A DNA stretch of 64,000 bases from the NCBI GenBank assembly GCA_009773805.1, contig WTXA01000001.1, positions 1 through 64,000 of the forward strand. The letters are read 5' to 3'. Shown here one piece after another: positions 1-64,000 of this stretch. Positions within the stretch are counted from its first letter, which is position 1; every line of letters begins with the position of its first letter. Source of the stretch: Fusobacteriota bacterium. GTDB taxonomy: Bacteria; Bacillota; TC1. The position numbers and the translations under genes are program-made. The notes under the pieces were generated by a model. That model did no database searches and was not told where the DNA came from. It saw only the letters and a list, made by a program, of their open reading frames with translations.

Positions 1-42
1 TTGTACTTGGACATTGGTCCTGGGAGAGTAGGACGTTGCCAG
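1..42 (+). rRNA. rrf: 5S ribosomal RNA, 3' end only
   Basis: The first ~42 bases match the conserved 3' third of bacterial 5S rRNA: the CUGGGAGAGUAGGAC segment at about 20-34, followed by the closing helix strand ending near GCCAG. The 5' part lies outside the window, so this is the tail of an rRNA operon read left to right. A strong hairpin terminator follows within 25 bases. The exact 3' end is uncertain by a few bases. Confidence 0.85.
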
Positions 43-62
43 CTTTTTGTTTTAAAAGAGTA

Positions 63-97
63 TATGTTGATCATTTAGGTGATCAACATATTTTTTT
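63..97 (+). terminator. rho-independent terminator of the rRNA operon
   Basis: An 11-bp perfect stem (63-73 with 80-90) and a six-base loop are followed at once by a run of seven T. It lies between the 5S end and nadE, so it ends rRNA transcription. nadE then needs its own promoter; GTATAATTT at 110-118 could supply the -10. Confidence 0.85.
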
Positions 98-144
98 ATC
101 CCACAATGTGGTATAATTTATTAGTATGAATTTGAGGTGAAACA

Positions 145-888
145 ATGTTTAATATAGATGAAGTGCAAGAAAAAACAGTCAACTTTATAGAAGAATATAT
201 TAACAAGTCTGGTGCCAAGGGTGCTATTATAGGCATCTCAGGTGGTATTGACTCAGCTGTTGTTGCTGCTCTTACTGCAAAAGCCATAGGACCAAATAGA
301 GTCTTAGGTTTAATAATGCCTTGTGAAAGTAATAGTAAAGATATGGAAGATGCTATAGAACTGGCAGAGCAATTAGGAATTAACTATAAGGTTATAGATT
401 TAACTAAGACTTATTTAGAATTTCTAAAGGACAATATGGAAAACTATCAATGCAATTTGTCTTTTTGTAATATTAAACCAAGATTGAGAATGACAACCTT
501 GTATTTTCATGCAAGCTTAAACGGTTACTTAGTTATAGGTACTAGTAATAGAAGTGAATTGGTTACAGGGTATCTTACTAAATATGGTGATGGTGGTGTT
601 GATATTGAACCTATAGCCGATTTTTTAAAGCATGAAGTTTATCAAATAGCACAAATACTAAATATACCTGAGGTAATTATAAAGAAGAAACCAACTGCAG
701 ACCTGATGCCAAATCAAACCGATGAAGGAGAAATGGGATTTACTTATGATGAACTTGATCGATTTATTATGGTTGGAGAAGTAGACGAAAAAATAAAGCA
801 AAGAATAATGAAACTATATAACCAGAGCAGGCATAAGATGACTGGGCCGGTTATGCTAAAATTGGATAGAAAATTCTATTTAGAATAA
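145..888 (+). CDS. nadE: NH3-dependent NAD+ synthetase
   Basis: Catalyses the last step of NAD synthesis: nicotinate adenine dinucleotide is adenylated and then amidated with ammonia in the cytoplasm. The 247-residue length is that of the short, ammonia-using form; there is no N-terminal nitrilase (glutaminase) domain. The PP-loop SGGIDS is at residues 32-37. The C-terminal half carries the conserved KPTADLMPNQTDEGEMG stretch of the family. The ATG is preceded by GAGGTGA at 134-140, which fixes the start. yebC follows 15 bp downstream, suggesting the two are co-transcribed. Family assignment is secure; glutamine-derived ammonia would have to come from another protein. Confidence 0.95.
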   Translation: MFNIDEVQEKTVNFIEEYINKSGAKGAIIGISGGIDSAVVAALTAKAIGPNRVLGLIMPCESNSKDMEDAIELAEQLGINYKVIDLTKTYLEFLKDNMENYQCNLSFCNIKPRLRMTTLYFHASLNGYLVIGTSNRSELVTGYLTKYGDGGVDIEPIADFLKHEVYQIAQILNIPEVIIKKKPTADLMPNQTDEGEMGFTYDELDRFIMVGEVDEKIKQRIMKLYNQSRHKMTGPVMLKLDRKFYLE

Positions 889-903
889 ACATAGAGGTGA
901 AAA

Positions 904-1650
904 ATGTCAGGACATTCCAAATGGTCAACGATCAAACACAAAAAAGCAAAGTTAGATAATAAAAGAGCAAAAGTATTTACTAAAATCGGCAAAGAAATTA
1001 TGGTGGCAGTTAAATTATCCGGATCAGATCCAGATAATAATTCAAGACTAAAACTAGCATTACAAAAAGCTAGAATAAGTAATATGCCAAGTGATAATAT
1101 CAAAAAGCTCATTCAAAAAGCTGCCGGTGACAACAATAATACAAACTATGAAGAATTAGTTTATGAAGGCTATGGTGTTGGTGGAGCAGCTGTTATAGTT
1201 GACGTGATGACAGACAATAGAAATAGGACTGCTGGCGAGATACGACACATTTTTGATAAATGTGGAGGAAATATGGGTGAGTCTGGTTGTGTATCTTGGA
1301 TGTTTGATAGTAGAGGTTTAATTTCATATAGTCTTGAAAATATAGATGAAGATGAGATAACCATGGTTGCCATTGAAAACGGAGCTGTAGATGTGGAAGT
1401 AGAAGATAACATGATAAATGTATATACTGAGATAAAAGATTTTGACAACATAAGAAGTGCGCTTGAAGAAACATACCAAGAAGCCGAAGTAGCTGAGTTA
1501 ACAAAGATTCCAAGAGACAATATTGAAATATTTGATATAGAGCAAGCAAAATTACTAGTTAAAATGATGGATTTACTTGAAGATAATGATGATGTTCAAG
1601 ATACTTATAGTAATTTTGACTTTTCAGATGAGATTGCTGGTTCGCTCTAA
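904..1650 (+). CDS. YebC/TACO1 family protein
   Basis: Full-length member (248 aa) of the YebC/TACO1 family, with the signature N-terminus [16 protein letters not shown]. The older annotation is transcriptional regulator. More recent work on the family links it to translation, in particular relief of ribosomes stalled on proline stretches. Three-domain architecture, no membrane segment, hence cytoplasmic. The RBS AGAGGTGA stands directly upstream of the ATG. The stop codon overlaps the ruvC start by one base (TAATG), so the two are translationally coupled, the same yebC-ruvC pairing seen in many bacteria. Molecular role in this organism is inferred from family only. Confidence 0.93.
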
Positions 1651-2147
1651 TGAGAATACTAGGGATAGATCCTGGAACAGCAATATGTGGGTTTTCAATA
1701 TTAGATTATATTGGTAATAAATTTTCACTAATAAGTTATGGTGTTGTAAGAACGCCTGCACATACAGAACTAAAAGATAGATTATTGACAATATATCAAG
1801 AATTAGATGAGCTTATTGAAAGACATAAACCAGACGCTCTAGCAGTAGAAGATTTATTCTTTAATACCAATGCAAAAACTGCACTATCTGTTGGTCATGC
1901 TAGAGGTGTGATTTTACTATTAGGTGCATTAAAAGGCATGACGGTTTCTTCATACACACCACTTCAGGTAAAACAAAGTGTTGTAGGGTATGGTAGAGCA
2001 GAAAAGAAACAAGTTCAGGAAATGGTCAAAATTATTTTAAAATTGGAAAAAATTCCAACACCAGATGATGCAGCAGATGCTATAGCTGTTGCGATTTGTC
2101 ATGGTCATTCATATAAATTAAATGATAGTTTAAGAGAAAAGAGGTAA
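1650..2147 (+). CDS. ruvC: Holliday junction resolvase RuvC
   Basis: Endonuclease that cuts Holliday junctions symmetrically during recombinational repair, acting with the RuvAB motor. At 165 aa it has the usual length. The RNase H-like active site is intact: Asp7 in GIDPGT, Glu67 in AVEDLFF, and the acidic pair in [13 protein letters not shown] around residues 139-143. The start overlaps the yebC stop by one base, and ruvA follows after 4 bp. The order yebC-ruvC-ruvA-ruvB forms one tight operon. I saw no obvious LexA site in the upstream gap, so SOS control is not supported here. Confidence 0.96.
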
Positions 2148-2151
2148 TACT

Positions 2152-2754
2152 TTGATAGGTTTTCTAAAAGGGAAAATATTCAAAATTGCAGAACATAGCT
2201 TGCTCCTCGATGTGAGTGGAGTCGGGTATGAAGTTTTTATGCCCAGTCTAGAGCTATCAGCATTATTAGAAAATGAAGACTTGCTAGTTTATACCTACCA
2301 TCATCAAAAAGAAGATATGGTAGCTCTTTTTGGTTTTAGAAAAGAAGAAACGAAGAGATTGTTTGAATTACTTACAAGTGTAAGTGGACTTGGACCTAAG
2401 ACAACCTTAGGGATACTTTCACATATAAATGAAGAAGATCTCATTTCGGCCATTGTGTCAGGGGATACTACTACTTTAGTTAAAATACCTGGCATTGGAA
2501 ATAAGACTGCAGGTAGAGTAGTTTTAGAACTACAAGATAAACTTGAGAGTACTTACGGAAATATGGGCAATACTAAAGATCAGTTATTATGTTTAAGTGA
2601 TACTAGTATTATAGCAGATGCTGAATCTGCCTTGACCTTCCTTGGTTATGGTAAAAAAGAGATTAGTGAAGCGCTAAGAAAACTAATTAAAAAGAACAAG
2701 GACTATACCTTGGATGGTTTGATTAGAGACGCATTAAAGGAATTAGGTAAATAA
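2152..2754 (+). CDS. ruvA: Holliday junction branch migration protein RuvA
   Basis: Tetrameric DNA-binding subunit that holds the four-way junction and loads RuvB. 200 aa: N-terminal OB fold (MIGFLKGKI onward), central helix-hairpin-helix segments ([13 protein letters not shown] near residue 80 and [13 protein letters not shown] near residue 115), and the small C-terminal domain that contacts RuvB. The start codon is TTG, supported by AAGAGGT at 2139-2145 and by the family's usual MIG(F/Y) N-terminus. It lies between ruvC (4 bp) and ruvB (2 bp). Confidence 0.96.
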
Positions 2755-2756
2755 TT

Positions 2757-3755
2757 ATGGAAGAACGTTTAATAGATGGAGAATTTATAAATGAAGACAG
2801 GGAAATAGAGGTTAGCTTAAGACCTAAGAGTCTATCTGCTTATATTGGCCAAGATAAGGTCAAAGAAAACTTAACAGTCTTTATAAAAGCTGCTAAAGGT
2901 AGAAAAGAAAGTCTAGATCACATATTGTTATATGGACCTCCTGGACTTGGTAAAACTACTTTAGCGAACATAGTAGCAGAAGAGCTTGGCGTGCAAATCA
3001 AGGTGACTTCAGGACCAGCTATAGAAAAAGCAGGAGATTTAGCTGCAATTTTAACAAATCTTTCTGACGGAGATGTTTTATTTATAGATGAAATACACAG
3101 GATGAATCGTAGTGTTGAGGAAGTTCTATATCCTGCACTTGAGGATTTCGCATTAGATATAATTATAGGTAAAGGTCCTAGTGCTAGATCATTAAGAATT
3201 GATTTACCTAAATTCACCTTAATTGGAGCTACTACAAGGATTAGTCTTTTAAGTAATCCTTTGAGAGATAGGTTTGGAGTTATAAGTAGGTTAGACTACT
3301 ATAGTCCTACAGAACTATCAACTATAGTTAAGATAAATAGTAATAAACTTGGCATACCAGTAGATGAAGATGGGGCAATGGAAATCGCTAGACGATCAAG
3401 AGGCACACCAAGAATAGCCAATAGATTGTTGAAACGGGTAAGAGATATTGCTCAGGTAAAGGGTGAAGGGAAAATTGATAATAATGTATCGAAAATGGCT
3501 CTAAATATGTTAGAAGTCGATGAATTTGGCTTAGATGATATTGATAGGAAAATTCTTGATAATTTAATTTCCAAGTTTGCAGGAGGACCTGTAGGATTAG
3601 ATACTATTGCAGCTATGGTAGGGGAAGAATCAGCTACGGTAGTTGATGTTTACGAACCATTTCTTTTACAACTTGGATTTATAAACAGAACACCTAGAGG
3701 TAGGGTAGCAACAAGTTTGGCATATAAGCATTTGGGCTATCCCTTTATTGAATAG
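2757..3755 (+). CDS. ruvB: Holliday junction branch migration ATPase RuvB
   Basis: AAA+ hexameric motor that pumps DNA through the RuvA-bound junction. 332 aa, normal length. Walker [10 protein letters not shown] near residues 61-69, Walker B DEIHR near 113-117, sensor 1 GATTR, and arginine-finger region NPLRDRFG. The C-terminal winged-helix domain contains [15 protein letters not shown]. Last of the ruvCAB run; mobA starts 2 bp after the stop, so transcription probably continues into the cofactor gene. Confidence 0.97.
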
Positions 3756-3757
3756 TT

Positions 3758-4369
3758 ATGACCATGAACAAAGAGATAACAGCTATAATACTAGCAGGTG
3801 GTAAGAGTAAGCGCATGGGTAGTGATAAAAGCTTATTGAAATTGGGGGGTAAAACTCTAATTGAACATGTTGTTGATGCTGTAAGACCATATGTTAACTC
3901 GGTACTTATCGTTACTAATAATGAAGAGAAGTATCACTTTATAAATAATGTTTCCTATGTTCCAGATATTGAAGAAAATCAAGGACCTTTTATTGGTTTA
4001 ATATCTGGAATTAAGTCAATTGATACAAAGTGGTGTTTTGTAACATCTTGTGATATGCCACTACTTGATGGGGGAATAATTGATTTCCTATGGAAAAGAA
4101 AAAATGGCTATATTGTCAGTCCGGTTTCAATTAATGGATATGAACCATTAATTAGCTTGTATTCAAAAGATATATTATCATACGCTGAAGATCAAATGTC
4201 AGATAATATGAGAAGTATAAATAGATTTATAGCAACAATGGAAAAACTAGGGTATGTAGAGAAAATAGAAAAACATATATTACAAGATAGATTTGGTGAA
4301 AAGGTGTTTTTGAACATTAATGATTATGAAAATTACCTTAGATTAATAGAGGTGTTTAATGATAGATAA
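3758..4369 (+). CDS. mobA: molybdenum cofactor guanylyltransferase
   Basis: Transfers GMP from GTP to molybdopterin to make the dinucleotide form of the cofactor, or a related NTP transfer. 203 aa, with the nucleotide-binding signature LAGGKSKRMGSDKSLL at residues 11-26 and a conserved TSCDMPLL metal/nucleotide motif near residues 90-97. The ATG at 3758 is two bases after the ruvB stop; an in-frame ATG two codons later is an alternative. The 3' end overlaps the next gene by 11 bp. It complements the Moco genes at 31-34 kb. A cytidylyltransferase specificity (MocA-like) cannot be excluded, although a separate MocA domain exists at 26.6 kb. Confidence 0.85.
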   Translation: MTMNKEITAIILAGGKSKRMGSDKSLLKLGGKTLIEHVVDAVRPYVNSVLIVTNNEEKYHFINNVSYVPDIEENQGPFIGLISGIKSIDTKWCFVTSCDMPLLDGGIIDFLWKRKNGYIVSPVSINGYEPLISLYSKDILSYAEDQMSDNMRSINRFIATMEKLGYVEKIEKHILQDRFGEKVFLNINDYENYLRLIEVFNDR

Positions 4370-4862
4370 GAGGATACTTACTGGACTTGGGTTCATGTTT
4401 GTATTGCTATTAATTGTAGCAATAGTTTTGCTTTTTGGAAAAGGCAGAACCGTGAAGACAGACATAAATCTATATTATGTTAATCCTACTCAATTTAAGT
4501 TGGAAAAAAGATTGGTAACTGTAGAAGGTGAAGGAGATTTAAACACTGCTCTTACTTTATTGTTTTTAGGAATTGAAGATACTTCTGTTGAAAACTTGTT
4601 TCCAGCAGAAATTAAATTTAATGGAAGTAATGTAGATGAAGAAAATGAAACTATAATAGTAGATATATCTACAAATGTACTTTCTGTGAATTATGGAGTT
4701 GAAGTTAATTACTTATATATAATGTCGATTGTTAATACGGTCTCAGATATTACTGGTTATGAAACTGTTAAATTGACATTTGATGGGAATATAGTTGAAT
4801 TTTTTAACAATGGACTGTTTATTGGGCAGCCTTTAAAAAGAGATGATAGTGTGGTAAAATAA
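4359..4862 (+). CDS. GerMN domain membrane-anchored protein
   Basis: 167-residue protein with one N-terminal membrane segment (about residues 8-27, GLGFMFVLLLIVAIVLLFG) and an exported domain resembling GerMN, the repeated domain of the spore-germination protein GerM. Features that fit are the LTLLFLGIEDTSVENLFPAEI stretch and the C-terminal VKLTFDGNIVEFFNNG. The cellular role is unknown; in sporulating relatives such proteins contribute to septal or spore-envelope structure. It overlaps mobA by 11 bp, and the RNase P RNA gene begins within 4 bp of its stop. Domain call is fairly sure, function is not. Confidence 0.72.
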   Translation: MIDKRILTGLGFMFVLLLIVAIVLLFGKGRTVKTDINLYYVNPTQFKLEKRLVTVEGEGDLNTALTLLFLGIEDTSVENLFPAEIKFNGSNVDEENETIIVDISTNVLSVNYGVEVNYLYIMSIVNTVSDITGYETVKLTFDGNIVEFFNNGLFIGQPLKRDDSVVK

Positions 4863-4865
4863 GAC

Positions 4866-5200
4866 GATTGGAATTACAAGATAATCGCAGGGATTAATAA
4901 TCTCTGAGGAAAGTCCTGGCTGGCACAAGCTGTGATGTGATTTACACAAGGCATGGAGCCTGCTGGGTAACCTTACGGCTACCGAAAGTTTCCATTTATG
5001 GGATAAGTAGGTTATAAAAGTGCTATAGTGACGATGCCTTTTAGTAATAGAAGGAGTGAGACGACGTAAACCCCATCTTGCTAGAAACCCTCTGAGAGGG
5101 GAACCTGCTTAAGGAAACTAAGAACTAGAGGCGGGAATCCGGTAACGGGTTAGATAGATGATTATCCTAAGACAGAATCAGGCTTACTGTAATTCCAGTC
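4866..5200 (+). ncRNA. rnpB: RNase P RNA
   Basis: Ribozyme component of RNase P, which matures tRNA 5' ends. Conserved region I, GAGGAAAGTCC, is at 4906-4916, and the 3' conserved segment ACAGAATCAGGCTTA is at 5172-5186. A 12-bp P1 helix pairs 4866-4877 with 5189-5200 with one G-U pair, which sets both ends. Length about 335 nt. It is squeezed between the GerMN gene (4 bp) and the ribosome-binding site of the next gene (8 bp); no terminator separates it from that gene. Class A or B was not resolved by hand. Confidence 0.93.
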
Positions 5201-5220
5201 AATTTTTAGGTGGTATGATA

Positions 5221-5895
5221 ATGAGTGATAAAGAAAAAAAGCATAAAAAAGATAAAGAAAAGAAAAGTGCAAAAAAGGACAAACGAGAAATAATAAAATA
5301 TCATAATGATATCCAAAGTAATTTTAATATGGCTGGTAAAGTTTTGGTTCTTTTTGGTAGCCCTAAGAAGAATGGACATACTAGGGCTTTAGTTGATTCT
5401 TTTATTAAAGCAAGAAAACTTGAAGGTGAGTTTGTTTTTGTTAATGGTTTGAATATAAAAGGTTGTCAGGGATGTCTTTATTGTCAATCTCATGATGGGG
5501 AATGTAAGCCGAAGGATGATATGACCGATTTATACAATAAAATAAAAAATGCAAAAAAAATCATAATGGCATTCCCTGTATATTATGGAAGTTTGCCAGG
5601 CGAATATAAGTGTATGATAGATAGGATATATGCTGTTTCTTCAATTAGAACAATAAGTGGTAAGAATGTCTATGGAAGCATATGGAAAGACACTAGAGAT
5701 GTATTTTTGATAGCCAGTCACGGTAATTCTATACCTCAGGTAAAAGAATCAGTAGAGAGAATAATAAAGTATTTTTGTATTGATACTAATTCTGTTTTAA
5801 AAGGCAGTTATTTTTCTAAGCCGATGGACATAAATGATAATAAAGATGGAAATTTGTACATCGAAGATCTTTTAAATGCAGGCAAGAATTTTTAG
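5221..5895 (+). CDS. flavodoxin-fold NAD(P)H oxidoreductase, iron-sulfur flavoprotein-like
   Basis: Cytoplasmic flavoprotein of the NADPH-dependent FMN reductase/ISF superfamily. The FMN-phosphate loop is GSPKKNGHTR. It is followed by GCQGCLYCQSHDGECKPKDDM, a Cys-x2-Cys-x2-Cys-x6-Cys spacing like the compact cluster motif of archaeal and clostridial iron-sulfur flavoproteins, and by FPVYYGSLPGEYK. The first ~25 residues are an unusual lysine-rich tail (KKHKKDKEKKSAKKDK). The start is set by AGGTGG at 5208-5213: the ATG at 5221 is 7 bases away, while the in-frame ATG at 5215 is too close and an upstream start at 5158 would lie inside the RNase P RNA. Electron partner and substrate are unknown. 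Confidence 0.8.
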   Translation: MSDKEKKHKKDKEKKSAKKDKREIIKYHNDIQSNFNMAGKVLVLFGSPKKNGHTRALVDSFIKARKLEGEFVFVNGLNIKGCQGCLYCQSHDGECKPKDDMTDLYNKIKNAKKIIMAFPVYYGSLPGEYKCMIDRIYAVSSIRTISGKNVYGSIWKDTRDVFLIASHGNSIPQVKESVERIIKYFCIDTNSVLKGSYFSKPMDINDNKDGNLYIEDLLNAGKNF

Positions 5896-5915
5896 TTCTT
5901 TATTTAGTAATTCTA

Positions 5916-5944
5916 TTGACAATAAAGGTATGGTCTTATATAAT
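5916..5944 (+). promoter_or_regulatory. consensus sigma-A promoter of the tRNA cluster
   Basis: A perfect -35 (TTGACA, 5916-5921) and a perfect -10 (TATAAT, 5939-5944) are separated by 17 bp, about 25 bp before the first tRNA. This is one of the strongest-looking promoters in the window, as expected for stable RNA. Confidence 0.9.
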
Positions 5945-5968
5945 GATTAAGCGTGATATTAAAAACAC

Positions 5969-6044
5969 GGGCGTTTAGCTCAGCTGGGAGAGCGCTTGCC
6001 TTACAAGCAAGATGTCGGCGGTTCGATCCCGTCAACGCCCACCA
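5969..6044 (+). tRNA. tRNA-Val (UAC)
   Basis: 76-nt cloverleaf: acceptor GGGCGTT pairs with AACGCCC, D-loop TAGCTCAGCTGGGAGAGC, anticodon stem CTTGC/GCAAG with loop CTTACAA (anticodon TAC), and T-loop GGTTCGATCC. CCA is encoded. First gene of a four-tRNA transcript. Confidence 0.96.
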
Positions 6045-6065
6045 ATATTTATTTGAGTCACATAG

Positions 6066-6140
6066 GCGGAAGTGGCTCAGTGGTAGAGTATCTCCTTGCC
6101 AAGGAGAGGGTCGCGGGTTCGAATCCCGTCTTCCGCTCCA
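6066..6140 (+). tRNA. tRNA-Gly (GCC)
   Basis: 75-nt cloverleaf: acceptor GCGGAAG with CTTCCGC, anticodon stem TCTCC/GGAGA with loop TTGCCAA (anticodon GCC), T-loop GGTTCGAATCC, encoded CCA. Confidence 0.96.
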
Positions 6141-6145
6141 AATAA

Positions 6146-6220
6146 GGCGACGTCGCCAAGTGGCTAAGGCAGAGGTCTGCAAAACCTCCATCCCCGGTTC
6201 AAATCCGGGCGTCGCCTCCA
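6146..6220 (+). tRNA. tRNA-Cys (GCA)
   Basis: 75-nt cloverleaf: acceptor GGCGACG with CGTCGCC, anticodon stem GAGGT/ACCTC with loop CTGCAAA (anticodon GCA), T-loop GGTTCAAATCC, encoded CCA. Confidence 0.96.
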
Positions 6221-6247
6221 AATAAAACTTAATAATTTGATATTAAT

Positions 6248-6336
6248 GCCTGAGTGGTGGAATTGGCAGACACACAGGACTTAAAATCCTGCGGATGTTA
6301 AAGTCCGTGCCGGTTCAAGTCCGGCCTCAGGCACCA
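6248..6336 (+). tRNA. tRNA-Leu (UAA)
   Basis: 89-nt class II tRNA with a long variable arm. Acceptor GCCTGAG with CTCAGGC, anticodon stem CAGGA/TCCTG with loop CTTAAAA (anticodon TAA), T-loop GGTTCAAGTCC, encoded CCA. Last of the cluster; the terminator begins directly after it. Confidence 0.96.
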
Positions 6337-6367
6337 AAACCTCCAGTAATTTTACTGGAGGTTTTTT
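6337..6367 (+). terminator. rho-independent terminator of the tRNA cluster
   Basis: A stem of about 13 bp (AAACCTCCAGTAA with its complement, loop TTT) runs into a T-rich tail at 6361-6367. It starts at the base after the tRNA-Leu CCA end. Confidence 0.88.
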
Positions 6368-6423
6368 ATACATATTTATAAAAATAATGTATAATAGATA
6401 TATAAAATAAAAGGGGTGATTAA

Positions 6424-6894
6424 ATGTTTGAACAAGAGATACCTGGCTATGGTAAGTTAGAAATAAAGAATCTCATATTAGACTATAACGGAACGATTGC
6501 TAAAGATGGGAAACTACTTGAAGGTCTTGGTGATATTCTTAATAAATTAGCCGAAATAGTTGATGTCTATGTATTAACAGCTGATACTTACGGTTCAGTT
6601 GAAAAAGAAATGGAAAGCTTCCCTGTAATTGTTAAAGTAATCAAGGGAGAAAATGAATTAGTAGAAAAAAGAGATTTTGCTAGAGAGTTAGGTGCTAATA
6701 TAACTATGGCTATTGGTAACGGTTATAATGATCAATTATTATTTAGAGAAGTAAAAATCAGTATAGTAGTAATGGGTTGTGAAGCTTGTGCTACCATCTT
6801 ATTTAATATTGCAGATTTGGTGGCTAGTGATATATATAATGCTCTAGGACTATTACTAAATCCTACAAGATTAAGATCTTCTTTAAGAGGTTAA
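6424..6894 (+). CDS. HAD-superfamily protein, soluble P-type ATPase-like
   Basis: 156-residue single-domain HAD protein resembling the soluble P-type ATPase-like group. Motif I is DYNGTIA at residues 20-26: the nucleophile Asp20 is present, but the second Asp of the usual DxDGT is Asn, as in this subgroup. The C-terminal motif GNGYNDQLLF, containing the metal-binding Asp, is intact. No membrane segments. The substrate is unknown; phosphatase activity is an inference. GGGGTGA precedes the ATG, and TATAAT near 6391 could be its -10. Stands alone between the tRNA terminator and the rubredoxin gene. Confidence 0.75.
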   Translation: MFEQEIPGYGKLEIKNLILDYNGTIAKDGKLLEGLGDILNKLAEIVDVYVLTADTYGSVEKEMESFPVIVKVIKGENELVEKRDFARELGANITMAIGNGYNDQLLFREVKISIVVMGCEACATILFNIADLVASDIYNALGLLLNPTRLRSSLRG

Positions 6895-6977
6895 TTGAGA
6901 ATAGAATTAGATTTATACATAGGTATTTGTTATAATTAAATGGAAAAATATATAAATAGAAATATGAGGTAAAATAT

Positions 6978-7562
6978 ATGAAGAAATATACTTGTCAAAG
7001 TTGTTGGTACACCTATGATCCTGCAGTTGGGGATCCTAAAGCAGGGATTGCACCAGGTACAGCCTTCGAAGATATTCCTGAAGAATGGTTTTGTCCAATT
7101 TGTATGCGAGACAAAAGTGCTTTCAAACCAGAAGAAGAAGTTAAAGTTGAAGGATTTGCTCCTTTAAATAATAATCTTGATAGATATCGTTGTAAAGCAT
7201 GTTGGTATATATATGACCCAAGAATTGGTGACCCTTTAGCAGGTATCGAACCAGGAACACCTTTCGAGGAATTACCAGAAGATTGGTTTTGTCCAATTTG
7301 TATGTTATCTAAAGAATCTTTTATTAAGGTTACATTAACTGATCAAATTGCCAAAAGCATTATCAGTGGCGAACCATTGAACCCACATGCTGATTTAGCT
7401 AGATATAAGTGCAAAGCTTGTTTCTATACCTATGACCCTAGAGTGGGTGATCCAAAAGCAGGTGTAGCTCCAGGAACAGCTTTTGAAGATTTATCAGAAG
7501 ATTGGTTTTGTCCAATTTGTATGATGATGAAGGATTACTTTGAAAGAGAAGAAACTAAATAG
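6978..7562 (+). CDS. triple-domain rubredoxin-like protein
   Basis: 194 residues made of three tandem rubredoxin-like domains. Metal-ligand cysteines are 6/9/39/42, 72/75/105/108 and 135/138/168/171; the spacing inside each domain is exactly that of clostridial rubredoxin. Each domain keeps the YDP, GDPxAG, PGTxFE and WFCPIC landmarks. Odd: the residue after the second Cys of each pair, almost always Gly in rubredoxins, is Trp76, Trp10 or Phe139 at the first knuckle and Met at the second knuckle in all three domains. That should change the hydrogen bonds to the sulfurs and possibly the redox potential. Likely a soluble electron carrier or oxygen-defence protein; iron binding itself is inferred. 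RBS GAGGT precedes the ATG. Confidence 0.85.
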
Positions 7563-7584
7563 ATCTAAATATATAGAAAAAATA

Positions 7585-7617
7585 AAAAATAGCTTAATTA
7601 TTAAGCTATTTTTTTGT
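7585..7617 (+). terminator. rho-independent terminator after the rubredoxin gene
   Basis: A 13-bp perfect stem (7585-7597 with 7601-7613) with a three-base loop is followed by a T run. It begins 23 bp after the stop codon. Confidence 0.85.
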
Positions 7618-7689
7618 TTTAGATGGTTAAAAGTCTAATCGTGATATTTATCTTAAAAGATCATTTGACATGATTTTATTTTTAAGTGA

Positions 7690-7990
7690 TACTTATGAAA
7701 ATAGTGATAGAATGCCTTCCGGATTTTTTCTTCTTGTTCAATATTTTTTGTTACTTCATAAATTTTTTACCAACTCCATATTATTCATCACAATTTAAAT
7801 CTATTGTATCATCTAATAGTATCCAAAAAGTACAACCTGAATTAATTGCTAAAGCTTTATCCTCGTGTGTTTATTCTACCTCCAGGCATATAAATCATTT
7901 AAGATATTTCATCATTATAACCTTTTTTGGCTAGTCTTATATTGCTGCAAGTCCTTTAACACCTATTCCAATTATCAAAGCCGATTTCAT
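7690..7990 (-). pseudogene. decayed FAD-dependent phytoene-desaturase-like gene, N-terminal remnant
   Basis: Reading the minus strand from the ATG at 7990 gives MKSALIIGIGVKGLAAI, the FAD-binding Rossmann start of phytoene desaturases and amine oxidases, then a stop. In shifted frames it continues as RLAKKGYN (about 7938-7915), MPGGRINTR (about 7888-7862) and INSGCTFWILLDD (about 7845-7808). These are the expected next landmarks of the CrtI/CrtN family in the correct order and spacing. At least two frameshifts and several stops break it, and the remaining ~400 codons of a full gene are gone. The aquaporin gene and its terminator occupy the space upstream of it. This explains an otherwise empty 450-bp gap. 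The 7690 limit is approximate. Confidence 0.6.
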
Positions 7991-8071
7991 TTAGCTTCTA
8001 TAAAAGCAAGCAATAAAATTAAATAATTTTCTAATAGTACTATTTTATTTTTTTAATATAAAATGTAAATA

Positions 8072-8104
8072 AAAAAAGGTTTCGGAATTAACCGAAACCT
8101 TTTC
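8072..8104 (-). terminator. rho-independent terminator of the aquaporin gene
   Basis: On the minus strand a 12-bp stem (AAAAGGTTTCGG and its complement, 8103-8092 with 8085-8074) runs into TTTTTTTATTT. It starts 14 bp after the aquaporin stop. Confidence 0.85.
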
Positions 8105-8117
8105 AAACGTTTGATAT

Positions 8118-8879
8118 TTATTCTTCAATAATCTCAATAACTTCTATTTCTTCTATTTCATCAATAATTTCATCATCAGTTGTTTTGTGCAGTAGATTAT
8201 ATACTAATCCTGCAAGTAAACCACCAATCACTGGGAATAATATGAATACCCACAAGTCAGTCCAAGCAGTCTTTTCAACAAAGCCAACTAAGAAGGCAGG
8301 TCCAAAACTACGTGCTGGATTTAATGAAGCACCACTAACTTGTAATCCCATTATATAAGCAGCACCAAAGAATAAGCCTATACCTATTCCGGCATTATGA
8401 CGAGTTCTATTGCATCGTACATTTTTCAAATAACTGCTAGTTGCTGATAAGAAGATGTATACGAATAGGAAAGTTGCAATAAGTTCAAATATAATTGCGG
8501 CTGTTAGTGAATAACTACCTAATGTATTAGCTCCTATTCCATTTTGTCCTAAACCAAAGCTTAGTTCATATTCAGGTTTTCCGATAGCAATCAAATAAAC
8601 AGCAATAGCTCCAAGAACTGCTCCAACTAACTGAGCTACAATGTAGTAGATGCTATCTAAAACTGTAATTCTTTTACTTACTAATGCTCCAAGAGTGACA
8701 GCTGGATTAATATGTGCTCCTGATACTCTTCCGAAAGCACTGTAAATTCCAATCAAGGCTAATGAGTAGGCTAGAGCAACTCCTAATTGACCAACCATGT
8801 TTCCTGCTAGTACATAGGTACCAGAACCTATAAATACTAACATAAAGGTTCCGATTAATTCAGACATATACTTTTTCAT
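8118..8879 (-). CDS. MIP family channel, aquaporin type
   Basis: Six-helix membrane channel with both NPA half-helices: GAHINPAVTLGA in the first half and GASLNPARSFGPA in the second. The second NPA is followed by Arg-Ser rather than Arg-Asp, which fits a water channel better than a glycerol facilitator, but specificity is inferred. The last ~20 residues form an acidic tail (IIDEIEEIEVIEIIEE). AAGGTG lies 8 bases before the ATG at 8879, so I prefer the start MKKYMSELIGTF over the in-frame ATG at 8897. The gene is monocistronic with its own terminator and divergent from queT. Confidence 0.9.
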   Translation of the reverse strand: MKKYMSELIGTFMLVFIGSGTYVLAGNMVGQLGVALAYSLALIGIYSAFGRVSGAHINPAVTLGALVSKRITVLDSIYYIVAQLVGAVLGAIAVYLIAIGKPEYELSFGLGQNGIGANTLGSYSLTAAIIFELIATFLFVYIFLSATSSYLKNVRCNRTRHNAGIGIGLFFGAAYIMGLQVSGASLNPARSFGPAFLVGFVEKTAWTDLWVFILFPVIGGLLAGLVYNLLHKTTDDEIIDEIEEIEVIEIIEE

Positions 8880-9011
8880 TTTACCAACACCTTTCATTTG
8901 TTTTATAGCCCCAATTATAACATATTTAATTTATAAAAATTATAATATCACATAAAATTCAGTTAGTTTGTGATAGAATTAAATGGTAAATAATTTATTT
9001 GGAGGATATAC

Positions 9012-9530
9012 ATGGATCTTAATTTTAAATCTAATAGCAAATATCTGGCGGAGGTTGCAATAATTGCCTCGATATACATTATATTAACAATCTCGTTAGG
9101 AGCACTAAGTTTTGGAATAACATTACCATTTTTACCGATTCCAATTCAATTTAGAATTTCAGAAGCACTTTTAGTTTTAGTTTTATTTAGAAAAAGTGCA
9201 CCTGCAGGTCTTATTTTAGGTTGCTTTATAGCAAATTTTTGGAGTCCTTTCATGTTACCTGATATGATTTTTGGTACTATCGGAAGTGCATTGGCAGTAT
9301 ATAGTATATATCGATTAAAGAATATAAACATTATATTAGCATTATCACCTGGAGTGATATTTAATGCAGTATTGGTGGCCTTAGAACTGAAATTGTTCTT
9401 CAATATTCCTTTTATTCTAAGTGGGCTTGCAGTTGCATTCGGTCAAATTCTTGTAATTTATGCCCTAGGTATACCTTTATTCTATACTTTAAAGAAAATC
9501 GGCTTTAAAAACGATTATGAAAACGTTTAG
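9012..9530 (+). CDS. queT: QueT family transporter, queuosine precursor S-component
   Basis: 172-residue integral membrane protein with five or six hydrophobic helices. The family signature IPIQFRISEALLVLVLF at residues 42-58 is present. QueT proteins are substrate-binding S components of energy-coupling-factor transporters thought to import queuine or preQ0/preQ1; the ECF module must be encoded elsewhere. RBS TTTGGAGG precedes the ATG. I looked for a preQ1 riboswitch in the 110-bp upstream gap and did not find its motif. Confidence 0.82.
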   Translation: MDLNFKSNSKYLAEVAIIASIYIILTISLGALSFGITLPFLPIPIQFRISEALLVLVLFRKSAPAGLILGCFIANFWSPFMLPDMIFGTIGSALAVYSIYRLKNINIILALSPGVIFNAVLVALELKLFFNIPFILSGLAVAFGQILVIYALGIPLFYTLKKIGFKNDYENV

Positions 9531-9560
9531 ATAAATTAAATCATTGCATTTTATAAATGT

Positions 9561-9616
9561 TTGGAGTATCCTTAAAATTGGGTTGTTTTTGTATGTAGGA
9601 GGACTAAATACCCCAA
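9561..9616 (+). promoter_or_regulatory. candidate structured leader RNA of the gcv operon
   Basis: TTGGAGTAT (9561-9569) can pair with ATACCCCAA (9608-9616) through eight of nine positions, closing a ~38-nt internal segment 40 bp upstream of gcvT. The inner segment contains AGGAGG at about 9597-9602, which could be exposed or hidden. It does not match the glycine riboswitch that commonly precedes gcv genes, nor another riboswitch I recognise. No T run follows, so it is not a simple terminator. Weak evidence from one sequence only. Confidence 0.3.
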
Positions 9617-9655
9617 GTTATATTTGCAATTTAATTTTAATTATGGAGGTGCCAT

Positions 9656-10750
9656 ATGTCTGAAAATTTAAAAAAAACTCCCCTAAATCAGGATCACTAT
9701 GATTTAGGAGCTACGATGGTGGATTTCGGTGGCTGGGATATGCCAGTACAATACACAGGAATTCTAGACGAGCATAAAGCTGTAAGGGAGAAGTGTGGAC
9801 TATTTGATGTAAGCCACATGGGTGAAATTTGGATTAATGGAAAGGATTCTACTGCTTTTATCAATTATTTAGTTTCAAGCGACATCTCACCGATGGTCGG
9901 CGGACAAATTAAATATGGCGTACTAATGATGCCAACTGGTAAAGCTGTTGATGATCTACTAGTATATAAATACACTGACACTAAATATCTATTAGTTGTT
10001 AATGCTTCAAATACTGACAAAGATCACAAATGGATTTTAGACCAAAAAGGATCTTTTGATGTTGAGATTGACAATCAATCAGCAAATATGGGAGAAATAG
10101 CCATTCAAGGGCCTCTAGCAGTTTCAATCCTACAAAAACTAACAGAGACTAACTTAAGTGGAATCAAATATTACTATTACCAAGAAGGTAAAGTCGATGG
10201 AATCGATGCTATCATTTCAAGAACTGGTTATACTGGCGAGGATGGATTTGAGGTTTATGTAACCTCAGACAAAACTAGTCAAGTATGGAATGCTATTCTA
10301 AAAGCTGGCGGACAAGATATCATCCCCTGTGGATTAGGCGCAAGAGATACTTTAAGATTCGAAGCTAAAATGCCACTTTATGGTCATGAGCTATCTGACA
10401 AAATTTCTCCACTTGAAACAGGGTTGGGAAAATTTGTAGAGCTAGACACTAAAGGTGACTTTATTGGTAAGGAAGCTTTGGCTAAAGAAAAAACCGAAGG
10501 TAGAAAAAGAAAAATCGTTGGTATTGAAATGGTTGGCAGAGGCGTTGCTAGAGATCACTTCCCACTTAAAAAGGATGGAGTTCTAGTAGGAGAAATTACT
10601 TCTGGAAGCTATGCACCAACATTGGGAAAAAACCTAGGATTAGCTATCGTACCAGTTGAATTAAAGATAGACGATATTGTTACTGTGGAGATCAGAGGCA
10701 AAGATATTGAAGCGAAAATAGTAAAGACTCCATTTTACAAAAGAGGATAA
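9656..10750 (+). CDS. gcvT: glycine cleavage system T protein (aminomethyltransferase)
   Basis: Takes the aminomethyl group from lipoylated H protein and transfers the one-carbon unit to tetrahydrofolate, releasing ammonia. 364 aa, usual length. N-terminal landmarks: MVDFGGWDMPVQY, HKAVREKCGLFDVSHMGE and the folate-site region GYTGEDGFEVY. C-terminal GcvT domain with GEITSGSYAPTLGKNLGLA. GGAGGTG at 9645-9651 supports the ATG. gcvPA follows after 39 bp. The usual gcvH between gcvT and gcvPA is missing. Confidence 0.96.
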   Translation: MSENLKKTPLNQDHYDLGATMVDFGGWDMPVQYTGILDEHKAVREKCGLFDVSHMGEIWINGKDSTAFINYLVSSDISPMVGGQIKYGVLMMPTGKAVDDLLVYKYTDTKYLLVVNASNTDKDHKWILDQKGSFDVEIDNQSANMGEIAIQGPLAVSILQKLTETNLSGIKYYYYQEGKVDGIDAIISRTGYTGEDGFEVYVTSDKTSQVWNAILKAGGQDIIPCGLGARDTLRFEAKMPLYGHELSDKISPLETGLGKFVELDTKGDFIGKEALAKEKTEGRKRKIVGIEMVGRGVARDHFPLKKDGVLVGEITSGSYAPTLGKNLGLAIVPVELKIDDIVTVEIRGKDIEAKIVKTPFYKRG

Positions 10751-10789
10751 ACAAGTAAAAAATAATGATTTTAGAAAGGTGGAGATTTT

Positions 10790-12148
10790 ATGAATTATAT
10801 ACCTGTTACCGAGCTAGAAAAAGAAGAAATGCTCAAAGAAATAGGGATTAATTCTATTGATGAATTATTCAGAGACATTCCAGAAGATTTGAAATTCAAG
10901 GGCGAATTAAAATTGCCTAAAGGCTTGTCTGAATATGAAACAAGAAAAGCATTAATCAAAATGGCAGCAAAAAACACTGATATGAACCAGCTGGCTAATT
11001 ATATGGGAGCTGGAGCTTACAACCACTATGTTCCTACATTAGTGGATCATTTGTTAAGCAGATCAGAATTTTATACAGCATATACTCCTTACCAACCAGA
11101 AATAAGCCAAGGAACTTTACAAAGCATCTATGAGTTTCAAACCATAGTTTGCGAGTTATTTGGTATGGATGTTTCAAATGCATCTGTATATGATGGTGCT
11201 ACTGCTGTTGCAGAAGCAATGGTAATGGCTTGCGATAAGAAAAAAACTGAAATTATCTTATCAAAAGGTCTACATAAGGAATATTCAGAAACAGTTGAAA
11301 CCTACGCTAATGGTATGGGCTTCACAGTTAAATATGCAGAATTAGATGAAGGAATAACACCTGTTGAAGCATTTGAAGCTCAAGCTACAGATGCAACAGC
11401 TGCGTATGTTGTTATGTATCCAAATTTCTATGGTTGTATTGAAGATATTCAAAAAATCGCTGATGCAGCACATGCAAGAAAAGCTTTATTGATTGTTTCA
11501 GTAAGTGATTTGTCTTCAATGGGTATTTTGGAAGCTCCAGGAAACCTTGGTGCTGATATTGTTTGTGGTGACGGAATGCCATTTGCTGGGCCTTTAAGTT
11601 TTAGTGGACCAAGCATTGGTTTGATTGCAACTACTGACAAATTAATAAGAAAATTACCGGGACGTATTGTAGGAATTACTGAAGACTTAGAAGGAAAGAG
11701 AGCTTTTGTTTTGACTATGCAAGCTAGAGAGCAGCACATCAGAAGAGAAAAAGCATCTTCAAATATATGTTCAAACCAAGCGTTATATGCTTTGGCAAAT
11801 AACATTACCTTATCAACACTAGGTAAATACGGACTAAAAGAAATGGCTGAGAATACATTAACTAATGCCCATTACTGCAGAGATAAACTACTGGAGATTG
11901 ATGGAATTGAAATGCTATATGATCAACCTTTCTATAGCGAATTTGCACTTAAATTGCCAATTCCTGCTAGAGTTCTACAAAAGCATTTATTGAAACATGA
12001 AATCCTAGGACCAGTTGATATGGGGATTTTTGATGAAGAATTATCTAATATTGGATTATTCTTCGTAAGTGAGATCCGTTCAAAAGATGATATGGATCGT
12101 TTAGCTGTAGCAGTGGAGGTGATTATCAATGAGCAAAGATTTATTTAA
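10790..12148 (+). CDS. gcvPA: glycine dehydrogenase (decarboxylating) subunit 1
   Basis: N-terminal half of the split P protein; with GcvPB it decarboxylates glycine and loads the aminomethyl group onto H protein. 452 aa, typical. Recognisable segments: [13 protein letters not shown] at the start, [22 protein letters not shown] and [20 protein letters not shown]. This subunit has the fold but not the PLP lysine. The 3' end overlaps gcvPB by 20 bp, so synthesis of the two subunits is coupled. RBS AAAGGTGG precedes the ATG. Confidence 0.96.
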
Positions 12149-13619
12149 CCAAACAGAGGCTTTGATTTTTGATAAAAGTAGACCTGGTCATAAAGCATAT
12201 TTCTTGCCTGAGATGAGTATTGAAAAATTAGACAAGAATAAGGTTATACCTAGTCACTTAATTAGAAAAACTGAAGCTGATTTACCAGAAGTAAGTGAAA
12301 TTGATGTTGTACGTCACTTTACCCACTTATCAAACAAAAATTTTGGTGTTGACACAGGATTTTATCCATTAGGATCATGTACAATGAAATACAATCCTAA
12401 ATTAAACGAGAATACTGCACGTTTACCAGGATTTTCTTGGTTACACCCATACCAACCAGTTGAAACTATTCAAGGTGCTTTACAGTTAATGTATCTCACA
12501 CAACTTTCACTGGCAGAAATTACAGGTATGGATAAAGTCACTTTACAACCTGCAGCAGGAGCTCATGGTGAGTTAGCTGGTATTAAAATCATTAAAGCCT
12601 ACCATGATAGCAGAGGTGATACAAAAAGAACAAAGATTATAGTTCCTGACTCAGCTCATGGTACAAATCCTGCTACTGCTACAATGGCTGGTTTCCAAGT
12701 AATCGAAATCAAATCATCTTCAGAAGGAGATATTGATTTAGATGCATTGAAAGCCGTTGTTGGAGACGATACTGCTGGATTTATGTTAACTAACCCAAGT
12801 ACTTTAGGTCTGTTTGAAAGAAATATAAAACAAATTGCTGAAATTATCCATGGTGCTGGTGGCCTATTATACTATGATGGTGCTAATACTAACGCTATCA
12901 TGGGAATAACTAGACCAGGAGATATGGGCTTTGACGTTGTTCACGTTAATCTACACAAAACATTCTCAACACCTCATGGAGGTGGAGGACCAGGTTCTGG
13001 ACCTGTAGGCGTAAAGGAATTTTTAGCTAAATTCTTACCTATTCCTACCGTTGAGTATGTTGCTTATAAGGATAAATATATTTTAAATTATGACATTCCT
13101 GAAAGCATAGGAAGAATGAAAAGCTTTTATGGTAACTTTGCTGTAATCGTTAGAGCGTACACATATATAAGAGCGCTTGGAGCTGATGGACTGAAAATGA
13201 GTTCAGAATATGCAGTGCTTAATGCAAACTATTTGAAAAAATTAGTAGGCAAGCACTTGGCAGTTGAAGCTCCAGAAAGATTTTGTATGCACGAATTCAT
13301 TTGTACTCCGAAGAATATTCACGAAACAGGCGTTCATACATTGGATATTGCTAAACGTATGATTGATTACGGATATCATCCGCCTACAATCTATTTCCCA
13401 TTGATTGTTGAAGAAGCGATGATGATTGAACCAACAGAAACAGAAGGCATTGAAACTCTAAAGGAATTTGCCGAAGTTGTTGCAGCAATAGTCAATGAAT
13501 GTAGGACAGATGCTGAAATTGTAAAAACTGCTCCTCATACAACTTACCTTAGAAGACTAGACGAAGTTAAAGCGGCTAGAGAACCAAATTTAAGATACAG
13601 AAGACCTGTAGTTGAATAA
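12129..13619 (+). CDS. gcvPB: glycine dehydrogenase (decarboxylating) subunit 2
   Basis: PLP-bearing half of the split P protein, 496 aa. The Schiff-base lysine is about Lys277 in [17 protein letters not shown]. Other landmarks are [19 protein letters not shown] near the N-terminus and [20 protein letters not shown] lies just upstream of the ATG, inside the gcvPA end. It is the last gene of the gcv operon; a terminator follows 14 bp after the stop. No lipoamide dehydrogenase or lipoate ligase gene is nearby. Confidence 0.97.
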
Positions 13620-13632
13620 TATTAATAAATCA

Positions 13633-13665
13633 AAGGAATGAATCAAATGATTCATTCCTTTTTTG
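13633..13665 (+). terminator. rho-independent terminator of the gcv operon
   Basis: A 13-bp perfect stem, AAGGAATGAATCA with its complement, with a short loop and a T-rich tail at 13659-13664. Confidence 0.88.
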
Positions 13666-13713
13666 ATTATACATATATTTTTATGATATAATGCTTAAGG
13701 AATAGGAGGTATT

Positions 13714-14358
13714 ATGGAATTTATAACCAACTTTATAGACTTATTCATGAATTTGGACAAACATCTAAATAATTATGCAGATCAATATGGTATATATATT
13801 TACTTGATAATATTTTTAATAATATTTTGTGAAACAGGATTGGTAATTACCCCCTTTCTACCTGGTGATTCACTTGTATTTGCAACAGGTGCTCTTGCTG
13901 CAACTGGAGCAGTAGATATAATAACGATGCTTATATTGTTATGCTTTGCTGCAATTTTGGGCGATACTACTAATTATCATATTGGTCATATGTTGAGGAA
14001 AAAAATCTTAGATCATAAAAAAATAAAATTTATAAAATATGAATATGTAGAGAAAACACAAGGCTTCTTTAAAAAACATGGATCAAAGACTATAATTTTA
14101 GCAAGATTTGTACCGATTATTCGAACATTTGCTCCATTTGTAGCAGGTGTTGGAACAATGCCTTATAAGACATTTTTAAGTTTTAACATTATTGGTGGTA
14201 TTATTTGGGTAAGTTCATTTATTTCAGCTGGGTATTTCTTTGGTAATCTTCCAATTATAAAGGAAAATTTCAGCTTTGTAGTTTTAGGAATAATTATAGT
14301 CTCTCTTATACCGGGTTTGGTTACAATCATAAAAACCAAATTAAAAAACATTAACTAA
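13714..14358 (+). CDS. DedA family membrane protein
   Basis: 214-residue SNARE-associated/VTT-domain membrane protein. Landmarks are FCETGLVITPFLPGDSLVFATG in the first membrane hairpin and ILARFVPIIRTFAPFVAGVGTMPYKTF, holding the conserved Phe-x-Arg-x3-Pro-x-Arg pattern, in the second. Family members act as lipid (undecaprenyl phosphate or phosphatidylethanolamine) flippases or affect membrane potential; which one applies here cannot be seen. RBS AGGAGG, own terminator downstream: a single-gene unit. Confidence 0.88.
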   Translation: MEFITNFIDLFMNLDKHLNNYADQYGIYIYLIIFLIIFCETGLVITPFLPGDSLVFATGALAATGAVDIITMLILLCFAAILGDTTNYHIGHMLRKKILDHKKIKFIKYEYVEKTQGFFKKHGSKTIILARFVPIIRTFAPFVAGVGTMPYKTFLSFNIIGGIIWVSSFISAGYFFGNLPIIKENFSFVVLGIIIVSLIPGLVTIIKTKLKNIN

Positions 14359-14390
14359 TAACCGAAATAATTTATCATATATTAATGAGG

Positions 14391-14422
14391 AATAGCAAGG
14401 TCAAAGCCTTGCTATTTTATTT
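14391..14422 (+). terminator. rho-independent terminator after the DedA gene
   Basis: A ten-bp stem, AATAGCAAGG with CCTTGCTATT, six-base loop, and a T-rich tail TTATTTT. Confidence 0.8.
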
Positions 14423-14436
14423 TAAATTTATAACTA

Positions 14437-14494
14437 TTGACAAATTAAGGTAGTTATGGTCAAATATAGTCAGAGATGGTCAAAGATAGTCAGG
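14437..14494 (+). promoter_or_regulatory. clpC operon promoter with two CtsR operators
   Basis: TTGACA at 14437-14442, then TCAAAT as -10 after 17 bp. Four CtsR heptads follow in direct repeat with three-base spacers: GGTCAAA (14458), AGTCAGA (14468), GGTCAAA (14478) and AGTCAGG (14488). They make two operators of the form RGTCAnnN3RGTCAnn. The first overlaps the -10. The second runs into the ribosome-binding site of ctsR at 14492-14498. This indicates tight autorepression by CtsR with release on heat stress. Confidence 0.9.
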
Positions 14495-14504
14495 GGTGAA
14501 ATTA

Positions 14505-14975
14505 ATGCCAAGTATTAGCGATATGATAGAAAAATTCATTATTAATATAGTGGAAAATAGCGAAGAAGGTATAATACATATACAAAGAAATGATTTATCC
14601 ACTAGGTTTTCTTGTGTCCCATCACAAATCAACTATGTCATAAAAACCAGATTTAATATAGAAAGAGGTTTTCTAGTTGAGAGTAAGCGTGGTGAAGGAG
14701 GATTCCTGAAAATTATAAAGATACCTGTAATTCAGACTAAGGTTTACTTAGATAGAATTAGTGTAGGAATCAACAACTATATTGGATCTGAACAAGCCAA
14801 GAACTTTTTAAAGAGGCTAGTTGAGGAAAATATCATTAGTGAAAGAGAAATGAATATAATTTGGCAGTTGCTAAGGGATGAAAGTTTACCATGTGATAAA
14901 GAAGAAAAAGGCTATCAAAGAGGTAAAATGCTTAAGAATTTAATTGGTTATCTTGCCAAAGAAGGAGGTAAATAG
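14505..14975 (+). CDS. ctsR: transcriptional repressor of class III heat-shock genes
   Basis: Dimeric winged-helix repressor of clp genes, inactivated by heat or by the McsB kinase/ClpC pathway. 156 aa from the ATG at 14505, which is chosen because AGGGGTG lies 6 bases upstream and because the family N-terminus is M-x-x-ISDxIE; a GTG three codons earlier is possible. Landmarks: SRFSCVPSQINYVIKTRF (DNA-binding helix-turn-helix) and the glycine-rich wing ESKRGEGGFLKI. mcsA starts at the next base after the stop. Confidence 0.95.
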   Translation: MPSISDMIEKFIINIVENSEEGIIHIQRNDLSTRFSCVPSQINYVIKTRFNIERGFLVESKRGEGGFLKIIKIPVIQTKVYLDRISVGINNYIGSEQAKNFLKRLVEENIISEREMNIIWQLLRDESLPCDKEEKGYQRGKMLKNLIGYLAKEGGK

Positions 14976-15455
14976 ATGATTTGTCAAGTTTGTGGAAAAA
15001 ATGAAGCTACAATTTGCATGGTTAAAATGTCTAATAACAATAAGGAGACGATATATATTTGTCCTGTTTGTGCAGGACAAATGGATGATAAATTGATTGG
15101 GAGTATCAATCAACTATTAAGTCCTATGTTTGATACATTTTTTAGTAATAGTAATAAACTAGGCCATGATATAAATCAAATATGTCCCACTTGTGGACAA
15201 ACAAGAAGAGAATGGGAAGAAAGTCGCACACTAAATTGTAAGGATTGTATACAATTTCTTGATTCTGATGAAATTCACAATGGCAAAATACCTAAAAATA
15301 ATAAAGAAGAACTATATGTTATAAATCTTATTAAAGAAAAAGAAGGACACTTAAAGCAGCTGATTGCCGAAGAAAAATATGAGGAAGCTGCTAAGATAAG
15401 AGACGAAATTAAAGACTTGAAAGGAGACTTTCAAGATGATAAACAAACTTCCTAA
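14976..15455 (+). CDS. mcsA: McsA, zinc-binding activator of the protein arginine kinase McsB
   Basis: 159 aa. Zinc-finger cysteines Cys3/Cys6 and Cys29/Cys32 (CQVCGKN, CPVCAGQ) at the N-terminus, further CxxC pairs near residues 69-72 and 83-86, and a UVR motif (HLKQLIAEEKYEEAAKIRDEIKDLK) at the C-terminus. Known to stimulate McsB and to modulate CtsR. RBS AAGGAGG; it overlaps mcsB by 20 bp. Confidence 0.93.
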   Translation: MICQVCGKNEATICMVKMSNNNKETIYICPVCAGQMDDKLIGSINQLLSPMFDTFFSNSNKLGHDINQICPTCGQTRREWEESRTLNCKDCIQFLDSDEIHNGKIPKNNKEELYVINLIKEKEGHLKQLIAEEKYEEAAKIRDEIKDLKGDFQDDKQTS

Positions 15456-16491
15456 CTGGCTCAATGCCAAAGGACATGAAAGTGATATAGTTATTTCTAG
15501 TAGAGTAAGACTTGCTAGGAATATTGATAATTATATATTTCCTCACCGAATGAGCACTGAAGATAAAGATAAACTGATTAATTCAGTCAATGAGACTATA
15601 GTATCATCAAGTTTTATAAAAAGTGCAGGTGAAATGAAATTATCTAAAATGGATGAACTTTCTGGACTTGATAGAGAATTTTTACTTGAAAAGCATTTAA
15701 TAAGTCCAAATATGTTAGATCAATATCACAATCGAGGGATAGTATTAGGTCTTGATGAAAGTATTAGTATCTTGATTAACGAGGAAGATCATTTTAGAAT
15801 ACAAAGTTTTTTTAGTGGTCTTAATCTTCAAGATGCTCACATTATAGCTGATAAAGTTGATGATGCCTTGGAAAAATTCTATAGCTATGCCTATCATGAA
15901 AAATATGGTTATCTTACTTCCTGCCCAACTAATATTGGTACTGGTATTAGATTTTCAGTGATGATGCATTTACCAGCACTTTCTATGACTGGTGGTTTAA
16001 AAGAAGTGCAAAGAAGTCTGAAGTTGGATGGTTTTGTAATTAGAGGATTTTTTGGAGAAGGAAGCGAAGGCTATGGGAGTTTGTATCAAATATCTAATCA
16101 GTTCACAATTGGTGTAAAGGAAGAAGATATTATGATAGGATTAGAAAAGAGAATAAATGATATAATTATCAAGGAAAAAGAAAGCAGAGAACATTTGTTC
16201 AAACAAAAGAACTATGAAATGCAGGATATGATTTATAGGGCTTACGGAAATATAAAATATTCCGTACTTTTAACTGCAAAAGAAGGTATGAACAATGTAA
16301 GCCTTATAAGATTAGGATTAGAACGCGGTTTGCCTTTTGAAGTGGCTATTGACTACCAGCAACTAAACAACTTGATTGTACTTGCTCAAAATGCTGGTTT
16401 ACAAAGTTACTTTGGTAAAATGATGTCTACAGAAGAAAGAAATAGAATGCGCCCTAGATTATTCAAAGAAATATTAAAAATTGGAGGTTAA
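15436..16491 (+). CDS. mcsB: protein arginine kinase McsB
   Basis: Phosphoguanidino-type kinase (351 aa) that phosphorylates arginines and marks proteins for ClpCP degradation. It also inactivates CtsR. Guanido-kinase landmarks: ISSRVRLARNI near the N-terminus, SCPTNIGTGIRFSVMMHLPAL, and the flexible loop GEGSEGYGSLYQISNQ. RBS AAAGGAG inside mcsA. clpC begins immediately after the stop. Part of the four-gene ctsR-mcsA-mcsB-clpC operon. Confidence 0.95.
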   Translation: MINKLPNWLNAKGHESDIVISSRVRLARNIDNYIFPHRMSTEDKDKLINSVNETIVSSSFIKSAGEMKLSKMDELSGLDREFLLEKHLISPNMLDQYHNRGIVLGLDESISILINEEDHFRIQSFFSGLNLQDAHIIADKVDDALEKFYSYAYHEKYGYLTSCPTNIGTGIRFSVMMHLPALSMTGGLKEVQRSLKLDGFVIRGFFGEGSEGYGSLYQISNQFTIGVKEEDIMIGLEKRINDIIIKEKESREHLFKQKNYEMQDMIYRAYGNIKYSVLLTAKEGMNNVSLIRLGLERGLPFEVAIDYQQLNNLIVLAQNAGLQSYFGKMMSTEERNRMRPRLFKEILKIGG

Positions 16492-18957
16492 ATGATGATT
16501 TGGGATAAATTAGCAAATGAAAGCAAAAGAATATTACAAATAGCAGGAAAAGAAGCAGGTAGACTTGGCCATCAGATAATTGGCACTGAACATCTATTGT
16601 TAGCTTTTCTTATTGAAGACAAGATAATTACAGGAGGTTATTTCGATCAAGCGCTTGGTCTTAGTTATGGAGCACTATATGAGGATATAATAAATATTGT
16701 AGGAAAAGGTGAAGCTCATGATAAGGTCTTAAAAACTTCCCCAAGAATTAATAATATCTTACTTAGTGCTGAAAAAATCGCGAAGGAAATTAATACTGAA
16801 TCAATTGAACCAGTTTTTATACTTTTTGCTCTTTTAGAAGAAGGACAAGGAATTGCGGCGGAAATTTTAAGAAAATATGAAGCTCAACCTGGACAAACAT
16901 TACAATTAGTGGAGAATATAATTAATAGTGGAGTAGGTCAAAAGGAAAACTATGAAGAGATAGAAGACCAAGAAATTGAGCCTGAGTACCAATCACCAAT
17001 AGAAAAAGGTGAAACTCCATACGTAGATAAATTTGGATTGGATCTAATTGAAAAAGCTAAGAAAGATACTATCGATCCTTTAATAGGTAGAGAAAAAGAA
17101 GTTGAACGTATGATTCAAATACTTGGTAGAAAAAGTAAGAATAATCCAATACTTATTGGAGAACCAGGAGTTGGTAAAACTGCAATAGTAGAAGGTTTGG
17201 CAAGAAAAATCGTATCAAAGGATGTACCAGATTTCTTATTGGATAAGAAACTAATTACTTTAGATTTATCAGGGATGGTTGCAGGTTCTAAATATAGAGG
17301 AGAATTCGAAGAAAGACTAAAAAACGTTATTGGAGAAATCGAAAGAGAAGGTAATATTATTCTGTTTATTGATGAAATACATACGCTAATTGGTGCTGGT
17401 GGTGGAGAAGGAACTATAGATGGTGCCAATATTTTAAAACCAGCTTTAGCAAGAGGTTCTTTTCAATGCATAGGTGCAACAACGATAGAGGAATTTAGGA
17501 AATACTTTGAAAAGGATGCAGCACTTGAGAGAAGATTCCAAAGCATACTAATCAAGGAACCAACAAACGATGAGACTGTAGCTATTTTAAAAGGTCTTAG
17601 AGGGACATATGAGAAGCATCATGGTGTATCTATAACTGACGAAGCAATATTGGAAGCTGTAAAATTATCAACAAGATATATAGGTGATAGATTTTTACCA
17701 GATAAAGCTATTGATTTAATAGATGAAGGTGCATCCAGATTAAAATTAGTCAATAGAAAATTACCGGAAGATTTCATAAACTTAGAAGAAGAAACAGCAA
17801 AAAAAGAACTCCAAAAAAATGAAGCGGTTCAAGGAGAAGACTTTGAAAAGGCTGCTATTCTAAGAGATGAAATAGAAGCAATGAAGAAGAAAATTAGTGA
17901 AATGAGAATACAGTGGCAAGAAAAAAATGATGCTAGGGAGATTAAACTGGTAGCTGAAGATATTGCTAATATTATCTCTGAATGGACAGGTATTCCTCTA
18001 TCTAATATTTCTTTGGAAGATAAAGAAAAATTATTGCGGATAGAACAAATACTTCATGAGAGAATTATAGGTCAAGAAGAAGCAATAAGTGCATTATCTA
18101 AGGCTGTTAGAAGATCTAGGGCTGGCTTAAAAAATCCAAAGAAACCTTCAGGTAGTTTTTTATTTCTTGGGCCAACAGGAGTAGGTAAAACAGAAACTGC
18201 AAAAATTTTAGCTGAGTATCTTTTTGGAAAAGAAGAGGATATGATACGTTTTGATATGTCTGAATATATGGAAAAACATACTGTTTCAAAACTAATCGGG
18301 GCTCCTCCTGGCTATGTTGGTTATGATGAAGCAGGACAACTTACAGAAGCAGTTAAGAGGAAACCATATAGTGTTATTCTATTTGATGAAATTGAAAAAG
18401 CCCATTCAGATATTTTCAATATTCTTTTACAAGTAATGGATGATGGCAGACTAACAGATGGTCAAGGTAAAACAATAGACTTTAGAAATGTAGTTATTGT
18501 AATGACCTCGAACGTAGGCGTTGATCGTATAAAAGGTATAAGTAAGTTAGGTTTTAAAGCATCCGAGAGCAATTCAAACAAAGATACAGAAGAAAAAATA
18601 TTAGATGAAGTGCGTAAAGCTTTTAGGCCTGAATTTATCAATAGATTAGACGATATTATTGTGTTCCATAGTCTTACAAAGGATGAAACTGGAGAAATAC
18701 TAGAATTAATACTTAAGGAAGTAATTGATAGGGTTAGAGAAATCGGGATTACTGAACTTATTATCAAGGATGATCTGAAGAAAAAACTTCTTGAAGATGG
18801 TTTTAATCCTGAATATGGAGCTAGACCTTTAAAGCGATCTGTACAAAAATATATTGAGGATCCACTAGCTGATGGTATTTTAAGTAGAACTATTGAAGAA
18901 AACAAAGGTGTAATTATGGACTATAAGAATGGAAAAGTTGTATTGGAAAACAAATAG
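16492..18957 (+). CDS. clpC: AAA+ unfoldase ClpC
   Basis: Hexameric ATP-dependent unfoldase that feeds proteins to ClpP and degrades arginine-phosphorylated substrates. 821 aa in standard order: Clp N-repeats (1-145), AAA1 with Walker A GEPGVGKT near residue 223, UVR-containing middle domain (around 440-480), AAA2 with Walker A GPTGVGKT near residue 563, and D2-small domain. Two adjacent ATGs exist at 16492 and 16495; GGAGG at 16483-16487 is spaced better for the second. No radA follows, unlike in Bacillus; the next element is a TPP riboswitch. I saw no terminator between them. Confidence 0.96.
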   Translation: MMIWDKLANESKRILQIAGKEAGRLGHQIIGTEHLLLAFLIEDKIITGGYFDQALGLSYGALYEDIINIVGKGEAHDKVLKTSPRINNILLSAEKIAKEINTESIEPVFILFALLEEGQGIAAEILRKYEAQPGQTLQLVENIINSGVGQKENYEEIEDQEIEPEYQSPIEKGETPYVDKFGLDLIEKAKKDTIDPLIGREKEVERMIQILGRKSKNNPILIGEPGVGKTAIVEGLARKIVSKDVPDFLLDKKLITLDLSGMVAGSKYRGEFEERLKNVIGEIEREGNIILFIDEIHTLIGAGGGEGTIDGANILKPALARGSFQCIGATTIEEFRKYFEKDAALERRFQSILIKEPTNDETVAILKGLRGTYEKHHGVSITDEAILEAVKLSTRYIGDRFLPDKAIDLIDEGASRLKLVNRKLPEDFINLEEETAKKELQKNEAVQGEDFEKAAILRDEIEAMKKKISEMRIQWQEKNDAREIKLVAEDIANIISEWTGIPLSNISLEDKEKLLRIEQILHERIIGQEEAISALSKAVRRSRAGLKNPKKPSGSFLFLGPTGVGKTETAKILAEYLFGKEEDMIRFDMSEYMEKHTVSKLIGAPPGYVGYDEAGQLTEAVKRKPYSVILFDEIEKAHSDIFNILLQVMDDGRLTDGQGKTIDFRNVVIVMTSNVGVDRIKGISKLGFKASESNSNKDTEEKILDEVRKAFRPEFINRLDDIIVFHSLTKDETGEILELILKEVIDRVREIGITELIIKDDLKKKLLEDGFNPEYGARPLKRSVQKYIEDPLADGILSRTIEENKGVIMDYKNGKVVLENK

Positions 18958-18984
18958 TTTTATGATATGATTATAAGTGTTAAA

Positions 18985-19068
18985 AGGGGAGCTGAAAAAT
19001 CGGCTGAGAGGTGAGTGTAACTCACGACCCATAACCTGATCTAGGTAATACTAGCGTAGGGAAATATA
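18985..19068 (+). promoter_or_regulatory. TPP riboswitch (THI element)
   Basis: Contains both conserved halves: GGGGAGC...CUGAGAGG at 18987-19011 (pyrimidine-sensing helix arm) and ACCCAUAACCUGAUCUAGGUAAUACUAGCGUAGGGAAA at 19026-19064 (pyrophosphate-sensing arm). It controls the thiamine transporter gene directly downstream. Together with the hairpin at 19079-19111 it is most likely a transcription-termination switch: thiamine pyrophosphate binding lets the terminator form. Confidence 0.95.
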
Positions 19069-19078
19069 TTTAGAAATA

Positions 19079-19111
19079 AATCTATTACCTATGTGGTAAT
19101 AGATTTTTTTT
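19079..19111 (+). terminator. riboswitch expression-platform terminator
   Basis: An 11-bp perfect stem (19079-19089 with 19095-19105), five-base loop, followed by eight T. It sits between the TPP aptamer and the thiT ribosome-binding site, the place expected for a conditional terminator. Confidence 0.88.
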
Positions 19112-19132
19112 ATGAAAGGAAGAGAATAGAAA

Positions 19133-19642
19133 ATGGACAACAAAAAAATCAAAATTTTAGTTGAAGGTGGTATTTGTCTAGGCTTTGCAATCGTATTAGG
19201 ATTATTTAATTTATTTACAATGCCACAAGGTGGAAGTATATCCTTAGCAGCATTACCTATCATAGTATTTGCTATGAGAAATGGATGGAAATCAGGAGTA
19301 TTTGTTGGATTAGTTTACGGCATTTTGCAATTGATTATAGGGCCTATATATTCTGTGCATCCAATTTCAATAGTCTTCGACTATCTGCTAGTTGGTGCTG
19401 TATTAGGGTTAATCATTAATGATACATCCAATTTTAAATTTATTACTCGTTTTATAACTGTATTTATAGTTAGATTCTTTAGTTATGTTTTATCAGGGGT
19501 AGTTGTTTTTGCTAGTTATGCAGGTGACCAAAATCCCATAATTTATTCATTAGTGTATAATTCATATGCTCTAGTTGAAATGGCTATAATTTTAGCAGTT
19601 ATATTGATCCTCAAAAGTTTCTCTCCTATTTTTAAAAAATAG
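19133..19642 (+). CDS. thiT: thiamine transporter ThiT, ECF S-component
   Basis: 169-residue six-helix membrane protein. It carries the ThiT signature MPQGGSISLAALPIIVFAMRNGWKSG at residues 29-54 and the C-terminal binding-site region SLVYNSYALVEM. It binds thiamine outside the cell and works with a shared ECF ATPase/T module not found in this window. Placement behind a TPP riboswitch supports the substrate. RBS GAAAGGAAGAG upstream. No thiamine biosynthesis gene is in the window, consistent with salvage. Confidence 0.93.
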   Translation: MDNKKIKILVEGGICLGFAIVLGLFNLFTMPQGGSISLAALPIIVFAMRNGWKSGVFVGLVYGILQLIIGPIYSVHPISIVFDYLLVGAVLGLIINDTSNFKFITRFITVFIVRFFSYVLSGVVVFASYAGDQNPIIYSLVYNSYALVEMAIILAVILILKSFSPIFKK

Positions 19643-19651
19643 AAATCATGA

Positions 19652-19679
19652 TATAATGTAACTTGAGTACTTAAGTTAC
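19652..19679 (+). promoter_or_regulatory. ferritin promoter -10 and 22-bp palindrome
   Basis: TATAAT at 19652-19657 is followed directly by an inverted repeat at 19658-19679, GTAACTTGAGT then ACTTAAGTTAC, with a single mismatched pair. It covers the expected transcription start and ends one base before the AAGGAGG ribosome-binding site. It could be a repressor operator or a 5' mRNA hairpin. It does not look like a Fur or PerR box. The -35 is weak. Confidence 0.5.
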
Positions 19680-19693
19680 AAGGAGGGTATATT

Positions 19694-20209
19694 ATGATTT
19701 CAAAACATTTAAATGATGAACTAAACAAACAAATTACTTATGAATTTTATTCAAGCCATCTTTACTTGGCAATGTCTGGTAAATTAGCTAGCATAGACTT
19801 TATTGGTGCAGCTACATGGATGAGAACACAAGCCGAAGAAGAAAGAATACATGCTTTGAAAATTATGGATTATATAATTGAGGCAGGTGGAGAAGTAGTT
19901 ATTACAGGCTTTGAAGATCCTACTGTTAATGCTAATGATATTAAAGGTATTTTTGAACAAGGACTTGAACATGAAAAATTTGTTACAGGAAGAATCAATT
20001 TTCTTATGGATTTGGCTACTGAAGAAAAAAATTATGCAGCAGTTAATTTCTTAAACTGGTTTGTAGATGAACAAGTTGAAGAAGAATCAAATGCAGAAAC
20101 AATAATCAGAAGTCTCAAGTTAATTGGCAATGATGGTAATGGATTATATCAAATTGACAAGGAACTAGGCGCAAGAATATCTGTAGGTACTGGAACGGCT
20201 AAAGCTTAA
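19694..20209 (+). CDS. ferritin (non-haem)
   Basis: Iron-storage protein that oxidises Fe(II) at a di-iron centre and stores it in a 24-mer cage. 171 aa with the four-helix ferritin layout. Ferroxidase-centre segments are visible: EFYSSHLYLAM in helix A, TQAEEERIHALKIMDYI in helix B, and WFVDEQVEEESNAETII in helix D. No haem-binding Met typical of bacterioferritin is evident. Strong RBS AAGGAGGG. Single gene with its own promoter. Confidence 0.93.
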   Translation: MISKHLNDELNKQITYEFYSSHLYLAMSGKLASIDFIGAATWMRTQAEEERIHALKIMDYIIEAGGEVVITGFEDPTVNANDIKGIFEQGLEHEKFVTGRINFLMDLATEEKNYAAVNFLNWFVDEQVEEESNAETIIRSLKLIGNDGNGLYQIDKELGARISVGTGTAKA

Positions 20210-20231
20210 AAAGAATATATGCAAGGAGATT

Positions 20232-20256
20232 AACAATGCGTAAGCATTGTTATTTC
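20232..20256 (+). terminator. possible weak terminator after the ferritin gene
   Basis: Eight-bp stem AACAATGC/GCATTGTT with loop GTAA, followed by ATTTCCT. The U tract is poor, so it may only be a processing or pausing hairpin ahead of cinA. Confidence 0.35.
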
Positions 20257-20278
20257 CTATGTTGTAATAGGAGATAAA

Positions 20279-21508
20279 ATGAAGGGCTATATGATTTTTA
20301 CTGGAACTGAATTATTGTTGGGAAAAACACTAAATACCAATAGCCAGTTATTAACCAGTATCTTTGCTGAACTTGGTATAGATATCTATAAAATTGTTAC
20401 TGTTGGTGATAATACTTCTAGAATAATCAGTGCTTTAAAAGAAGTTCCAAAGGACGTAGAAATCGTTTTTTTAAATGGTGGTCTTGGGCCAACGGAAGAT
20501 GATCTTACAAAAGAAGCATTAATTGAATATCTTGGTAGTAAAACAGTTTATGATCAACTAACATTAGATAAGATAATCAAAAGAGTAGGGGAAAAAGCAT
20601 TACCAGGGGACATGAAGGTAGCAGAAATACCTGAAGGAGCCATAGCATTTTATAACGATGCTGGTGTAGCTCCAGGATCGGTTGTTATGAGTAATGGTAA
20701 ACATTATTTTCTTACACCAGGGCCACCTGAAGAGTTATGTGTATTAATGAAGAATAAAATAATACCTTATCTTAAAGAAAATATGCTTGGCAAGGAAAAA
20801 ATATATTCAAAAATTTTAAAATTTGCCGGAATTGGAGAATCAAAGGCTGAAGATAAGATAAGGGACCTAATAAGAGCCAATAATCCATCAGTAGCCCCTA
20901 CAATAAAAGATGGAGAAATTCATTTTAGAATCACTGCTAAAGGTGAAAATAAGTTGGAATTAGAAGACATGGTAATTCAAGTATCAAAAAAAATTATAGA
21001 GAGACTTGAAGATTATTACTTTGGAGAAGATGATGAAAGTCTAGAAAGTCTTGTAGCAGGGCAGTTAACTGCTAAAGGTCTGAAGATTGCAGTAGCAGAG
21101 TCCTGTACAGGTGGATTGCTTAGTAATACTTTTACTAACATACCAGGGAGTTCTGAATTTTTTGATAGAGCATACATCACTTATAGTAATAGAGCTAAAA
21201 TAGAGGAATTAAGTGTTAGTACTAGTACCCTTGAACAATATGGAGCAGTTAGTGAAAATACCGCAATAGAAATGGCAGAAGGTGTTTTTAAAAAAACTAA
21301 TGTTGATTTGGCCATTAGCATTACTGGCATTGCCGGTCCAGCAGGTGGTACTATTGATAAACCTGTAGGACTAGTATATATAGCATTTAAATATAAAGAG
21401 CAAATATCGGTTGTGACTAGAATATTTAGCGGTAGCAGACTTGAGATTAAAAATAAAGTCGTTAAGTTTATCCTGTTTGAAATTTTCAGAAAACTAAAGG
21501 AGGATTAA
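20279..21508 (+). CDS. cinA: CinA family protein, nicotinamide-nucleotide amidase
   Basis: 409 aa, two domains. The N-terminal half is MoaB/MogA-like (GTELLLGKTLNTNSQLL, GGLGPTEDDLTKEAL) and in relatives has ADP-ribose/NAD(P) pyrophosphatase activity. The C-terminal half (residues about 255-405, VAESCTGGLLSNTFTNIPGSSEFF, ITGIAGPAGGTIDKPVGLVY) is the NMN deamidase that recycles pyridine nucleotides. RBS AATAGGAGAT. The stop lies 2 bp before guaD. Historically linked to competence; dprA lies at 52 kb in this window, but no recA is next to cinA here. Confidence 0.92.
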   Translation: MKGYMIFTGTELLLGKTLNTNSQLLTSIFAELGIDIYKIVTVGDNTSRIISALKEVPKDVEIVFLNGGLGPTEDDLTKEALIEYLGSKTVYDQLTLDKIIKRVGEKALPGDMKVAEIPEGAIAFYNDAGVAPGSVVMSNGKHYFLTPGPPEELCVLMKNKIIPYLKENMLGKEKIYSKILKFAGIGESKAEDKIRDLIRANNPSVAPTIKDGEIHFRITAKGENKLELEDMVIQVSKKIIERLEDYYFGEDDESLESLVAGQLTAKGLKIAVAESCTGGLLSNTFTNIPGSSEFFDRAYITYSNRAKIEELSVSTSTLEQYGAVSENTAIEMAEGVFKKTNVDLAISITGIAGPAGGTIDKPVGLVYIAFKYKEQISVVTRIFSGSRLEIKNKVVKFILFEIFRKLKED

Positions 21509-21510
21509 TC

Positions 21511-22776
21511 ATGGTAATTAAAGGTGATATTTTATTTACTAAAAACAAAGATGACTTTGAAATCTACGAAAATGGATTTCTAATAATCGAAGATGGAAAA
21601 GTTAAAGCAGTCCAACAAGAATATTTAGGCACAGAGAAAATAATTGATAGGACAGGTAATTTGATTTTACCGACATTTGTTGATTTACATCTACATGCAA
21701 ATCAATATGCTAACTGTGGACTTGGTAATGATGAAGAATTATTAACCTGGTTAGAAAAGTATACATATCCAGAAGAAGTTAAGTTCAAGGACTTAACTTA
21801 TGCCGAAGAAATATATAAGGAAGTTCTTACAAAACTGTGGGAAGCAGGATCGTTGAGATCGGTTATTTATGCAAGCCTTTATAAAGAAGCTTCAGACTTA
21901 ATGTTCAAACTAACAATTGATTCCGGATTAAGTGCTTACGTAGGCAAAGTAAATATGGATAGAAATACACCTGATTTTTATATAGAATCAACTGAAGATA
22001 GTATAAACTTTAGTGAAGAGCTTATCAAGAAGTATAAAGATAATGAATTGGTAAAACCAATTATAACTCCTAGATTTGTCCCACACTGTACTGTAGAATC
22101 AATGAAAGGACAGGGAAAATTAGCCAAGGAATATGATGTTCCTGTTCAAAGCCATATGAATGAAAGTTTAGCTGAAAATGCCTGGGTTACACAATTACAC
22201 CCAGAATACAAAACTTCAACTGAAGTATTTGAAAAGTACGGATTATTTGGAAGTAGTAGCAAAACAATTATGGCCCATTGTATACATAATACTAAAGAAG
22301 AACTAGATCTGATGAAAAAAAGGAACTTCTATCCTGTTCATTGTCCTGAATCAAATGCCAATTTGACTAGTGGTATTATGGATGTTAAGGGTATGCTAGA
22401 AGCTGGTATTCCAGTTAGTATTGGATCAGATATTAGTGGTGGACATCACATTTTTATGCCAAATCAAATCGTATTAGCAATACAACTATCAAAAATGAAG
22501 GCAAGAATGGAAGATGATTTATCAAGGGTATTAACCTTATCTGAAGTCTTTTATATGGCTACAAAGTCAGGGGGATCTTTCTTTGGAGAAACTGGTAGTT
22601 TTGAAGAAGGTTACAGTGCTGATTTCTTAGTTATAGATACAAGGAGTATAATGGCACCACGTGAAAACAGAACTCCTGTTGAAAGATTAGAGAAATTCCT
22701 TTATCTTGGTAGTCAAAATAATATTATAGAGAAATTTCTTCAAGGTAAGAAAATAGATAGACCATTTAAGGATTAA
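21511..22776 (+). CDS. guaD: guanine deaminase (amidohydrolase)
   Basis: Zn-dependent amidohydrolase predicted to convert guanine to xanthine. 421 aa with the metal sites His60/His62 in FVDLHLHANQY, PRFVPHCTVESMKGQGKLA with QSHMNES (His), AHCIH, and the catalytic Asp in GSDISGG. The PRFxPxC and QSHMNE motifs are those of guanine deaminases rather than ATZ/TRZ hydrolases. Its neighbours include accessory genes for a molybdenum hydroxylase (26-29 kb) that would take xanthine further, and purine salvage genes hpt/guaA lie at 40 kb. RBS AAAGGAGG overlaps the end of cinA; ppk1 starts 2 bp after the stop. Confidence 0.88.
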   Translation: MVIKGDILFTKNKDDFEIYENGFLIIEDGKVKAVQQEYLGTEKIIDRTGNLILPTFVDLHLHANQYANCGLGNDEELLTWLEKYTYPEEVKFKDLTYAEEIYKEVLTKLWEAGSLRSVIYASLYKEASDLMFKLTIDSGLSAYVGKVNMDRNTPDFYIESTEDSINFSEELIKKYKDNELVKPIITPRFVPHCTVESMKGQGKLAKEYDVPVQSHMNESLAENAWVTQLHPEYKTSTEVFEKYGLFGSSSKTIMAHCIHNTKEELDLMKKRNFYPVHCPESNANLTSGIMDVKGMLEAGIPVSIGSDISGGHHIFMPNQIVLAIQLSKMKARMEDDLSRVLTLSEVFYMATKSGGSFFGETGSFEEGYSADFLVIDTRSIMAPRENRTPVERLEKFLYLGSQNNIIEKFLQGKKIDRPFKD

Positions 22777-22778
22777 TT

Positions 22779-24773
22779 ATGAATAAATACTTTAACAGAG
22801 AATCAAGTTGGTTAGAATTCAATAGAAGAGTACTTGAAATTTATGATAGAAAAAACCTTTTATTAGGTGAAAAATTGAAATTTATTAGTATTTTCTATGA
22901 TAATCTTGATGAATTTTACATGGTAAGGGTTGGATCACTTTGGGATCAAAGTAAAAGTGATCAGTTAAGAATAGATAAAATTGCCCTAAACCCTGAGGAA
23001 GAAATCGATTTGATAAATGTTAATGTAAGAGAAATGTATGAAGAATGTTACAGGAAATATGATGATCTTAAAAATCTACTTTCTAACCAAGGAATAAAAA
23101 TAGTAGATGTTGCGACTTTAACAGAAAAAGAGATGGTTGACTTAAATGAGCTTTTTAAAAATAAAATTTTTCCTTATCTGACTTTTAGAGCCATGAAGCT
23201 AGATAGCCATTTTCCACTAATAAAGAATAAAACTATAAATATATTATTAAGATTATTAAAAGACAATACAGAGTACTTAGGTGAAATTCAAATACCGGAA
23301 ACAATAAAAAGAATAGTTCCTATAGGTAATAAGAAAGAAAGAAAATTTATTTTACTAGAGCAACTGATCTCTAGTAATTTAAATTTTCTTTTTGACAGTT
23401 ATCAGATATTAGAAAAGAACATATTTAGAATAATAAGAAATGCCGATTTGAATTATGATGATGATGATGCTGAAGATCTTTTGACAAAAGTAGAAAGATC
23501 AATTAAGAAGAGAAGTTGGGGACAGATAGTAAGACTAGAAATAGCATCTGAACCATCAAAAAAACTATTAAATATACTTAAGGAACAAATGAAAATAACT
23601 GATAGAGAAATTTATGTCATAAATAATGACCTTGATTTAACTTATCTAGACCAAATATACAAGAAAAAATGGTTTAACAAATATCAACATGATGAATTTC
23701 AACAACAAAAAGTTTTTATAGAAGGTAGTATCATTGGACAAATAAAGGAAAAAGACTACATATGTCATTTTCCTTACGATGATTTTCAATGTATCCTAGA
23801 TTTTTTAGAAGAAGCAGCAAATGATATCAAAGTTGTAGCAATTAAACAAACATTATATAGAGTAAGTAAGGATAGTCCAATAATTGAAGCCTTGATAAAT
23901 GCATCTAATAAAGGTAAAAATGTTACTGTATTGTTAGAAGTAAAAGCTAGGTTTGATGAAGCGAATAATATAGCTTGGGCTAAAAGACTTGAAAAAGCTG
24001 GTGTGCAAGTGATTTTAAGCCCACTTAAATTAAAGACACATGCTAAACTAATACTTGTAGTGAGGAAAGAAAAAGATTCAATTGAAGGAATTCAAACTTA
24101 TTGTCACTTAGGTACAGGCAATTACAATGAAAATACAGCTAATAATTACGAAGATATTGGTGTCTTTACAGCTAATAGACATATAGGTGAAGATGTTATT
24201 CAAATCTTTAACTTTTTGGCTAGTGGCAAGGAAATCTTTAAATCTAAAGAGTTGCTGATTAGTCCTTTTAATTCAAGACAAATTTTCCATGATCTAATAG
24301 ATTTTGAGATCAATGAAGTTTTACAAGGAAAAACAGGCCTAATTAAAGCAAAAATGAACTCTCTTATTGACCAGGAAATGATTGATAAGCTTTATGAAGC
24401 ATCACATGCAGGTGTTAAAGTAAAATTGATAGTTAGAGGAATATGTGGAATAGTACCAAATGAAAATATTAGTATAAAAAGCATAGTAGGTAGATTCCTT
24501 GAACATAGTAGAATCTACTATTTCTATCATGGTGGAGAAGAGAAAACTTTCATTGGAAGTATGGATCTTATGGACAGAAATTTTGACAGAAGAGTGGAGG
24601 CATTATGTCCAATAAAAGATAGTAATGCAAAAAAAGAAATATTGAATATTCTTGACATACTTGATATGGATAATGTAAATAGTTATACACTAAATCAAGA
24701 GGGTAAATATTTAAGAGTTTTAAATAAAGATCCATTTGATGCACATAAGTATTTTATGAATGGAGACAAGTAA
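22779..24773 (+). CDS. ppk1: polyphosphate kinase 1
   Basis: Makes polyphosphate from ATP, or the reverse. 664 aa with the four-domain layout: N-terminal helical domain (YFNRESSWLEFNRRVLE, DNLDEFYMVRVG), head domain, and two PLD-like catalytic domains. The autophosphorylated His is in LKLKTHAKLILV near residue 427. Nearby CHLGTGNYNENTANNYEDIG and the second-domain LIVRGICGIVP are intact. The end overlaps mnmA by one base (TAATG). Confidence 0.95.
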   Translation: MNKYFNRESSWLEFNRRVLEIYDRKNLLLGEKLKFISIFYDNLDEFYMVRVGSLWDQSKSDQLRIDKIALNPEEEIDLINVNVREMYEECYRKYDDLKNLLSNQGIKIVDVATLTEKEMVDLNELFKNKIFPYLTFRAMKLDSHFPLIKNKTINILLRLLKDNTEYLGEIQIPETIKRIVPIGNKKERKFILLEQLISSNLNFLFDSYQILEKNIFRIIRNADLNYDDDDAEDLLTKVERSIKKRSWGQIVRLEIASEPSKKLLNILKEQMKITDREIYVINNDLDLTYLDQIYKKKWFNKYQHDEFQQQKVFIEGSIIGQIKEKDYICHFPYDDFQCILDFLEEAANDIKVVAIKQTLYRVSKDSPIIEALINASNKGKNVTVLLEVKARFDEANNIAWAKRLEKAGVQVILSPLKLKTHAKLILVVRKEKDSIEGIQTYCHLGTGNYNENTANNYEDIGVFTANRHIGEDVIQIFNFLASGKEIFKSKELLISPFNSRQIFHDLIDFEINEVLQGKTGLIKAKMNSLIDQEMIDKLYEASHAGVKVKLIVRGICGIVPNENISIKSIVGRFLEHSRIYYFYHGGEEKTFIGSMDLMDRNFDRRVEALCPIKDSNAKKEILNILDILDMDNVNSYTLNQEGKYLRVLNKDPFDAHKYFMNGDK

Positions 24774-25882
24774 TGAAAAAAAAGGTTCTAGTTGCTATGA
24801 GTGGTGGTGTAGATAGTGCTGTTACAGCACTTCTACTACAAAAGCAAGGATATGAAGTCGTGGGAGTAACTTGCCAAATATGGCTTAATGATATTTGTAA
24901 TATTGAATCGAGTAAATCCTGTTGTGGCAATGAAGCTATTGATGATGCTCGTTCAACCGCAAATCAACTTGGTATTAAACATTATGTTTTTAATTACAGA
25001 GATTTATTCAAAGATAAAGTTATAGATAATTTTTGCAATGAATATCTAGCAGGAAACACTCCGAATCCTTGCATGGATTGCAATCTCTATATAAGGTCTA
25101 TTGATTTACTAGATAAAGCAATATCCATGGGATTTGATTATCTGGCTACAGGACATTATGTGATAAATGAATATGATGAGAGTACTGCAGAGTATGTTTT
25201 GAGAAAAGGTATTGATCAAACAAAGGACCAAAGTTATTTTCTATATCAATTAAATCAAGATAAACTAAAACATTTGCTTTTCCCGTTAGGTAAATTGAAT
25301 AAAAGTGAAGTAAGAGAAATTGCTAATAAAAATAGTATACCAGTAGCCAACAAGAAAGAAAGTCAAGATATATGCTTTGTACCAGATGGTAATTATGGCA
25401 AGTTTATAGATGATTATAGAATAATGAGTGGAGAGCCAGCCCTTATTTATCATAAAAATGGTAAATATCTCGGGAAAGGAAAACCTAGCTACTATTACAC
25501 AATTGGGCAAAGACGAGGTATAGTTGTCGCTTATGGAACACCTGTATATGTTATTAAAATATTAAATTCTGAAAATAAAGTGATAGTTGGGGATGCAAAA
25601 GATGTCTATAATTATGGCTTGATTGCAAATTCTGCTTATTATATTTCAAATAAGAAAATAGAAGAGGGGACAGAGGTTCTAGTTAAGGTGAGATACAGAA
25701 GTAAACCAACAAAGGCTAAATATTATAGTACTGAAGATGGTTTTAAGCTTGTTTTTATTGAACCTACGTCTTCTGTAACAACAGGACAATCTGCAGTAAT
25801 ATACAGTTTTGAAAATCCAGATATAGTACTTGGTGGCGGTAGAATAATTAGTATATTGGATCAAGAACCTAAGGGGAATTAA
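24773..25882 (+). CDS. mnmA: tRNA-specific 2-thiouridylase MnmA
   Basis: Thiolates U34 of tRNA-Lys/Glu/Gln using a persulfide donor and ATP. 369 aa. PP-loop MSGGVDSAV at residues 8-16, catalytic Cys in NTPNPCMDCN near residue 104, second Cys in ESQDICFVPDG near residue 200, and C-terminal OB-like domain (SVTTGQSAVIYS). Both reactive cysteines are present. Overlaps the ppk1 stop and the next start by one base each, so it is in one polycistronic unit from cinA to xdhC. Confidence 0.95.
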   Translation: MKKKVLVAMSGGVDSAVTALLLQKQGYEVVGVTCQIWLNDICNIESSKSCCGNEAIDDARSTANQLGIKHYVFNYRDLFKDKVIDNFCNEYLAGNTPNPCMDCNLYIRSIDLLDKAISMGFDYLATGHYVINEYDESTAEYVLRKGIDQTKDQSYFLYQLNQDKLKHLLFPLGKLNKSEVREIANKNSIPVANKKESQDICFVPDGNYGKFIDDYRIMSGEPALIYHKNGKYLGKGKPSYYYTIGQRRGIVVAYGTPVYVIKILNSENKVIVGDAKDVYNYGLIANSAYYISNKKIEEGTEVLVKVRYRSKPTKAKYYSTEDGFKLVFIEPTSSVTTGQSAVIYSFENPDIVLGGGRIISILDQEPKGN

Positions 25883-27165
25883 TGAATAGTCAATTCATAA
25901 GAGAGCAAATAAAAGGTGGCCATATATATTGCTTTATTGGTGCAGGTGGAAAAACATCTGCTATCAAAGAGGCTGCAATTATATTGGCTGAAGAGGGATA
26001 TAGGGTGCTAATAACCACCACTACAAAAATCTCGGTAGAAGAGTTCTCTAAATATAGGATTGATTTCAGCAAGAGTATCAGCATAGATAATATGCAAGAT
26101 GGTATAAATATCCAAGTTTCAAGTGTAGTAGGGGGAAAATATCAAGGATATAAAAAAGAAGATATTGAAAATATTGTGCAAATACCGCTAGATGTTGTAA
26201 TATTAATCGAAGCAGATGGTTCAAGAGGTCTTCCTTTTAAGGTGCCTTATGAACATGAACCTGTGGTACCAGTCAATTCTACCAAAAACTTTCTATTTTT
26301 CTCTGCTAAAATAATGGGAGAAAAGATAAGTAGTGATAATACCTATAACCTAGAAAAAATACAAACAATAATAGGTGAAAAGGATATGCTATATACAAAT
26401 GAAAATATCCTGAAATTGCTTAATGAAGGTTGGATTAGGGATACTAAATATAGGAATTTAAAGGTTATTATCAATCAAGGTGAGATATTAAAAAATACTT
26501 TTATTGCTAAGGATTTATTGAAACAAATTTATGATCAGTATGGGATTGGGTCGTATTTAGTTTCTTTAAAAGAAAAGAAGATTTACCAATGTTACGATGA
26601 CAAGGTTGGTGTACTAATACTAGCTGCGGGTGAAGGTAGAAGAATGGGTCGCATAAAACAATTATTGAAGTTTGGCGGGTCTACATTCTTGGAAGAAACT
26701 ATAAAAAAATATAGTGCCTATAGCCAGGATATCATTGTTACACTTGGTTTTCATAAAGAAGAGATAAAGGGAAATATAAAAGAATTAGGTTTTAAGTTTC
26801 AGGAGATTAAGAAATATAAAGAAGGTATGAGTGCTTCATTTAGAGAAGCAAGAGCTTTTGATACTGACTTTTTTTTGGTGACACCATGTGATTTACCTTT
26901 AGTTGAAGACTATACAATAGAAATTCTTCTAAAGACTTATAGGGATAAAAAAGGTGAAATAATTGTGCCAAGATATATGGGTGTAAAAGGTCATCCAGTT
27001 GTTTTTCCGATAGCACTTCAAAGTAGTTTTAAAAATATCAATGGAGATATTGGAGCAAGAGACATTATCAAGGAGATGGGGTGCGTTTATGTGGATCTAG
27101 ATGATCCTGGCATAATTGCAGATATAGATACCTTGAATGAATATTTGAAAATCAAGGAGGAGTAG
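25882..27165 (+). CDS. YqeC-MocA fusion: selenium-dependent hydroxylase accessory and molybdopterin nucleotidyltransferase
   Basis: 427 aa, two domains. Residues 1-235 match YqeC: the P-loop-like IGAGGKTS, TTTTKI, and LIEADGSRGLPFKVPYEHEPVVP. YqeC proteins occur with selenium-dependent molybdenum hydroxylases. Residues ~241-427 match MocA/MobA-type NTP transferases (LAAGEGRRMGRIKQLLKFGG, TPCDLPLV, VPRYMGVKGHPVVF), which make the molybdopterin cytosine dinucleotide used by xanthine-dehydrogenase-like enzymes. The fusion puts cofactor finishing and the selenium accessory in one chain. One-base overlap with mnmA; yqeB follows after 1 bp. Confidence 0.87.
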   Translation: MNSQFIREQIKGGHIYCFIGAGGKTSAIKEAAIILAEEGYRVLITTTTKISVEEFSKYRIDFSKSISIDNMQDGINIQVSSVVGGKYQGYKKEDIENIVQIPLDVVILIEADGSRGLPFKVPYEHEPVVPVNSTKNFLFFSAKIMGEKISSDNTYNLEKIQTIIGEKDMLYTNENILKLLNEGWIRDTKYRNLKVIINQGEILKNTFIAKDLLKQIYDQYGIGSYLVSLKEKKIYQCYDDKVGVLILAAGEGRRMGRIKQLLKFGGSTFLEETIKKYSAYSQDIIVTLGFHKEEIKGNIKELGFKFQEIKKYKEGMSASFREARAFDTDFFLVTPCDLPLVEDYTIEILLKTYRDKKGEIIVPRYMGVKGHPVVFPIALQSSFKNINGDIGARDIIKEMGCVYVDLDDPGIIADIDTLNEYLKIKEE

Positions 27166-27166
27166 T

Positions 27167-27982
27167 ATGGTTAAAGTACTAATTAAAGGAGCTGGAGATT
27201 TAGCAAGTGGTGTTGCTATGGCATTTCATAAGAGCGGTTTTCAAGTTCTTATGACTGAAGTAGAGCAGCCTACTGTGATAAGAAGAAGTGTTGCCTTTGC
27301 TAATTCTATTTATGAAGCAAAAATGGAGATTGAAGGAGTAACAGGTATTCATGTTACTGAAGAAAACTATGCGGATTACCTAGAAAAGGGCAATATTGGT
27401 ATTATAATTGACCCTGTTGGAGCGATAAAAGATAAATATAAACCAGATGTTATAGTTGATGCTATTTTAGCGAAGAAGAATCTAGGTACAAAAATAAATA
27501 ATGCATCGATAGTTATAGGTTGTGGGCCAGGTTTTATTGCAGGTGAAGATTGTCATTTAGTTATTGAAACTAAACGTGGTCATTATTTGGGAAAGATTAT
27601 AGAAAAGGGCTCAGCTATTAAAAATAGTGGCGTTCCTGGTATTGTAGAAGGTCGAGGTTTAGAAAGAGTTCTATATTCTCCTGTAGCAGGAAAGGTAGAA
27701 CATTTAAAAAAGCTTGGAGATATTGTTGAACAAAATGATATAATATTAAAGGTTGATGGTATTCCTGTAAAGAGTCCTTTTAAAGGAGTTTTACGTGGCC
27801 TAATTGTAGAAGGCATGTTAGTTCCTGAAAATATGAAAATTGGGGATGTTGATCCACGTTTATTTCCTGAATATTGTTTTACTATTTCAGAAAAAGCAAA
27901 GGCTATAGGTAGAGCAGCTGTGGAAGGAACTTTAATTTTAGGTAAAGAAAAAGGTTTGTTTGGAGTAATGAAGTATGAATAA
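27167..27982 (+). CDS. yqeB: selenium-dependent molybdenum hydroxylase accessory protein YqeB
   Basis: 271 aa of the EF2563/YqeB family, with the characteristic start VLIKGAGDLASGVAMAFHKSGFQVLMTE (a Rossmann-like fold), EVEQPTVIRRSVAFANSIYE, and PGIVEGRGLERVLYSP. The C-terminal half contains a biotinyl/lipoyl-like beta segment (SPVAGKVEHLKKLGDIVEQNDIILKVDG). Genomic co-occurrence in the literature ties it to labile-selenium molybdenum hydroxylases; its reaction is not known. RBS AAGGAGGAG; overlaps xdhC by 8 bp. Confidence 0.87.
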   Translation: MVKVLIKGAGDLASGVAMAFHKSGFQVLMTEVEQPTVIRRSVAFANSIYEAKMEIEGVTGIHVTEENYADYLEKGNIGIIIDPVGAIKDKYKPDVIVDAILAKKNLGTKINNASIVIGCGPGFIAGEDCHLVIETKRGHYLGKIIEKGSAIKNSGVPGIVEGRGLERVLYSPVAGKVEHLKKLGDIVEQNDIILKVDGIPVKSPFKGVLRGLIVEGMLVPENMKIGDVDPRLFPEYCFTISEKAKAIGRAAVEGTLILGKEKGLFGVMKYE

Positions 27983-28910
27983 AAAAATACTAGAAACCAT
28001 TAGAGATTTGAGTGAAGAAATGGTTTTAGTAACGATAATTGATACCAGAGGATCAGCACCAAGACATGCTGGGAGTAAGATGCTAGTTACAAAAAGTGGT
28101 ATAATAGAAGGAACTGTTGGAGGGGGCCCTGGTGAATATGAAAGTATGTTAGAAGCCCAAAAAATATTAAAAAACAAAAAATTCCTTCTTATGAATATTA
28201 CTAGATTAGGTGATAATCCAAAAGATTTATTGATGATTTGTGGTGGAATTAACCAACTAATGTTACAGTATATTGACAATCAAGCACGGGAAACTTTGTT
28301 AAAAACCTTGGAATTAAATAATAAGGGATATATTACAAAATTAAGAACTAACTTAGCTAATGGTCAAATTGATATTGTTGAATTAGATGAAAAAGATGAA
28401 GAGGGATATTTTTACGATATTATTGAACCTATGAATAATTTACTTATTTTAGGTGGAGGTTATGTAGGTTATGCAATATATGAATTAGCTGATATACTTG
28501 GATTTGAAGTTACAATATTTGATGATAGACCTGAGTTTGCAAATAAAAAAAGATTTCCTAAGGCAGTTGGTTTAGGAGCTGGTGATTTTAGCAACATGTT
28601 AAATACCTATAATTTTAATAGTTATACATATGTGACAGTTGTAACAAGGGGTCATCTACAAGATGCCGAATGTGTTAAGGGTGTAATTAAAAAAGAAAAC
28701 AAATATATAGGTTTAATTGGCAGTAAAAGGAAAATTAGTCTTATTTTTGAAGATTTGAAAGAATCAGGATATAGTCAGGAAGAAATAAATAAACTTCATG
28801 CACCTGTTGGTTTAGATATAGGTGCGGAAACACCAGAAGAAATAGCTGTATCGATTATGGCTGAAATAATTGGAGTAAAATATGGGAAGAAGATCACAAA
28901 GCACAAGTAG
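27975..28910 (+). CDS. xdhC: XdhC family molybdenum-hydroxylase maturation factor
   Basis: 311 aa. N-terminal XdhC/CoxI domain (VTIIDTRGSAPRHAGSKMLV, GTVGGGPGEYE) and C-terminal Rossmann domain (LLILGGGYVGYAIYELADILGFEVTIFDDRPEF, GLIGSKRK, GLDIGAETPEEIAVSIMAEI). XdhC-type chaperones bind the cofactor, add the terminal sulfur (or here possibly selenium) and insert it into xanthine dehydrogenase-like enzymes. No hydroxylase structural genes lie in the window. Starts 8 bp inside yqeB; the next gene starts inside its end. Confidence 0.9.
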   Translation: MNKKILETIRDLSEEMVLVTIIDTRGSAPRHAGSKMLVTKSGIIEGTVGGGPGEYESMLEAQKILKNKKFLLMNITRLGDNPKDLLMICGGINQLMLQYIDNQARETLLKTLELNNKGYITKLRTNLANGQIDIVELDEKDEEGYFYDIIEPMNNLLILGGGYVGYAIYELADILGFEVTIFDDRPEFANKKRFPKAVGLGAGDFSNMLNTYNFNSYTYVTVVTRGHLQDAECVKGVIKKENKYIGLIGSKRKISLIFEDLKESGYSQEEINKLHAPVGLDIGAETPEEIAVSIMAEIIGVKYGKKITKHK

Positions 28911-29679
28911 AAGAAATCGAACACCTAAGAAGAGAAAAAAACATAGCATTAAAGCGCTATTATCTATAATACTCTTAATTTTATTTGGAGTATGGTTTAT
29001 GATAGAAATTGTTGAAAGTGAAGCTACTTCTGTAGCCAAAGTAGAAAATGAAGAAGTAGACCAAATTATTCAAGCTGAAGGTGCTGATTTAGATATAATA
29101 GAGGATAACGGCTATATAATAAAGCCTAATTTTAGAGAACCAACTAAAGGAATAATAATTTATGCAAATGGTGGAGTATCACCAAAGTCATATATACCTC
29201 TTAGTATTATATTAGCAAAAAAAGGTTATCAAGTTGTCATTCCAGAATTTTTATTTAATAGCCCCAACATAGGTAGTAATACAATGAATACTATTATTAA
29301 AGATAATGATAACATACAGTTATGGACTGTAGTAGGTCATGGTAGAGGAGGAGAGGCTATGTCGGTAAACTTAAAAGCTGATGAAAAAATCAAAGGAGCA
29401 GTTTTCTTGGCATCTTATCCAAGTGAAGGAGCAGATTTAAGTAAGAGTGGACTAAAAGTTGCATCGATAAAAGGAACTCTTGATAAAACACTAGATTTAG
29501 AATTGTATGAAGATCGTAAAAAACAATTACCAGAAAATACAATGTTTGTACAAATAGAAAATGGAAATTTTTCATACTTTGCTAATTATGAAAATGATAC
29601 AATGGCTGAAATAAGTAAATTGGAACAACAAATACAAACATCGGTTCAAATACTTAATTTAATGGATCAAATCAAATAG
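28882..29679 (+). CDS. membrane-anchored alpha/beta-hydrolase-fold protein lacking catalytic residues
   Basis: 265 aa: basic N-terminus (SQSTSRRNRTPKKRKKH), one membrane segment at about residues 26-40, then an extracytoplasmic alpha/beta-hydrolase domain. The nucleophile elbow reads GHGRGGEAM (residues 152-160), so Gly154 stands where the Ser of GHSxGG belongs. The C-terminal family motif GNHxxF reads GNFSYF, so the catalytic His is Phe230. Both codons are unambiguous (GGT, TTT) and the frame is otherwise intact, so this is a pseudoenzyme or it uses other residues. It overlaps xdhC by 29 bp. Role unknown; possibly binding or structural. Confidence 0.8.
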   Translation: MGRRSQSTSRRNRTPKKRKKHSIKALLSIILLILFGVWFMIEIVESEATSVAKVENEEVDQIIQAEGADLDIIEDNGYIIKPNFREPTKGIIIYANGGVSPKSYIPLSIILAKKGYQVVIPEFLFNSPNIGSNTMNTIIKDNDNIQLWTVVGHGRGGEAMSVNLKADEKIKGAVFLASYPSEGADLSKSGLKVASIKGTLDKTLDLELYEDRKKQLPENTMFVQIENGNFSYFANYENDTMAEISKLEQQIQTSVQILNLMDQIK

Positions 29680-29722
29680 TGTTTAGGAAAAGTTTAATGA
29701 TATAATTGGATGGGAGAAAAAC

Positions 29723-30733
29723 TTGGATAGTATTATACTAGGAATAGAAACAAGCTGTGATGAAACTTCAGTAGCAGTTGTGAAAAACGGTAAGGATGTA
29801 CTTTCTAACGTTATTTCATCACAAATAGAAATACATAAAAAATACGGTGGTGTTGTTCCTGAGGTAGCCTCAAGAAAACATCTTGAAATGATAATTGAAG
29901 TCATAGATATTGCAATAAAAGAAGCTGGTATAGACAAAAAGGAATTAACGGCAATTGGAGTTACCAATCAACCAGGTCTTATTGGAGCACTTATAGTGGG
30001 AATAACAGCAGCTAAGGGTTTAAGTATAAGTTTGGATATACCAATAATTCCTGTTCATCACCTAAGAGGTCATATTTATGCAAATCTGATAGAACATGAA
30101 CTTAATGAATTCCCTGTTTTAGCTTTAATAGTTTCAGGTGGTCATACTTCACTCGCTATTTGGCATAGTCATCTTGATATTGAAGTAATTGGTCAGACTC
30201 TAGATGATGCTGCAGGTGAAGCTTTTGATAAGATTGCCAGGAAATTGGGATTAGATTATCCAGGTGGGCCTTTGATTGAGAAGTATGCCAGATCTGGATC
30301 ACGTACAAATCTTGTATTTCCGGTAGCCAAGTTAGGTAAGGATAACTATAATTTCAGTTTTAGTGGACTAAAGTCAAATGTGATCAATTATCTTAATAAA
30401 ATGAAAGCACAAGGTAATGAAATTATAGTGGAAGATGTTTCATTTGCTGTCCAAGATGCTATCACTTCAGCAGTTATTGAAAAAGTACTGCTTGCAAGTA
30501 ATAATTATGGAATTAAGAAAGTCGTACTAGGTGGAGGAGTTACCTCTAATAAATATCTTGTTGCTAAATTAGAAGAAAAGGGCCAAAAAATTGGCCTTGA
30601 AGTTTACTATCCAAAGGGAATTTTATGTACTGATAATGGGGTTATGATAGGTAGTGCAGCATATTATTTGAGTCAATATGGAATAAAGGGTGACTTATTT
30701 CTAAATGCTTATTCCAGTGGAAATATTAAATAG
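29723..30733 (+). CDS. tsaD: tRNA N6-adenosine threonylcarbamoyltransferase TsaD
   Basis: Final enzyme of t6A37 tRNA modification, working with TsaB and TsaE, which are not in the window. 336 aa. Iron/zinc-binding His pair in PVHHLRGHIYAN near residues 110-121, N-terminal LGIETSCDETSVAVV, and phosphate loop VSGGHTSL. Start codon TTG at 29723, supported by GGGAG at 29712-29716 and by the family N-terminus. TATAAT at 29701-29706 suggests a new promoter here. A dyad of DnaA-box-like sequences begins at the base after the stop. Confidence 0.95.
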   Translation: MDSIILGIETSCDETSVAVVKNGKDVLSNVISSQIEIHKKYGGVVPEVASRKHLEMIIEVIDIAIKEAGIDKKELTAIGVTNQPGLIGALIVGITAAKGLSISLDIPIIPVHHLRGHIYANLIEHELNEFPVLALIVSGGHTSLAIWHSHLDIEVIGQTLDDAAGEAFDKIARKLGLDYPGGPLIEKYARSGSRTNLVFPVAKLGKDNYNFSFSGLKSNVINYLNKMKAQGNEIIVEDVSFAVQDAITSAVIEKVLLASNNYGIKKVVLGGGVTSNKYLVAKLEEKGQKIGLEVYYPKGILCTDNGVMIGSAAYYLSQYGIKGDLFLNAYSSGNIK

Positions 30734-30787
30734 TTATCCACAATATCCACAATATAATAAGTTGATGTATGTGGAAACTGTGGATTA
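30734..30787. promoter_or_regulatory. dyad of four DnaA-box-like 9-mers
   Basis: Two abutting 9-mers on the plus strand, TTATCCACA (30734-30742, the perfect consensus) and ATATCCACA (30743-30751), face two abutting 9-mers on the minus strand: 30770-30778 reads GTTTCCACA and 30779-30787 reads TAATCCACA. All four keep the TCCACA core. The 54-bp dyad fills the gap between tsaD and the next gene. A transcript could also fold here, but no T run follows. A DnaA-binding cluster is the simplest reading; it is not oriC because dnaA, dnaN and rpmH are absent. Confidence 0.65.
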
Positions 30788-30808
30788 AATTGCTAAAAAG
30801 GAGCTATT

Positions 30809-31360
30809 TTGAGTTTGAAGAATAAACATACAGAAACTAAAATTGAAAAGAATAATAAGAATACTAAAAAAAATATAGAAGTAAAAAACACTGAAAAGAC
30901 TAATAAGGCTAATAAGACTAAAAAGTCAAAGTTAGGATTCTATTTTAAAGTAGTGATTTTTATTGTCTTGGGAGTTTTCTTATATTTTGCAGTGGCAAGC
31001 ACGAGTAATTCTTATAAAGGTAGTGTTTTCCAAAGAATTGATATTTTGAAGCAAAATAAGGTGCCTTATCTTGTTGTTATAAGGGATGACTTTTCACCTG
31101 TAAGTATTGAAAATAAAAAAAATATTGACAGTATAATTAAAAAGGCTGGTGAAAGTGTAACTGTTTTTGACCTTGCCTATAATCCGAAAGATATTAGCAA
31201 GGAATCAAAGTACTTCTTAGATAAATTTGATATTGAAAATTTACCTGTAGTCATTTTATGTGATGAAAAAGGAGATTTAATAAAGTCCTATTATTTACCT
31301 TTAAATGAAAAACAAATAATAGGAAGCGTTGAAAAGGCGAGAGAAAGCAGTGTGGATTAA
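30809..31360 (+). CDS. membrane-anchored thioredoxin-fold-like protein, unknown function
   Basis: 183 aa starting with TTG (AAGGAG about 6 bases upstream). Residues 1-44 are a highly charged Lys/Asn/Thr-rich cytoplasmic tail, residues ~45-65 a membrane helix (FYFKVVIFIVLGVFLYFAVA), and the rest is extracytoplasmic. The external part has the look of a thioredoxin fold: VPYLVVIRDDF, then VTVFDLAYN, then FDIENLPVVILCDEKGDLI with the cis-Pro position, but there is no CxxC. It therefore should not be a disulfide oxidoreductase. Overlaps the moaA start by one base. I do not recognise a named family. Confidence 0.6.
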   Translation: MSLKNKHTETKIEKNNKNTKKNIEVKNTEKTNKANKTKKSKLGFYFKVVIFIVLGVFLYFAVASTSNSYKGSVFQRIDILKQNKVPYLVVIRDDFSPVSIENKKNIDSIIKKAGESVTVFDLAYNPKDISKESKYFLDKFDIENLPVVILCDEKGDLIKSYYLPLNEKQIIGSVEKARESSVD

Positions 31361-32322
31361 TGAGAACTATTGACTATATAAGAATATCTGTCACTGACAG
31401 ATGTAATTTAAGGTGTGTCTATTGTATGCCAGAAAATGGTGTAGATTTATTAAAACATCAAGACATGATGAGTTTCGAGGAAATCTATAACCTGATATTG
31501 GCATTAGTACCTGCAGGAATTAAGAAAATCAGGTTGACTGGAGGAGAGCCTCTTGTAAGAAATGGCATTGAAAAGCTAATAAAAATGCTTAGAAGCATAC
31601 CTGAAATAGAGGATATAACCTTAACTACAAATGGAATTTTATTAGAGGAAATGGCAGAGGGCCTAAAGGCTGCTGGTCTATCTAGAATCAATGTTAGTCT
31701 TGATTCACTAGATGAAATTCGATTTAAACAAATAACTAGATGGGGAAGCTTGGAAAAGGTTCTGAAGGGAATAGATAAAGCCATTGATATTGGTCTAAAG
31801 CCTGTTAAAATAAATGTTGTAGCTATTAAAGGTTTCAATGACGACGAGTTTATTAATTTTGTTGAATATGCCTATAAAAAGGAAGTTCAAGTAAGGTTCA
31901 TTGAACTTATGCCAATTGGTGAAAGTGATGATGAAGCTATCTTGAAACATTATCCTATAGCAGACATCAAGGAATTAATAGAAACTAAGTTTCAGCTTGA
32001 AGAGACAAGTGATATAAAAACTAATGGACCAGCAGAAAACTATAGGATTATTGGTGGTAAGGGTAGTGTTGGCTTTATAGGAGCTTTATCTCATAAATTC
32101 TGTAGTACCTGTAATAGGCTCAGACTTACTGCTGATGGCAGAATTAGACCATGTCTATATATAGACAAAGAATATGATGTCTTAAAACTTATTAGGGACG
32201 AAGCTAGTCCTGATGAATTGAGAGCTTTTGTTGAAGAAATAATTTTAGGTAAACCAGAGGGACATAACATGGAAGATGGTTGGGGTAACCAACGTAGAAA
32301 AATGTCTCAAATAGGGGGTTAA
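31360..32322 (+). CDS. moaA: GTP 3',8-cyclase MoaA
   Basis: Radical-SAM enzyme that begins molybdopterin synthesis from GTP. 320 aa. SAM cluster Cys15/Cys19/Cys22 (DRCNLRCVYCMP), and C-terminal cluster motif HKFCSTCNRLRLTADGRIRPCLY. The chain ends in Gly-Gly, the C-terminal pair known to be needed for activity. Followed in the same unit by moaC, a MOSC gene and mogA with spacings of 1, -1 and -14 bp; moaD, moaE and moeA are not in the window. Confidence 0.95.
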   Translation: MRTIDYIRISVTDRCNLRCVYCMPENGVDLLKHQDMMSFEEIYNLILALVPAGIKKIRLTGGEPLVRNGIEKLIKMLRSIPEIEDITLTTNGILLEEMAEGLKAAGLSRINVSLDSLDEIRFKQITRWGSLEKVLKGIDKAIDIGLKPVKINVVAIKGFNDDEFINFVEYAYKKEVQVRFIELMPIGESDDEAILKHYPIADIKELIETKFQLEETSDIKTNGPAENYRIIGGKGSVGFIGALSHKFCSTCNRLRLTADGRIRPCLYIDKEYDVLKLIRDEASPDELRAFVEEIILGKPEGHNMEDGWGNQRRKMSQIGG

Positions 32323-32323
32323 A

Positions 32324-32803
32324 ATGGAATTTACTCATTTAGATGAACAAGGTAAGGCCAAGATGGTCGATGTTGGGGGTAAGGATGTAACAACTAGAAC
32401 GGCTTTTGCAACTGGAAAAATCATTCTACCAACAAAAATATTGGAGGCTATCCTAGATAATAGTGTACCTAAGGGTGATGTTTTTAGTGTAGCTAGAGTA
32501 GCTGGTATAATGGGGGCTAAGAATACCGCAAGCCTTATTCCCATGTGTCACCCATTACTTATAAATAGTTGTTCAGTTGATTTTAAAATTGACAAAGAAA
32601 ATTCTTTAATAGAAGCAATATGCACAGTCAGAGTCGATGGGAAGACAGGAGTGGAAATGGAGGCCTTAACTGGTGTTTCCATAGCTCTATTGACTATTTA
32701 TGACATGTGTAAGGGTATCGACAAAGGTATGACTATAACAGATATATTATTAGAAAAAAAGACGGGCGGCAAGTCTGGTATATATGAAAGGAGCAAGTTA
32801 TAA
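32324..32803 (+). CDS. moaC: cyclic pyranopterin monophosphate synthase MoaC
   Basis: Converts the MoaA product to cyclic pyranopterin monophosphate. 159 aa, full length. Family segments FTHLDEQGKAKMVDVGGKDVTTRTA, LIPMCHPL and GKTGVEMEALTGVSIALLTIYDMCK are all present. RBS GGGGGT within the moaA end. Stop overlaps the next ATG by one base. Confidence 0.96.
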   Translation: MEFTHLDEQGKAKMVDVGGKDVTTRTAFATGKIILPTKILEAILDNSVPKGDVFSVARVAGIMGAKNTASLIPMCHPLLINSCSVDFKIDKENSLIEAICTVRVDGKTGVEMEALTGVSIALLTIYDMCKGIDKGMTITDILLEKKTGGKSGIYERSKL

Positions 32804-33240
32804 TGGCAAAAGTTTTAGCTGTTTGTATAAGCCTTAAAAAAGGTGAACAAAAGAAAGAAATAGATTTTGGAGAGTGTGTTGTAGATTTTGGTATTAAGGG
32901 TGATGCTCATGGTGGCGACTGGCACAGACAAATAAGTTTACTAGCTAAGGAAAGTGTCGATGAAATGAGAGCTAGAGGTATAACTTTAATTAATGGAGAT
33001 TTTGCTGAAAATATTGTAACTGAAGGAATTAATCTAAAGATATTGCCAATTGGTTCTAGATTGTTGATAGGTAATGATGTTGTCTTGGAAGTTACTCAAA
33101 TAGGCAAAGAGTGTCATTCTGGCTGTGTAATTATGCAGAAAGCTGGTAAATGTGTGATGCCAACTGATGGAATTTTTGCAAAAGTTATAAATCCTGGTAA
33201 TATAAGGGCTGAAGATGAGATTGTGATTGAATATGTTTAG
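32803..33240 (+). CDS. MOSC domain protein
   Basis: 145-residue stand-alone MOSC domain, with the conserved Cys in IGKECHSGCVIMQKAGKC, plus VVDFGIKGDAHGGDWHRQISLLA. MOSC domains bind molybdenum cofactor and can carry sulfur; single-domain forms are often found inside Moco clusters, sometimes fused to MoaB. Here the gene overlaps mogA/moaB by 14 bp. Likely in cofactor sulfuration or delivery (inference). Confidence 0.85.
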   Translation: MAKVLAVCISLKKGEQKKEIDFGECVVDFGIKGDAHGGDWHRQISLLAKESVDEMRARGITLINGDFAENIVTEGINLKILPIGSRLLIGNDVVLEVTQIGKECHSGCVIMQKAGKCVMPTDGIFAKVINPGNIRAEDEIVIEYV

Positions 33241-33727
33241 AATTGGTATTTTAACTGCAAGTGATGCAGGATCTAGAGGAGAACGTGAAGATTTAAGCAG
33301 TAAAGTTATAATGGATATGATAACGTCCATAGGTGAGGTTGTTGAGTACATAATGGTTCCTGATAATAGGGATGATATTTCAGCGGTGTTGAAGTTATGG
33401 GCTGATGAATTGAAATTGGATTTAATACTAACTACTGGGGGAACAGGTTTTTCTCCAAGGGACATAACCCCTGAAGCCACATTGGATATAGTGGAAAGAC
33501 AAGTACCTGGTATACCAGAAGCACTTAGGGCTATGAGTTATCAAAAGACTAATAGAGCAATGCTTTCTAGAGGAACTGCTGGCATCAGAGGAGCTACCTT
33601 GATTGTCAATATGCCTGGAAGTCCTATTGCTTGTAGAGAATATATGGAATTCTTGTTACCAGTACTTAGTCATGGACTTGAGATTTTAACGGGTAAAGCT
33701 GCAAACTGTGCCAGGCCAGAGAAATAA
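33227..33727 (+). CDS. mogA: molybdopterin adenylyltransferase, MogA/MoaB family
   Basis: 166 aa. Adenylates molybdopterin before metal insertion. Motifs: GILTASDAGSRGEREDLS at the N-terminus, TTGGTGFSPRDITPEAT near residues 68-84, and NMPGSPIACREYMEFLLPVL. Sequence alone does not separate MogA from MoaB, which share the fold. Last gene of the moaA-moaC-MOSC unit. Confidence 0.87.
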   Translation: MNMFRIGILTASDAGSRGEREDLSSKVIMDMITSIGEVVEYIMVPDNRDDISAVLKLWADELKLDLILTTGGTGFSPRDITPEATLDIVERQVPGIPEALRAMSYQKTNRAMLSRGTAGIRGATLIVNMPGSPIACREYMEFLLPVLSHGLEILTGKAANCARPEK

Positions 33728-33751
33728 TAGGTTTTATTTATATTAAATTTC

Positions 33752-33780
33752 TTGATTTTTTCTATTGAATTTGATATCAT
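33752..33780 (+). promoter_or_regulatory. groESL promoter
   Basis: TTGATT (33752-33757) and TATCAT (33775-33780) are separated by exactly 17 bp. The CIRCE operator starts 9 bp after the -10, so it covers the transcription start. Confidence 0.72.
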
Positions 33781-33788
33781 TCATATTG

Positions 33789-33815
33789 TTAGCACTCAAG
33801 GTTATTGATTGCTAA
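33789..33815 (+). promoter_or_regulatory. CIRCE operator (HrcA site)
   Basis: TTAGCACTC, nine-base spacer, GATTGCTAA: the CIRCE consensus with a single change in the right arm (consensus GAGTGCTAA). Located 24 bp before the groES start. Implies HrcA repression; hrcA itself is not in the window. Confidence 0.93.
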
Positions 33816-33839
33816 CGAATTTTAGAAGGAGGAATAATT

Positions 33840-34127
33840 ATGAGTTTTAAAGTTGTAGGAAATAGAGTTGTTGTAAAACAACTTGATTCTGTCGAAAAGA
33901 CAGCAAGTGGAATCTTACTACCTGAGACAGCCAAAGAGAAACCTTTTGAGGGTGAAGTTATTGCTGTTGGACCAGGGAGAATACTAGAAGACGGAGCTAG
34001 GGAAACGATGGATATTAAAGCTGGTGATAGAGTTATATTCTCTAAATACGGCGGTGTTGAAGTGAAAATTGATGATGTTGAATACTTGGTTCTTCGTCAA
34101 GATGATATATTGGTAATCTTAAATTAG
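33840..34127 (+). CDS. groES: co-chaperonin GroES
   Basis: 95 aa lid of the GroEL chamber. Typical segments: VGNRVVVKQLDSVEKTASGILLPETAKEKPFEGEVIAVGPG, the mobile loop at TASGILLPE, and GDRVIFSKYGGVEVKIDDVEYLVLRQDDIL. RBS GAAGGAGGA. groEL follows 10 bp downstream. Confidence 0.97.
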   Translation: MSFKVVGNRVVVKQLDSVEKTASGILLPETAKEKPFEGEVIAVGPGRILEDGARETMDIKAGDRVIFSKYGGVEVKIDDVEYLVLRQDDILVILN

Positions 34128-34134
34128 GAGGTAA

Positions 34135-35754
<1,620 letters not shown>

Positions 35755-35766
35755 TATATAATAAGT

Positions 35767-35805
35767 AAAAGCCCCTTTAGTGTATACTAAAGGGGCTTTA
35801 TTTTT
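35767..35805 (+). terminator. rho-independent terminator of groESL
   Basis: A 14-bp GC-containing stem (35767-35780 with 35787-35800), six-base loop, then TTTTT. The reverse strand also offers a T-rich side, so it may serve the convergent SHOCT gene. Confidence 0.9.
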
Positions 35806-35816
35806 GCCACGATAGA

Positions 35817-36071
35817 TCATTTGATTAAGGTATTCTTTAATTTAGTGTATTCCTCAATGTTAATTTCACCTTTCGCTAGTCTTTCATTTAATATACTTAA
35901 AGCATTATTGTTATTAGATATATTTTTTTTATCATTAGTCTTAACTAGTTTGATAATTGTGAAAATTACCAAGGCAATTATTAAAGCTACAACTATAGCT
36001 ATAATAATAAAGATAACCAAAAACCAACCATCCATCATACCGGATCCATTATCGTATCGATTCCACATCAT
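35817..36071 (-). CDS. small membrane protein with SHOCT domain
   Basis: 84 aa. N-terminal Met-rich segment (MMWNRYDNGSGMMDGW), one long membrane helix at about residues 16-40, and a C-terminal SHOCT motif (ALSILNERLAKGEINIEEYTKLKNTL). SHOCT modules are short oligomerisation tails found on many small bacterial membrane proteins. The start is taken at the ATG 36071 because GAGGTG lies six bases upstream; an in-frame GTG lies three codons earlier. Function unknown. Convergent with groEL. Confidence 0.8.
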   Translation of the reverse strand: MMWNRYDNGSGMMDGWFLVIFIIIAIVVALIIALVIFTIIKLVKTNDKKNISNNNNALSILNERLAKGEINIEEYTKLKNTLIK

Positions 36072-36209
36072 AGGCAACACCTCTTTTCTAAAATTTGGTA
36101 TACTGTTTATAATTTGATTATACCATATTATAAAAATTTATAATTATAAGATGTTTATAACTTGAAATTAATATACAATTATATTAAATACTTGTAATAT
36201 AGAAATTGT

Positions 36210-36516
36210 TGAAAAGATGAGAAGGAAATCTCTAAGACTTGCAATGGTTATACAAAAGGTGCTGAAGCAGAAGTTAATGTTCACTAATTGGTGATTGAGT
36301 TGTTAATGCAATCAACAATCAAAAACACCAGATGGCTACTACAACATGGGAAGTATGTTGAAAAGTGTCATAGCAAAAAAAACAAAGTAAAGGTTTGAGG
36401 ATCTTGTATGGATGCTAGGGTCATAGCGTTGAAATGCTAATTAAAGGTGTTGAAAGAAGTACTATGGTCGAATTAGCCGAAATAAGCGGAAAAACTGATA
36501 AGCTATTTGTATTTTA
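36210..36516 (+). pseudogene. decayed DsrE-family gene
   Basis: Pieces of a DsrE-like protein appear in the right order in changing frames: SLRLAMVIQK (~36228-36257), AEAEVNV (~36262-36282), TPDGYYNMGSMLKSVIAKKTK (36325-36387), GSCMDAR (36399-36419) and EMLIKGVERSTMVELAEISGKTDKLFVF ending at TAA 36514. At least three frameshifts separate them. The base triplet before GSCMDAR is TGA (36396-36398), where the family has the first Cys of a CxxC. A real selenocysteine codon is not claimed, because the frame is broken elsewhere too. The remaining part of this 540-bp intergenic region (36072-36209 and 36517-36624) shows nothing I can name. Confidence 0.72.
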
Positions 36517-36624
36517 AATTTTGAAATAATATGAAAGCCTCTATTTGAAATGAACCTGAAAAGTTGGATAAAATTAATTAAGTAACATGTGTGATTTAGT
36601 AAGTTAGGTAAAAGGTGGTTGGTT

Positions 36625-38268
36625 ATGAAAGCTAAAGGGAAATTAGACAAATTGGAATTTTATAAGATAATTGTTTCCTTTTTATTGGGAGTTATTTCTT
36701 TTATAGGAATATTCTATTCCATCAGAATAGAATTTAGTGGAACATCAATAAATTTCGCCTTAAGTTTAATGCTTCCTATGCTTGTTGCATTGGCCTGGGG
36801 CTGGAAATATGGTTTTTTAAGCATCAGTCTAGGTTTGGTATTCATATACCCTTTCATATTGGGACCCTATAATGGCTGGGCATCATTAGTACCTTCAATA
36901 ACTCTTTTCATTTGGATTGGTCTCCATGGCTGGGGAGCAATTTCTAGAAAAAATGTTAGAACCATCTGGAATAATATTTATACCCTTCAACTTATTCACA
37001 TAGTAATTAAACTGATTCTATATCTCTTGTTATTTCAACCTCTTTTGAAGTTGGATATACCATTTTGGAATACAAATATAATGGAAAATCTAGGACTGGA
37101 TATTATAATGATATTTGCTTTCAAAGGAGTAATAGTAGATAGTATATTATTAGCTATCTGTGACTCTATTCTTCTCATGCCTTTTATACGTAAATTCTTC
37201 AAGTTGAAAATTTTCAGGGGCTCAAAGTACAACACACCTGCACTACTTAGTATAGTGACCTTTGGCATGACTTTCACTTTACTAATTATGTTCTTCAACA
37301 ACTTGTTTATCAGCAGGATAGACATAAGAACCTGGGTTGCAAATCCTGATGCTGGTACCATTTTAACTTTAAGCTTATCTCTGCTCTTATTTATTGTTAT
37401 GGCTGGAATAACTGTAAGATACCTTCAAAAAAACCAGGAAGCCAGAATAATACTAGAAAAAAGAAACAGACAATACTTACAAGTTATAGAAAAAATCAAC
37501 AAGATGAATGCTGATTTAGAGAATTTGGTAGATAAAAGAACAAAAGAATTAAAATTTGCAGTAAAGGAGATGGAAGAATTCTCTTTTGGGGTATCACATG
37601 ACTTAAAATCACCAATAAGAGCCATTGATGCCTATAGCCAAATGTTACTTGAAGATAATCCTGAAATTGATAATAAAAGCAAAGACATGATAGAAAGTAT
37701 AAAAAAACATTGTAATGGAATGATAAATCTCATTGACAAAATATTGGAATATTCCTTGCTAAGTAACAAAAAAGTCGAAATTGAATATGTAGATATAGCA
37801 GAAGTCGTCGGAGAACTTATAACTGAATATAGAATTGGCTATCCTGAAAGATTAATAAACTTTAGTATTAGCGGAAATAGCATATTAGTACTTGGTGATA
37901 AGATTCTAATTAAGGATGCTATAGGTAATATATTATCAAATGCAGTTAAATATACAAGAAACAGAGATTTAGCAGAAATTAATATTGAATTAAAACTTAT
38001 TGGCGAAGAAAATATTGTTTCTATAACTGATAATGGTATAGGATTTGATATTAAACACAAAGATAAAATTTTCAATATATTTCAAAGACTTCATGGGAAT
38101 GATGAATATGAAGGCTCAGGAATTGGTCTAACCTTGGCTAAAAAAATTATTGCTAATCACAATGGTAAAATAGAAATTGATAGTATAAAAGAAAAGGGAA
38201 CTAAAGTTGATATTATATTTCCTATGATTTCTAGTAGTGATAAGGGGGTAGATGAATATGATGTATAA
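36625..38268 (+). CDS. membrane sensor histidine kinase
   Basis: 547 aa. The first ~270 residues contain about seven hydrophobic helices (for example LMLPMLVALAWGWKYGFLSISLGLVFIYPFILG). A coiled-coil linker (~275-320) leads to a HisKA domain with the phosphorylated His325 in SFGVSHDLKSPIRAIDAYSQ. The HATPase_c has N box DAIGNILSNAVKYT, G1 TDNGIGFD and G2 EGSGIGLTLAKKI. The signal is unknown. The ATG at 36625 is chosen from AAAGGTGG at 36612-36618. Its end overlaps the response regulator gene. Confidence 0.9.
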   Translation: MKAKGKLDKLEFYKIIVSFLLGVISFIGIFYSIRIEFSGTSINFALSLMLPMLVALAWGWKYGFLSISLGLVFIYPFILGPYNGWASLVPSITLFIWIGLHGWGAISRKNVRTIWNNIYTLQLIHIVIKLILYLLLFQPLLKLDIPFWNTNIMENLGLDIIMIFAFKGVIVDSILLAICDSILLMPFIRKFFKLKIFRGSKYNTPALLSIVTFGMTFTLLIMFFNNLFISRIDIRTWVANPDAGTILTLSLSLLLFIVMAGITVRYLQKNQEARIILEKRNRQYLQVIEKINKMNADLENLVDKRTKELKFAVKEMEEFSFGVSHDLKSPIRAIDAYSQMLLEDNPEIDNKSKDMIESIKKHCNGMINLIDKILEYSLLSNKKVEIEYVDIAEVVGELITEYRIGYPERLINFSISGNSILVLGDKILIKDAIGNILSNAVKYTRNRDLAEINIELKLIGEENIVSITDNGIGFDIKHKDKIFNIFQRLHGNDEYEGSGIGLTLAKKIIANHNGKIEIDSIKEKGTKVDIIFPMISSSDKGVDEYDV

Positions 38269-39271
38269 CGTGTTGATTGTTGATGACATGGAAGCAATAC
38301 GAAATATGATAAAACGTTTACCTATTTGGGGTAATGCTTCAGGATTTATCATTAAAGCTGAAGCTAAGGATGGTGAGGAAGCTCTTGTACTCTTTAAAGA
38401 ACAAGACTTTGATTTAGTCATTTCTGATATTAGAATGCCTAAAATTGATGGTATTGAGTTAATCAAGGAGCTTAAGAATATATCACCAGATACAATCTCC
38501 ATTCTTTTAACCGATTATGCTGAATTTTCCTTTGCCAAAGAAGCAATAAAAATTGGAGTATTTGATTATTTAGTAAAACCTGTAGACCAAGAGGCTTTAC
38601 AAAATGTATTGAAAAAGGCCAATGAGGTGCTAAAACAAAGACAAGACCAACTAACGTTCTATTATCCTGAAAAATATGTTTTTCAAGCAGGTAAAAATAT
38701 TAGTTCAGGTGATAATTGTGGGATTGATGATATCATAGCAATTGAAGAGACTATTAAATTAAGAACTAGAGATAATCCTGTAAAAACTAAGATGCTGTTA
38801 GAAAAATTAGAAAATGATATAAAAAAAATAGTCATTAAAGAACATTCGTGGTTAATTAACTTTATGGGAATAAAATATGAATATAAATTAGATATATGGT
38901 TAATGTGCATGTTAGAAAAGTTAAATGAATTCCCAGCAGTTAATAATAAGAATCAATATGTTAATAAAATTGCCAGATATCTATTAGAAAACATAGAAAA
39001 AGAATTATCTATGAATGATTTAGCTGAAAAGTTTTACTTAACAAAAAATTATCTGGGAGAGTTATTTAAGCAAGAGACAGGTATTTCAGTAGGTGAATTT
39101 ATTAACAAAGCCAAAGTTCATAGAGCTGGAATACTATTGTTAGAATCTGATTTTAAGTTTTATCAGATATCATATATATTAGGATTTAATAATATAGAAT
39201 ATTTTACCAAAATATTTAAGAAGATAATGGGTGAGACCCCTCAAAATTATAGGGGTAAAAATAATAAATAG
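38258..39271 (+). CDS. response regulator, YesN-like with AraC-type DNA-binding domain
   Basis: About 337 aa. Receiver domain: NVLIVDDMEAIRNMI, phospho-acceptor Asp57 in LVISDIRMPKIDGIELI, and Lys of YLVKPVD. After a ~110-residue linker, a C-terminal AraC/XylS double helix-turn-helix (ELSMNDLAEKFYLTKNYLGELFKQETGISVGEFI...LGFNNIEYFTKIFKKIMGETPQNYR). ATGs at 38252, 38258 and 38261 are possible; AAGGGGG favours 38258. It overlaps the kinase gene. The likely target is the lipoprotein gene downstream (inference from position). Confidence 0.9.
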   Translation: MMYNVLIVDDMEAIRNMIKRLPIWGNASGFIIKAEAKDGEEALVLFKEQDFDLVISDIRMPKIDGIELIKELKNISPDTISILLTDYAEFSFAKEAIKIGVFDYLVKPVDQEALQNVLKKANEVLKQRQDQLTFYYPEKYVFQAGKNISSGDNCGIDDIIAIEETIKLRTRDNPVKTKMLLEKLENDIKKIVIKEHSWLINFMGIKYEYKLDIWLMCMLEKLNEFPAVNNKNQYVNKIARYLLENIEKELSMNDLAEKFYLTKNYLGELFKQETGISVGEFINKAKVHRAGILLLESDFKFYQISYILGFNNIEYFTKIFKKIMGETPQNYRGKNNK

Positions 39272-39383
39272 TAAAATTCCGTATTTTGTACTGGATAAAT
39301 CCTTAAATATTTCATTTTTTATAGTTATTACATTTTGTATGATTTAATCATAAAAGATTTGAAATGTTAAAGGAGGTTTAACA

Positions 39384-40448
39384 ATGAAAAAAAGAATTAT
39401 TTTATTATTGGTAATAGCTTTATTGGGAATGGTAGCTTTTGTTGGATGTGCAAAGGATAACCAAGCAAAGGAAGAGAAATTAAAAGTCTCAATTCTAATA
39501 CCAGGCAATCATAATGACGGTGGTTTTATGAATGCAGCTTTTCGTGGTTATGAACAGGTAAAGAAGGAACTTGATGTTGATGTGGATTACGTATCAAATA
39601 TTTCTGCAACTTCTGATCCAAAAGTTTTAACAGAAGCACTAAGAGATTTGGCCGAAAAAGGACCTGATATGATTATTGCTCATGGCGGTCAATGTAACGG
39701 ACCAGTTCAAGAAATAGCTAGAGAGTATTCTCAAATTAAGTTTGTGGTAATACAAGGAAATGTTAAAGGTGGTAATGTATCAAGTTATGTAGTATTACAA
39801 GAAGAATCAGCTTGGTTGGCAGGAGCCTTAGCTGGCTTAACAACAAAGAGTAATGTAGTGGGACATATTTCTGGTGCTTGGCCAAATCCAGGTCTAATAG
39901 GTAGAGCTGCTTTCTATGATGGTTTGAAATATGTAAATCCTAATGCAACATTCTTAACTTGGTTTACTGGTAATCTAGATGATAAAGCTATTAATGCAGC
40001 AGCGGCTGACGCTGAAATCAAAAAGGGAGCAGATGTAATTTACACTATGTTGAATGCTGGTAGAGCAGGTGTAGTAGATACAATTAAAGCTACTAACGGT
40101 AAAGTTAGACATATAGGTAATGTATCTGATTGGACAAAGGTAGATCAAAGTTTTATAGGATCTGCAGTTGCGGATTCAAGCGTAGCTATATTCAATACAG
40201 TCAAGGATTTCGTTGAAGGAAATTGGGAAAATAGCAAAATTACTACCATAGGAATTAAAATGCCAGATGTTGTTAGACTATCATTGGCAGCTGATGTACC
40301 TAAGGAGATACAAGATAAGATTGCTGAACTCGCTAAAAAATTAGAAAATGGCGAAATAACAATAAATAAAAAATATGATGGTAAAGAATTCCATCCTGAG
40401 ACTGGGAATTTTGTTGATCAAAGTTTCAAAGAAAGTCTAAAGAAATAA
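39384..40448 (+). CDS. BMP-family substrate-binding lipoprotein, nucleoside-type
   Basis: 354 aa. Lipoprotein signal peptide with lipobox FVGC (Cys22), then a Bmp/PnrA-like periplasmic-binding fold: SILIPGNHNDGGFMNAAFRGYEQVKKEL, DMIIAHGGQCNGPVQEIA, and GHISGAWPNPGLIGRAAFYDGLKYVNP. Family members bind purine nucleosides or related ligands for ABC import. No ATPase or permease gene is adjacent, so it either works with a distant transporter or serves the neighbouring two-component system as an external sensor. RBS AAAGGAGG. A 13-bp palindrome ATGATTTAATCAT lies at 39339-39351 in the promoter region. Confidence 0.88.
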   Translation: MKKRIILLLVIALLGMVAFVGCAKDNQAKEEKLKVSILIPGNHNDGGFMNAAFRGYEQVKKELDVDVDYVSNISATSDPKVLTEALRDLAEKGPDMIIAHGGQCNGPVQEIAREYSQIKFVVIQGNVKGGNVSSYVVLQEESAWLAGALAGLTTKSNVVGHISGAWPNPGLIGRAAFYDGLKYVNPNATFLTWFTGNLDDKAINAAAADAEIKKGADVIYTMLNAGRAGVVDTIKATNGKVRHIGNVSDWTKVDQSFIGSAVADSSVAIFNTVKDFVEGNWENSKITTIGIKMPDVVRLSLAADVPKEIQDKIAELAKKLENGEITINKKYDGKEFHPETGNFVDQSFKESLKK

Positions 40449-40468
40449 AGAGTTAAAATTGATATTCA

Positions 40469-40506
40469 ATGGCTATCCTATATATGGGGTAGTCATTGTT
40501 TATTTT
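40469..40506 (+). terminator. probable rho-independent terminator after the BMP lipoprotein gene
   Basis: An ~11-bp stem with two G-U pairs (AATGGCTATCC with GGGGTAGTCATT) is followed by TGTTTATTTT. Confidence 0.6.
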
Positions 40507-40596
40507 AAATCTAATGCAGTTCAATTATACTTTTTTTAGATAAAAAAATGTGGTATACTAATATAGTATTTTTAAGATAATAGAGGGAGAATATCT

Positions 40597-41145
40597 ATGA
40601 CAACATACGATAGTTCAATTAAGGAAATTATCTACTCTGAAGAAGAAATAAAGAGCAGAGTTGCAGCCATTGGAAAGCAAATCAGCGAAGACTACAAAGG
40701 AGAAGAACTTGTAGTAGTTGGAGTACTAAGGGGATCTATAGTATTTATGGCAGATCTAATCAGAAGTATAGATCTTCCAGTTATTCTTGATACAGTAGCA
40801 CTGTCAAGCTACTATAATGGCACAGAGTCTACAGGTAAGGTCAAGATAAACAAAGACCTTGAAAGCTCAATAACAGATAAGAATGTTTTAATTGTTGAGG
40901 ACATAGCAGATAGAGGGATAACATTAACATTTCTCATAGAAATGCTACAAGTAAGAAAAGCAAAAAGTATAAAAATATGCACATTGCTAAATAAACCATC
41001 AAGAAGAACTATGGAAGTGAAATTAGATTATATTGGATTCGACATAGAAGACCATTTCGTGGTTGGCTATGGATTAGATTTCGCACAAAAATATAGAAAT
41101 TACCCACACATTGGAATTCTAAAAGAAGAAATGTACAAGGAGTAA
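40597..41145 (+). CDS. hpt: hypoxanthine/guanine phosphoribosyltransferase
   Basis: 182 aa; salvages hypoxanthine or guanine with PRPP. Segments VVVGVLRGSIVFMADLIR, SSYYNGTESTGKVKINKDL, KICTLLNKPSRR and FVVGYGLDFAQKYRNYPHIGIL are standard. The PRPP-binding loop reads VEDIADRGITL where most members have VEDIIDTGxTL: Arg106 replaces the Thr. An extended -10 (TGGTATACT, 40551-40559) and RBS GAGGGAG precede the ATG. guaA follows 3 bp after the stop, so purine salvage and GMP synthesis are co-expressed. Confidence 0.93.
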   Translation: MTTYDSSIKEIIYSEEEIKSRVAAIGKQISEDYKGEELVVVGVLRGSIVFMADLIRSIDLPVILDTVALSSYYNGTESTGKVKINKDLESSITDKNVLIVEDIADRGITLTFLIEMLQVRKAKSIKICTLLNKPSRRTMEVKLDYIGFDIEDHFVVGYGLDFAQKYRNYPHIGILKEEMYKE

Positions 41146-41148
41146 AAC

Positions 41149-42681
41149 ATGACTAAAGAAACAATAGTAGTTCTCGATTTTGGAGGACAATACAACCAAC
41201 TAATAGCAAGAAGAGTAAGGGAAGCAGGAGTTTATTGTGAAATGCTACCTTTTAATATTAGTATAGAAGAATTAAGAGCAATAAAACTAAAAGGAATCAT
41301 CTTTTCAGGTGGTCCCAATAGTGTATACGAAGAAGGTGCTCCAAGAATCGATGCTGATATTTTCAACTTAGGAGTACCAATTTTAGGTATTTGTTATGGT
41401 ATGCAGTTAATGGCACATATGCTTGGTGGCAAAGTCGAACCATCAAATTTAAGAGAATATGGACGTAGAGAATACACCATAGAAGATAAATCACCATTGG
41501 TGGAAGGTATAATGTTAGAAGATACATGTTGGATGAGTCATACAGACCAATTAACAGATCTACCTGATGGTTTTATGAATCTTGGAAGCACTGAAACAAC
41601 ACCACATGCTATAATGGCTAACGAAGACAAAAAATTCTACGGAATACAATTTCACCCTGAAGTTAAACATACACCAGAGGGACAAAAATTCCTTGAAAAT
41701 TTTTTATATAACATTTGTGGATGTACCAAGAACTGGACTATGGATTCATACATAGAAGAAGAAGTAGCGGAAATTAGAGCGCTAGTTGGTGACAGACAAG
41801 TTTTATGTGGATTAAGTGGTGGAGTAGATAGTGCAGTAGCATCAATGCTCGTACATAAAGCTATCGGCGACCAACTTACTTGCATGTTCATAGACCATGG
41901 AATGCTCAGAAAAGACGAAAGAGAAAACGTAGAAGAAACATTCAAGGGAAAATATGGTATCAAACTAATTACTATCGATGCAAAAGAAAGATTTCTAAAC
42001 AGATTGAAAGGTGAAGCCAACCCTGAAGGAAAACGTAAAATTATTGGGGAAGAATTCATCAGAGTATTTGAAGAAGAATCAAAGAAAATTGGTACATTCG
42101 ACTTTTTAGTCCAAGGAACTCTATATTCAGACGTTATTGAAAGTGGAACCGCCACTGCTCAAACCATAAAAAGTCATCATAATGTTGGAGGATTACCTGA
42201 TGATATCTCATTTTCTCTTATAGAGCCTTTAAAATGGCTGTTTAAGGATGAAGGAAGAAAATTAGGACTAGCACTTGGTTTACCTGAATCGATAGTCTAC
42301 AGACAACCTTTTCCAGGTCCAGGACTTGGTATCAGAATACTTGGTGATGTCACTGAAGATAAAATAGAAATTTTAAAAGAAGCAGATGCTATAGTACGCC
42401 AAGAAATAGAAGCTTATGATCACGATAGAGAAGTATGGCAATATTTTGCAGTCCTTCCAAATATTAGAAGTGTTGGTGTAATGGGAGATGCAAGAACCTA
42501 TGCATACACAATCGTAGTTAGAGCAGTAGGAAGTGCTGACGGAATGACAGCCGATTGGTCAAAAATACCTTATGAAGTATTAGAAAGAATATCAAATAGA
42601 ATAGTAAATGAAGTATCACATGTCAATAGAGTAGCATATGATATTACGAGTAAGCCACCTGGGACAATTGAGTGGGAATAA
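41149..42681 (+). CDS. guaA: GMP synthase (glutamine-hydrolysing)
   Basis: 510 aa. N-terminal class I glutamine amidotransferase with nucleophile Cys in GICYGMQLM, and His/Glu in [11 protein letters not shown]-pyrophosphatase domain with [13 protein letters not shown] near residues 223-235. C-terminal dimerisation domain ending in the conserved KPPGTIEWE. Converts XMP to GMP, joining guanine deaminase and hpt in purine flux. RBS AAGGAGT. Confidence 0.97.
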
Positions 42682-42793
42682 GTACTTGTTTCATATTTAT
42701 ATAAGTGATATACTTTAAACATAAAAAGCAATATCGCCCCCCTATGTTTCTAGGAAATTATTAATTAACATTACCTAGGAATGTATATTATAT

Positions 42794-42824
42794 AAAAAGA
42801 TGACTGAATAAGTCATCTTTTTAA
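42794..42824 (+). terminator. rho-independent terminator between guaA and the carboxypeptidase gene
   Basis: A 12-bp perfect stem (42794-42805 with 42811-42822), loop GAATA, ending in TTTTTAAT. It closes the hpt-guaA unit. The preceding 110 bp show only a short imperfect inverted repeat around a C-rich patch. Confidence 0.82.
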
Positions 42825-42848
42825 TATTAAAGTAAGTTTGGAGGAAAA

Positions 42849-44219
42849 ATGGCAAATATATCTAGAAGAACGTCAGGACTTTCTAGGAAAAAATTAAACA
42901 GAAATAAAAATAGTAGTTTAAATAAAAGTCAAAACCGTTCGTTAAGAAAAATTCAACCTAAAGGAAGAAGTAAGAAAATATATTCAAGATCACCCTTTAG
43001 TAACCTAGTAACTAAAGTAGGAATATTATTTGGTGTCGTGTTAATATTTTATATGATATTCATTTTTGAATTTCCAGCTAACTATCCAGATAAATTCAAA
43101 GTAAGCACTATGAGTCTAGATTCAAAAGAGATGACAATGAAGATCGAAACTGATAGTTATAAAGGTAAATTGATACCATTGGAAGTACTATTAACAATGA
43201 GTAAAGGTGAAATTACATTAATAGGCGAAAAAGAAACAACAATTATATTTTCGGATAACAAGAAAATCATCTTAAAGGAAGGCTCTAGAAAAGTAAAAAT
43301 CGACGGCAAGACACATAAGTTTAATGCGCCTGTGGTAACCTTCGAGAAATTAGTTTTAATACCTGGAGAACTGGCTGAAGAATTATTTCCTAAAAAATTT
43401 AATTTTGATGATGGAGAAATAGCTTTTACTTTATCTGAGGATTTACCAGAAGGAGACTATCAAAACTTTGAAGGTTACGATGGTTACTTAGGATTAGTTA
43501 ATAGAGATAATCCATTGCCTGAAGATTATGAACCTACTGATTTGGTAAACATGAACACTTTAAAATCAATTACAGCCTATGGGACCAATACTTACCTAAG
43601 AGAGGAAGCTGCTCAAGCCCTAGCTAAGATGTATAATGAAAACAATATAGGCTATGCAATGACTAGTGGGTTTAGAACATACTTAATGCAAACTCAACTT
43701 TTCAATGAAAAGGTAGCAGCTAATATAAGTACTGGAATGACAGAAGAACAAGCTAAAGAGAATGCTAGCACTGTTGTTGCAATACCTGGGACAAGTGAAC
43801 ATCAAATAGGACTTGCTGTAGACTTTTCAATTCCAGGAGTAGTCCTAACAGAAGAATTCAAAAATACAGTTCCAGGCAAGTGGTTATCAGAGAATAGTTA
43901 TAAATATGGTTTTGTTTTAAGATATACAAAAGAACAAACAGCTATAACTAATATTATCTTTGAGCCTTGGCATTTCAGGTATATTGGTTTTCCACACAGT
44001 GAGATTCTCTTTAAAGAAGGAATAGTATTTGATACGTACATCAAAATACTAAGAGAAGAAAAAGTGAAGTATTTTAAAGATGAGAAAAACGAAGAATATA
44101 TAATTTGGCTACTATCAGGATTATTAAAACCAGAGAACTTTAAATTCAACACCAGTAACGGTATTGGAGTATCGTCTGATAATGGGGAAGATATAATACT
44201 TACAATGAAAGAGAAATAG
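42849..44219 (+). CDS. membrane-anchored D-alanyl-D-alanine carboxypeptidase, M15B/VanY-like
   Basis: 456 aa. Very basic cytoplasmic N-terminus (~50 residues), one membrane helix at ~57-73 (VGILFGVVLIFYMIFIF), and a stalk domain (~90-190) that looks like the copper-amine-oxidase-N fold (IPLEVLLTMSKGEITLIGEK...VLIPGELAEELFPKKFNF). The zinc peptidase domain follows: SGFRTYLMQTQLFNEKV, TSEHQIGLAVDFS (zinc His and Asp) and EPWHFRYIG (zinc His). It trims D-Ala from peptidoglycan stems at the cell surface. Monocistronic with a shared terminator. Confidence 0.88.
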   Translation: MANISRRTSGLSRKKLNRNKNSSLNKSQNRSLRKIQPKGRSKKIYSRSPFSNLVTKVGILFGVVLIFYMIFIFEFPANYPDKFKVSTMSLDSKEMTMKIETDSYKGKLIPLEVLLTMSKGEITLIGEKETTIIFSDNKKIILKEGSRKVKIDGKTHKFNAPVVTFEKLVLIPGELAEELFPKKFNFDDGEIAFTLSEDLPEGDYQNFEGYDGYLGLVNRDNPLPEDYEPTDLVNMNTLKSITAYGTNTYLREEAAQALAKMYNENNIGYAMTSGFRTYLMQTQLFNEKVAANISTGMTEEQAKENASTVVAIPGTSEHQIGLAVDFSIPGVVLTEEFKNTVPGKWLSENSYKYGFVLRYTKEQTAITNIIFEPWHFRYIGFPHSEILFKEGIVFDTYIKILREEKVKYFKDEKNEEYIIWLLSGLLKPENFKFNTSNGIGVSSDNGEDIILTMKEK

Positions 44220-44228
44220 AATACATAT

Positions 44229-44268
44229 AAAAAATAGAGAAAAGGCTTAAAACCTTTTCTCTATTTTT
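44229..44268. terminator. bidirectional terminator between convergent units
   Basis: A 16-bp stem, AAAAATAGAGAAAAGG with its complement, loop CTTAAAA, has A/T-rich flanks on both sides. It serves the carboxypeptidase gene from the left and the rnf unit from the right. The stem reaches into the last codons of the minus-strand Gx gene. Confidence 0.85.
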
Positions 44269-44744
44269 ATTAATAGTATTTTTGATATAAAGCCTATGAT
44301 TAAGCCGAATATAATTGAAAATACTATAATGAGTGGAAGATAGAATAAAGCTATACTCCAGCCCAATGTATATCCAATTACAATAAATTGTCCAAGATTA
44401 TGGCCCAAGGATGACATTAAGCTAGTCATTGGAACACTGAATTTTAATTGCTTAGAAAGCCAAATGAAGAATATAGAAAAAATTGCTCCAATAATATTTA
44501 CAAAAAATAAGTAGTTTAGAAAATATCCAAAGAGAAGGCTCATTAATAATACTTTCCCAATTGATACTGTAGCAGAAGACTTCAAATTAATTAAGTAAAA
44601 AGTCAGTAATATGGGTATTTGACTAAATCCTATTTTAAATGCAGGATTTGGAAGAAAAGATGGTAGTAGCATTTCAATATAACCAAATATCATGGATAAA
44701 GCTAAAAGCGCACCTATTACCACAACATATTTACTCTTAATCAT
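44247..44744 (-). CDS. Gx transporter family protein (heptaprenyl diphosphate synthase component I-like)
   Basis: 165-residue membrane protein with five or six helices. It matches the Hpre_diP_synt_I family: GYIEMLLPSFLPNPAFKIGFSQIPILLTFYLI near the N-terminus, LNYLFFVNIIGAIFSIFFIWL, and SSLGHNLGQFIVIGYTLG. The name derives from component I of heptaprenyl synthase, but the fold is S-component-like and actual transport or enzyme function is unproven. It is commonly linked to NusG-domain-II, ApbE and Rnf genes, as here. Overlaps the upstream gene by 4 bp. Confidence 0.8.
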   Translation of the reverse strand: MIKSKYVVVIGALLALSMIFGYIEMLLPSFLPNPAFKIGFSQIPILLTFYLINLKSSATVSIGKVLLMSLLFGYFLNYLFFVNIIGAIFSIFFIWLSKQLKFSVPMTSLMSSLGHNLGQFIVIGYTLGWSIALFYLPLIIVFSIIFGLIIGFISKILLIKIEKRF

Positions 44745-45136
44745 TGTAATACTCCATCAATAGTCTCATCATTATTTCCAATTATTTTTATAACTACCTT
44801 GTTGGGTAGACATACTATTGTTTGTCCAGCAAGGTTAATAGAACCTTCATCAATACAAATCTTGTCAGGACAATTACTTGAAACAACTTTTATCATACCA
44901 TCCTTAATTACACTAATCATAAGTAAGTTCCCTTTGTCATCCAAAATAGGGACTTCTTGATCTATTGATAAATCATAAGTACCAATTAGTTTTTGAGCTA
45001 TTTTTATTTCAACCATTGCTCCTTGACCACTTATTCTAAAAAGGAAAAAGCTAATCAGAGCAATCATTGTGAGAATAACAACTATTAGTAGTTCCTTCTT
45101 ATTCACTCTTATATTGGTTATCTTGGGAAAATTCAA
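44741..45136 (-). CDS. NusG domain II-containing exported protein
   Basis: 131 aa from a TTG start at 45136, chosen because GGAGGG (45150-45145) lies 8 bases upstream; a longer frame reaches an ATG at 45181 but has no such site. One membrane helix (KELLIVVILTMIALISFFLF), then an external NusG domain II with CPDKICIDEGSINLAGQTIVCLPNKVVIKI. The conserved Cys-x4-Cys and VCLPNK are the family hallmark. Function unknown; consistently found beside Rnf and flavin-transfer genes, suggesting a role in extracytoplasmic redox. It overlaps the apbE end by ~38 bp. Confidence 0.82.
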   Translation of the reverse strand: MNFPKITNIRVNKKELLIVVILTMIALISFFLFRISGQGAMVEIKIAQKLIGTYDLSIDQEVPILDDKGNLLMISVIKDGMIKVVSSNCPDKICIDEGSINLAGQTIVCLPNKVVIKIIGNNDETIDGVLQ

Positions 45137-46136
45137 TTTCAAAACCCTCCGATTTAATGATTTTATCATCATTAGTAACATATAGGACTTCCACAGGATA
45201 ATTTATTTTGCTAATTAATTTTTCTCCATCTTCAATTGATAATAGAAAAAGAGAAGTAGATAAAATATCACTAATTATACCCTTATTCGTTAAAACTGTT
45301 ACGGATTTATATAAATCTGTAGGATAACCTGAGGTACCAGAAAATATATGCGAATATTTTTTTCCATCAAATTCATAATAGCGATTATAGCTTCCTGAAG
45401 TTGCTATAACTTGATTATCTTTTAATTTTACAGTTCCGATCATTCTACTAATATTATGAGGATCTTGTACGGCTATAGTATAATAATCTCTATCATCAGG
45501 ACTTCCTAAGGCTAAAATGTTACCACCGGCATTTATTAAGGCCTTATTTATACCAGAATGTTTTAAGAACTTAACCGCCTCATCAAGACTATAACCTTTG
45601 CTTACTGCACCTAAATCTATTTCCATATCTGGAGGTATTTTAATTCTACTGTTAAAAACATCAATAAATATATCATTAGGAGTAGATGCTCCTAATGAGT
45701 TTAAGGCTTGTTCTTTTGTTGGAAGTGTATTAGTTGTTACACTGTCTCTCCATAGATTGACAGTCCTAAAAAGACCTATATTGAACTCTCCTCCAGTTAA
45801 ATTATAAAAGGGTGCACTAATAGACAGTTGATCAATTAATTCTTGATTTACTTGATAATATGAGCCTCTATTCTTGTTTAAAGAGGCGGCATTACCAGTA
45901 TATTCATTATAGGAAGTAGAATTGTCTTCTACTTCCTTTATAACATCAAAGGTATTATTAATTATTTTTTCTAATTTTTGTTTATCGATATTTTTACCAT
46001 ACAATTTAATCTCTATAGTAGTATTCATTAGAAACTGAGTTTGAGAAACTGTTATATTATGATTTATATAAAAATATAACAAAGTAAGAATAATTAAAGG
46101 TATTAATATGATAAAAGTTATTTTTTTAACGTTCAC
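45099..46136 (-). CDS. apbE: FAD:protein FMN transferase
   Basis: Attaches FMN covalently to Thr of exported flavoproteins; here the obvious targets are RnfG and RnfD. About 345 aa from the GTG at 46136, which overlaps the rnfB stop by 11 bp; a longer in-frame start at 46175 would overlap more. N-terminal membrane/lipoprotein-like helix (KKITFIILIPLIILTLLYFYI), then the ApbE fold: MNTTIEIKLYG, IDLGAVSKGYSLDEAVKFLK, NAGGNILALGS, and YSHIFSGTSGYPTD, with the Mg-binding Asp/Thr region near SDILSTSLFLL. Confidence 0.92.
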   Translation of the reverse strand: MNVKKITFIILIPLIILTLLYFYINHNITVSQTQFLMNTTIEIKLYGKNIDKQKLEKIINNTFDVIKEVEDNSTSYNEYTGNAASLNKNRGSYYQVNQELIDQLSISAPFYNLTGGEFNIGLFRTVNLWRDSVTTNTLPTKEQALNSLGASTPNDIFIDVFNSRIKIPPDMEIDLGAVSKGYSLDEAVKFLKHSGINKALINAGGNILALGSPDDRDYYTIAVQDPHNISRMIGTVKLKDNQVIATSGSYNRYYEFDGKKYSHIFSGTSGYPTDLYKSVTVLTNKGIISDILSTSLFLLSIEDGEKLISKINYPVEVLYVTNDDKIIKSEGFEIEFSQDNQYKSE

Positions 46137-46983
46137 AATTAGCACTGCATCCTGAACAACCTGATTTTTCCTCAACTTTGGCTACAACTTTAACAATATT
46201 GTTCTTTTCATAGACTAGGATCGCATGTGTAGGACAAACTTCTGCACATGCTCTACAGTTAGTGCATTTTGTATAGTCAATAACTGCAACACCACCAACA
46301 TGAATAGCATCAAAATTACATGCTTTTTCACATTTTTTACATTTTATACAGGCAACTTTACAAGATGAAATTGCATTTTTCCCTTTATCAGTATTATTGC
46401 AATTTACAAGAACTTTTTGGTCTTGTGGTATTAATTCCATCAAAAATTGAGGACAAGCCTTTACACAAATACCACAAGCTGTGCACTTCTTTGCATTCAC
46501 TTTTGGTAAACCGTTAACCATTTCAATAGCATCAAAGGGACAACTTACAGCACACGTTCCTAAGCCGAAACAACCAAAGTCACAAAGCTTCATACCACTG
46601 AATGAATTTTTAGCCAACAAACATGACTTTGCACCACTATATTCATATATTGCTTTGGCGTTATCAGCACCGTTACATTTTACTCTAGCTACAAGTGGTT
46701 TTTGGTCGCTATTAGCTTCAATTCCCATTATACCAGCGATTGCTATAGCTGTTGGTGATCCACCAACAGGGCAGCTATTTACTGGAGCCTTACCTTCAAA
46801 AATTGCTTTACCACAGCCGGAACATCCTGGATATCCACAGGCTCCACAGTTTGCACCAGGTAAAGCTTCAATAATTTCTTCAAGTTTTGGATCTGTTTCA
46901 ACATGAAATTTGACACTTGCAAAAGTAAGAATAGCACCAAGTAATAAACCTAGTATTAAAAAGATTATAAGAGTTTCTAACAT
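46126..46983 (-). CDS. rnfB: Rnf complex subunit RnfB
   Basis: Iron-sulfur subunit that accepts electrons from ferredoxin. 285 aa. N-terminal membrane helix (residues 4-22), Fes-type 4Fe-4S site Cys46/49/54 with CGACGYPGCSGCG, and then several ferredoxin-type sites: CDFGCFGLGTCAVSCP, CTACGICVKACP, CIKCKKCEKACN and CTNCRACAEVCP. Odd: the C-terminus adds a Cys-rich tail, GCSGCSANCER. Last of the six rnf genes, overlapping apbE. Confidence 0.95.
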   Translation of the reverse strand: MLETLIIFLILGLLLGAILTFASVKFHVETDPKLEEIIEALPGANCGACGYPGCSGCGKAIFEGKAPVNSCPVGGSPTAIAIAGIMGIEANSDQKPLVARVKCNGADNAKAIYEYSGAKSCLLAKNSFSGMKLCDFGCFGLGTCAVSCPFDAIEMVNGLPKVNAKKCTACGICVKACPQFLMELIPQDQKVLVNCNNTDKGKNAISSCKVACIKCKKCEKACNFDAIHVGGVAVIDYTKCTNCRACAEVCPTHAILVYEKNNIVKVVAKVEEKSGCSGCSANCER

Positions 46984-47567
46984 TATAGTATACCTCCAAA
47001 ACCAATGAAAGCTAGAGACATAAATGCAGCTGTTATAAGGGCTATCGGTAGTCCTTTAAAAGCTTCAGGAATATCCAATAGTTCCAATTTTTCTCTAATA
47101 GCTGAAAATAATACTATAACTAATAAAAATCCTAACCCACTTCCTAAAGCATAAAGAATGGATCCTAGAAAATCATATCCATTGTTTATATTTAAAATAG
47201 CAATACCTAAAACTGCACAGTTAGTCGTAATAAGAGGTAAGTAGACTCCTAATGATTCATATAAGCCTCTCATGTATTTTTTCATAACAACTTCAATCAA
47301 TTGTACGATAGCAGCTATGATAATTATGAAAGATATAGTTCTTAAAAACTCCAAATGGAAAGGAACCTGAACTAAATAGTAAAAAGCATATGATGCAATT
47401 GTTGCAACAACAAGAACTACCGTTACTGCCATACCCATACCTACGGCACTTGAAGTTTTTTTTGAAACTCCCAAAAATGAACATATACCTAAAAACTGTG
47501 ATAAAAGAACATTTTTGATTAATATACCAGAAAAAACTAAACCAAAGTATAAAGATAAATTATTCAT
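46983..47567 (-). CDS. rnfA: Rnf complex subunit RnfA
   Basis: 194-residue membrane subunit of six helices. It pairs with RnfE to hold an intramembrane iron-sulfur centre: conserved Cys29 in FLGICSFLGVS and Cys117 in ITTNCAVLGIAI. Sequence landmarks ILIKNVLLSQFLG and LYESLGVYLPLITTNC are textbook RnfA/NqrE. Overlaps rnfE by 8 bp and abuts rnfB by one base. Confidence 0.96.
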   Translation of the reverse strand: MNNLSLYFGLVFSGILIKNVLLSQFLGICSFLGVSKKTSSAVGMGMAVTVVLVVATIASYAFYYLVQVPFHLEFLRTISFIIIIAAIVQLIEVVMKKYMRGLYESLGVYLPLITTNCAVLGIAILNINNGYDFLGSILYALGSGLGFLLVIVLFSAIREKLELLDIPEAFKGLPIALITAAFMSLAFIGFGGIL

Positions 47568-48168
47568 TTTCTAGCTCCTCCTTCTTTTTATTGGAATAAT
47601 GACCCATTACTCCAAGTATTATTCCTAATGTTAGAAATGCACCTGGTGGAAGAATCATAATTAACATATTAGTGGATGCAGGTAGGATAGTAAATCCTAG
47701 AATAGCACCAGTTCCTAGTAGTTCTCTAAAAAAAGCAATCAAAAGCATTGCAAGTGTAAAACCTATTCCGACAGCAATACCATCAATTGTAGAATGTAGA
47801 ATATTATTTTTACTTGCAAAGGATTCTGCTCTTTCCAAAATAATACAGTTAACAACAATTAGGGGTAAGTAAATTCCTAAACTGACATATAATGTAGGTA
47901 CATAGGCATGTATTAACATTTCAATTATTGTCACCAAGGCGGCAATAATACCTATATAAGCAGGGATTCTTACTGCAGCAGGGATAACTTTACGCATTAT
48001 TGATATTGAAATATTTGACAGTGTAAGTATAACAATAACGGAAATACCCATTCCTATAGCATTAGATAAAGTTGTTGTAACAGCTAAAGTAGGGCACATT
48101 CCTAAAAGCATTATTAATATAGCATTTTTTCTGTAAATACCATCTTTAAAAATATCTGAAATTTTCAT
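47560..48168 (-). CDS. rnfE: Rnf complex subunit RnfE
   Basis: 202-residue membrane partner of RnfA, homologous to NqrD. Cys25 in LLGMCPTLAVTT and Cys108 in LPLIVVNCIILERAE are the counterpart ligands of the intramembrane cluster. Starts MKISDIFKDGIYRKN, typical. 10 bp after rnfG, 8-bp overlap with rnfA. Confidence 0.96.
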   Translation of the reverse strand: MKISDIFKDGIYRKNAILIMLLGMCPTLAVTTTLSNAIGMGISVIVILTLSNISISIMRKVIPAAVRIPAYIGIIAALVTIIEMLIHAYVPTLYVSLGIYLPLIVVNCIILERAESFASKNNILHSTIDGIAVGIGFTLAMLLIAFFRELLGTGAILGFTILPASTNMLIMILPPGAFLTLGIILGVMGHYSNKKKEELENE

Positions 48169-48178
48169 ATTATCCTCC

Positions 48179-48736
48179 CTACTTCTTATAGTTGGTGTTA
48201 AAATCTGCTAAGGCTTCATTAACACTGTTGACTACTGCAGTAGAGGTGATTGTCGCTCCAGTAATTGCAGTAATATTATCTTTGGCTTTTAGTTCTTCAT
48301 CAGTTGATTTATCTGAAAACTGATCCAAGAATTTTGGAGCAGTGGCTAATGTTCCCAAACCAGGAGTTTCAGTTTGCTTAGTTACAATTACTTTAACCAG
48401 CTTGGAATCAGTTGCGTTTATTCCAATCAAGCTGACTACATCACTAGAGTAACCTGTTGTATAAGCAAGGTATAGGTATCCTAATACATTGCCATCTTTT
48501 GTAGCAGTAGCTAAGCTGATTATATTAGAACTTTTATCTTTATCCTTCTTGTTATCATAAATAACTTCATATTCACTATCTGGGAAAATAGATTCATAGT
48601 AGGAATTTAGTTTAGTGGCTTCACTTTCAGCAATAATATTAGCAGTAGTGCTATTTACCATGAAAACAGCAACAGCCAGAACTGCTGAAATTACTCCAAG
48701 AAGAAGGCTAGTTGTTAAAAGGCTATTTTTTTTCAT
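48179..48736 (-). CDS. rnfG: Rnf complex subunit RnfG (covalent FMN)
   Basis: 185 aa with one N-terminal helix (about 8-28) and an external FMN-binding domain. The flavinylation site TGATITS is at residues 159-165, so FMN should be joined to Thr162 by ApbE. Conserved TPGLGT (QTETPGLGTLA) is at ~122-132. Overlaps the rnfD end by 14 bp. Confidence 0.95.
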   Translation of the reverse strand: MKKNSLLTTSLLLGVISAVLAVAVFMVNSTTANIIAESEATKLNSYYESIFPDSEYEVIYDNKKDKDKSSNIISLATATKDGNVLGYLYLAYTTGYSSDVVSLIGINATDSKLVKVIVTKQTETPGLGTLATAPKFLDQFSDKSTDEELKAKDNITAITGATITSTAVVNSVNEALADFNTNYKK

Positions 48737-49760
48737 TGCTCTTTACCTTAACCTTTCCAAAGATTCTATTACCAGTATGTCTGTCGATTAAAGGTGTAAC
48801 CATATTCATAATCAATATAGAGAAGACAACTCCCTCAGGAAAATTGCTGAATGTTCTTATAACTATAGTTAAAACACCAAGACCAATACCGAAAATTATA
48901 CGACCTTTTTTTGTCATCGGGCTTGTAACCCAATCTGTAGCCATAAAAACAGCTCCAAATAATAATGAGCCAGCTAAGATACTGATTAATGGAAATAACG
49001 GACCTAAATCATAAACTAGACTTAGTATTACAGTAACTAAAAATGCAGAACCTACATATGAGGTAACAATCTCAGTATGAATACGTTTTTTAACTATTAA
49101 ATATATTAAACCAATAATTATTGCTATAGCACTAGTTTCTCCAAGAGAACCGGCTACTTCACCTGTAAATAATAATTTAATTAATCCCCAAGAATTACTT
49201 TCAATAACACTATAAGCAGTCCTTGCAGCTTCCATATCACCAGTTTTAATATTCATCATTACTGTTTTAACTAATGAAAGAGGAGTTGCGCTAGTAGTAG
49301 CATCAACATAAGTTGATGTCATAGGATTTACCCAGTTAGTCAATGGCACAGAAAAGGCTATTAACAAGAAGGCTCTTGCAGCAGCAGCTGGATTAAATAC
49401 ATTATTCCCGATTCCACCAAAAAGTTGTTTGACTACCACAATAGCTATTAATGATCCTAACACTGCAATTATAAGTGGAGTCGAAGGAGGTAAGGTAAGA
49501 CCAAGGATTAAACCTGTAACAACTGCGCTTAAATCTTGACATGAATTGTACCTCTTCAATACTAATCTAGAAATATATTCGAAAGCAACTGCAGAAGCAG
49601 TTGTAGTTAGAAGTACAAGAACACTTCCCATTCTAAAGAATAGTACACTAGCTATAATAACAGGAATCAAAGAGATGATAACATCTAACATAGCCATATT
49701 TACACTATTACCACTATGGGCAAATGGAGACCAAGTAACTTTTCTCATTTTGTTTTCCAT
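48723..49760 (-). CDS. rnfD: Rnf complex subunit RnfD (covalent FMN)
   Basis: 345-residue multi-helix membrane subunit, homologous to NqrB. Flavinylation motif SATP at residues 157-160 (DATTSATPLS), predicting FMN on Thr159. GGIGNNVFNPAAAARAFLL near residue 116 and the C-terminal FMATDWVTSP are conserved. It probably forms part of the ion channel. Follows rnfC by 2 bp. Confidence 0.95.
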   Translation of the reverse strand: MENKMRKVTWSPFAHSGNSVNMAMLDVIISLIPVIIASVLFFRMGSVLVLLTTTASAVAFEYISRLVLKRYNSCQDLSAVVTGLILGLTLPPSTPLIIAVLGSLIAIVVVKQLFGGIGNNVFNPAAAARAFLLIAFSVPLTNWVNPMTSTYVDATTSATPLSLVKTVMMNIKTGDMEAARTAYSVIESNSWGLIKLLFTGEVAGSLGETSAIAIIIGLIYLIVKKRIHTEIVTSYVGSAFLVTVILSLVYDLGPLFPLISILAGSLLFGAVFMATDWVTSPMTKKGRIIFGIGLGVLTIVIRTFSNFPEGVVFSILIMNMVTPLIDRHTGNRIFGKVKVKSNEKK

Positions 49761-49762
49761 AT

Positions 49763-51070
49763 TTATCTCCTCCTTAACTCAAGTTTGCCATGCCTAATAT
49801 AATCAAGCAGTGGTATATGTGATGGACAAACATAGGAACAGGTACCACATTCGATACATGCAACAATACCATATTCATTTAGTGTGTCATATTTATTGTT
49901 TTTGACTAATTGAGCTAAATTAGTAGGGGATAAAAATGCAGGACAATTGTCGATACAACTACTACAACGTACACATTGTAGTTCTGGTCCAACCTTTGGT
50001 AAATCCTCAAGTAAAATTATAGCATTTATTCCTTTAGTAACCGGTGTCATTTCTGTATACATGGTTTTACCCATCATTAAGCCACCAGCTAGCAAAACAT
50101 TGTTCTTATCAAAATCTTCATCATCAATAAGATCCTTAAATAATATACCTATAGGTACATAGTAGTTAGAAGGACTTTTAACATTACCTGTTATAGTCAG
50201 ATAATGATGGGTAAGTGGTTTGCCAAGTTCAACTGCATCGCATAGAGCCTTGGCAGTACCAACATTATTGACGATAACACCAATATCTATAGGTAGTCCA
50301 CCATAAGTAACCTCTTGATTTAAAAGAGCACTAACTAATTGTTTTTCTGCTCCTTGTGGGTATTTTTCTTTGAATAAGGCTACTTGAATATCGGTATCGC
50401 CACTAAGAGTTTGCCTGAAAGTTTCATATACATCCATCTTATTATCTTCAATACAAATATAGCCTTTAGGAGCACCACTAGCAATTAACATATACTTTAA
50501 ACCTCTGATTACTTCTTTGCAGTGATTTTTCATGATGGCATAATCAGCAGTATTGTATGGTTCACATTCTATACCATTTAAAATAACTGCACTACATTTC
50601 TTATCTCCTAAATATTTTATAGGAGTAGGGAAAGTAGCGCCACCTAGGCCAACTAATCCAGATTCTTCCATAATATCAACTATGTTTTTAGCCGTAAGTT
50701 TCATAGCATCTTCAGTTGATCTTGATATATATTCAACTTCTTGATTACTGAAATCATTTTTAATAACAATAGATTTACTTAGTTGACCAGTAGGTTCATT
50801 AATAAAGAAATCTATATGCTCAATCACCCCGCTTATAGGGGAGTGTATATTGGCGGAAAAACCACCATCCTTAATTGCTAGTAGTTGTCCTGCTTTAACT
50901 TGATCACCTACTTCAACAACTGGTACTGATGGTTTTCCTAGTTGTTGGTTTAGAGGTAGATAAAGGTATTCCGGATCTTTAGGTATGATAATTTGCGAAT
51001 TAGTGGTTAACGCTTTTTTTGCAGCGCTTCCATGAATATGGATCCCACCTTTAAAGGAAAATTTTTTCAT
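49763..51070 (-). CDS. rnfC: Rnf complex subunit RnfC
   Basis: NADH-side subunit, 435 aa. It has an N-terminal RnfC barrel (KGGIHIHGSAAKKALT), an NADH/FMN Rossmann region (GLGGATFPTPIKY, NGIECEPYNTADY), a soluble-ligand-binding beta-grasp, and two 4Fe-4S sites (CVRCSSCIDNCP and CIECGTCSYVCP) near the C-terminus. First gene of rnfCDGEAB-apbE-NusG-II-Gx. It starts only 21 bp after ychF on the same strand, with no terminator visible. Confidence 0.96.
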   Translation of the reverse strand: MKKFSFKGGIHIHGSAAKKALTTNSQIIIPKDPEYLYLPLNQQLGKPSVPVVEVGDQVKAGQLLAIKDGGFSANIHSPISGVIEHIDFFINEPTGQLSKSIVIKNDFSNQEVEYISRSTEDAMKLTAKNIVDIMEESGLVGLGGATFPTPIKYLGDKKCSAVILNGIECEPYNTADYAIMKNHCKEVIRGLKYMLIASGAPKGYICIEDNKMDVYETFRQTLSGDTDIQVALFKEKYPQGAEKQLVSALLNQEVTYGGLPIDIGVIVNNVGTAKALCDAVELGKPLTHHYLTITGNVKSPSNYYVPIGILFKDLIDDEDFDKNNVLLAGGLMMGKTMYTEMTPVTKGINAIILLEDLPKVGPELQCVRCSSCIDNCPAFLSPTNLAQLVKNNKYDTLNEYGIVACIECGTCSYVCPSHIPLLDYIRHGKLELRRR

Positions 51071-51091
51071 AATTACACCTCAACAATATTA

Positions 51092-52192
51092 TTAAACATT
51101 AAATCTAAAATGCATGACATCGCCATCTTGTACTATATACTCTTTGCCCTCAATACGTAATTTACCAGCTTCTTTTGCCTTAACTTCAGACCTTAAAGTT
51201 ATTAAGTCTTCATAACTAATAACTTCAGCCTTGATAAAACCACGTTCAAAATCAGTATGAATTACACCTGCAGCTCCAGGAGCTTTAGTACCTTTTCTTA
51301 CTGTCCAGGCACGAGATTCCTTTTCTCCAGCGGTAAAATAGGTTATTAAACCTAATAGTTCATATGTAGCACTTATTATCTCTTCAAGACCTGAATACTC
51401 AAGACCAAGATCTTTTAGAAATTCTTTTTTCTCTTCTAGACTGAGTTCAGCAATTTCCGCTTCAATTTTAGCTGATACAGGAATAGCGATAGCTTTGTCT
51501 TCCTTAGCTTTTTCAATAACTTCCAATACTAGTGGTAGAGAAAAACGTTCATGAATTTCATCTTCACCAATATTAGCCACATATATTATCGGTTTGATGG
51601 TAAGTAAGTTAAGACGTTTGACTATTTTTAACTCTTCTTCGTCAAAGTCCAAACTTCTTGCAGGTTTACTGTCTTGCAGAGCTTCTAAAATTCTTACAAC
51701 AAGACCGTGTTCCTGAATACTTTCTTTATCTTTAGATTTGACTTTACTTTTTAACTTATCAAGTCGTTTTTCCATAGAATCAAGATCAGCAAGTATTAAT
51801 TCGAGATTAATAGTATCAATATCATCTCCTGGTCGTACCTTGCCTGATACATGAGTAATATTTGAATCCTCAAAACAACGGACAACTTGGGCTATTGCAT
51901 CTACTTCTCTAATATGAGCTAGAAATTGATTTCCAAGTCCTTCGCCTTTACTAGCACCAGCGACGAGTCCTGCAATATCCACAAATTCATAAGTTGTCGG
52001 TATCGTTTTTTTTGAGTCATAAAGTGCGCTCAAATCATTTAATCTCTTATCAGGTACTGCTACAACACCAATATTTGGTTCAATCGTACAGAAAGGATAA
52101 TTTGCAGATTCTGCTCCTGCTTGGGTTATAGCATTGAATAAAGTTGATTTACCTACGTTTGGCAGGCCAACTATTCCACATTTTAGTGACAA
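51092..52192 (-). CDS. ychF: ribosome-binding ATPase YchF
   Basis: 366-residue Obg-family NTPase that prefers ATP. G1 [14 protein letters not shown] at residues 8-21, a coiled-coil insertion (~130-165), and C-terminal TGS domain ([30 protein letters not shown]). Involved in translation quality and oxidative-stress responses in other bacteria. RBS AGGAGGT. Probably co-transcribed with rnfC downstream. Confidence 0.96.
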
Positions 52193-52273
52193 TTAATTAC
52201 CTCCTTTTCATATTTGATAACATACATTATTAGTATATTGGAAAACCCTATAAAAAACAAGGAAAATAGCATT

Positions 52274-53065
52274 ATGAGAACATATTTATGGTCTAAAATT
52301 ATAGATTTGGCATATAGTTTGAAAACAATGAAAATGATGTATCAAGACTATATGCAGAATTTAACAGAACAAGAATTTCTAAAAAAATATTTGTATAAGG
52401 AAAATCAAAGTGCAATAACTAGAGATTATCTTATATTTAAAGAAAATGAAGAGAAACTAGGATTTAAAATCGTCACTATATATGATGAAACATATCCAAC
52501 TAAACTTAAATTTTCAATTAATCCACCAATTGCCTTCTATTATTTAGGCGATTCTAATTTATTGAAAAATTACATGGTCGCTGTTGTTGGTAGTAGAATA
52601 GCACCATCGAAATATATTAAAATTGCTAGGAATCTTGGAATTGGTCTTAGCAAAATGAATATTATTGGTGTAAGTGGATTAGCAAAAGGGATAGATGCAA
52701 GTTTTCATCAAGGCATAGATATTAGTATAGGTGTATTAGGTTGCGGAATAGATAGGATATACCCAACAGTTAACAAAGCATTATATAAAAAAGTAATGTA
52801 CAATGGGTGCTTGATCTCGGAATATCCTTTGAATACTAAGCCATTACCATGGCATTTTCCAAGAAGAAATAGATTGATTGCTGGACTAGGCGACATTTTG
52901 ATTCTGGTTTATGCAAAAGAGAAAAGTGGTTCTATCATTACTTTAGATTATGCCTTGGATTTAGGACGAGATATTTTCCTAACAAGTGAAATGTATGATA
53001 GACTGGATTTAAGTGGTTATAGTATTAGGGAGCTTAAAATGCATCTAAAATCATTTCGGTTTTGA
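52274..53065 (+). CDS. dprA: DNA-processing protein DprA, short form
   Basis: 263 aa from the ATG at 52274, supported by AAGGA ten bases upstream; a longer TTG frame from 52214 lacks a site. Rossmann-like DprA core with VAVVGSRIAPS, VSGLAKGIDASFHQG, GCGIDRIYP, ISEYPLNTKPLPWHFPRRNRLIAGLGD and KSGSIITLDYALDLGRDIF. It loads RecA on incoming single-stranded DNA in transformable relatives. It ends shortly after the core, without the C-terminal winged-helix domain many homologues carry. Divergent from ychF. Confidence 0.9.
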   Translation: MRTYLWSKIIDLAYSLKTMKMMYQDYMQNLTEQEFLKKYLYKENQSAITRDYLIFKENEEKLGFKIVTIYDETYPTKLKFSINPPIAFYYLGDSNLLKNYMVAVVGSRIAPSKYIKIARNLGIGLSKMNIIGVSGLAKGIDASFHQGIDISIGVLGCGIDRIYPTVNKALYKKVMYNGCLISEYPLNTKPLPWHFPRRNRLIAGLGDILILVYAKEKSGSIITLDYALDLGRDIFLTSEMYDRLDLSGYSIRELKMHLKSFRF

Positions 53066-53100
53066 AATTATCTACTATTACTATTGTAGATAATTTGTTT
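53065..53100 (+). terminator. probable terminator between dprA and topA
   Basis: An 11-bp stem (AAATTATCTAC with GTAGATAATTT), loop of ten, followed by GTTTAAT. The stem begins within the dprA stop codon region; the U tract is weak. Confidence 0.5.
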
Positions 53101-53164
53101 AATATACTTGCAATAGAAATTTTGTTTGTGTAGAATTACCATTATATCAAGCAAGGAGGAACAA

Positions 53165-55240
53165 ATGGCTAAGAATCTCATAATTGTGGAATCACCATCA
53201 AAGGCAAAGACAATAAAGAAATATTTAGGAAGTAACTATACAGTCAAGTCATCTGTTGGTCATATAATAGATTTACCGAAAAGCACCTTAGGTGTAGATC
53301 TTGAAAACGACTTTAACCCAAAATATATAACAGTGCATGGGAAAAGTAAAATATTAAAAGAAATTAAGGATGCTGCCAAAGGTGCATCAAAAATACTCCT
53401 AGCAACTGACCCTGATAGAGAAGGGGAAGCCATAGCCTGGCATTTAAGCAATGCACTCGGTTTGAAAGATGAAGATCTTTGTAGAATTGAATTTAATGAA
53501 ATTACTGAGAGTTCAATTAAAGCCGCTGTGAAAAGCCCAAGGAAAATAGATAGAAGTCTTGTAGACGCTCAACAAGCTAGACGGATTCTAGATAGAATAG
53601 TTGGTTATAAATTAAGCCCGTTACTCTGGAAAAAAATCAAGAAGGGTTTATCAGCTGGTAGAGTACAGTCTGTAACAGTTCAATTAATAATTGACAGAGA
53701 AAAAGAAATCGATGCATTTATAGAAGAAGAATATTGGGATATCGATGGCAACTTTTGTAAAAAGGATAAAACCTGCTTTACAGGACAGCTATACAGATAT
53801 CAAGGCGCTAAGCTCAACTTAGTGGATGGAAAAATAACTAAAGAACATGTAGATAGGATTAAAAAGAGCACAGCTATTGTAAATAGTGTAAAAATGAAGG
53901 ATAAAAAAAATAATCCCAAACCTCCATTTATTACAAGCACTTTACAACAAAAAGCAGCTAATGTACTTAATTTTACGAGTAAGAAAACAATGCAAATTGC
54001 CCAAGAACTCTATGAAGGCATTGACTTAGGTAAAGAAAATGGTGGTTTAGTAGGTCTTATTACCTATATGAGAACAGATTCAACTAGGATATCTCCAGTA
54101 GCAAAAGATGAAACAAAGGAATATATCAAAAAAGTCTTTGGAGAAGAATATATTCCTGCTAAAACTAGATTTTACAAGATAAGTAATAAGGCTCAAGATG
54201 CACACGAAGCTGTCAGACCAACATCAATAAATAGGACACCTTTGGGATTGAAAGATTTATTGACTAAGGATCAATACAAACTATATAAACTAATCTGGGA
54301 AAGATTTTTAGCTAGTGAAATGCCATCAGCAATATATGATCAAATGACAGTAGAAATTGGAGTTGGTGATTATCTATTCAAGGCAATTGGTAGTAAGTTG
54401 AAATTTAAAGGTTACCTAATTGTAGGTTCAGATAAGGAAGATGAAGATAATTTACTTCCTGAGATTAAAGAGGGAGAGAATTTAAGTATTGGTGAAATAA
54501 AAGGTAACCAACACTTCACACAACCACCTCAACGATACACAGAAGCAACTTTGATTAAAAAACTTGAAAGCCTAGGAATAGGAAGACCAAGTACCTATGC
54601 CTCAATAATGGATACAATTTTAAAAAGAAGCTATGTCCTTAGGGAAAAGAAACTTCTGTATAGTACAGAATTAGGTAGACTTGTCCTGGATTTATTAGAT
54701 GGTTATTTTCAGAATGTTATAAATGTTAAATTTACTTCTAAACTAGAAAACGAATTAGATTTAGTTGCAGATGGCAAAAGAGAGTGGAAAAAAATTATTA
54801 GAGACTTTTACGGACCATTTGAAACAGTTTTGAAAAAAGCGGAAGACGAAATTGCTAAAATAGTTTTAGAAAAGCCTCTTGATGAAGTAACCGATGTTAT
54901 CTGCGACAAATGTGGTCGAAATATGGTTATAAAAAATGGTAGATTTGGAAAATTTCTAGCATGCCCAGGATTTCCAGAATGTAGAAATACTAAAGTCCTA
55001 GTTGAAAAAATTGGCGTGCCTTGTCCGAATTGTGAAGGGGAAATTATTGTCAAAAGAAGTAAATCAGGCAGAGTATTTTTTGGATGTAGCAATTACCCTG
55101 AATGTAACACTTCTTTCTGGAGTAGGCCTATAAATGAAAAATGCCCTGATTGTAGCGCTATTCTATTAGATAAGGGCAAAATTATTGCTTGTTCAAGTTG
55201 TAAATATAATAGAAAAAAGCCACAACAAGGTGATGAATAA
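53165..55240 (+). CDS. topA: DNA topoisomerase I
   Basis: Type IA topoisomerase relaxing negative supercoils. 691 aa from the ATG at 53165 (AAGGAGG five bases upstream; an upstream in-frame start is not supported). Toprim domain LIIVESPSKAKTIKKYLG with ATDPDREGEAIAW, and active-site Tyr in GLITYMRTDSTRIS. Three C-terminal zinc ribbons follow: CDKCGRN...CPGFPEC, CPNCEGE...CSNYPEC and a shortened CPDC...CSSC. trmFO overlaps its stop by one base. Confidence 0.97.
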   Translation: MAKNLIIVESPSKAKTIKKYLGSNYTVKSSVGHIIDLPKSTLGVDLENDFNPKYITVHGKSKILKEIKDAAKGASKILLATDPDREGEAIAWHLSNALGLKDEDLCRIEFNEITESSIKAAVKSPRKIDRSLVDAQQARRILDRIVGYKLSPLLWKKIKKGLSAGRVQSVTVQLIIDREKEIDAFIEEEYWDIDGNFCKKDKTCFTGQLYRYQGAKLNLVDGKITKEHVDRIKKSTAIVNSVKMKDKKNNPKPPFITSTLQQKAANVLNFTSKKTMQIAQELYEGIDLGKENGGLVGLITYMRTDSTRISPVAKDETKEYIKKVFGEEYIPAKTRFYKISNKAQDAHEAVRPTSINRTPLGLKDLLTKDQYKLYKLIWERFLASEMPSAIYDQMTVEIGVGDYLFKAIGSKLKFKGYLIVGSDKEDEDNLLPEIKEGENLSIGEIKGNQHFTQPPQRYTEATLIKKLESLGIGRPSTYASIMDTILKRSYVLREKKLLYSTELGRLVLDLLDGYFQNVINVKFTSKLENELDLVADGKREWKKIIRDFYGPFETVLKKAEDEIAKIVLEKPLDEVTDVICDKCGRNMVIKNGRFGKFLACPGFPECRNTKVLVEKIGVPCPNCEGEIIVKRSKSGRVFFGCSNYPECNTSFWSRPINEKCPDCSAILLDKGKIIACSSCKYNRKKPQQGDE

Positions 55241-56556
55241 TGAAAGAAGTCAATATAATTGGTGGAGGACTTGCCGGTTGTGAAGCAGCATTTTATCTAT
55301 CCCAAAGAGGGATAAAAGTTAATTTATTTGAGAAAAAGAAATTCGATAAAAATGAAGCTCAAAAGTCCGATCTATTAGCGGAACTTGTTTGTAGTAATTC
55401 TCTTAGAGGTAATGATGTTACCCAAGGTGTAGGTTTATTAAAGAAAGAACTTTTAGAACTTGGTAGTCTAATTATGGAAGCGGCAATAAATAACATGGTA
55501 CCTGCAGGTGGTGCATTAGCAGTCGATAGAAGTCATTTCTCACAATATGTTACGGAGAAGATATATAATCACCCAAATATTAAGGTGATTGAAGAAGAAG
55601 TAAAAGAAATAGATGAAACAAAAGTGACAATAATTGCTACTGGCCCATTAACAGAAGGTTTAATATTAAATGAAATTAAAAGATTAATAGGTAATGAGTT
55701 TTGCTATTTTTTTGATGGTTCAGCACCTATAGTAGCTGCCGATTCTATAAATATGGAAAAGGTATTTTTTGCTAGTCGATACGACAAGGGAAACCCAACA
55801 GATTATTTAAATGCACCAATGAATGAGCTGGAATATATAGCTTTTTATCATAAGTTAATGAATAGTGAAAAAAATATTCCTCATCTTGAAGGTGAAAAGG
55901 AAAAATATTTTGAAGGTTGTATGCCAATTGAAGAAATGGCTAAAAGGGGAGAAAAGACTCTATTGTTTGGTCCCCTAAAACCTGTAGGCTTAAGTAAATC
56001 AGGTGAAAGACATCATGGGGTAGTTCAACTAAGATCTGAAAATGAAAGTAAGACTATGTATAATCTTGTGGGTTTTCAAACTGGGTTAATATTTTCTGCA
56101 CAAAAGGATTTAATTAGGATGATACCAGGATTAGAAAATGCAGAAATACTTAGATATGGTGTAGTACATCGCAATACCTTTATAAATAGCCCAAAGGTTT
56201 TGAATATCTATGGTAGTCTTAAGAAATACGGTAATATTTTTATAGCAGGTCAAATTTCTGGAGTAGAAGGTTATGTTGAAAGCACAGCAAGCGGTTTAGT
56301 TTGTGCTATGCAAATTGAAAGAATGCTACAGGATAAGGAGTATTTGAATATACCTGAAGAGACTATGATTGGTGCACTTATGAAGTACATTACTACGGAT
56401 TTAGGTGAGCGTAAGCTTGAGCCGATGAATGCGAATTTTGGTCTTTTACCTCCATTAGAGGAAAGAATAAGAGATAAAAAAATGAAAAAGCAAATACTAG
56501 CTGATCGCAGTCTCAAATTTTTGGATGATTTAAAAAAGGAATTAACAAATGGATAG
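55240..56556 (+). CDS. trmFO: methylenetetrahydrofolate-tRNA-(uracil-5)-methyltransferase TrmFO
   Basis: Makes m5U54 in tRNA using methylene-THF and FAD. 438 aa. FAD motif IIGGGLAGCEAAFYLSQRGIKVNLFE at the N-terminus, SDLLAELVCSNSLRG, and the C-terminal GQISGVEGYVESTASGLVCAMQIERML. The neighbouring topA and xerC reproduce the Bacillus order topA-trmFO-xerC. Overlaps xerC by 8 bp. Confidence 0.96.
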   Translation: MKEVNIIGGGLAGCEAAFYLSQRGIKVNLFEKKKFDKNEAQKSDLLAELVCSNSLRGNDVTQGVGLLKKELLELGSLIMEAAINNMVPAGGALAVDRSHFSQYVTEKIYNHPNIKVIEEEVKEIDETKVTIIATGPLTEGLILNEIKRLIGNEFCYFFDGSAPIVAADSINMEKVFFASRYDKGNPTDYLNAPMNELEYIAFYHKLMNSEKNIPHLEGEKEKYFEGCMPIEEMAKRGEKTLLFGPLKPVGLSKSGERHHGVVQLRSENESKTMYNLVGFQTGLIFSAQKDLIRMIPGLENAEILRYGVVHRNTFINSPKVLNIYGSLKKYGNIFIAGQISGVEGYVESTASGLVCAMQIERMLQDKEYLNIPEETMIGALMKYITTDLGERKLEPMNANFGLLPPLEERIRDKKMKKQILADRSLKFLDDLKKELTNG

Positions 56557-57490
56557 TTTTAGTAATATGGTTGAAGAATTTATCAATTATTTACAAAATG
56601 AAAGACGTTACTCAGAGAATACAATTAAAGCATACAATAAGGATTTAAGTGTTTTTTCTAATTGGTTAAGTACTAATGTAGAAAAGGTTCAGTTAATATA
56701 TAACGAAGACAAGGTTATCGATTTTAAAATTGACTTTAATTCAATTGATCATCATTTAATCAGACGCTTTATAAATTTTTTAAATCGGACCAACTATAAA
56801 AAAAAGACGCTTTCTAGAAAGATTGCAACACTAAAATCTTTTTTCAAGCTTTTAAATAGACAGGAGTTAATTGAAACTAATCCAATGGTTCATATAATAT
56901 CTCCTAAATTAGAGAAGAGTCTTCCGAAGTTTATGTATGAGTATCAAATTGAATCTTTGATGAAAGCTCCCGATTTAAATACGCCGATTGGTCTAAGAGA
57001 TAGAGCAATTATGGAAGTGTTATATGCTTCTGGTATAAGGGTTGGTGAGTTGGTATCTATAAAATTGAAGGATATTGATTTGGATCTCGGGACTATAAAT
57101 GTTATTGGTAAAGGAAACAAGGAAAGAATTGTACCAATTGGCAGTTTTGCAATTGAAGCTGTAAAAAATTATTATGAATCTGGATTTTTAGAAGATAAAG
57201 GTGAATATTTATTTTATGGAGTTAGAGGGAAACGTTTAGGGGATAGAAGTGTGAGAACGCTACTAGATAGTTATATTAAAAAAGTATCAACTACTTTGAA
57301 TATTTCACCACATACTTTTAGACATAGTTTTGCGACTCATCTTCTTGAGAGAGGTTCTGACTTAAGGGTAGTTCAGACGTTTTTAGGACATGAAAGTTTA
57401 TCAACAACTCAGATATATACTCATATTACTAAGAATCAACTGAAGAAGACTTATGATAATGCTCATCCAAGGGCAAAAAAAAAGGATTAA
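56549..57490 (+). CDS. xerC: site-specific tyrosine recombinase XerC
   Basis: 313 aa. N-terminal SAM-like core-binding domain (YLQNERRYSENTIKAYNKDL). Catalytic domain: Arg in SGIRVGELVSIKL, Lys in GKGNKERIVPI, His-x-x-Arg in HTFRHSFATHLLERG, His in LGHESLSTTQIYTHI and the nucleophile Tyr in QIYTH. Resolves chromosome dimers at dif with a XerD partner. Synteny supports xerC over xerD. The hslVU-codY genes that follow in Bacillus are absent; the rimP operon comes next. Confidence 0.92.
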   Translation: MDSFSNMVEEFINYLQNERRYSENTIKAYNKDLSVFSNWLSTNVEKVQLIYNEDKVIDFKIDFNSIDHHLIRRFINFLNRTNYKKKTLSRKIATLKSFFKLLNRQELIETNPMVHIISPKLEKSLPKFMYEYQIESLMKAPDLNTPIGLRDRAIMEVLYASGIRVGELVSIKLKDIDLDLGTINVIGKGNKERIVPIGSFAIEAVKNYYESGFLEDKGEYLFYGVRGKRLGDRSVRTLLDSYIKKVSTTLNISPHTFRHSFATHLLERGSDLRVVQTFLGHESLSTTQIYTHITKNQLKKTYDNAHPRAKKKD

Positions 57491-57493
57491 ACA

Positions 57494-57522
57494 TTGCTTT
57501 TACATATGATAAGGTATATAAT
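57494..57522 (+). promoter_or_regulatory. promoter of the rimP-nusA-infB operon
   Basis: TTGCTT (57494-57499), 17-bp spacer, perfect TATAAT (57517-57522). Transcription would start near 57529, only about 12 bases before the hairpin terminator at 57541. Confidence 0.75.
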
Positions 57523-57540
57523 TTAGGAGAAGATTAGTTG

Positions 57541-57567
57541 AAAAAGTGGGAATCCCCACTTTTTTCG
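57541..57567 (+). terminator. leader terminator (putative attenuator) of the rimP-nusA operon
   Basis: Stem AAAAGTGGG with CCCACTTTT, tetraloop-sized loop, ending TTTTTTC. It lies between the operon promoter and the rimP ribosome-binding site (AAGGAG at 57574-57579), so RNA polymerase must read through it to express rimP, nusA and infB. In Bacillus subtilis, NusA autoregulates by promoting termination in the leader of this operon; the same logic is plausible here. Alternatively it simply terminates xerC transcription. Confidence 0.72.
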
Positions 57568-57588
57568 TTTAAAGAAGGAGATTTGTGA

Positions 57589-58038
57589 ATGTCAATAAGT
57601 CAAAAGATTGAAGATGATTTCAAGCCTATAGTTCAAGAACTTGGCTATGAGCTTGTTTATGTGGAGTATATCAAGGAAGGCCAAGATTGGTTTTTAAGGT
57701 TTTTTATTGATAAACCTGAAGGTATCGATATTAACGATTGTGAAAAAGTTAGTAGACATATCGAACCTATTCTTGATGAAAGAGAAGATGTTAAGACTCA
57801 GTATATTCTTGAAGTATCATCACTTGGTCTTGAGAGACCTTTAAGAAACGATGAGGACTATTTTAATAATATTGGAGAAAAGATAGAGGTAAGTCTCTAT
57901 AAACCGATTAATAAGAAGAAAAAGTATATAGGCATTCTTGTAAGCTATGATGACGAGTTGATATTGAATGTTGATGATATAAAAATAACTTTTGAAAAAG
58001 CAAATGTTAGTAAAGCAAATATTTTACTTGATTTTTAG
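57589..58038 (+). CDS. rimP: ribosome maturation factor RimP
   Basis: 149 aa; binds 30S precursors. N-terminal ferredoxin-like domain (GYELVYVEYIKEGQDWFLRFFIDKPEGIDINDCEKVSRHI) and conserved YILEVSSLGLERPL at ~66-79, then the Sm-like C-terminal domain. First gene of the operon, 10 bp before nusA. RBS AAGGAG. Confidence 0.96.
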   Translation: MSISQKIEDDFKPIVQELGYELVYVEYIKEGQDWFLRFFIDKPEGIDINDCEKVSRHIEPILDEREDVKTQYILEVSSLGLERPLRNDEDYFNNIGEKIEVSLYKPINKKKKYIGILVSYDDELILNVDDIKITFEKANVSKANILLDF

Positions 58039-58047
58039 GAGGGTAAT

Positions 58048-59184
58048 ATGAACGAGAAATTGATTGAAGCAGTTAAAGATTTAGAAAGTGATAAAGGCAT
58101 TAGTTCTGAAATGCTTTTTGAAACAATTGAAACTGCAATTGTAATGGGTCTAAAAAGAAAGCATGCTACTGATCATAAGCATGAAAAGTTGGATGTTAAG
58201 ACACCATATGATAATTTTAAAGCAGAGCTCAACAGAAATAATGGTGAAATTAAAATATATTTCATGAGAGAAGTTGTAGAAGAGGTCGTAGATTCTGATA
58301 GCCAGGTTTCTTTGGCAGAAGCTGAAGCCAAGTTTGGAGCAGTAACTGTTGGTCAGATTATTAAAGAAGAAGTTGAGATGGATACTAAAACCATGGGCAG
58401 AATGGTAGCTCAAACTGCAAAGCAAATTATAACTCAAAAAATCAGAGAAATTGAAAGAACTAACATATTCGATGAATTTTCAAAAAAAGAAAAAGATCTT
58501 GTGACAGGAATAATATCAAGAATATCTCCTGCCAACAAAGATGATGAAAATAGTGGTAAATATAATGTGTTTTTAACAATTGGTAATGGAGAGGTAATAC
58601 TTCCACCTGAAGAACAAGTTGAAAATGAAAGATATCATATCGGAGAAAGACTAAAAGTGTACTTGGTAAATGTTAAGAAAACTACCAAGAATCCTGTAAT
58701 AACTATTTCAAGAAGACACAAGGATTTGATTAAAAGATTATTTGAACTAGAAGTTCCTGAAATTCATGATGGTACTGTATTAATAAAGGGTATAGCAAGA
58801 GAAGCTGGTTCGAGAACAAAAATAGCCGTGTATAGCACTCAGGAGAATGTTGATCCAGTCGGTGCTTGTATTGGTACAAGAGGTAGTAGAATTGGAAATG
58901 TTCTTAATGAATTAGGTAGTTCCAAGGAAAATGGTGAAAAAATTGATATAATCGAGTACTCTGAAAAGTTAGAAGAGTATATCAGTAATGCTTTGGCACC
59001 TGCTCAAATTATGGATATAGTCTTAAGGGAAGAAATTAATGAAGCAAAAGTATTAGTTTCAAGGGATATTTTTTCACTTGCGATAGGTAAAGATGGTCAG
59101 AATGTTAGATTGGCTGCCAAATTAACAGGTTGGAAAATTGATATTTTAAGTGATGAGCAAGTAAAGGATTTAAAGGATATATAA
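58048..59184 (+). CDS. nusA: transcription termination/antitermination protein NusA
   Basis: 378 aa, the short Gram-positive form without acidic C-terminal repeats. N-terminal RNA-polymerase-binding domain, S1 domain (~135-200), KH1 (VDPVGACIGTRGSRIGNVLNEL) and KH2 (DIFSLAIGKDGQNVRLAAKLTGWKIDI). Slows polymerase and aids hairpin termination, which makes the leader terminator of its own operon a natural feedback point. RBS AGGAGGG. Confidence 0.97.
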   Translation: MNEKLIEAVKDLESDKGISSEMLFETIETAIVMGLKRKHATDHKHEKLDVKTPYDNFKAELNRNNGEIKIYFMREVVEEVVDSDSQVSLAEAEAKFGAVTVGQIIKEEVEMDTKTMGRMVAQTAKQIITQKIREIERTNIFDEFSKKEKDLVTGIISRISPANKDDENSGKYNVFLTIGNGEVILPPEEQVENERYHIGERLKVYLVNVKKTTKNPVITISRRHKDLIKRLFELEVPEIHDGTVLIKGIAREAGSRTKIAVYSTQENVDPVGACIGTRGSRIGNVLNELGSSKENGEKIDIIEYSEKLEEYISNALAPAQIMDIVLREEINEAKVLVSRDIFSLAIGKDGQNVRLAAKLTGWKIDILSDEQVKDLKDI

Positions 59185-59187
59185 ACA

Positions 59188-59457
59188 ATGGTTAAAACAA
59201 AAAAAATCCCACAAAGATCATGTTTAGGCTGTGGCTTAAAAACTAATAAGCAGAATTTAATAAGAGTTGTAAGACGACCTGATGGAGTTCTGGTAATTGA
59301 TAAAAAAGGTAAAGAACCTGGCAGAGGGGCATATATTTGTCAAAATGTCGATTGTCTAAAAGAGGCAATAAGAAAGAAAGCCATAGAAAGAGCATTAGGG
59401 GAAAAATTGTCTGATGACATAATTGTTGAATTAACCAACCAGATTAGCTCCAATTAA
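59188..59457 (+). CDS. ylxR: YlxR family RNA-binding protein
   Basis: 89 aa: RSCLGCGLKTNKQNLIRVVRRPDGVLVIDKKGKEPGRGAYICQNVDCLKEAIRKK. The Cys-x2-Cys and GRGAY are the hallmark of the DUF448/YlxR family, recently suggested to interact with RNase P or act as a nucleoid-associated regulator. Fixed position between nusA and infB. The ylxQ (L7Ae-like) gene that usually follows is missing. Confidence 0.92.
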   Translation: MVKTKKIPQRSCLGCGLKTNKQNLIRVVRRPDGVLVIDKKGKEPGRGAYICQNVDCLKEAIRKKAIERALGEKLSDDIIVELTNQISSN

Positions 59458-59485
59458 TTTGAAGCTATAGAAAAGGAGAAATAAA

Positions 59486-62071
59486 ATGTCTAAACGAATA
59501 TATGAACTAGCCAAGGAAAAGGGCGTTACCAATAAAGAAATTGTCTGGATTTTAGAAAAATTAAATATACCAGCAAAGTCTCACATGAGTGTGTTGTCAG
59601 ATGATGATGTATCTAAAATTGAAGGCTATTATGGACAACTTAGAGAAAAGGCCCATAAAAAAGAAGAAGAAAAAAGAGCGGAAATTGAAAAAACAATTTC
59701 TAAAAATAGAGCAGCAGAAGAAAAAGCTGCTGAAAAAGCTGCTGAGAAAAATGATAGAGTCATTGAAGAGATTATTGTTAAAAAAGCACCTGAAAGACAG
59801 CAGTTTGGTCAATCTAGACCACAAGGCGATAGACCACCTCAACAAAATAGACCACAAGGCGATAGACCACCTCAACAAAATAGACCTCAAGGTGATAGAC
59901 CACCACAACAAAATAGACCTCAAGGTGATAGACCACCACAACAAAATAGACCGCAAGGTGATAGACCACCGCAACAGCCTAGACCACAAGGTGATAGACC
60001 ACCGCAACAAAATAGACCTCAAGGTGATAGACCGCCACAACAGCCTAGACCTCAAGGAGACAGACCTCAAGGTGATAGACCACCACAACAGTCTAGACCT
60101 CAAGGTGATAGACCAATAGCTAAAGTTGATGCGCCAGGATCTACTGCACCTGGAGTGAAAAAAGACTTTAAAAAGAAAGTAGAAGTTAAAAAACCAGGAC
60201 CAGCTAAAGTAGAATACAAAAGTAACAGAATGGTTGATGGTGACGATAGATGGAAATATAATAAAAGAAACAGAAACAGAAGACAAAAATCAGATGTTGA
60301 GAAAATTGAAGTAAATCTAAAAAAAATCACTATAGGTGAAGAAATCCAAGTAAAAGATTTGGCTATGCGTTTAAACAAAGCTTCTGGTGAAATAATTAAA
60401 AAATTAATTACATTAGGTGTCATGGCTACAATAAATCAATTTGTTGATTTTGATACAGCATCTCTAATAGCTACAGAATATGGGATTGAAGAAATTGAAT
60501 TCAAATCTATAAAGAGACAAACAGAACTATTAGTAGAGGATGATGATCCAAAAACTTTAAAATCCAGACCACCTATCATTACAGTAATGGGACACGTAGA
60601 CCATGGTAAAACTTCACTTTTGGATGCAATAAGAAAAACTAATGTAATTGCAACTGAAGCTGGAGGGATTACTCAGCATATTGGTGCATATCAAGTACAT
60701 CATGCTGGCAAAAAAATTACTTTCATTGATACACCAGGTCATGCTGCCTTTACATCAATGCGTGCTAGAGGAGCGAAAATTACTGATATAGCAATACTAG
60801 TAGTTGCTGCAGATGATGGAGTGATGCCACAGACTATAGAAGCGATAAACCACTCTAAAGCAGCAGAAGTGCCAATTATTGTTGCTGTTAATAAGATTGA
60901 TAAAGAAGGTGCAGATGCTACTAAAGTGATGCAACAATTAACTGAATACGGACTTGTATCAGAAGAATGGGGAGGAGAAACCATTTTCGTTCCTGTTTCA
61001 GCAAAAAACAATGAAAATATTGATGTACTACTTGAAATGATTCAATTACAAGCAGAAATGCTAGAGCTAAAAGCAAATCCTAATAGATTAGCTGAAGGTT
61101 TTGTTATTGATGGTAGACTAGATAAAGAAAAAGGTACAGTTACCTCATTGCTAATTAATAAAGGAACATTAAAAATCGGCGACATGATATTAGCAGGAGA
61201 GTCCTATGGTAAGGTTAAAGCTATGATGAATGATAGTGGAAAAAGCATAAAAAGTGCCGGACCAGCTACACCTGTCGAAGTATTAGGATTATCTGTTGTA
61301 CCAGAAGCTGGTGATGTATTCCAAGCAGTTAAAGATGAAAAGTTAGCAGCCTACTTGGCAGATCAAAGAAAAATCGTCAAGAAAGAAGAACGTGGCAGAA
61401 AGAGCCAAATGATTTCACTTGAAAACTTATTTGAAAAAATCAGTGAAGGAAACTTAAAGGAACTAAACATAATCGTTAAAGGTGATGTTCATGGATCTGT
61501 AGAAGCATTATCACAATCGATTAGAAATATCCAAAGTGATGAAGTTAAGGTAAATATCATTCACGAAGGTGTTGGAGCAATTACTGAAACAGACGTTAAG
61601 TTAGCTATGTCATCTGAAGCCTTAATTATAGGTTTCAATGTAAGACCTGATACTAACTCTAAAAGGCTTGCAGCTGAAGAAGATGTAAATGTAACTTTAT
61701 ACCGTGTAATATACGAAGTTATTGATGATATCAAAAAAGCTATAAGTGGACTTTTAGCACCAGAAATCAAGGAAGTTGAACTTGGTTCAGTCGAAGTAAG
61801 ACAAGTTATTAAAGTGCCTAAAATAGGCCTTGTAGCTGGTTGTTATGTACTTGATGGAAAAGTTACAAACAACTCAAAATTAAGAGTGTTGAGAGATGGT
61901 ATTATCATACACGAAGGTGATATAGACTCATTGAAACGTTTTAAAGACGAAGTCAAAGAAGTTGCACAAGGTTATGAATGTGGCTTGAGTGTAGTTGGAT
62001 TTAGCGATGTAAGAGTTGGAGATATAATTGAAGCCTATACCTTACAAAGTATAGCAAGAAAGTTAGATTAG
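59486..62071 (+). CDS. infB: translation initiation factor IF-2
   Basis: 861 aa GTPase that places initiator tRNA on the 30S subunit. N-terminal IF2-N motif ([23 protein letters not shown]), a Lys/Glu/Ala-rich helix (~55-100), then a low-complexity region of 11-residue repeats (residues 111-210), second IF2-N module (~275-325), and G domain with GHVDHGKTS near residue 369, DTPGHAAF and NKID. Domains II, III and C2 complete the chain. The proline-rich repeat is unusual and contains a Pro-Pro in nearly every unit. RBS AAAGGAG. Confidence 0.97.
59816..60115 (+). repeat. 33-bp in-frame tandem repeat inside infB
   Basis: About nine copies of a 33-bp unit encoding [11 protein letters not shown] (last position N, P or S), with one short unit. 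Codons vary among copies (CCACAAGGC, CCTCAAGGT, CCGCAAGGT), so it is not a very recent expansion, although several adjacent units are nearly identical. Because the unit is a multiple of three, other frames and the reverse strand stay open across it and give false genes. Copy number probably varies between strains. Confidence 0.95.
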
Positions 62072-62080
62072 GAGTAAATT

Positions 62081-62464
62081 ATGATAAGAAAACATCATCG
62101 TAGTCAAAGACTAGAAGGTGAGTTAATGAAAGTTTTAGCTGAGGTAATAAGGGAGGATCTTAAAGATCCTCGCTTAAACTTAATTACTATTACAGATGTA
62201 ACAGTAGCTAAGGATTTATCATTTGCAAAGATATTTATTAGTCATCTAGATGAAGAAAAGGCAAAAGCAGGTTTGGATGCTTTAAATAAGGGTAAAGGAT
62301 TTATAAGAAAACAAATTGGAATGAAACTTAAATTAAGAATAGTTCCAGAAATAGCCTTTTTTATTGATGATACACTTAACTATAGCTTGAAGATTAATAA
62401 AATTCTAAAAAGCATTGAAAAAGAAAGTAAACCTGACAATGAAGAAGACGAAGAGAAAGAATAG
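62081..62464 (+). CDS. rbfA: 30S ribosome-binding factor RbfA
   Basis: 127 aa KH-fold protein needed for 16S rRNA 5' maturation and cold growth. Conserved RKHHRSQRLEGELMKVLAEVIREDLKDPRLNLITITDVTVAKDLSFAKIFIS, then LKLRIVPEIAFFIDDTLNYSLKINKIL. Acidic C-terminal tail. Standard place after infB; RBS TTAGGAG; nrnA starts 2 bp after the stop. Confidence 0.96.
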   Translation: MIRKHHRSQRLEGELMKVLAEVIREDLKDPRLNLITITDVTVAKDLSFAKIFISHLDEEKAKAGLDALNKGKGFIRKQIGMKLKLRIVPEIAFFIDDTLNYSLKINKILKSIEKESKPDNEEDEEKE

Positions 62465-62466
62465 AT

Positions 62467-63459
62467 ATGAAGGAATTTAAAAAATATCTAAAAAAACTTA
62501 AAAAGCAACCAGTTCTTGTTGTGAGTCATGAATCACCTGATGGTGATGCTATAGGCTCATCAATAGGGATGGGCTTTTTGCTTAAGGAATTAGGTTTTGA
62601 GCCACTCGTTATTAATAAAGATCTAGTTCCGGAAAAATATAGTTTTTTAGAAAATAACATAAAAATAAAAAAACTTGATGATTTAAATCAAAATGAAAAA
62701 CTAGAGAAATATCTGGTTTTTGTTATGGATTCTGGAAAACTAGACAGAATTGGATTTGTTTTAGAAGATATATTCCCTAAGTACGTTGGAATCATTAATA
62801 TTGATCATCATATAAGTAATGACTTTTTTGGAATTAAAAATTTTGTATATCCTAAAATGGCCGCTACTTCTGAAATTGTTGGAAGTCTTTTTCTTGACTT
62901 GATTGGATATATACCTAGTGAAGCTGCTACAGCCATTTATACTGGAGTTATGACAGATACTGGGAATTTGACCTATGAATCAACAACTAGCGCTACTGTG
63001 GCTCTAGTCAGCATTTTGCATGAAATGAATGCTGACTTTAACAGTATGAGAAAATTTGTATATGAAAACGAGAGTATTGGTCAAATAGCTGGTGTTAGAG
63101 CAATATTAAATAATTTAGACTATTTGATGGATGGTTACATTGCCTATACTTATCTGAATTATGAAGATATTTTAGCAAACAATTTGACGGCAGGTGATAT
63201 AGAAAATTACGTTGATTATCCAAGAAAAGTATCAACTAGTGAAGTTGCAATTTTATTCAAGGAATTTACCAAGGATGAAATCAGAATATCCATAAGAACA
63301 AAAAGCAAGATTGATGCAAATAAAATGGCTGCTGGATTCGGTGGCGGAGGACATAAAAGAGCAGCTGGATTCAGAATTAAAAAACCTTTAAATGAAGCCA
63401 TAAAGTTTGCTTTAAACAAAATAGTTGAAGGTTTGAAAAATAATGAATGGAATAATTAA
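62467..63459 (+). CDS. nrnA: bifunctional oligoribonuclease/PAP phosphatase NrnA (DHH family)
   Basis: 330 aa. DHH domain with SHESPDGDAIGSSIGM (metal Asp), FVMDSGKLDRIG, the DHH-type INIDHHISNDFFG, and YTGVMTDTGNLTYEST. DHHA1 domain near the C-terminus with GFGGGGHKRAAGF. Degrades short RNA and pAp. Found in this place, between rbfA and truB, in many Firmicutes. Overlaps truB by 17 bp. Confidence 0.94.
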   Translation: MKEFKKYLKKLKKQPVLVVSHESPDGDAIGSSIGMGFLLKELGFEPLVINKDLVPEKYSFLENNIKIKKLDDLNQNEKLEKYLVFVMDSGKLDRIGFVLEDIFPKYVGIINIDHHISNDFFGIKNFVYPKMAATSEIVGSLFLDLIGYIPSEAATAIYTGVMTDTGNLTYESTTSATVALVSILHEMNADFNSMRKFVYENESIGQIAGVRAILNNLDYLMDGYIAYTYLNYEDILANNLTAGDIENYVDYPRKVSTSEVAILFKEFTKDEIRISIRTKSKIDANKMAAGFGGGGHKRAAGFRIKKPLNEAIKFALNKIVEGLKNNEWNN

Positions 63460-64000
63460 TGTCTATAAAGAAAAAGGCATGACTTCACATGATGTTGTCT
63501 ATGGAGTAAGAAGAATACTAAAGACCAAGAAAGTTGGCCATGCAGGAACTTTAGATCCTGAAGCTGAAGGCGTTCTTGTAGTTGGTATTGGTAAAGGGAC
63601 AAGATTACTGGAATATGTTGGAGATGGTTATAAAGTTTATGAGGGTGAGATTGTTTTTGGTCTTAATTCTGATACTGAAGATATGCATGGTACCTTAGAA
63701 AAGGTAGAATATTCATTAGAATTATTGGAAAATTCTAAGTTAGAAAAAGTTTTTGATAGTTTATCAGGAACTATTATTTCTCAAAAACCTCCAATGTATT
63801 CAAGTGTTAAAGTAAAAGGTCGGAAACTTTATCAATATGCTAGAGCAGGTATAGAAATTGAAAGACCTAGTAAGAATATAGAAATTAGCAATTTATTATT
63901 AAAGCAACACCTGTATTATGAAAACGGATATTGGCGAGCTAGATTTATAGCTGGAGTCTCTAAAGGTACTTACATCAGAACGTTATGTGTGCATATAGGG
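63443..64000 (+). CDS. truB: tRNA pseudouridine(55) synthase TruB, 5' part
   Basis: Starts with ATG inside the nrnA end and runs off the window after 186 codons, so the 3' part is missing. MNGIINVYKEKGMTSHDVV, then VGHAGTLDPEAEGVLVVGIG with the catalytic Asp in TLDP, KPPMYSSVKVKGRKLYQYAR, and SKGTYIRTL are all TruB landmarks. Makes pseudouridine 55 in the tRNA T-loop. Confidence 0.95.
   Translation, partial: MNGIINVYKEKGMTSHDVVYGVRRILKTKKVGHAGTLDPEAEGVLVVGIGKGTRLLEYVGDGYKVYEGEIVFGLNSDTEDMHGTLEKVEYSLELLENSKLEKVFDSLSGTIISQKPPMYSSVKVKGRKLYQYARAGIEIERPSKNIEISNLLLKQHLYYENGYWRARFIAGVSKGTYIRTLCVHIG

Follow-up and report, generated by a model that had tools for sequence, protein, structure and literature searches.

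Groups of DnaA boxes that lie away from the replication origin are well described in Bacillus subtilis and Escherichia coli, and the question they raise is whether such clusters are conserved devices or accidents of individual species. In B. subtilis, the region designated "downstream of gcp; downstream of ydiF" is among those bound most strongly by DnaA in vitro; it contains 10 sites, has an apparent Kd for DnaA of 0.15 µM with ATP and 0.33 µM with ADP, and shows a 16-fold preference for ATP at 55 nM (PMC4447404). A further strong DnaA region is located upstream of ywlC (PMC4447404). The B. subtilis clusters are described as oriC-proximal, with the gcp site at 0.63 Mb of 4.2 Mb; this proximity is frequent among them but does not define them. 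Deletion of six off-origin clusters results in early initiation, according to two papers that cite Okumura 2012 for this result (PMC5295017; PMC13220808). Several B. subtilis genes are also under DnaA control from clusters of this kind, but the eight gene sets given as directly DnaA-regulated do not include gcp/ydiF (PMC8203912); Hda, IHF, datA, and DARS are absent from this bacterium (PMC13220808).

The gcp gene is the orthologue of tsaD. In E. coli, the off-origin DnaA-box groups that affect initiation are datA, DARS1, and DARS2. Conservation of the gcp site among Bacillus species was reportedly suggested as early as 2007, by Ishikawa. The ywlC gene is tsaC, and two of the few B. subtilis clusters are found beside genes of the t6A tRNA pathway (ywlC and gcp), which is possibly more than coincidence. 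The preliminary description of the locus presented here had stated, correctly, that B. subtilis has a DnaA-binding cluster beside gcp (PMC4447404).

Four DnaA-box-like sites directly after tsaD

The window, which is the whole stretch of 64,000 nucleotides that was analysed, carries on its + strand the tsaD (gcp) gene for the tRNA threonylcarbamoyladenosine transferase subunit (29723–30733; TIGR03723, 409 bits with a cut-off of 296; PF00814). The TAG stop codon of tsaD occupies 30731–30733, and a 54-bp element begins at the very next base (30734–30787), consisting of four DnaA-box-like 9-mers with a TCCACA core, two on the + strand and two on the − strand, in a 9+9+18+9+9 dyad. The preliminary description had reported precisely this arrangement, including a single perfect consensus copy, and its reading is exact. 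Box 1 (30734–30742, + strand) is the perfect consensus TTATCCACA; box 2 (30743–30751, + strand) is the inner, weaker ATATCCACA; an 18-bp spacer follows (30752–30769); box 3 (30770–30778, − strand), also inner, is GTTTCCACA on its own strand and reads TGTGGAAAC on the + strand; and box 4 (30779–30787, − strand), the second outer box, is TAATCCACA on its own strand and reads TGTGGATTA on the + strand. One box of the four is perfect, and the two outer boxes come nearer to the consensus than the two inner boxes.

The dyad ends 22 bp before the TTG start of the next gene (30809–31360), which has the same orientation as tsaD and encodes a small membrane-anchored protein that matched nothing in Pfam and NCBIfam searches. 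The membrane segment of this protein is at its N-terminus, and a similarly placed short open reading frame follows tsaD in the sister family as well. From a reading of the open reading frames alone, tsaD lies within a molybdenum cofactor/hydroxylase neighbourhood (25882–33727): genes for XdhC- and YqeB-like proteins precede it, and it is followed by moaA, moaC, and genes for a MOSC and a mogA-like protein, and then by groES-groEL.

The total number of TCCACA cores in the window is ordinary (29, shuffle mean 24.8), but their clustering is not. Among 400 dinucleotide-preserving shuffles of the window, the densest 54 bp held one core in 282 and two in 118, compared with the four observed, which bears out the earlier assertion that the clustering is far above expectation; abutting core pairs number three in the window, with a mean of 0.01 in these shuffles. 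Single sites that match TTATCCACA with at most one mismatch are at chance level in the window (22 vs. 23.2 expected), and single sites in the whole genome (1.68 Mb, four contigs) are at or below expectation, with 21 perfect copies of TTATCCACA vs. 36 of the reversed motif, and also 180 against 246; thus, clustering is the only informative property. Abutting TCCACAnnnTCCACA is present four times in the genome: in both halves of the dyad, in half of a second dyad (see below), and in one pair at window position 46834. The latter is a lone abutting TCCACA pair, TCCACAGGCTCCACA (46834–46848), that opens with ATATCCACA, a site differing from the consensus by a single mismatch.

The dyad is outside oriC. 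The dnaA gene lies on another contig (C2:453335–454669) with dnaN and recF adjoining and three perfect copies of TTATCCACA upstream, so that dnaA/dnaN and their boxes occupy about 452–455 kb of C2, and the preliminary statement that no replication-initiation gene is near the dyad stands. GC skew changes from negative to positive between 415 and 500 kb on C2 (origin) and switches back near 210–280 kb on C1, the contig of the dyad (terminus); it is positive throughout the window. The same 9-mer is thus present beside dnaA in this genome, as in bacterial origins generally, but the dyad has neither an adjacent dnaA or dnaN nor a GC-skew switch, and is in these respects unlike an oriC. If C2 and C1 are assumed to be joined, contig arithmetic and GC skew place tsaD well away from the origin in this genome, ~440–560 kb from oriC, or roughly 0.26–0.33 of the chromosome; the corresponding distance in 11 other genomes whose sequence starts at dnaA is 0.10–0.47 (median 0.17), a modest tendency toward origin proximity. 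The encoded DnaA is complete (TIGR00362, 527 bits) and carries the Bac_DnaA_C helix-turn-helix domain (PF08299, 107 bits); its recognition region, RRRSR...DHTTVMHA, includes the RRRSR and DHTT motifs and belongs to the usual type, which recognises TTWTNCACA; the same recognition-region argument has been made for DnaA of C. difficile (PMC7561715).

The dyad and its second copy within the class

Within the family, tsaD was recovered from five genomes, and the 54-bp geometry follows it in each of them (the present genome, G000, and G005, G004, G003, and G001). G004 and G005, which belong to the same genus, retain the full set of four boxes without any shift in position; in G003, box 2 is lost while boxes 1, 3, and 4 remain in register; and G001, from another genus with a tsaD that is 63% identical, has TTATCCACA-GAATACACA-18 bp-TGTGGATAC-TGTGGAAAA. 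Box 1 is identical in all five genomes (100% pairwise identity), boxes 3 and 4 are 87–89% identical, with box 4 of the relatives being TTATCCACA or TTTTCCACA, and box 2 is the least conserved box (56%); the spacer is conserved in length and not in sequence (mean pairwise identity 48%). The preliminary description had made conservation in relatives that retain tsaD synteny the test of its reading, and in these relatives both the 9-mers and their spacing are kept, with boxes found phylum-wide (see below).

A DNA search with the element returned one strong second copy, 77% identical, on the same contig outside the window (G000:C1:535230–535286). This twin dyad (C1:535231–535284; L033:5232–5285) has the same geometry and lies between a ComF-family gene (comFC) and hpf; read along its genes, it is TTATCCACA-ATATCAACA-18 bp-TGTGGAAAC-TGTGGATAA. 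At both loci the outer boxes are strong and the inner boxes weaker, the polarity relative to the genes is the same, and the dyad is placed between co-directional genes, with a gap to the next start codon of 22 bp at tsaD and ~24 bp at hpf. The comFC-hpf dyad is present in six of six family genomes, its place in G004 and G005 being assigned from flanking sequence only. A search of the 10 genomes of the class for the dyad pattern, with up to three mismatches allowed, gave two dyads each in G000, G001, G004, and G005 and a single dyad each in G002 and G003, whereas the reversed pattern, used as the control, matched in none of the 10. In the sister family (G006–G009; tsaD 52–56% identical), the gap after tsaD has TTATCCACA on the + strand and then at least one box on the − strand, the outermost boxes that match the consensus perfectly or nearly so being 26 to 36 bp apart, and convergent boxes with wider spacing are found about 110–235 bp before hpf. 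Both loci are conserved across the class, and the exact geometry is conserved across the family.

Two copies per genome that are 77% identical and of the same polarity could also be the trace of a dispersed mobile or REP-like repeat that carries TCCACA by chance. There are, however, just these two copies genome-wide, they are fixed at the same two orthologous loci in each family genome, and the DNA that separates the boxes shows no such conservation; a dispersed repeat is largely refuted by these observations, and we give it almost no credence.

Boxes after tsaD across the phylum

The phylum was sampled with 132 tsaD loci from as many genomes, some of them incomplete, in 71 families; these are the higher-scoring loci, as listed, of a sample that was drawn evenly, and a bias toward closer tsaD sequences is possible. 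Among the 132 listed loci, TTWTNCACA averages 2.0 per 250 bp downstream of tsaD vs. 0.076 upstream; at least one box is found downstream in 87 and upstream in 8, at least two boxes downstream in 73 and upstream in 2, and the downstream side has more boxes in 87 loci and the upstream side in 3. Counted by family, boxes are on average more numerous downstream in 44 of the 71 sampled families, upstream in 3, and on neither side in 24, and 27 have no box after tsaD. Even the lowest-scoring batch in the survey has a box in 11 of 20 loci. Box density in successive 50-bp bins after the tsaD stop codon is 0.61, 0.57, 0.42, 0.31, and 0.11, and reaches background by ~300 bp; in the first 112 loci, 1.91 boxes per 200 bp were observed after tsaD vs. 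0.055 in dinucleotide shuffles. In a separate set of named genomes, mostly from distant phyla or gut lineages, boxes are present in 7 of 77.

The region upstream of hpf served as a negative-control locus. It has 0.12 boxes per 300 bp in 26 genomes of the phylum outside the class, so that hpf is unsupported as a phylum-wide box site beyond the class; since this region is nearly box-free there, the signal at tsaD is not something that intergenic DNA of these genomes shows in general. A few close groups of TTWTNCACA were nevertheless met incidentally around hpf elsewhere in the phylum, about 520–610 bp upstream of hpf in L269 (G062), at −305/−296 in L272 (G112), and at −964/−955 in L256 (G038); these groups hint at further off-origin clusters.

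The architecture of the cluster after tsaD differs greatly between families. Outside the class, tandem direct repeats predominate: 188 of 214 boxes lie on one strand, the one opposite to tsaD, and the commonest spacing is 9 bp. These tandem arrays form no hairpin, which bears on the reading of the dyad as an mRNA hairpin (a terminator, stabiliser, or processing site) whose likeness to DnaA boxes is incidental. The dyad strand does fold better than its shuffles (z −3.8), and three pairs are changed on both sides, a number reached in 14 of 500 shuffles; however, the double changes in the outer helix also fit the W of TTWTNCACA, and the inner helix is interrupted at pairs 10:45 and 12:43 in 7 of 10 sequences and at pair 15:40 in 5 of 10. 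The terminator scan makes no call, there is no T-run after the dyad, and an Rfam search gave no family at cut-off. With a strand that can fold but broken inner pairs and no tail, the hairpin was rejected as very improbable.

Alternatively, DnaA bound to the dyads might regulate the genes on either side, by acting as a roadblock or repressor in the gap after tsaD and in the comFC-hpf gap, and so tie their expression to the replication state. This is what co-directional flanking genes, shared polarity, and short distances to the next start codon at both family dyads would lead one to expect, and it has precedent in the B. subtilis genes that DnaA regulates from such clusters (PMC8203912). The boxes before hpf in the sister family, at about 110–235 bp, are nevertheless far from such a position, and across the phylum the clusters track tsaD, with the next gene co-directional in 53 and convergent in 12 of the loci with at least two boxes (orientation assigned by a simple ORF heuristic). 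The B. subtilis site, moreover, is between two 3' ends, and gcp/ydiF is missing from the eight DnaA-regulated gene sets (PMC8203912). Because the position of the boxes follows tsaD while the orientation of the neighbour varies, titration or origin control is favoured over neighbour regulation as the functional reading; the latter is unlikely, though it keeps a noticeable share of the probability.

Proposed role and comparison with known clusters

What is directly established is that the boxes exist and are clustered, that their position and geometry are conserved, and that this genome has a canonical DnaA; the 54-bp element is very probably a DnaA binding site in this organism. The best explanation overall, and a probable one, is that the dyad is an off-origin DnaA-box cluster that would bind and buffer DnaA, like the clusters of B. 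subtilis. The strong outer boxes would take DnaA first, and the weaker abutting inner boxes would fill cooperatively with ATP-DnaA to give a symmetrical four-molecule complex; a spacer that is fixed in length but free in sequence is what contacts between proteins on the two halves of the dyad would fit. DnaA would in this way be held away from oriC, and the doubling of the dyad at fork passage would lower free DnaA; the tsaD dyad and its hpf twin, together with oriC, would help to set the level of free ATP-DnaA, such that early or repeated initiation is damped. This role, which has been shown collectively for six B. subtilis clusters, is more likely than not for the dyad, and a sink is also consistent with the variants across the phylum, in which several boxes are retained but their layout is not. 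Titration alone leaves unexplained why the place 3' of tsaD recurs in so many families.

That each genome has two copies of one fixed head-to-head arrangement speaks for a defined complex over a loose sink, and the cluster might thus alter the nucleotide state of DnaA, by datA-like hydrolysis or DARS-like reactivation, rather than merely store the protein. Such an activity is improbable: the systems known to act in this way are lacking in B. subtilis along with Hda and IHF (PMC13220808), our literature search found no nucleotide-exchange or hydrolysis activity for clusters of this kind, and the architecture is very different among families. The dyad resembles E. coli datA, DARS1, and DARS2 as an off-origin group of DnaA boxes; these sites, however, require IHF (DARS2 also Fis) and change the DnaA nucleotide state, and inspection of the family alignment by eye found no shared motif in the 18-bp spacer that would correspond to an IHF site.

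The recurrence of boxes at one address in 44 of the 71 families sampled and the exact geometry within one family argue for long-lasting selection, and this wide conservation raises the question of why tsaD is the address. A tentative possibility is that initiation control at the gap 3' of tsaD is ancestral to the Bacillota: a DnaA-box cluster that has stayed at one address since before the split between B. subtilis and the clostridial lineages, that is a functional counterpart of E. coli datA, and that in this class took the form of a compact four-box dyad, duplicated at hpf, and might act as a tetrameric switch or bridge. The natural variants (four-box dyads, tandem arrays, and absences) are available for study of how box number and layout set initiation timing, with the lineages that have no cluster as a natural comparison group. 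Our literature search found no paper that treats both DnaA boxes and tsaD, nor a description of the dyad geometry or of an extension of the site to this class or the clostridial side.

The closest known counterpart is the B. subtilis gcp/ydiF cluster. Here as there, grouped TTATNCACA-like boxes are found between genes and outside oriC, at the orthologous position directly 3' of gcp/tsaD, with several boxes in a short gap far from dnaA. The B. subtilis cluster, however, has its 10 sites between convergent genes, whereas the present element is a four-box, 54-bp, head-to-head dyad between co-directional genes and, unlike the gcp/ydiF system, has a second copy at comFC-hpf. The other B. subtilis clusters (sda/yqeG, ywlC, ywcI/vpr, yydA, and trmE/jag) are likewise off-origin boxes in intergenic gaps, but several of them are gene-regulating promoter regions, and none of the published Table 1 entries compared here is at hpf. 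Most strong intergenic B. subtilis regions have 7–12 boxes, compared with four here and four at trmE/jag. The kind of site is thus already known from B. subtilis, and what is new is the dyad geometry and the unexpectedly wide conservation of its address.
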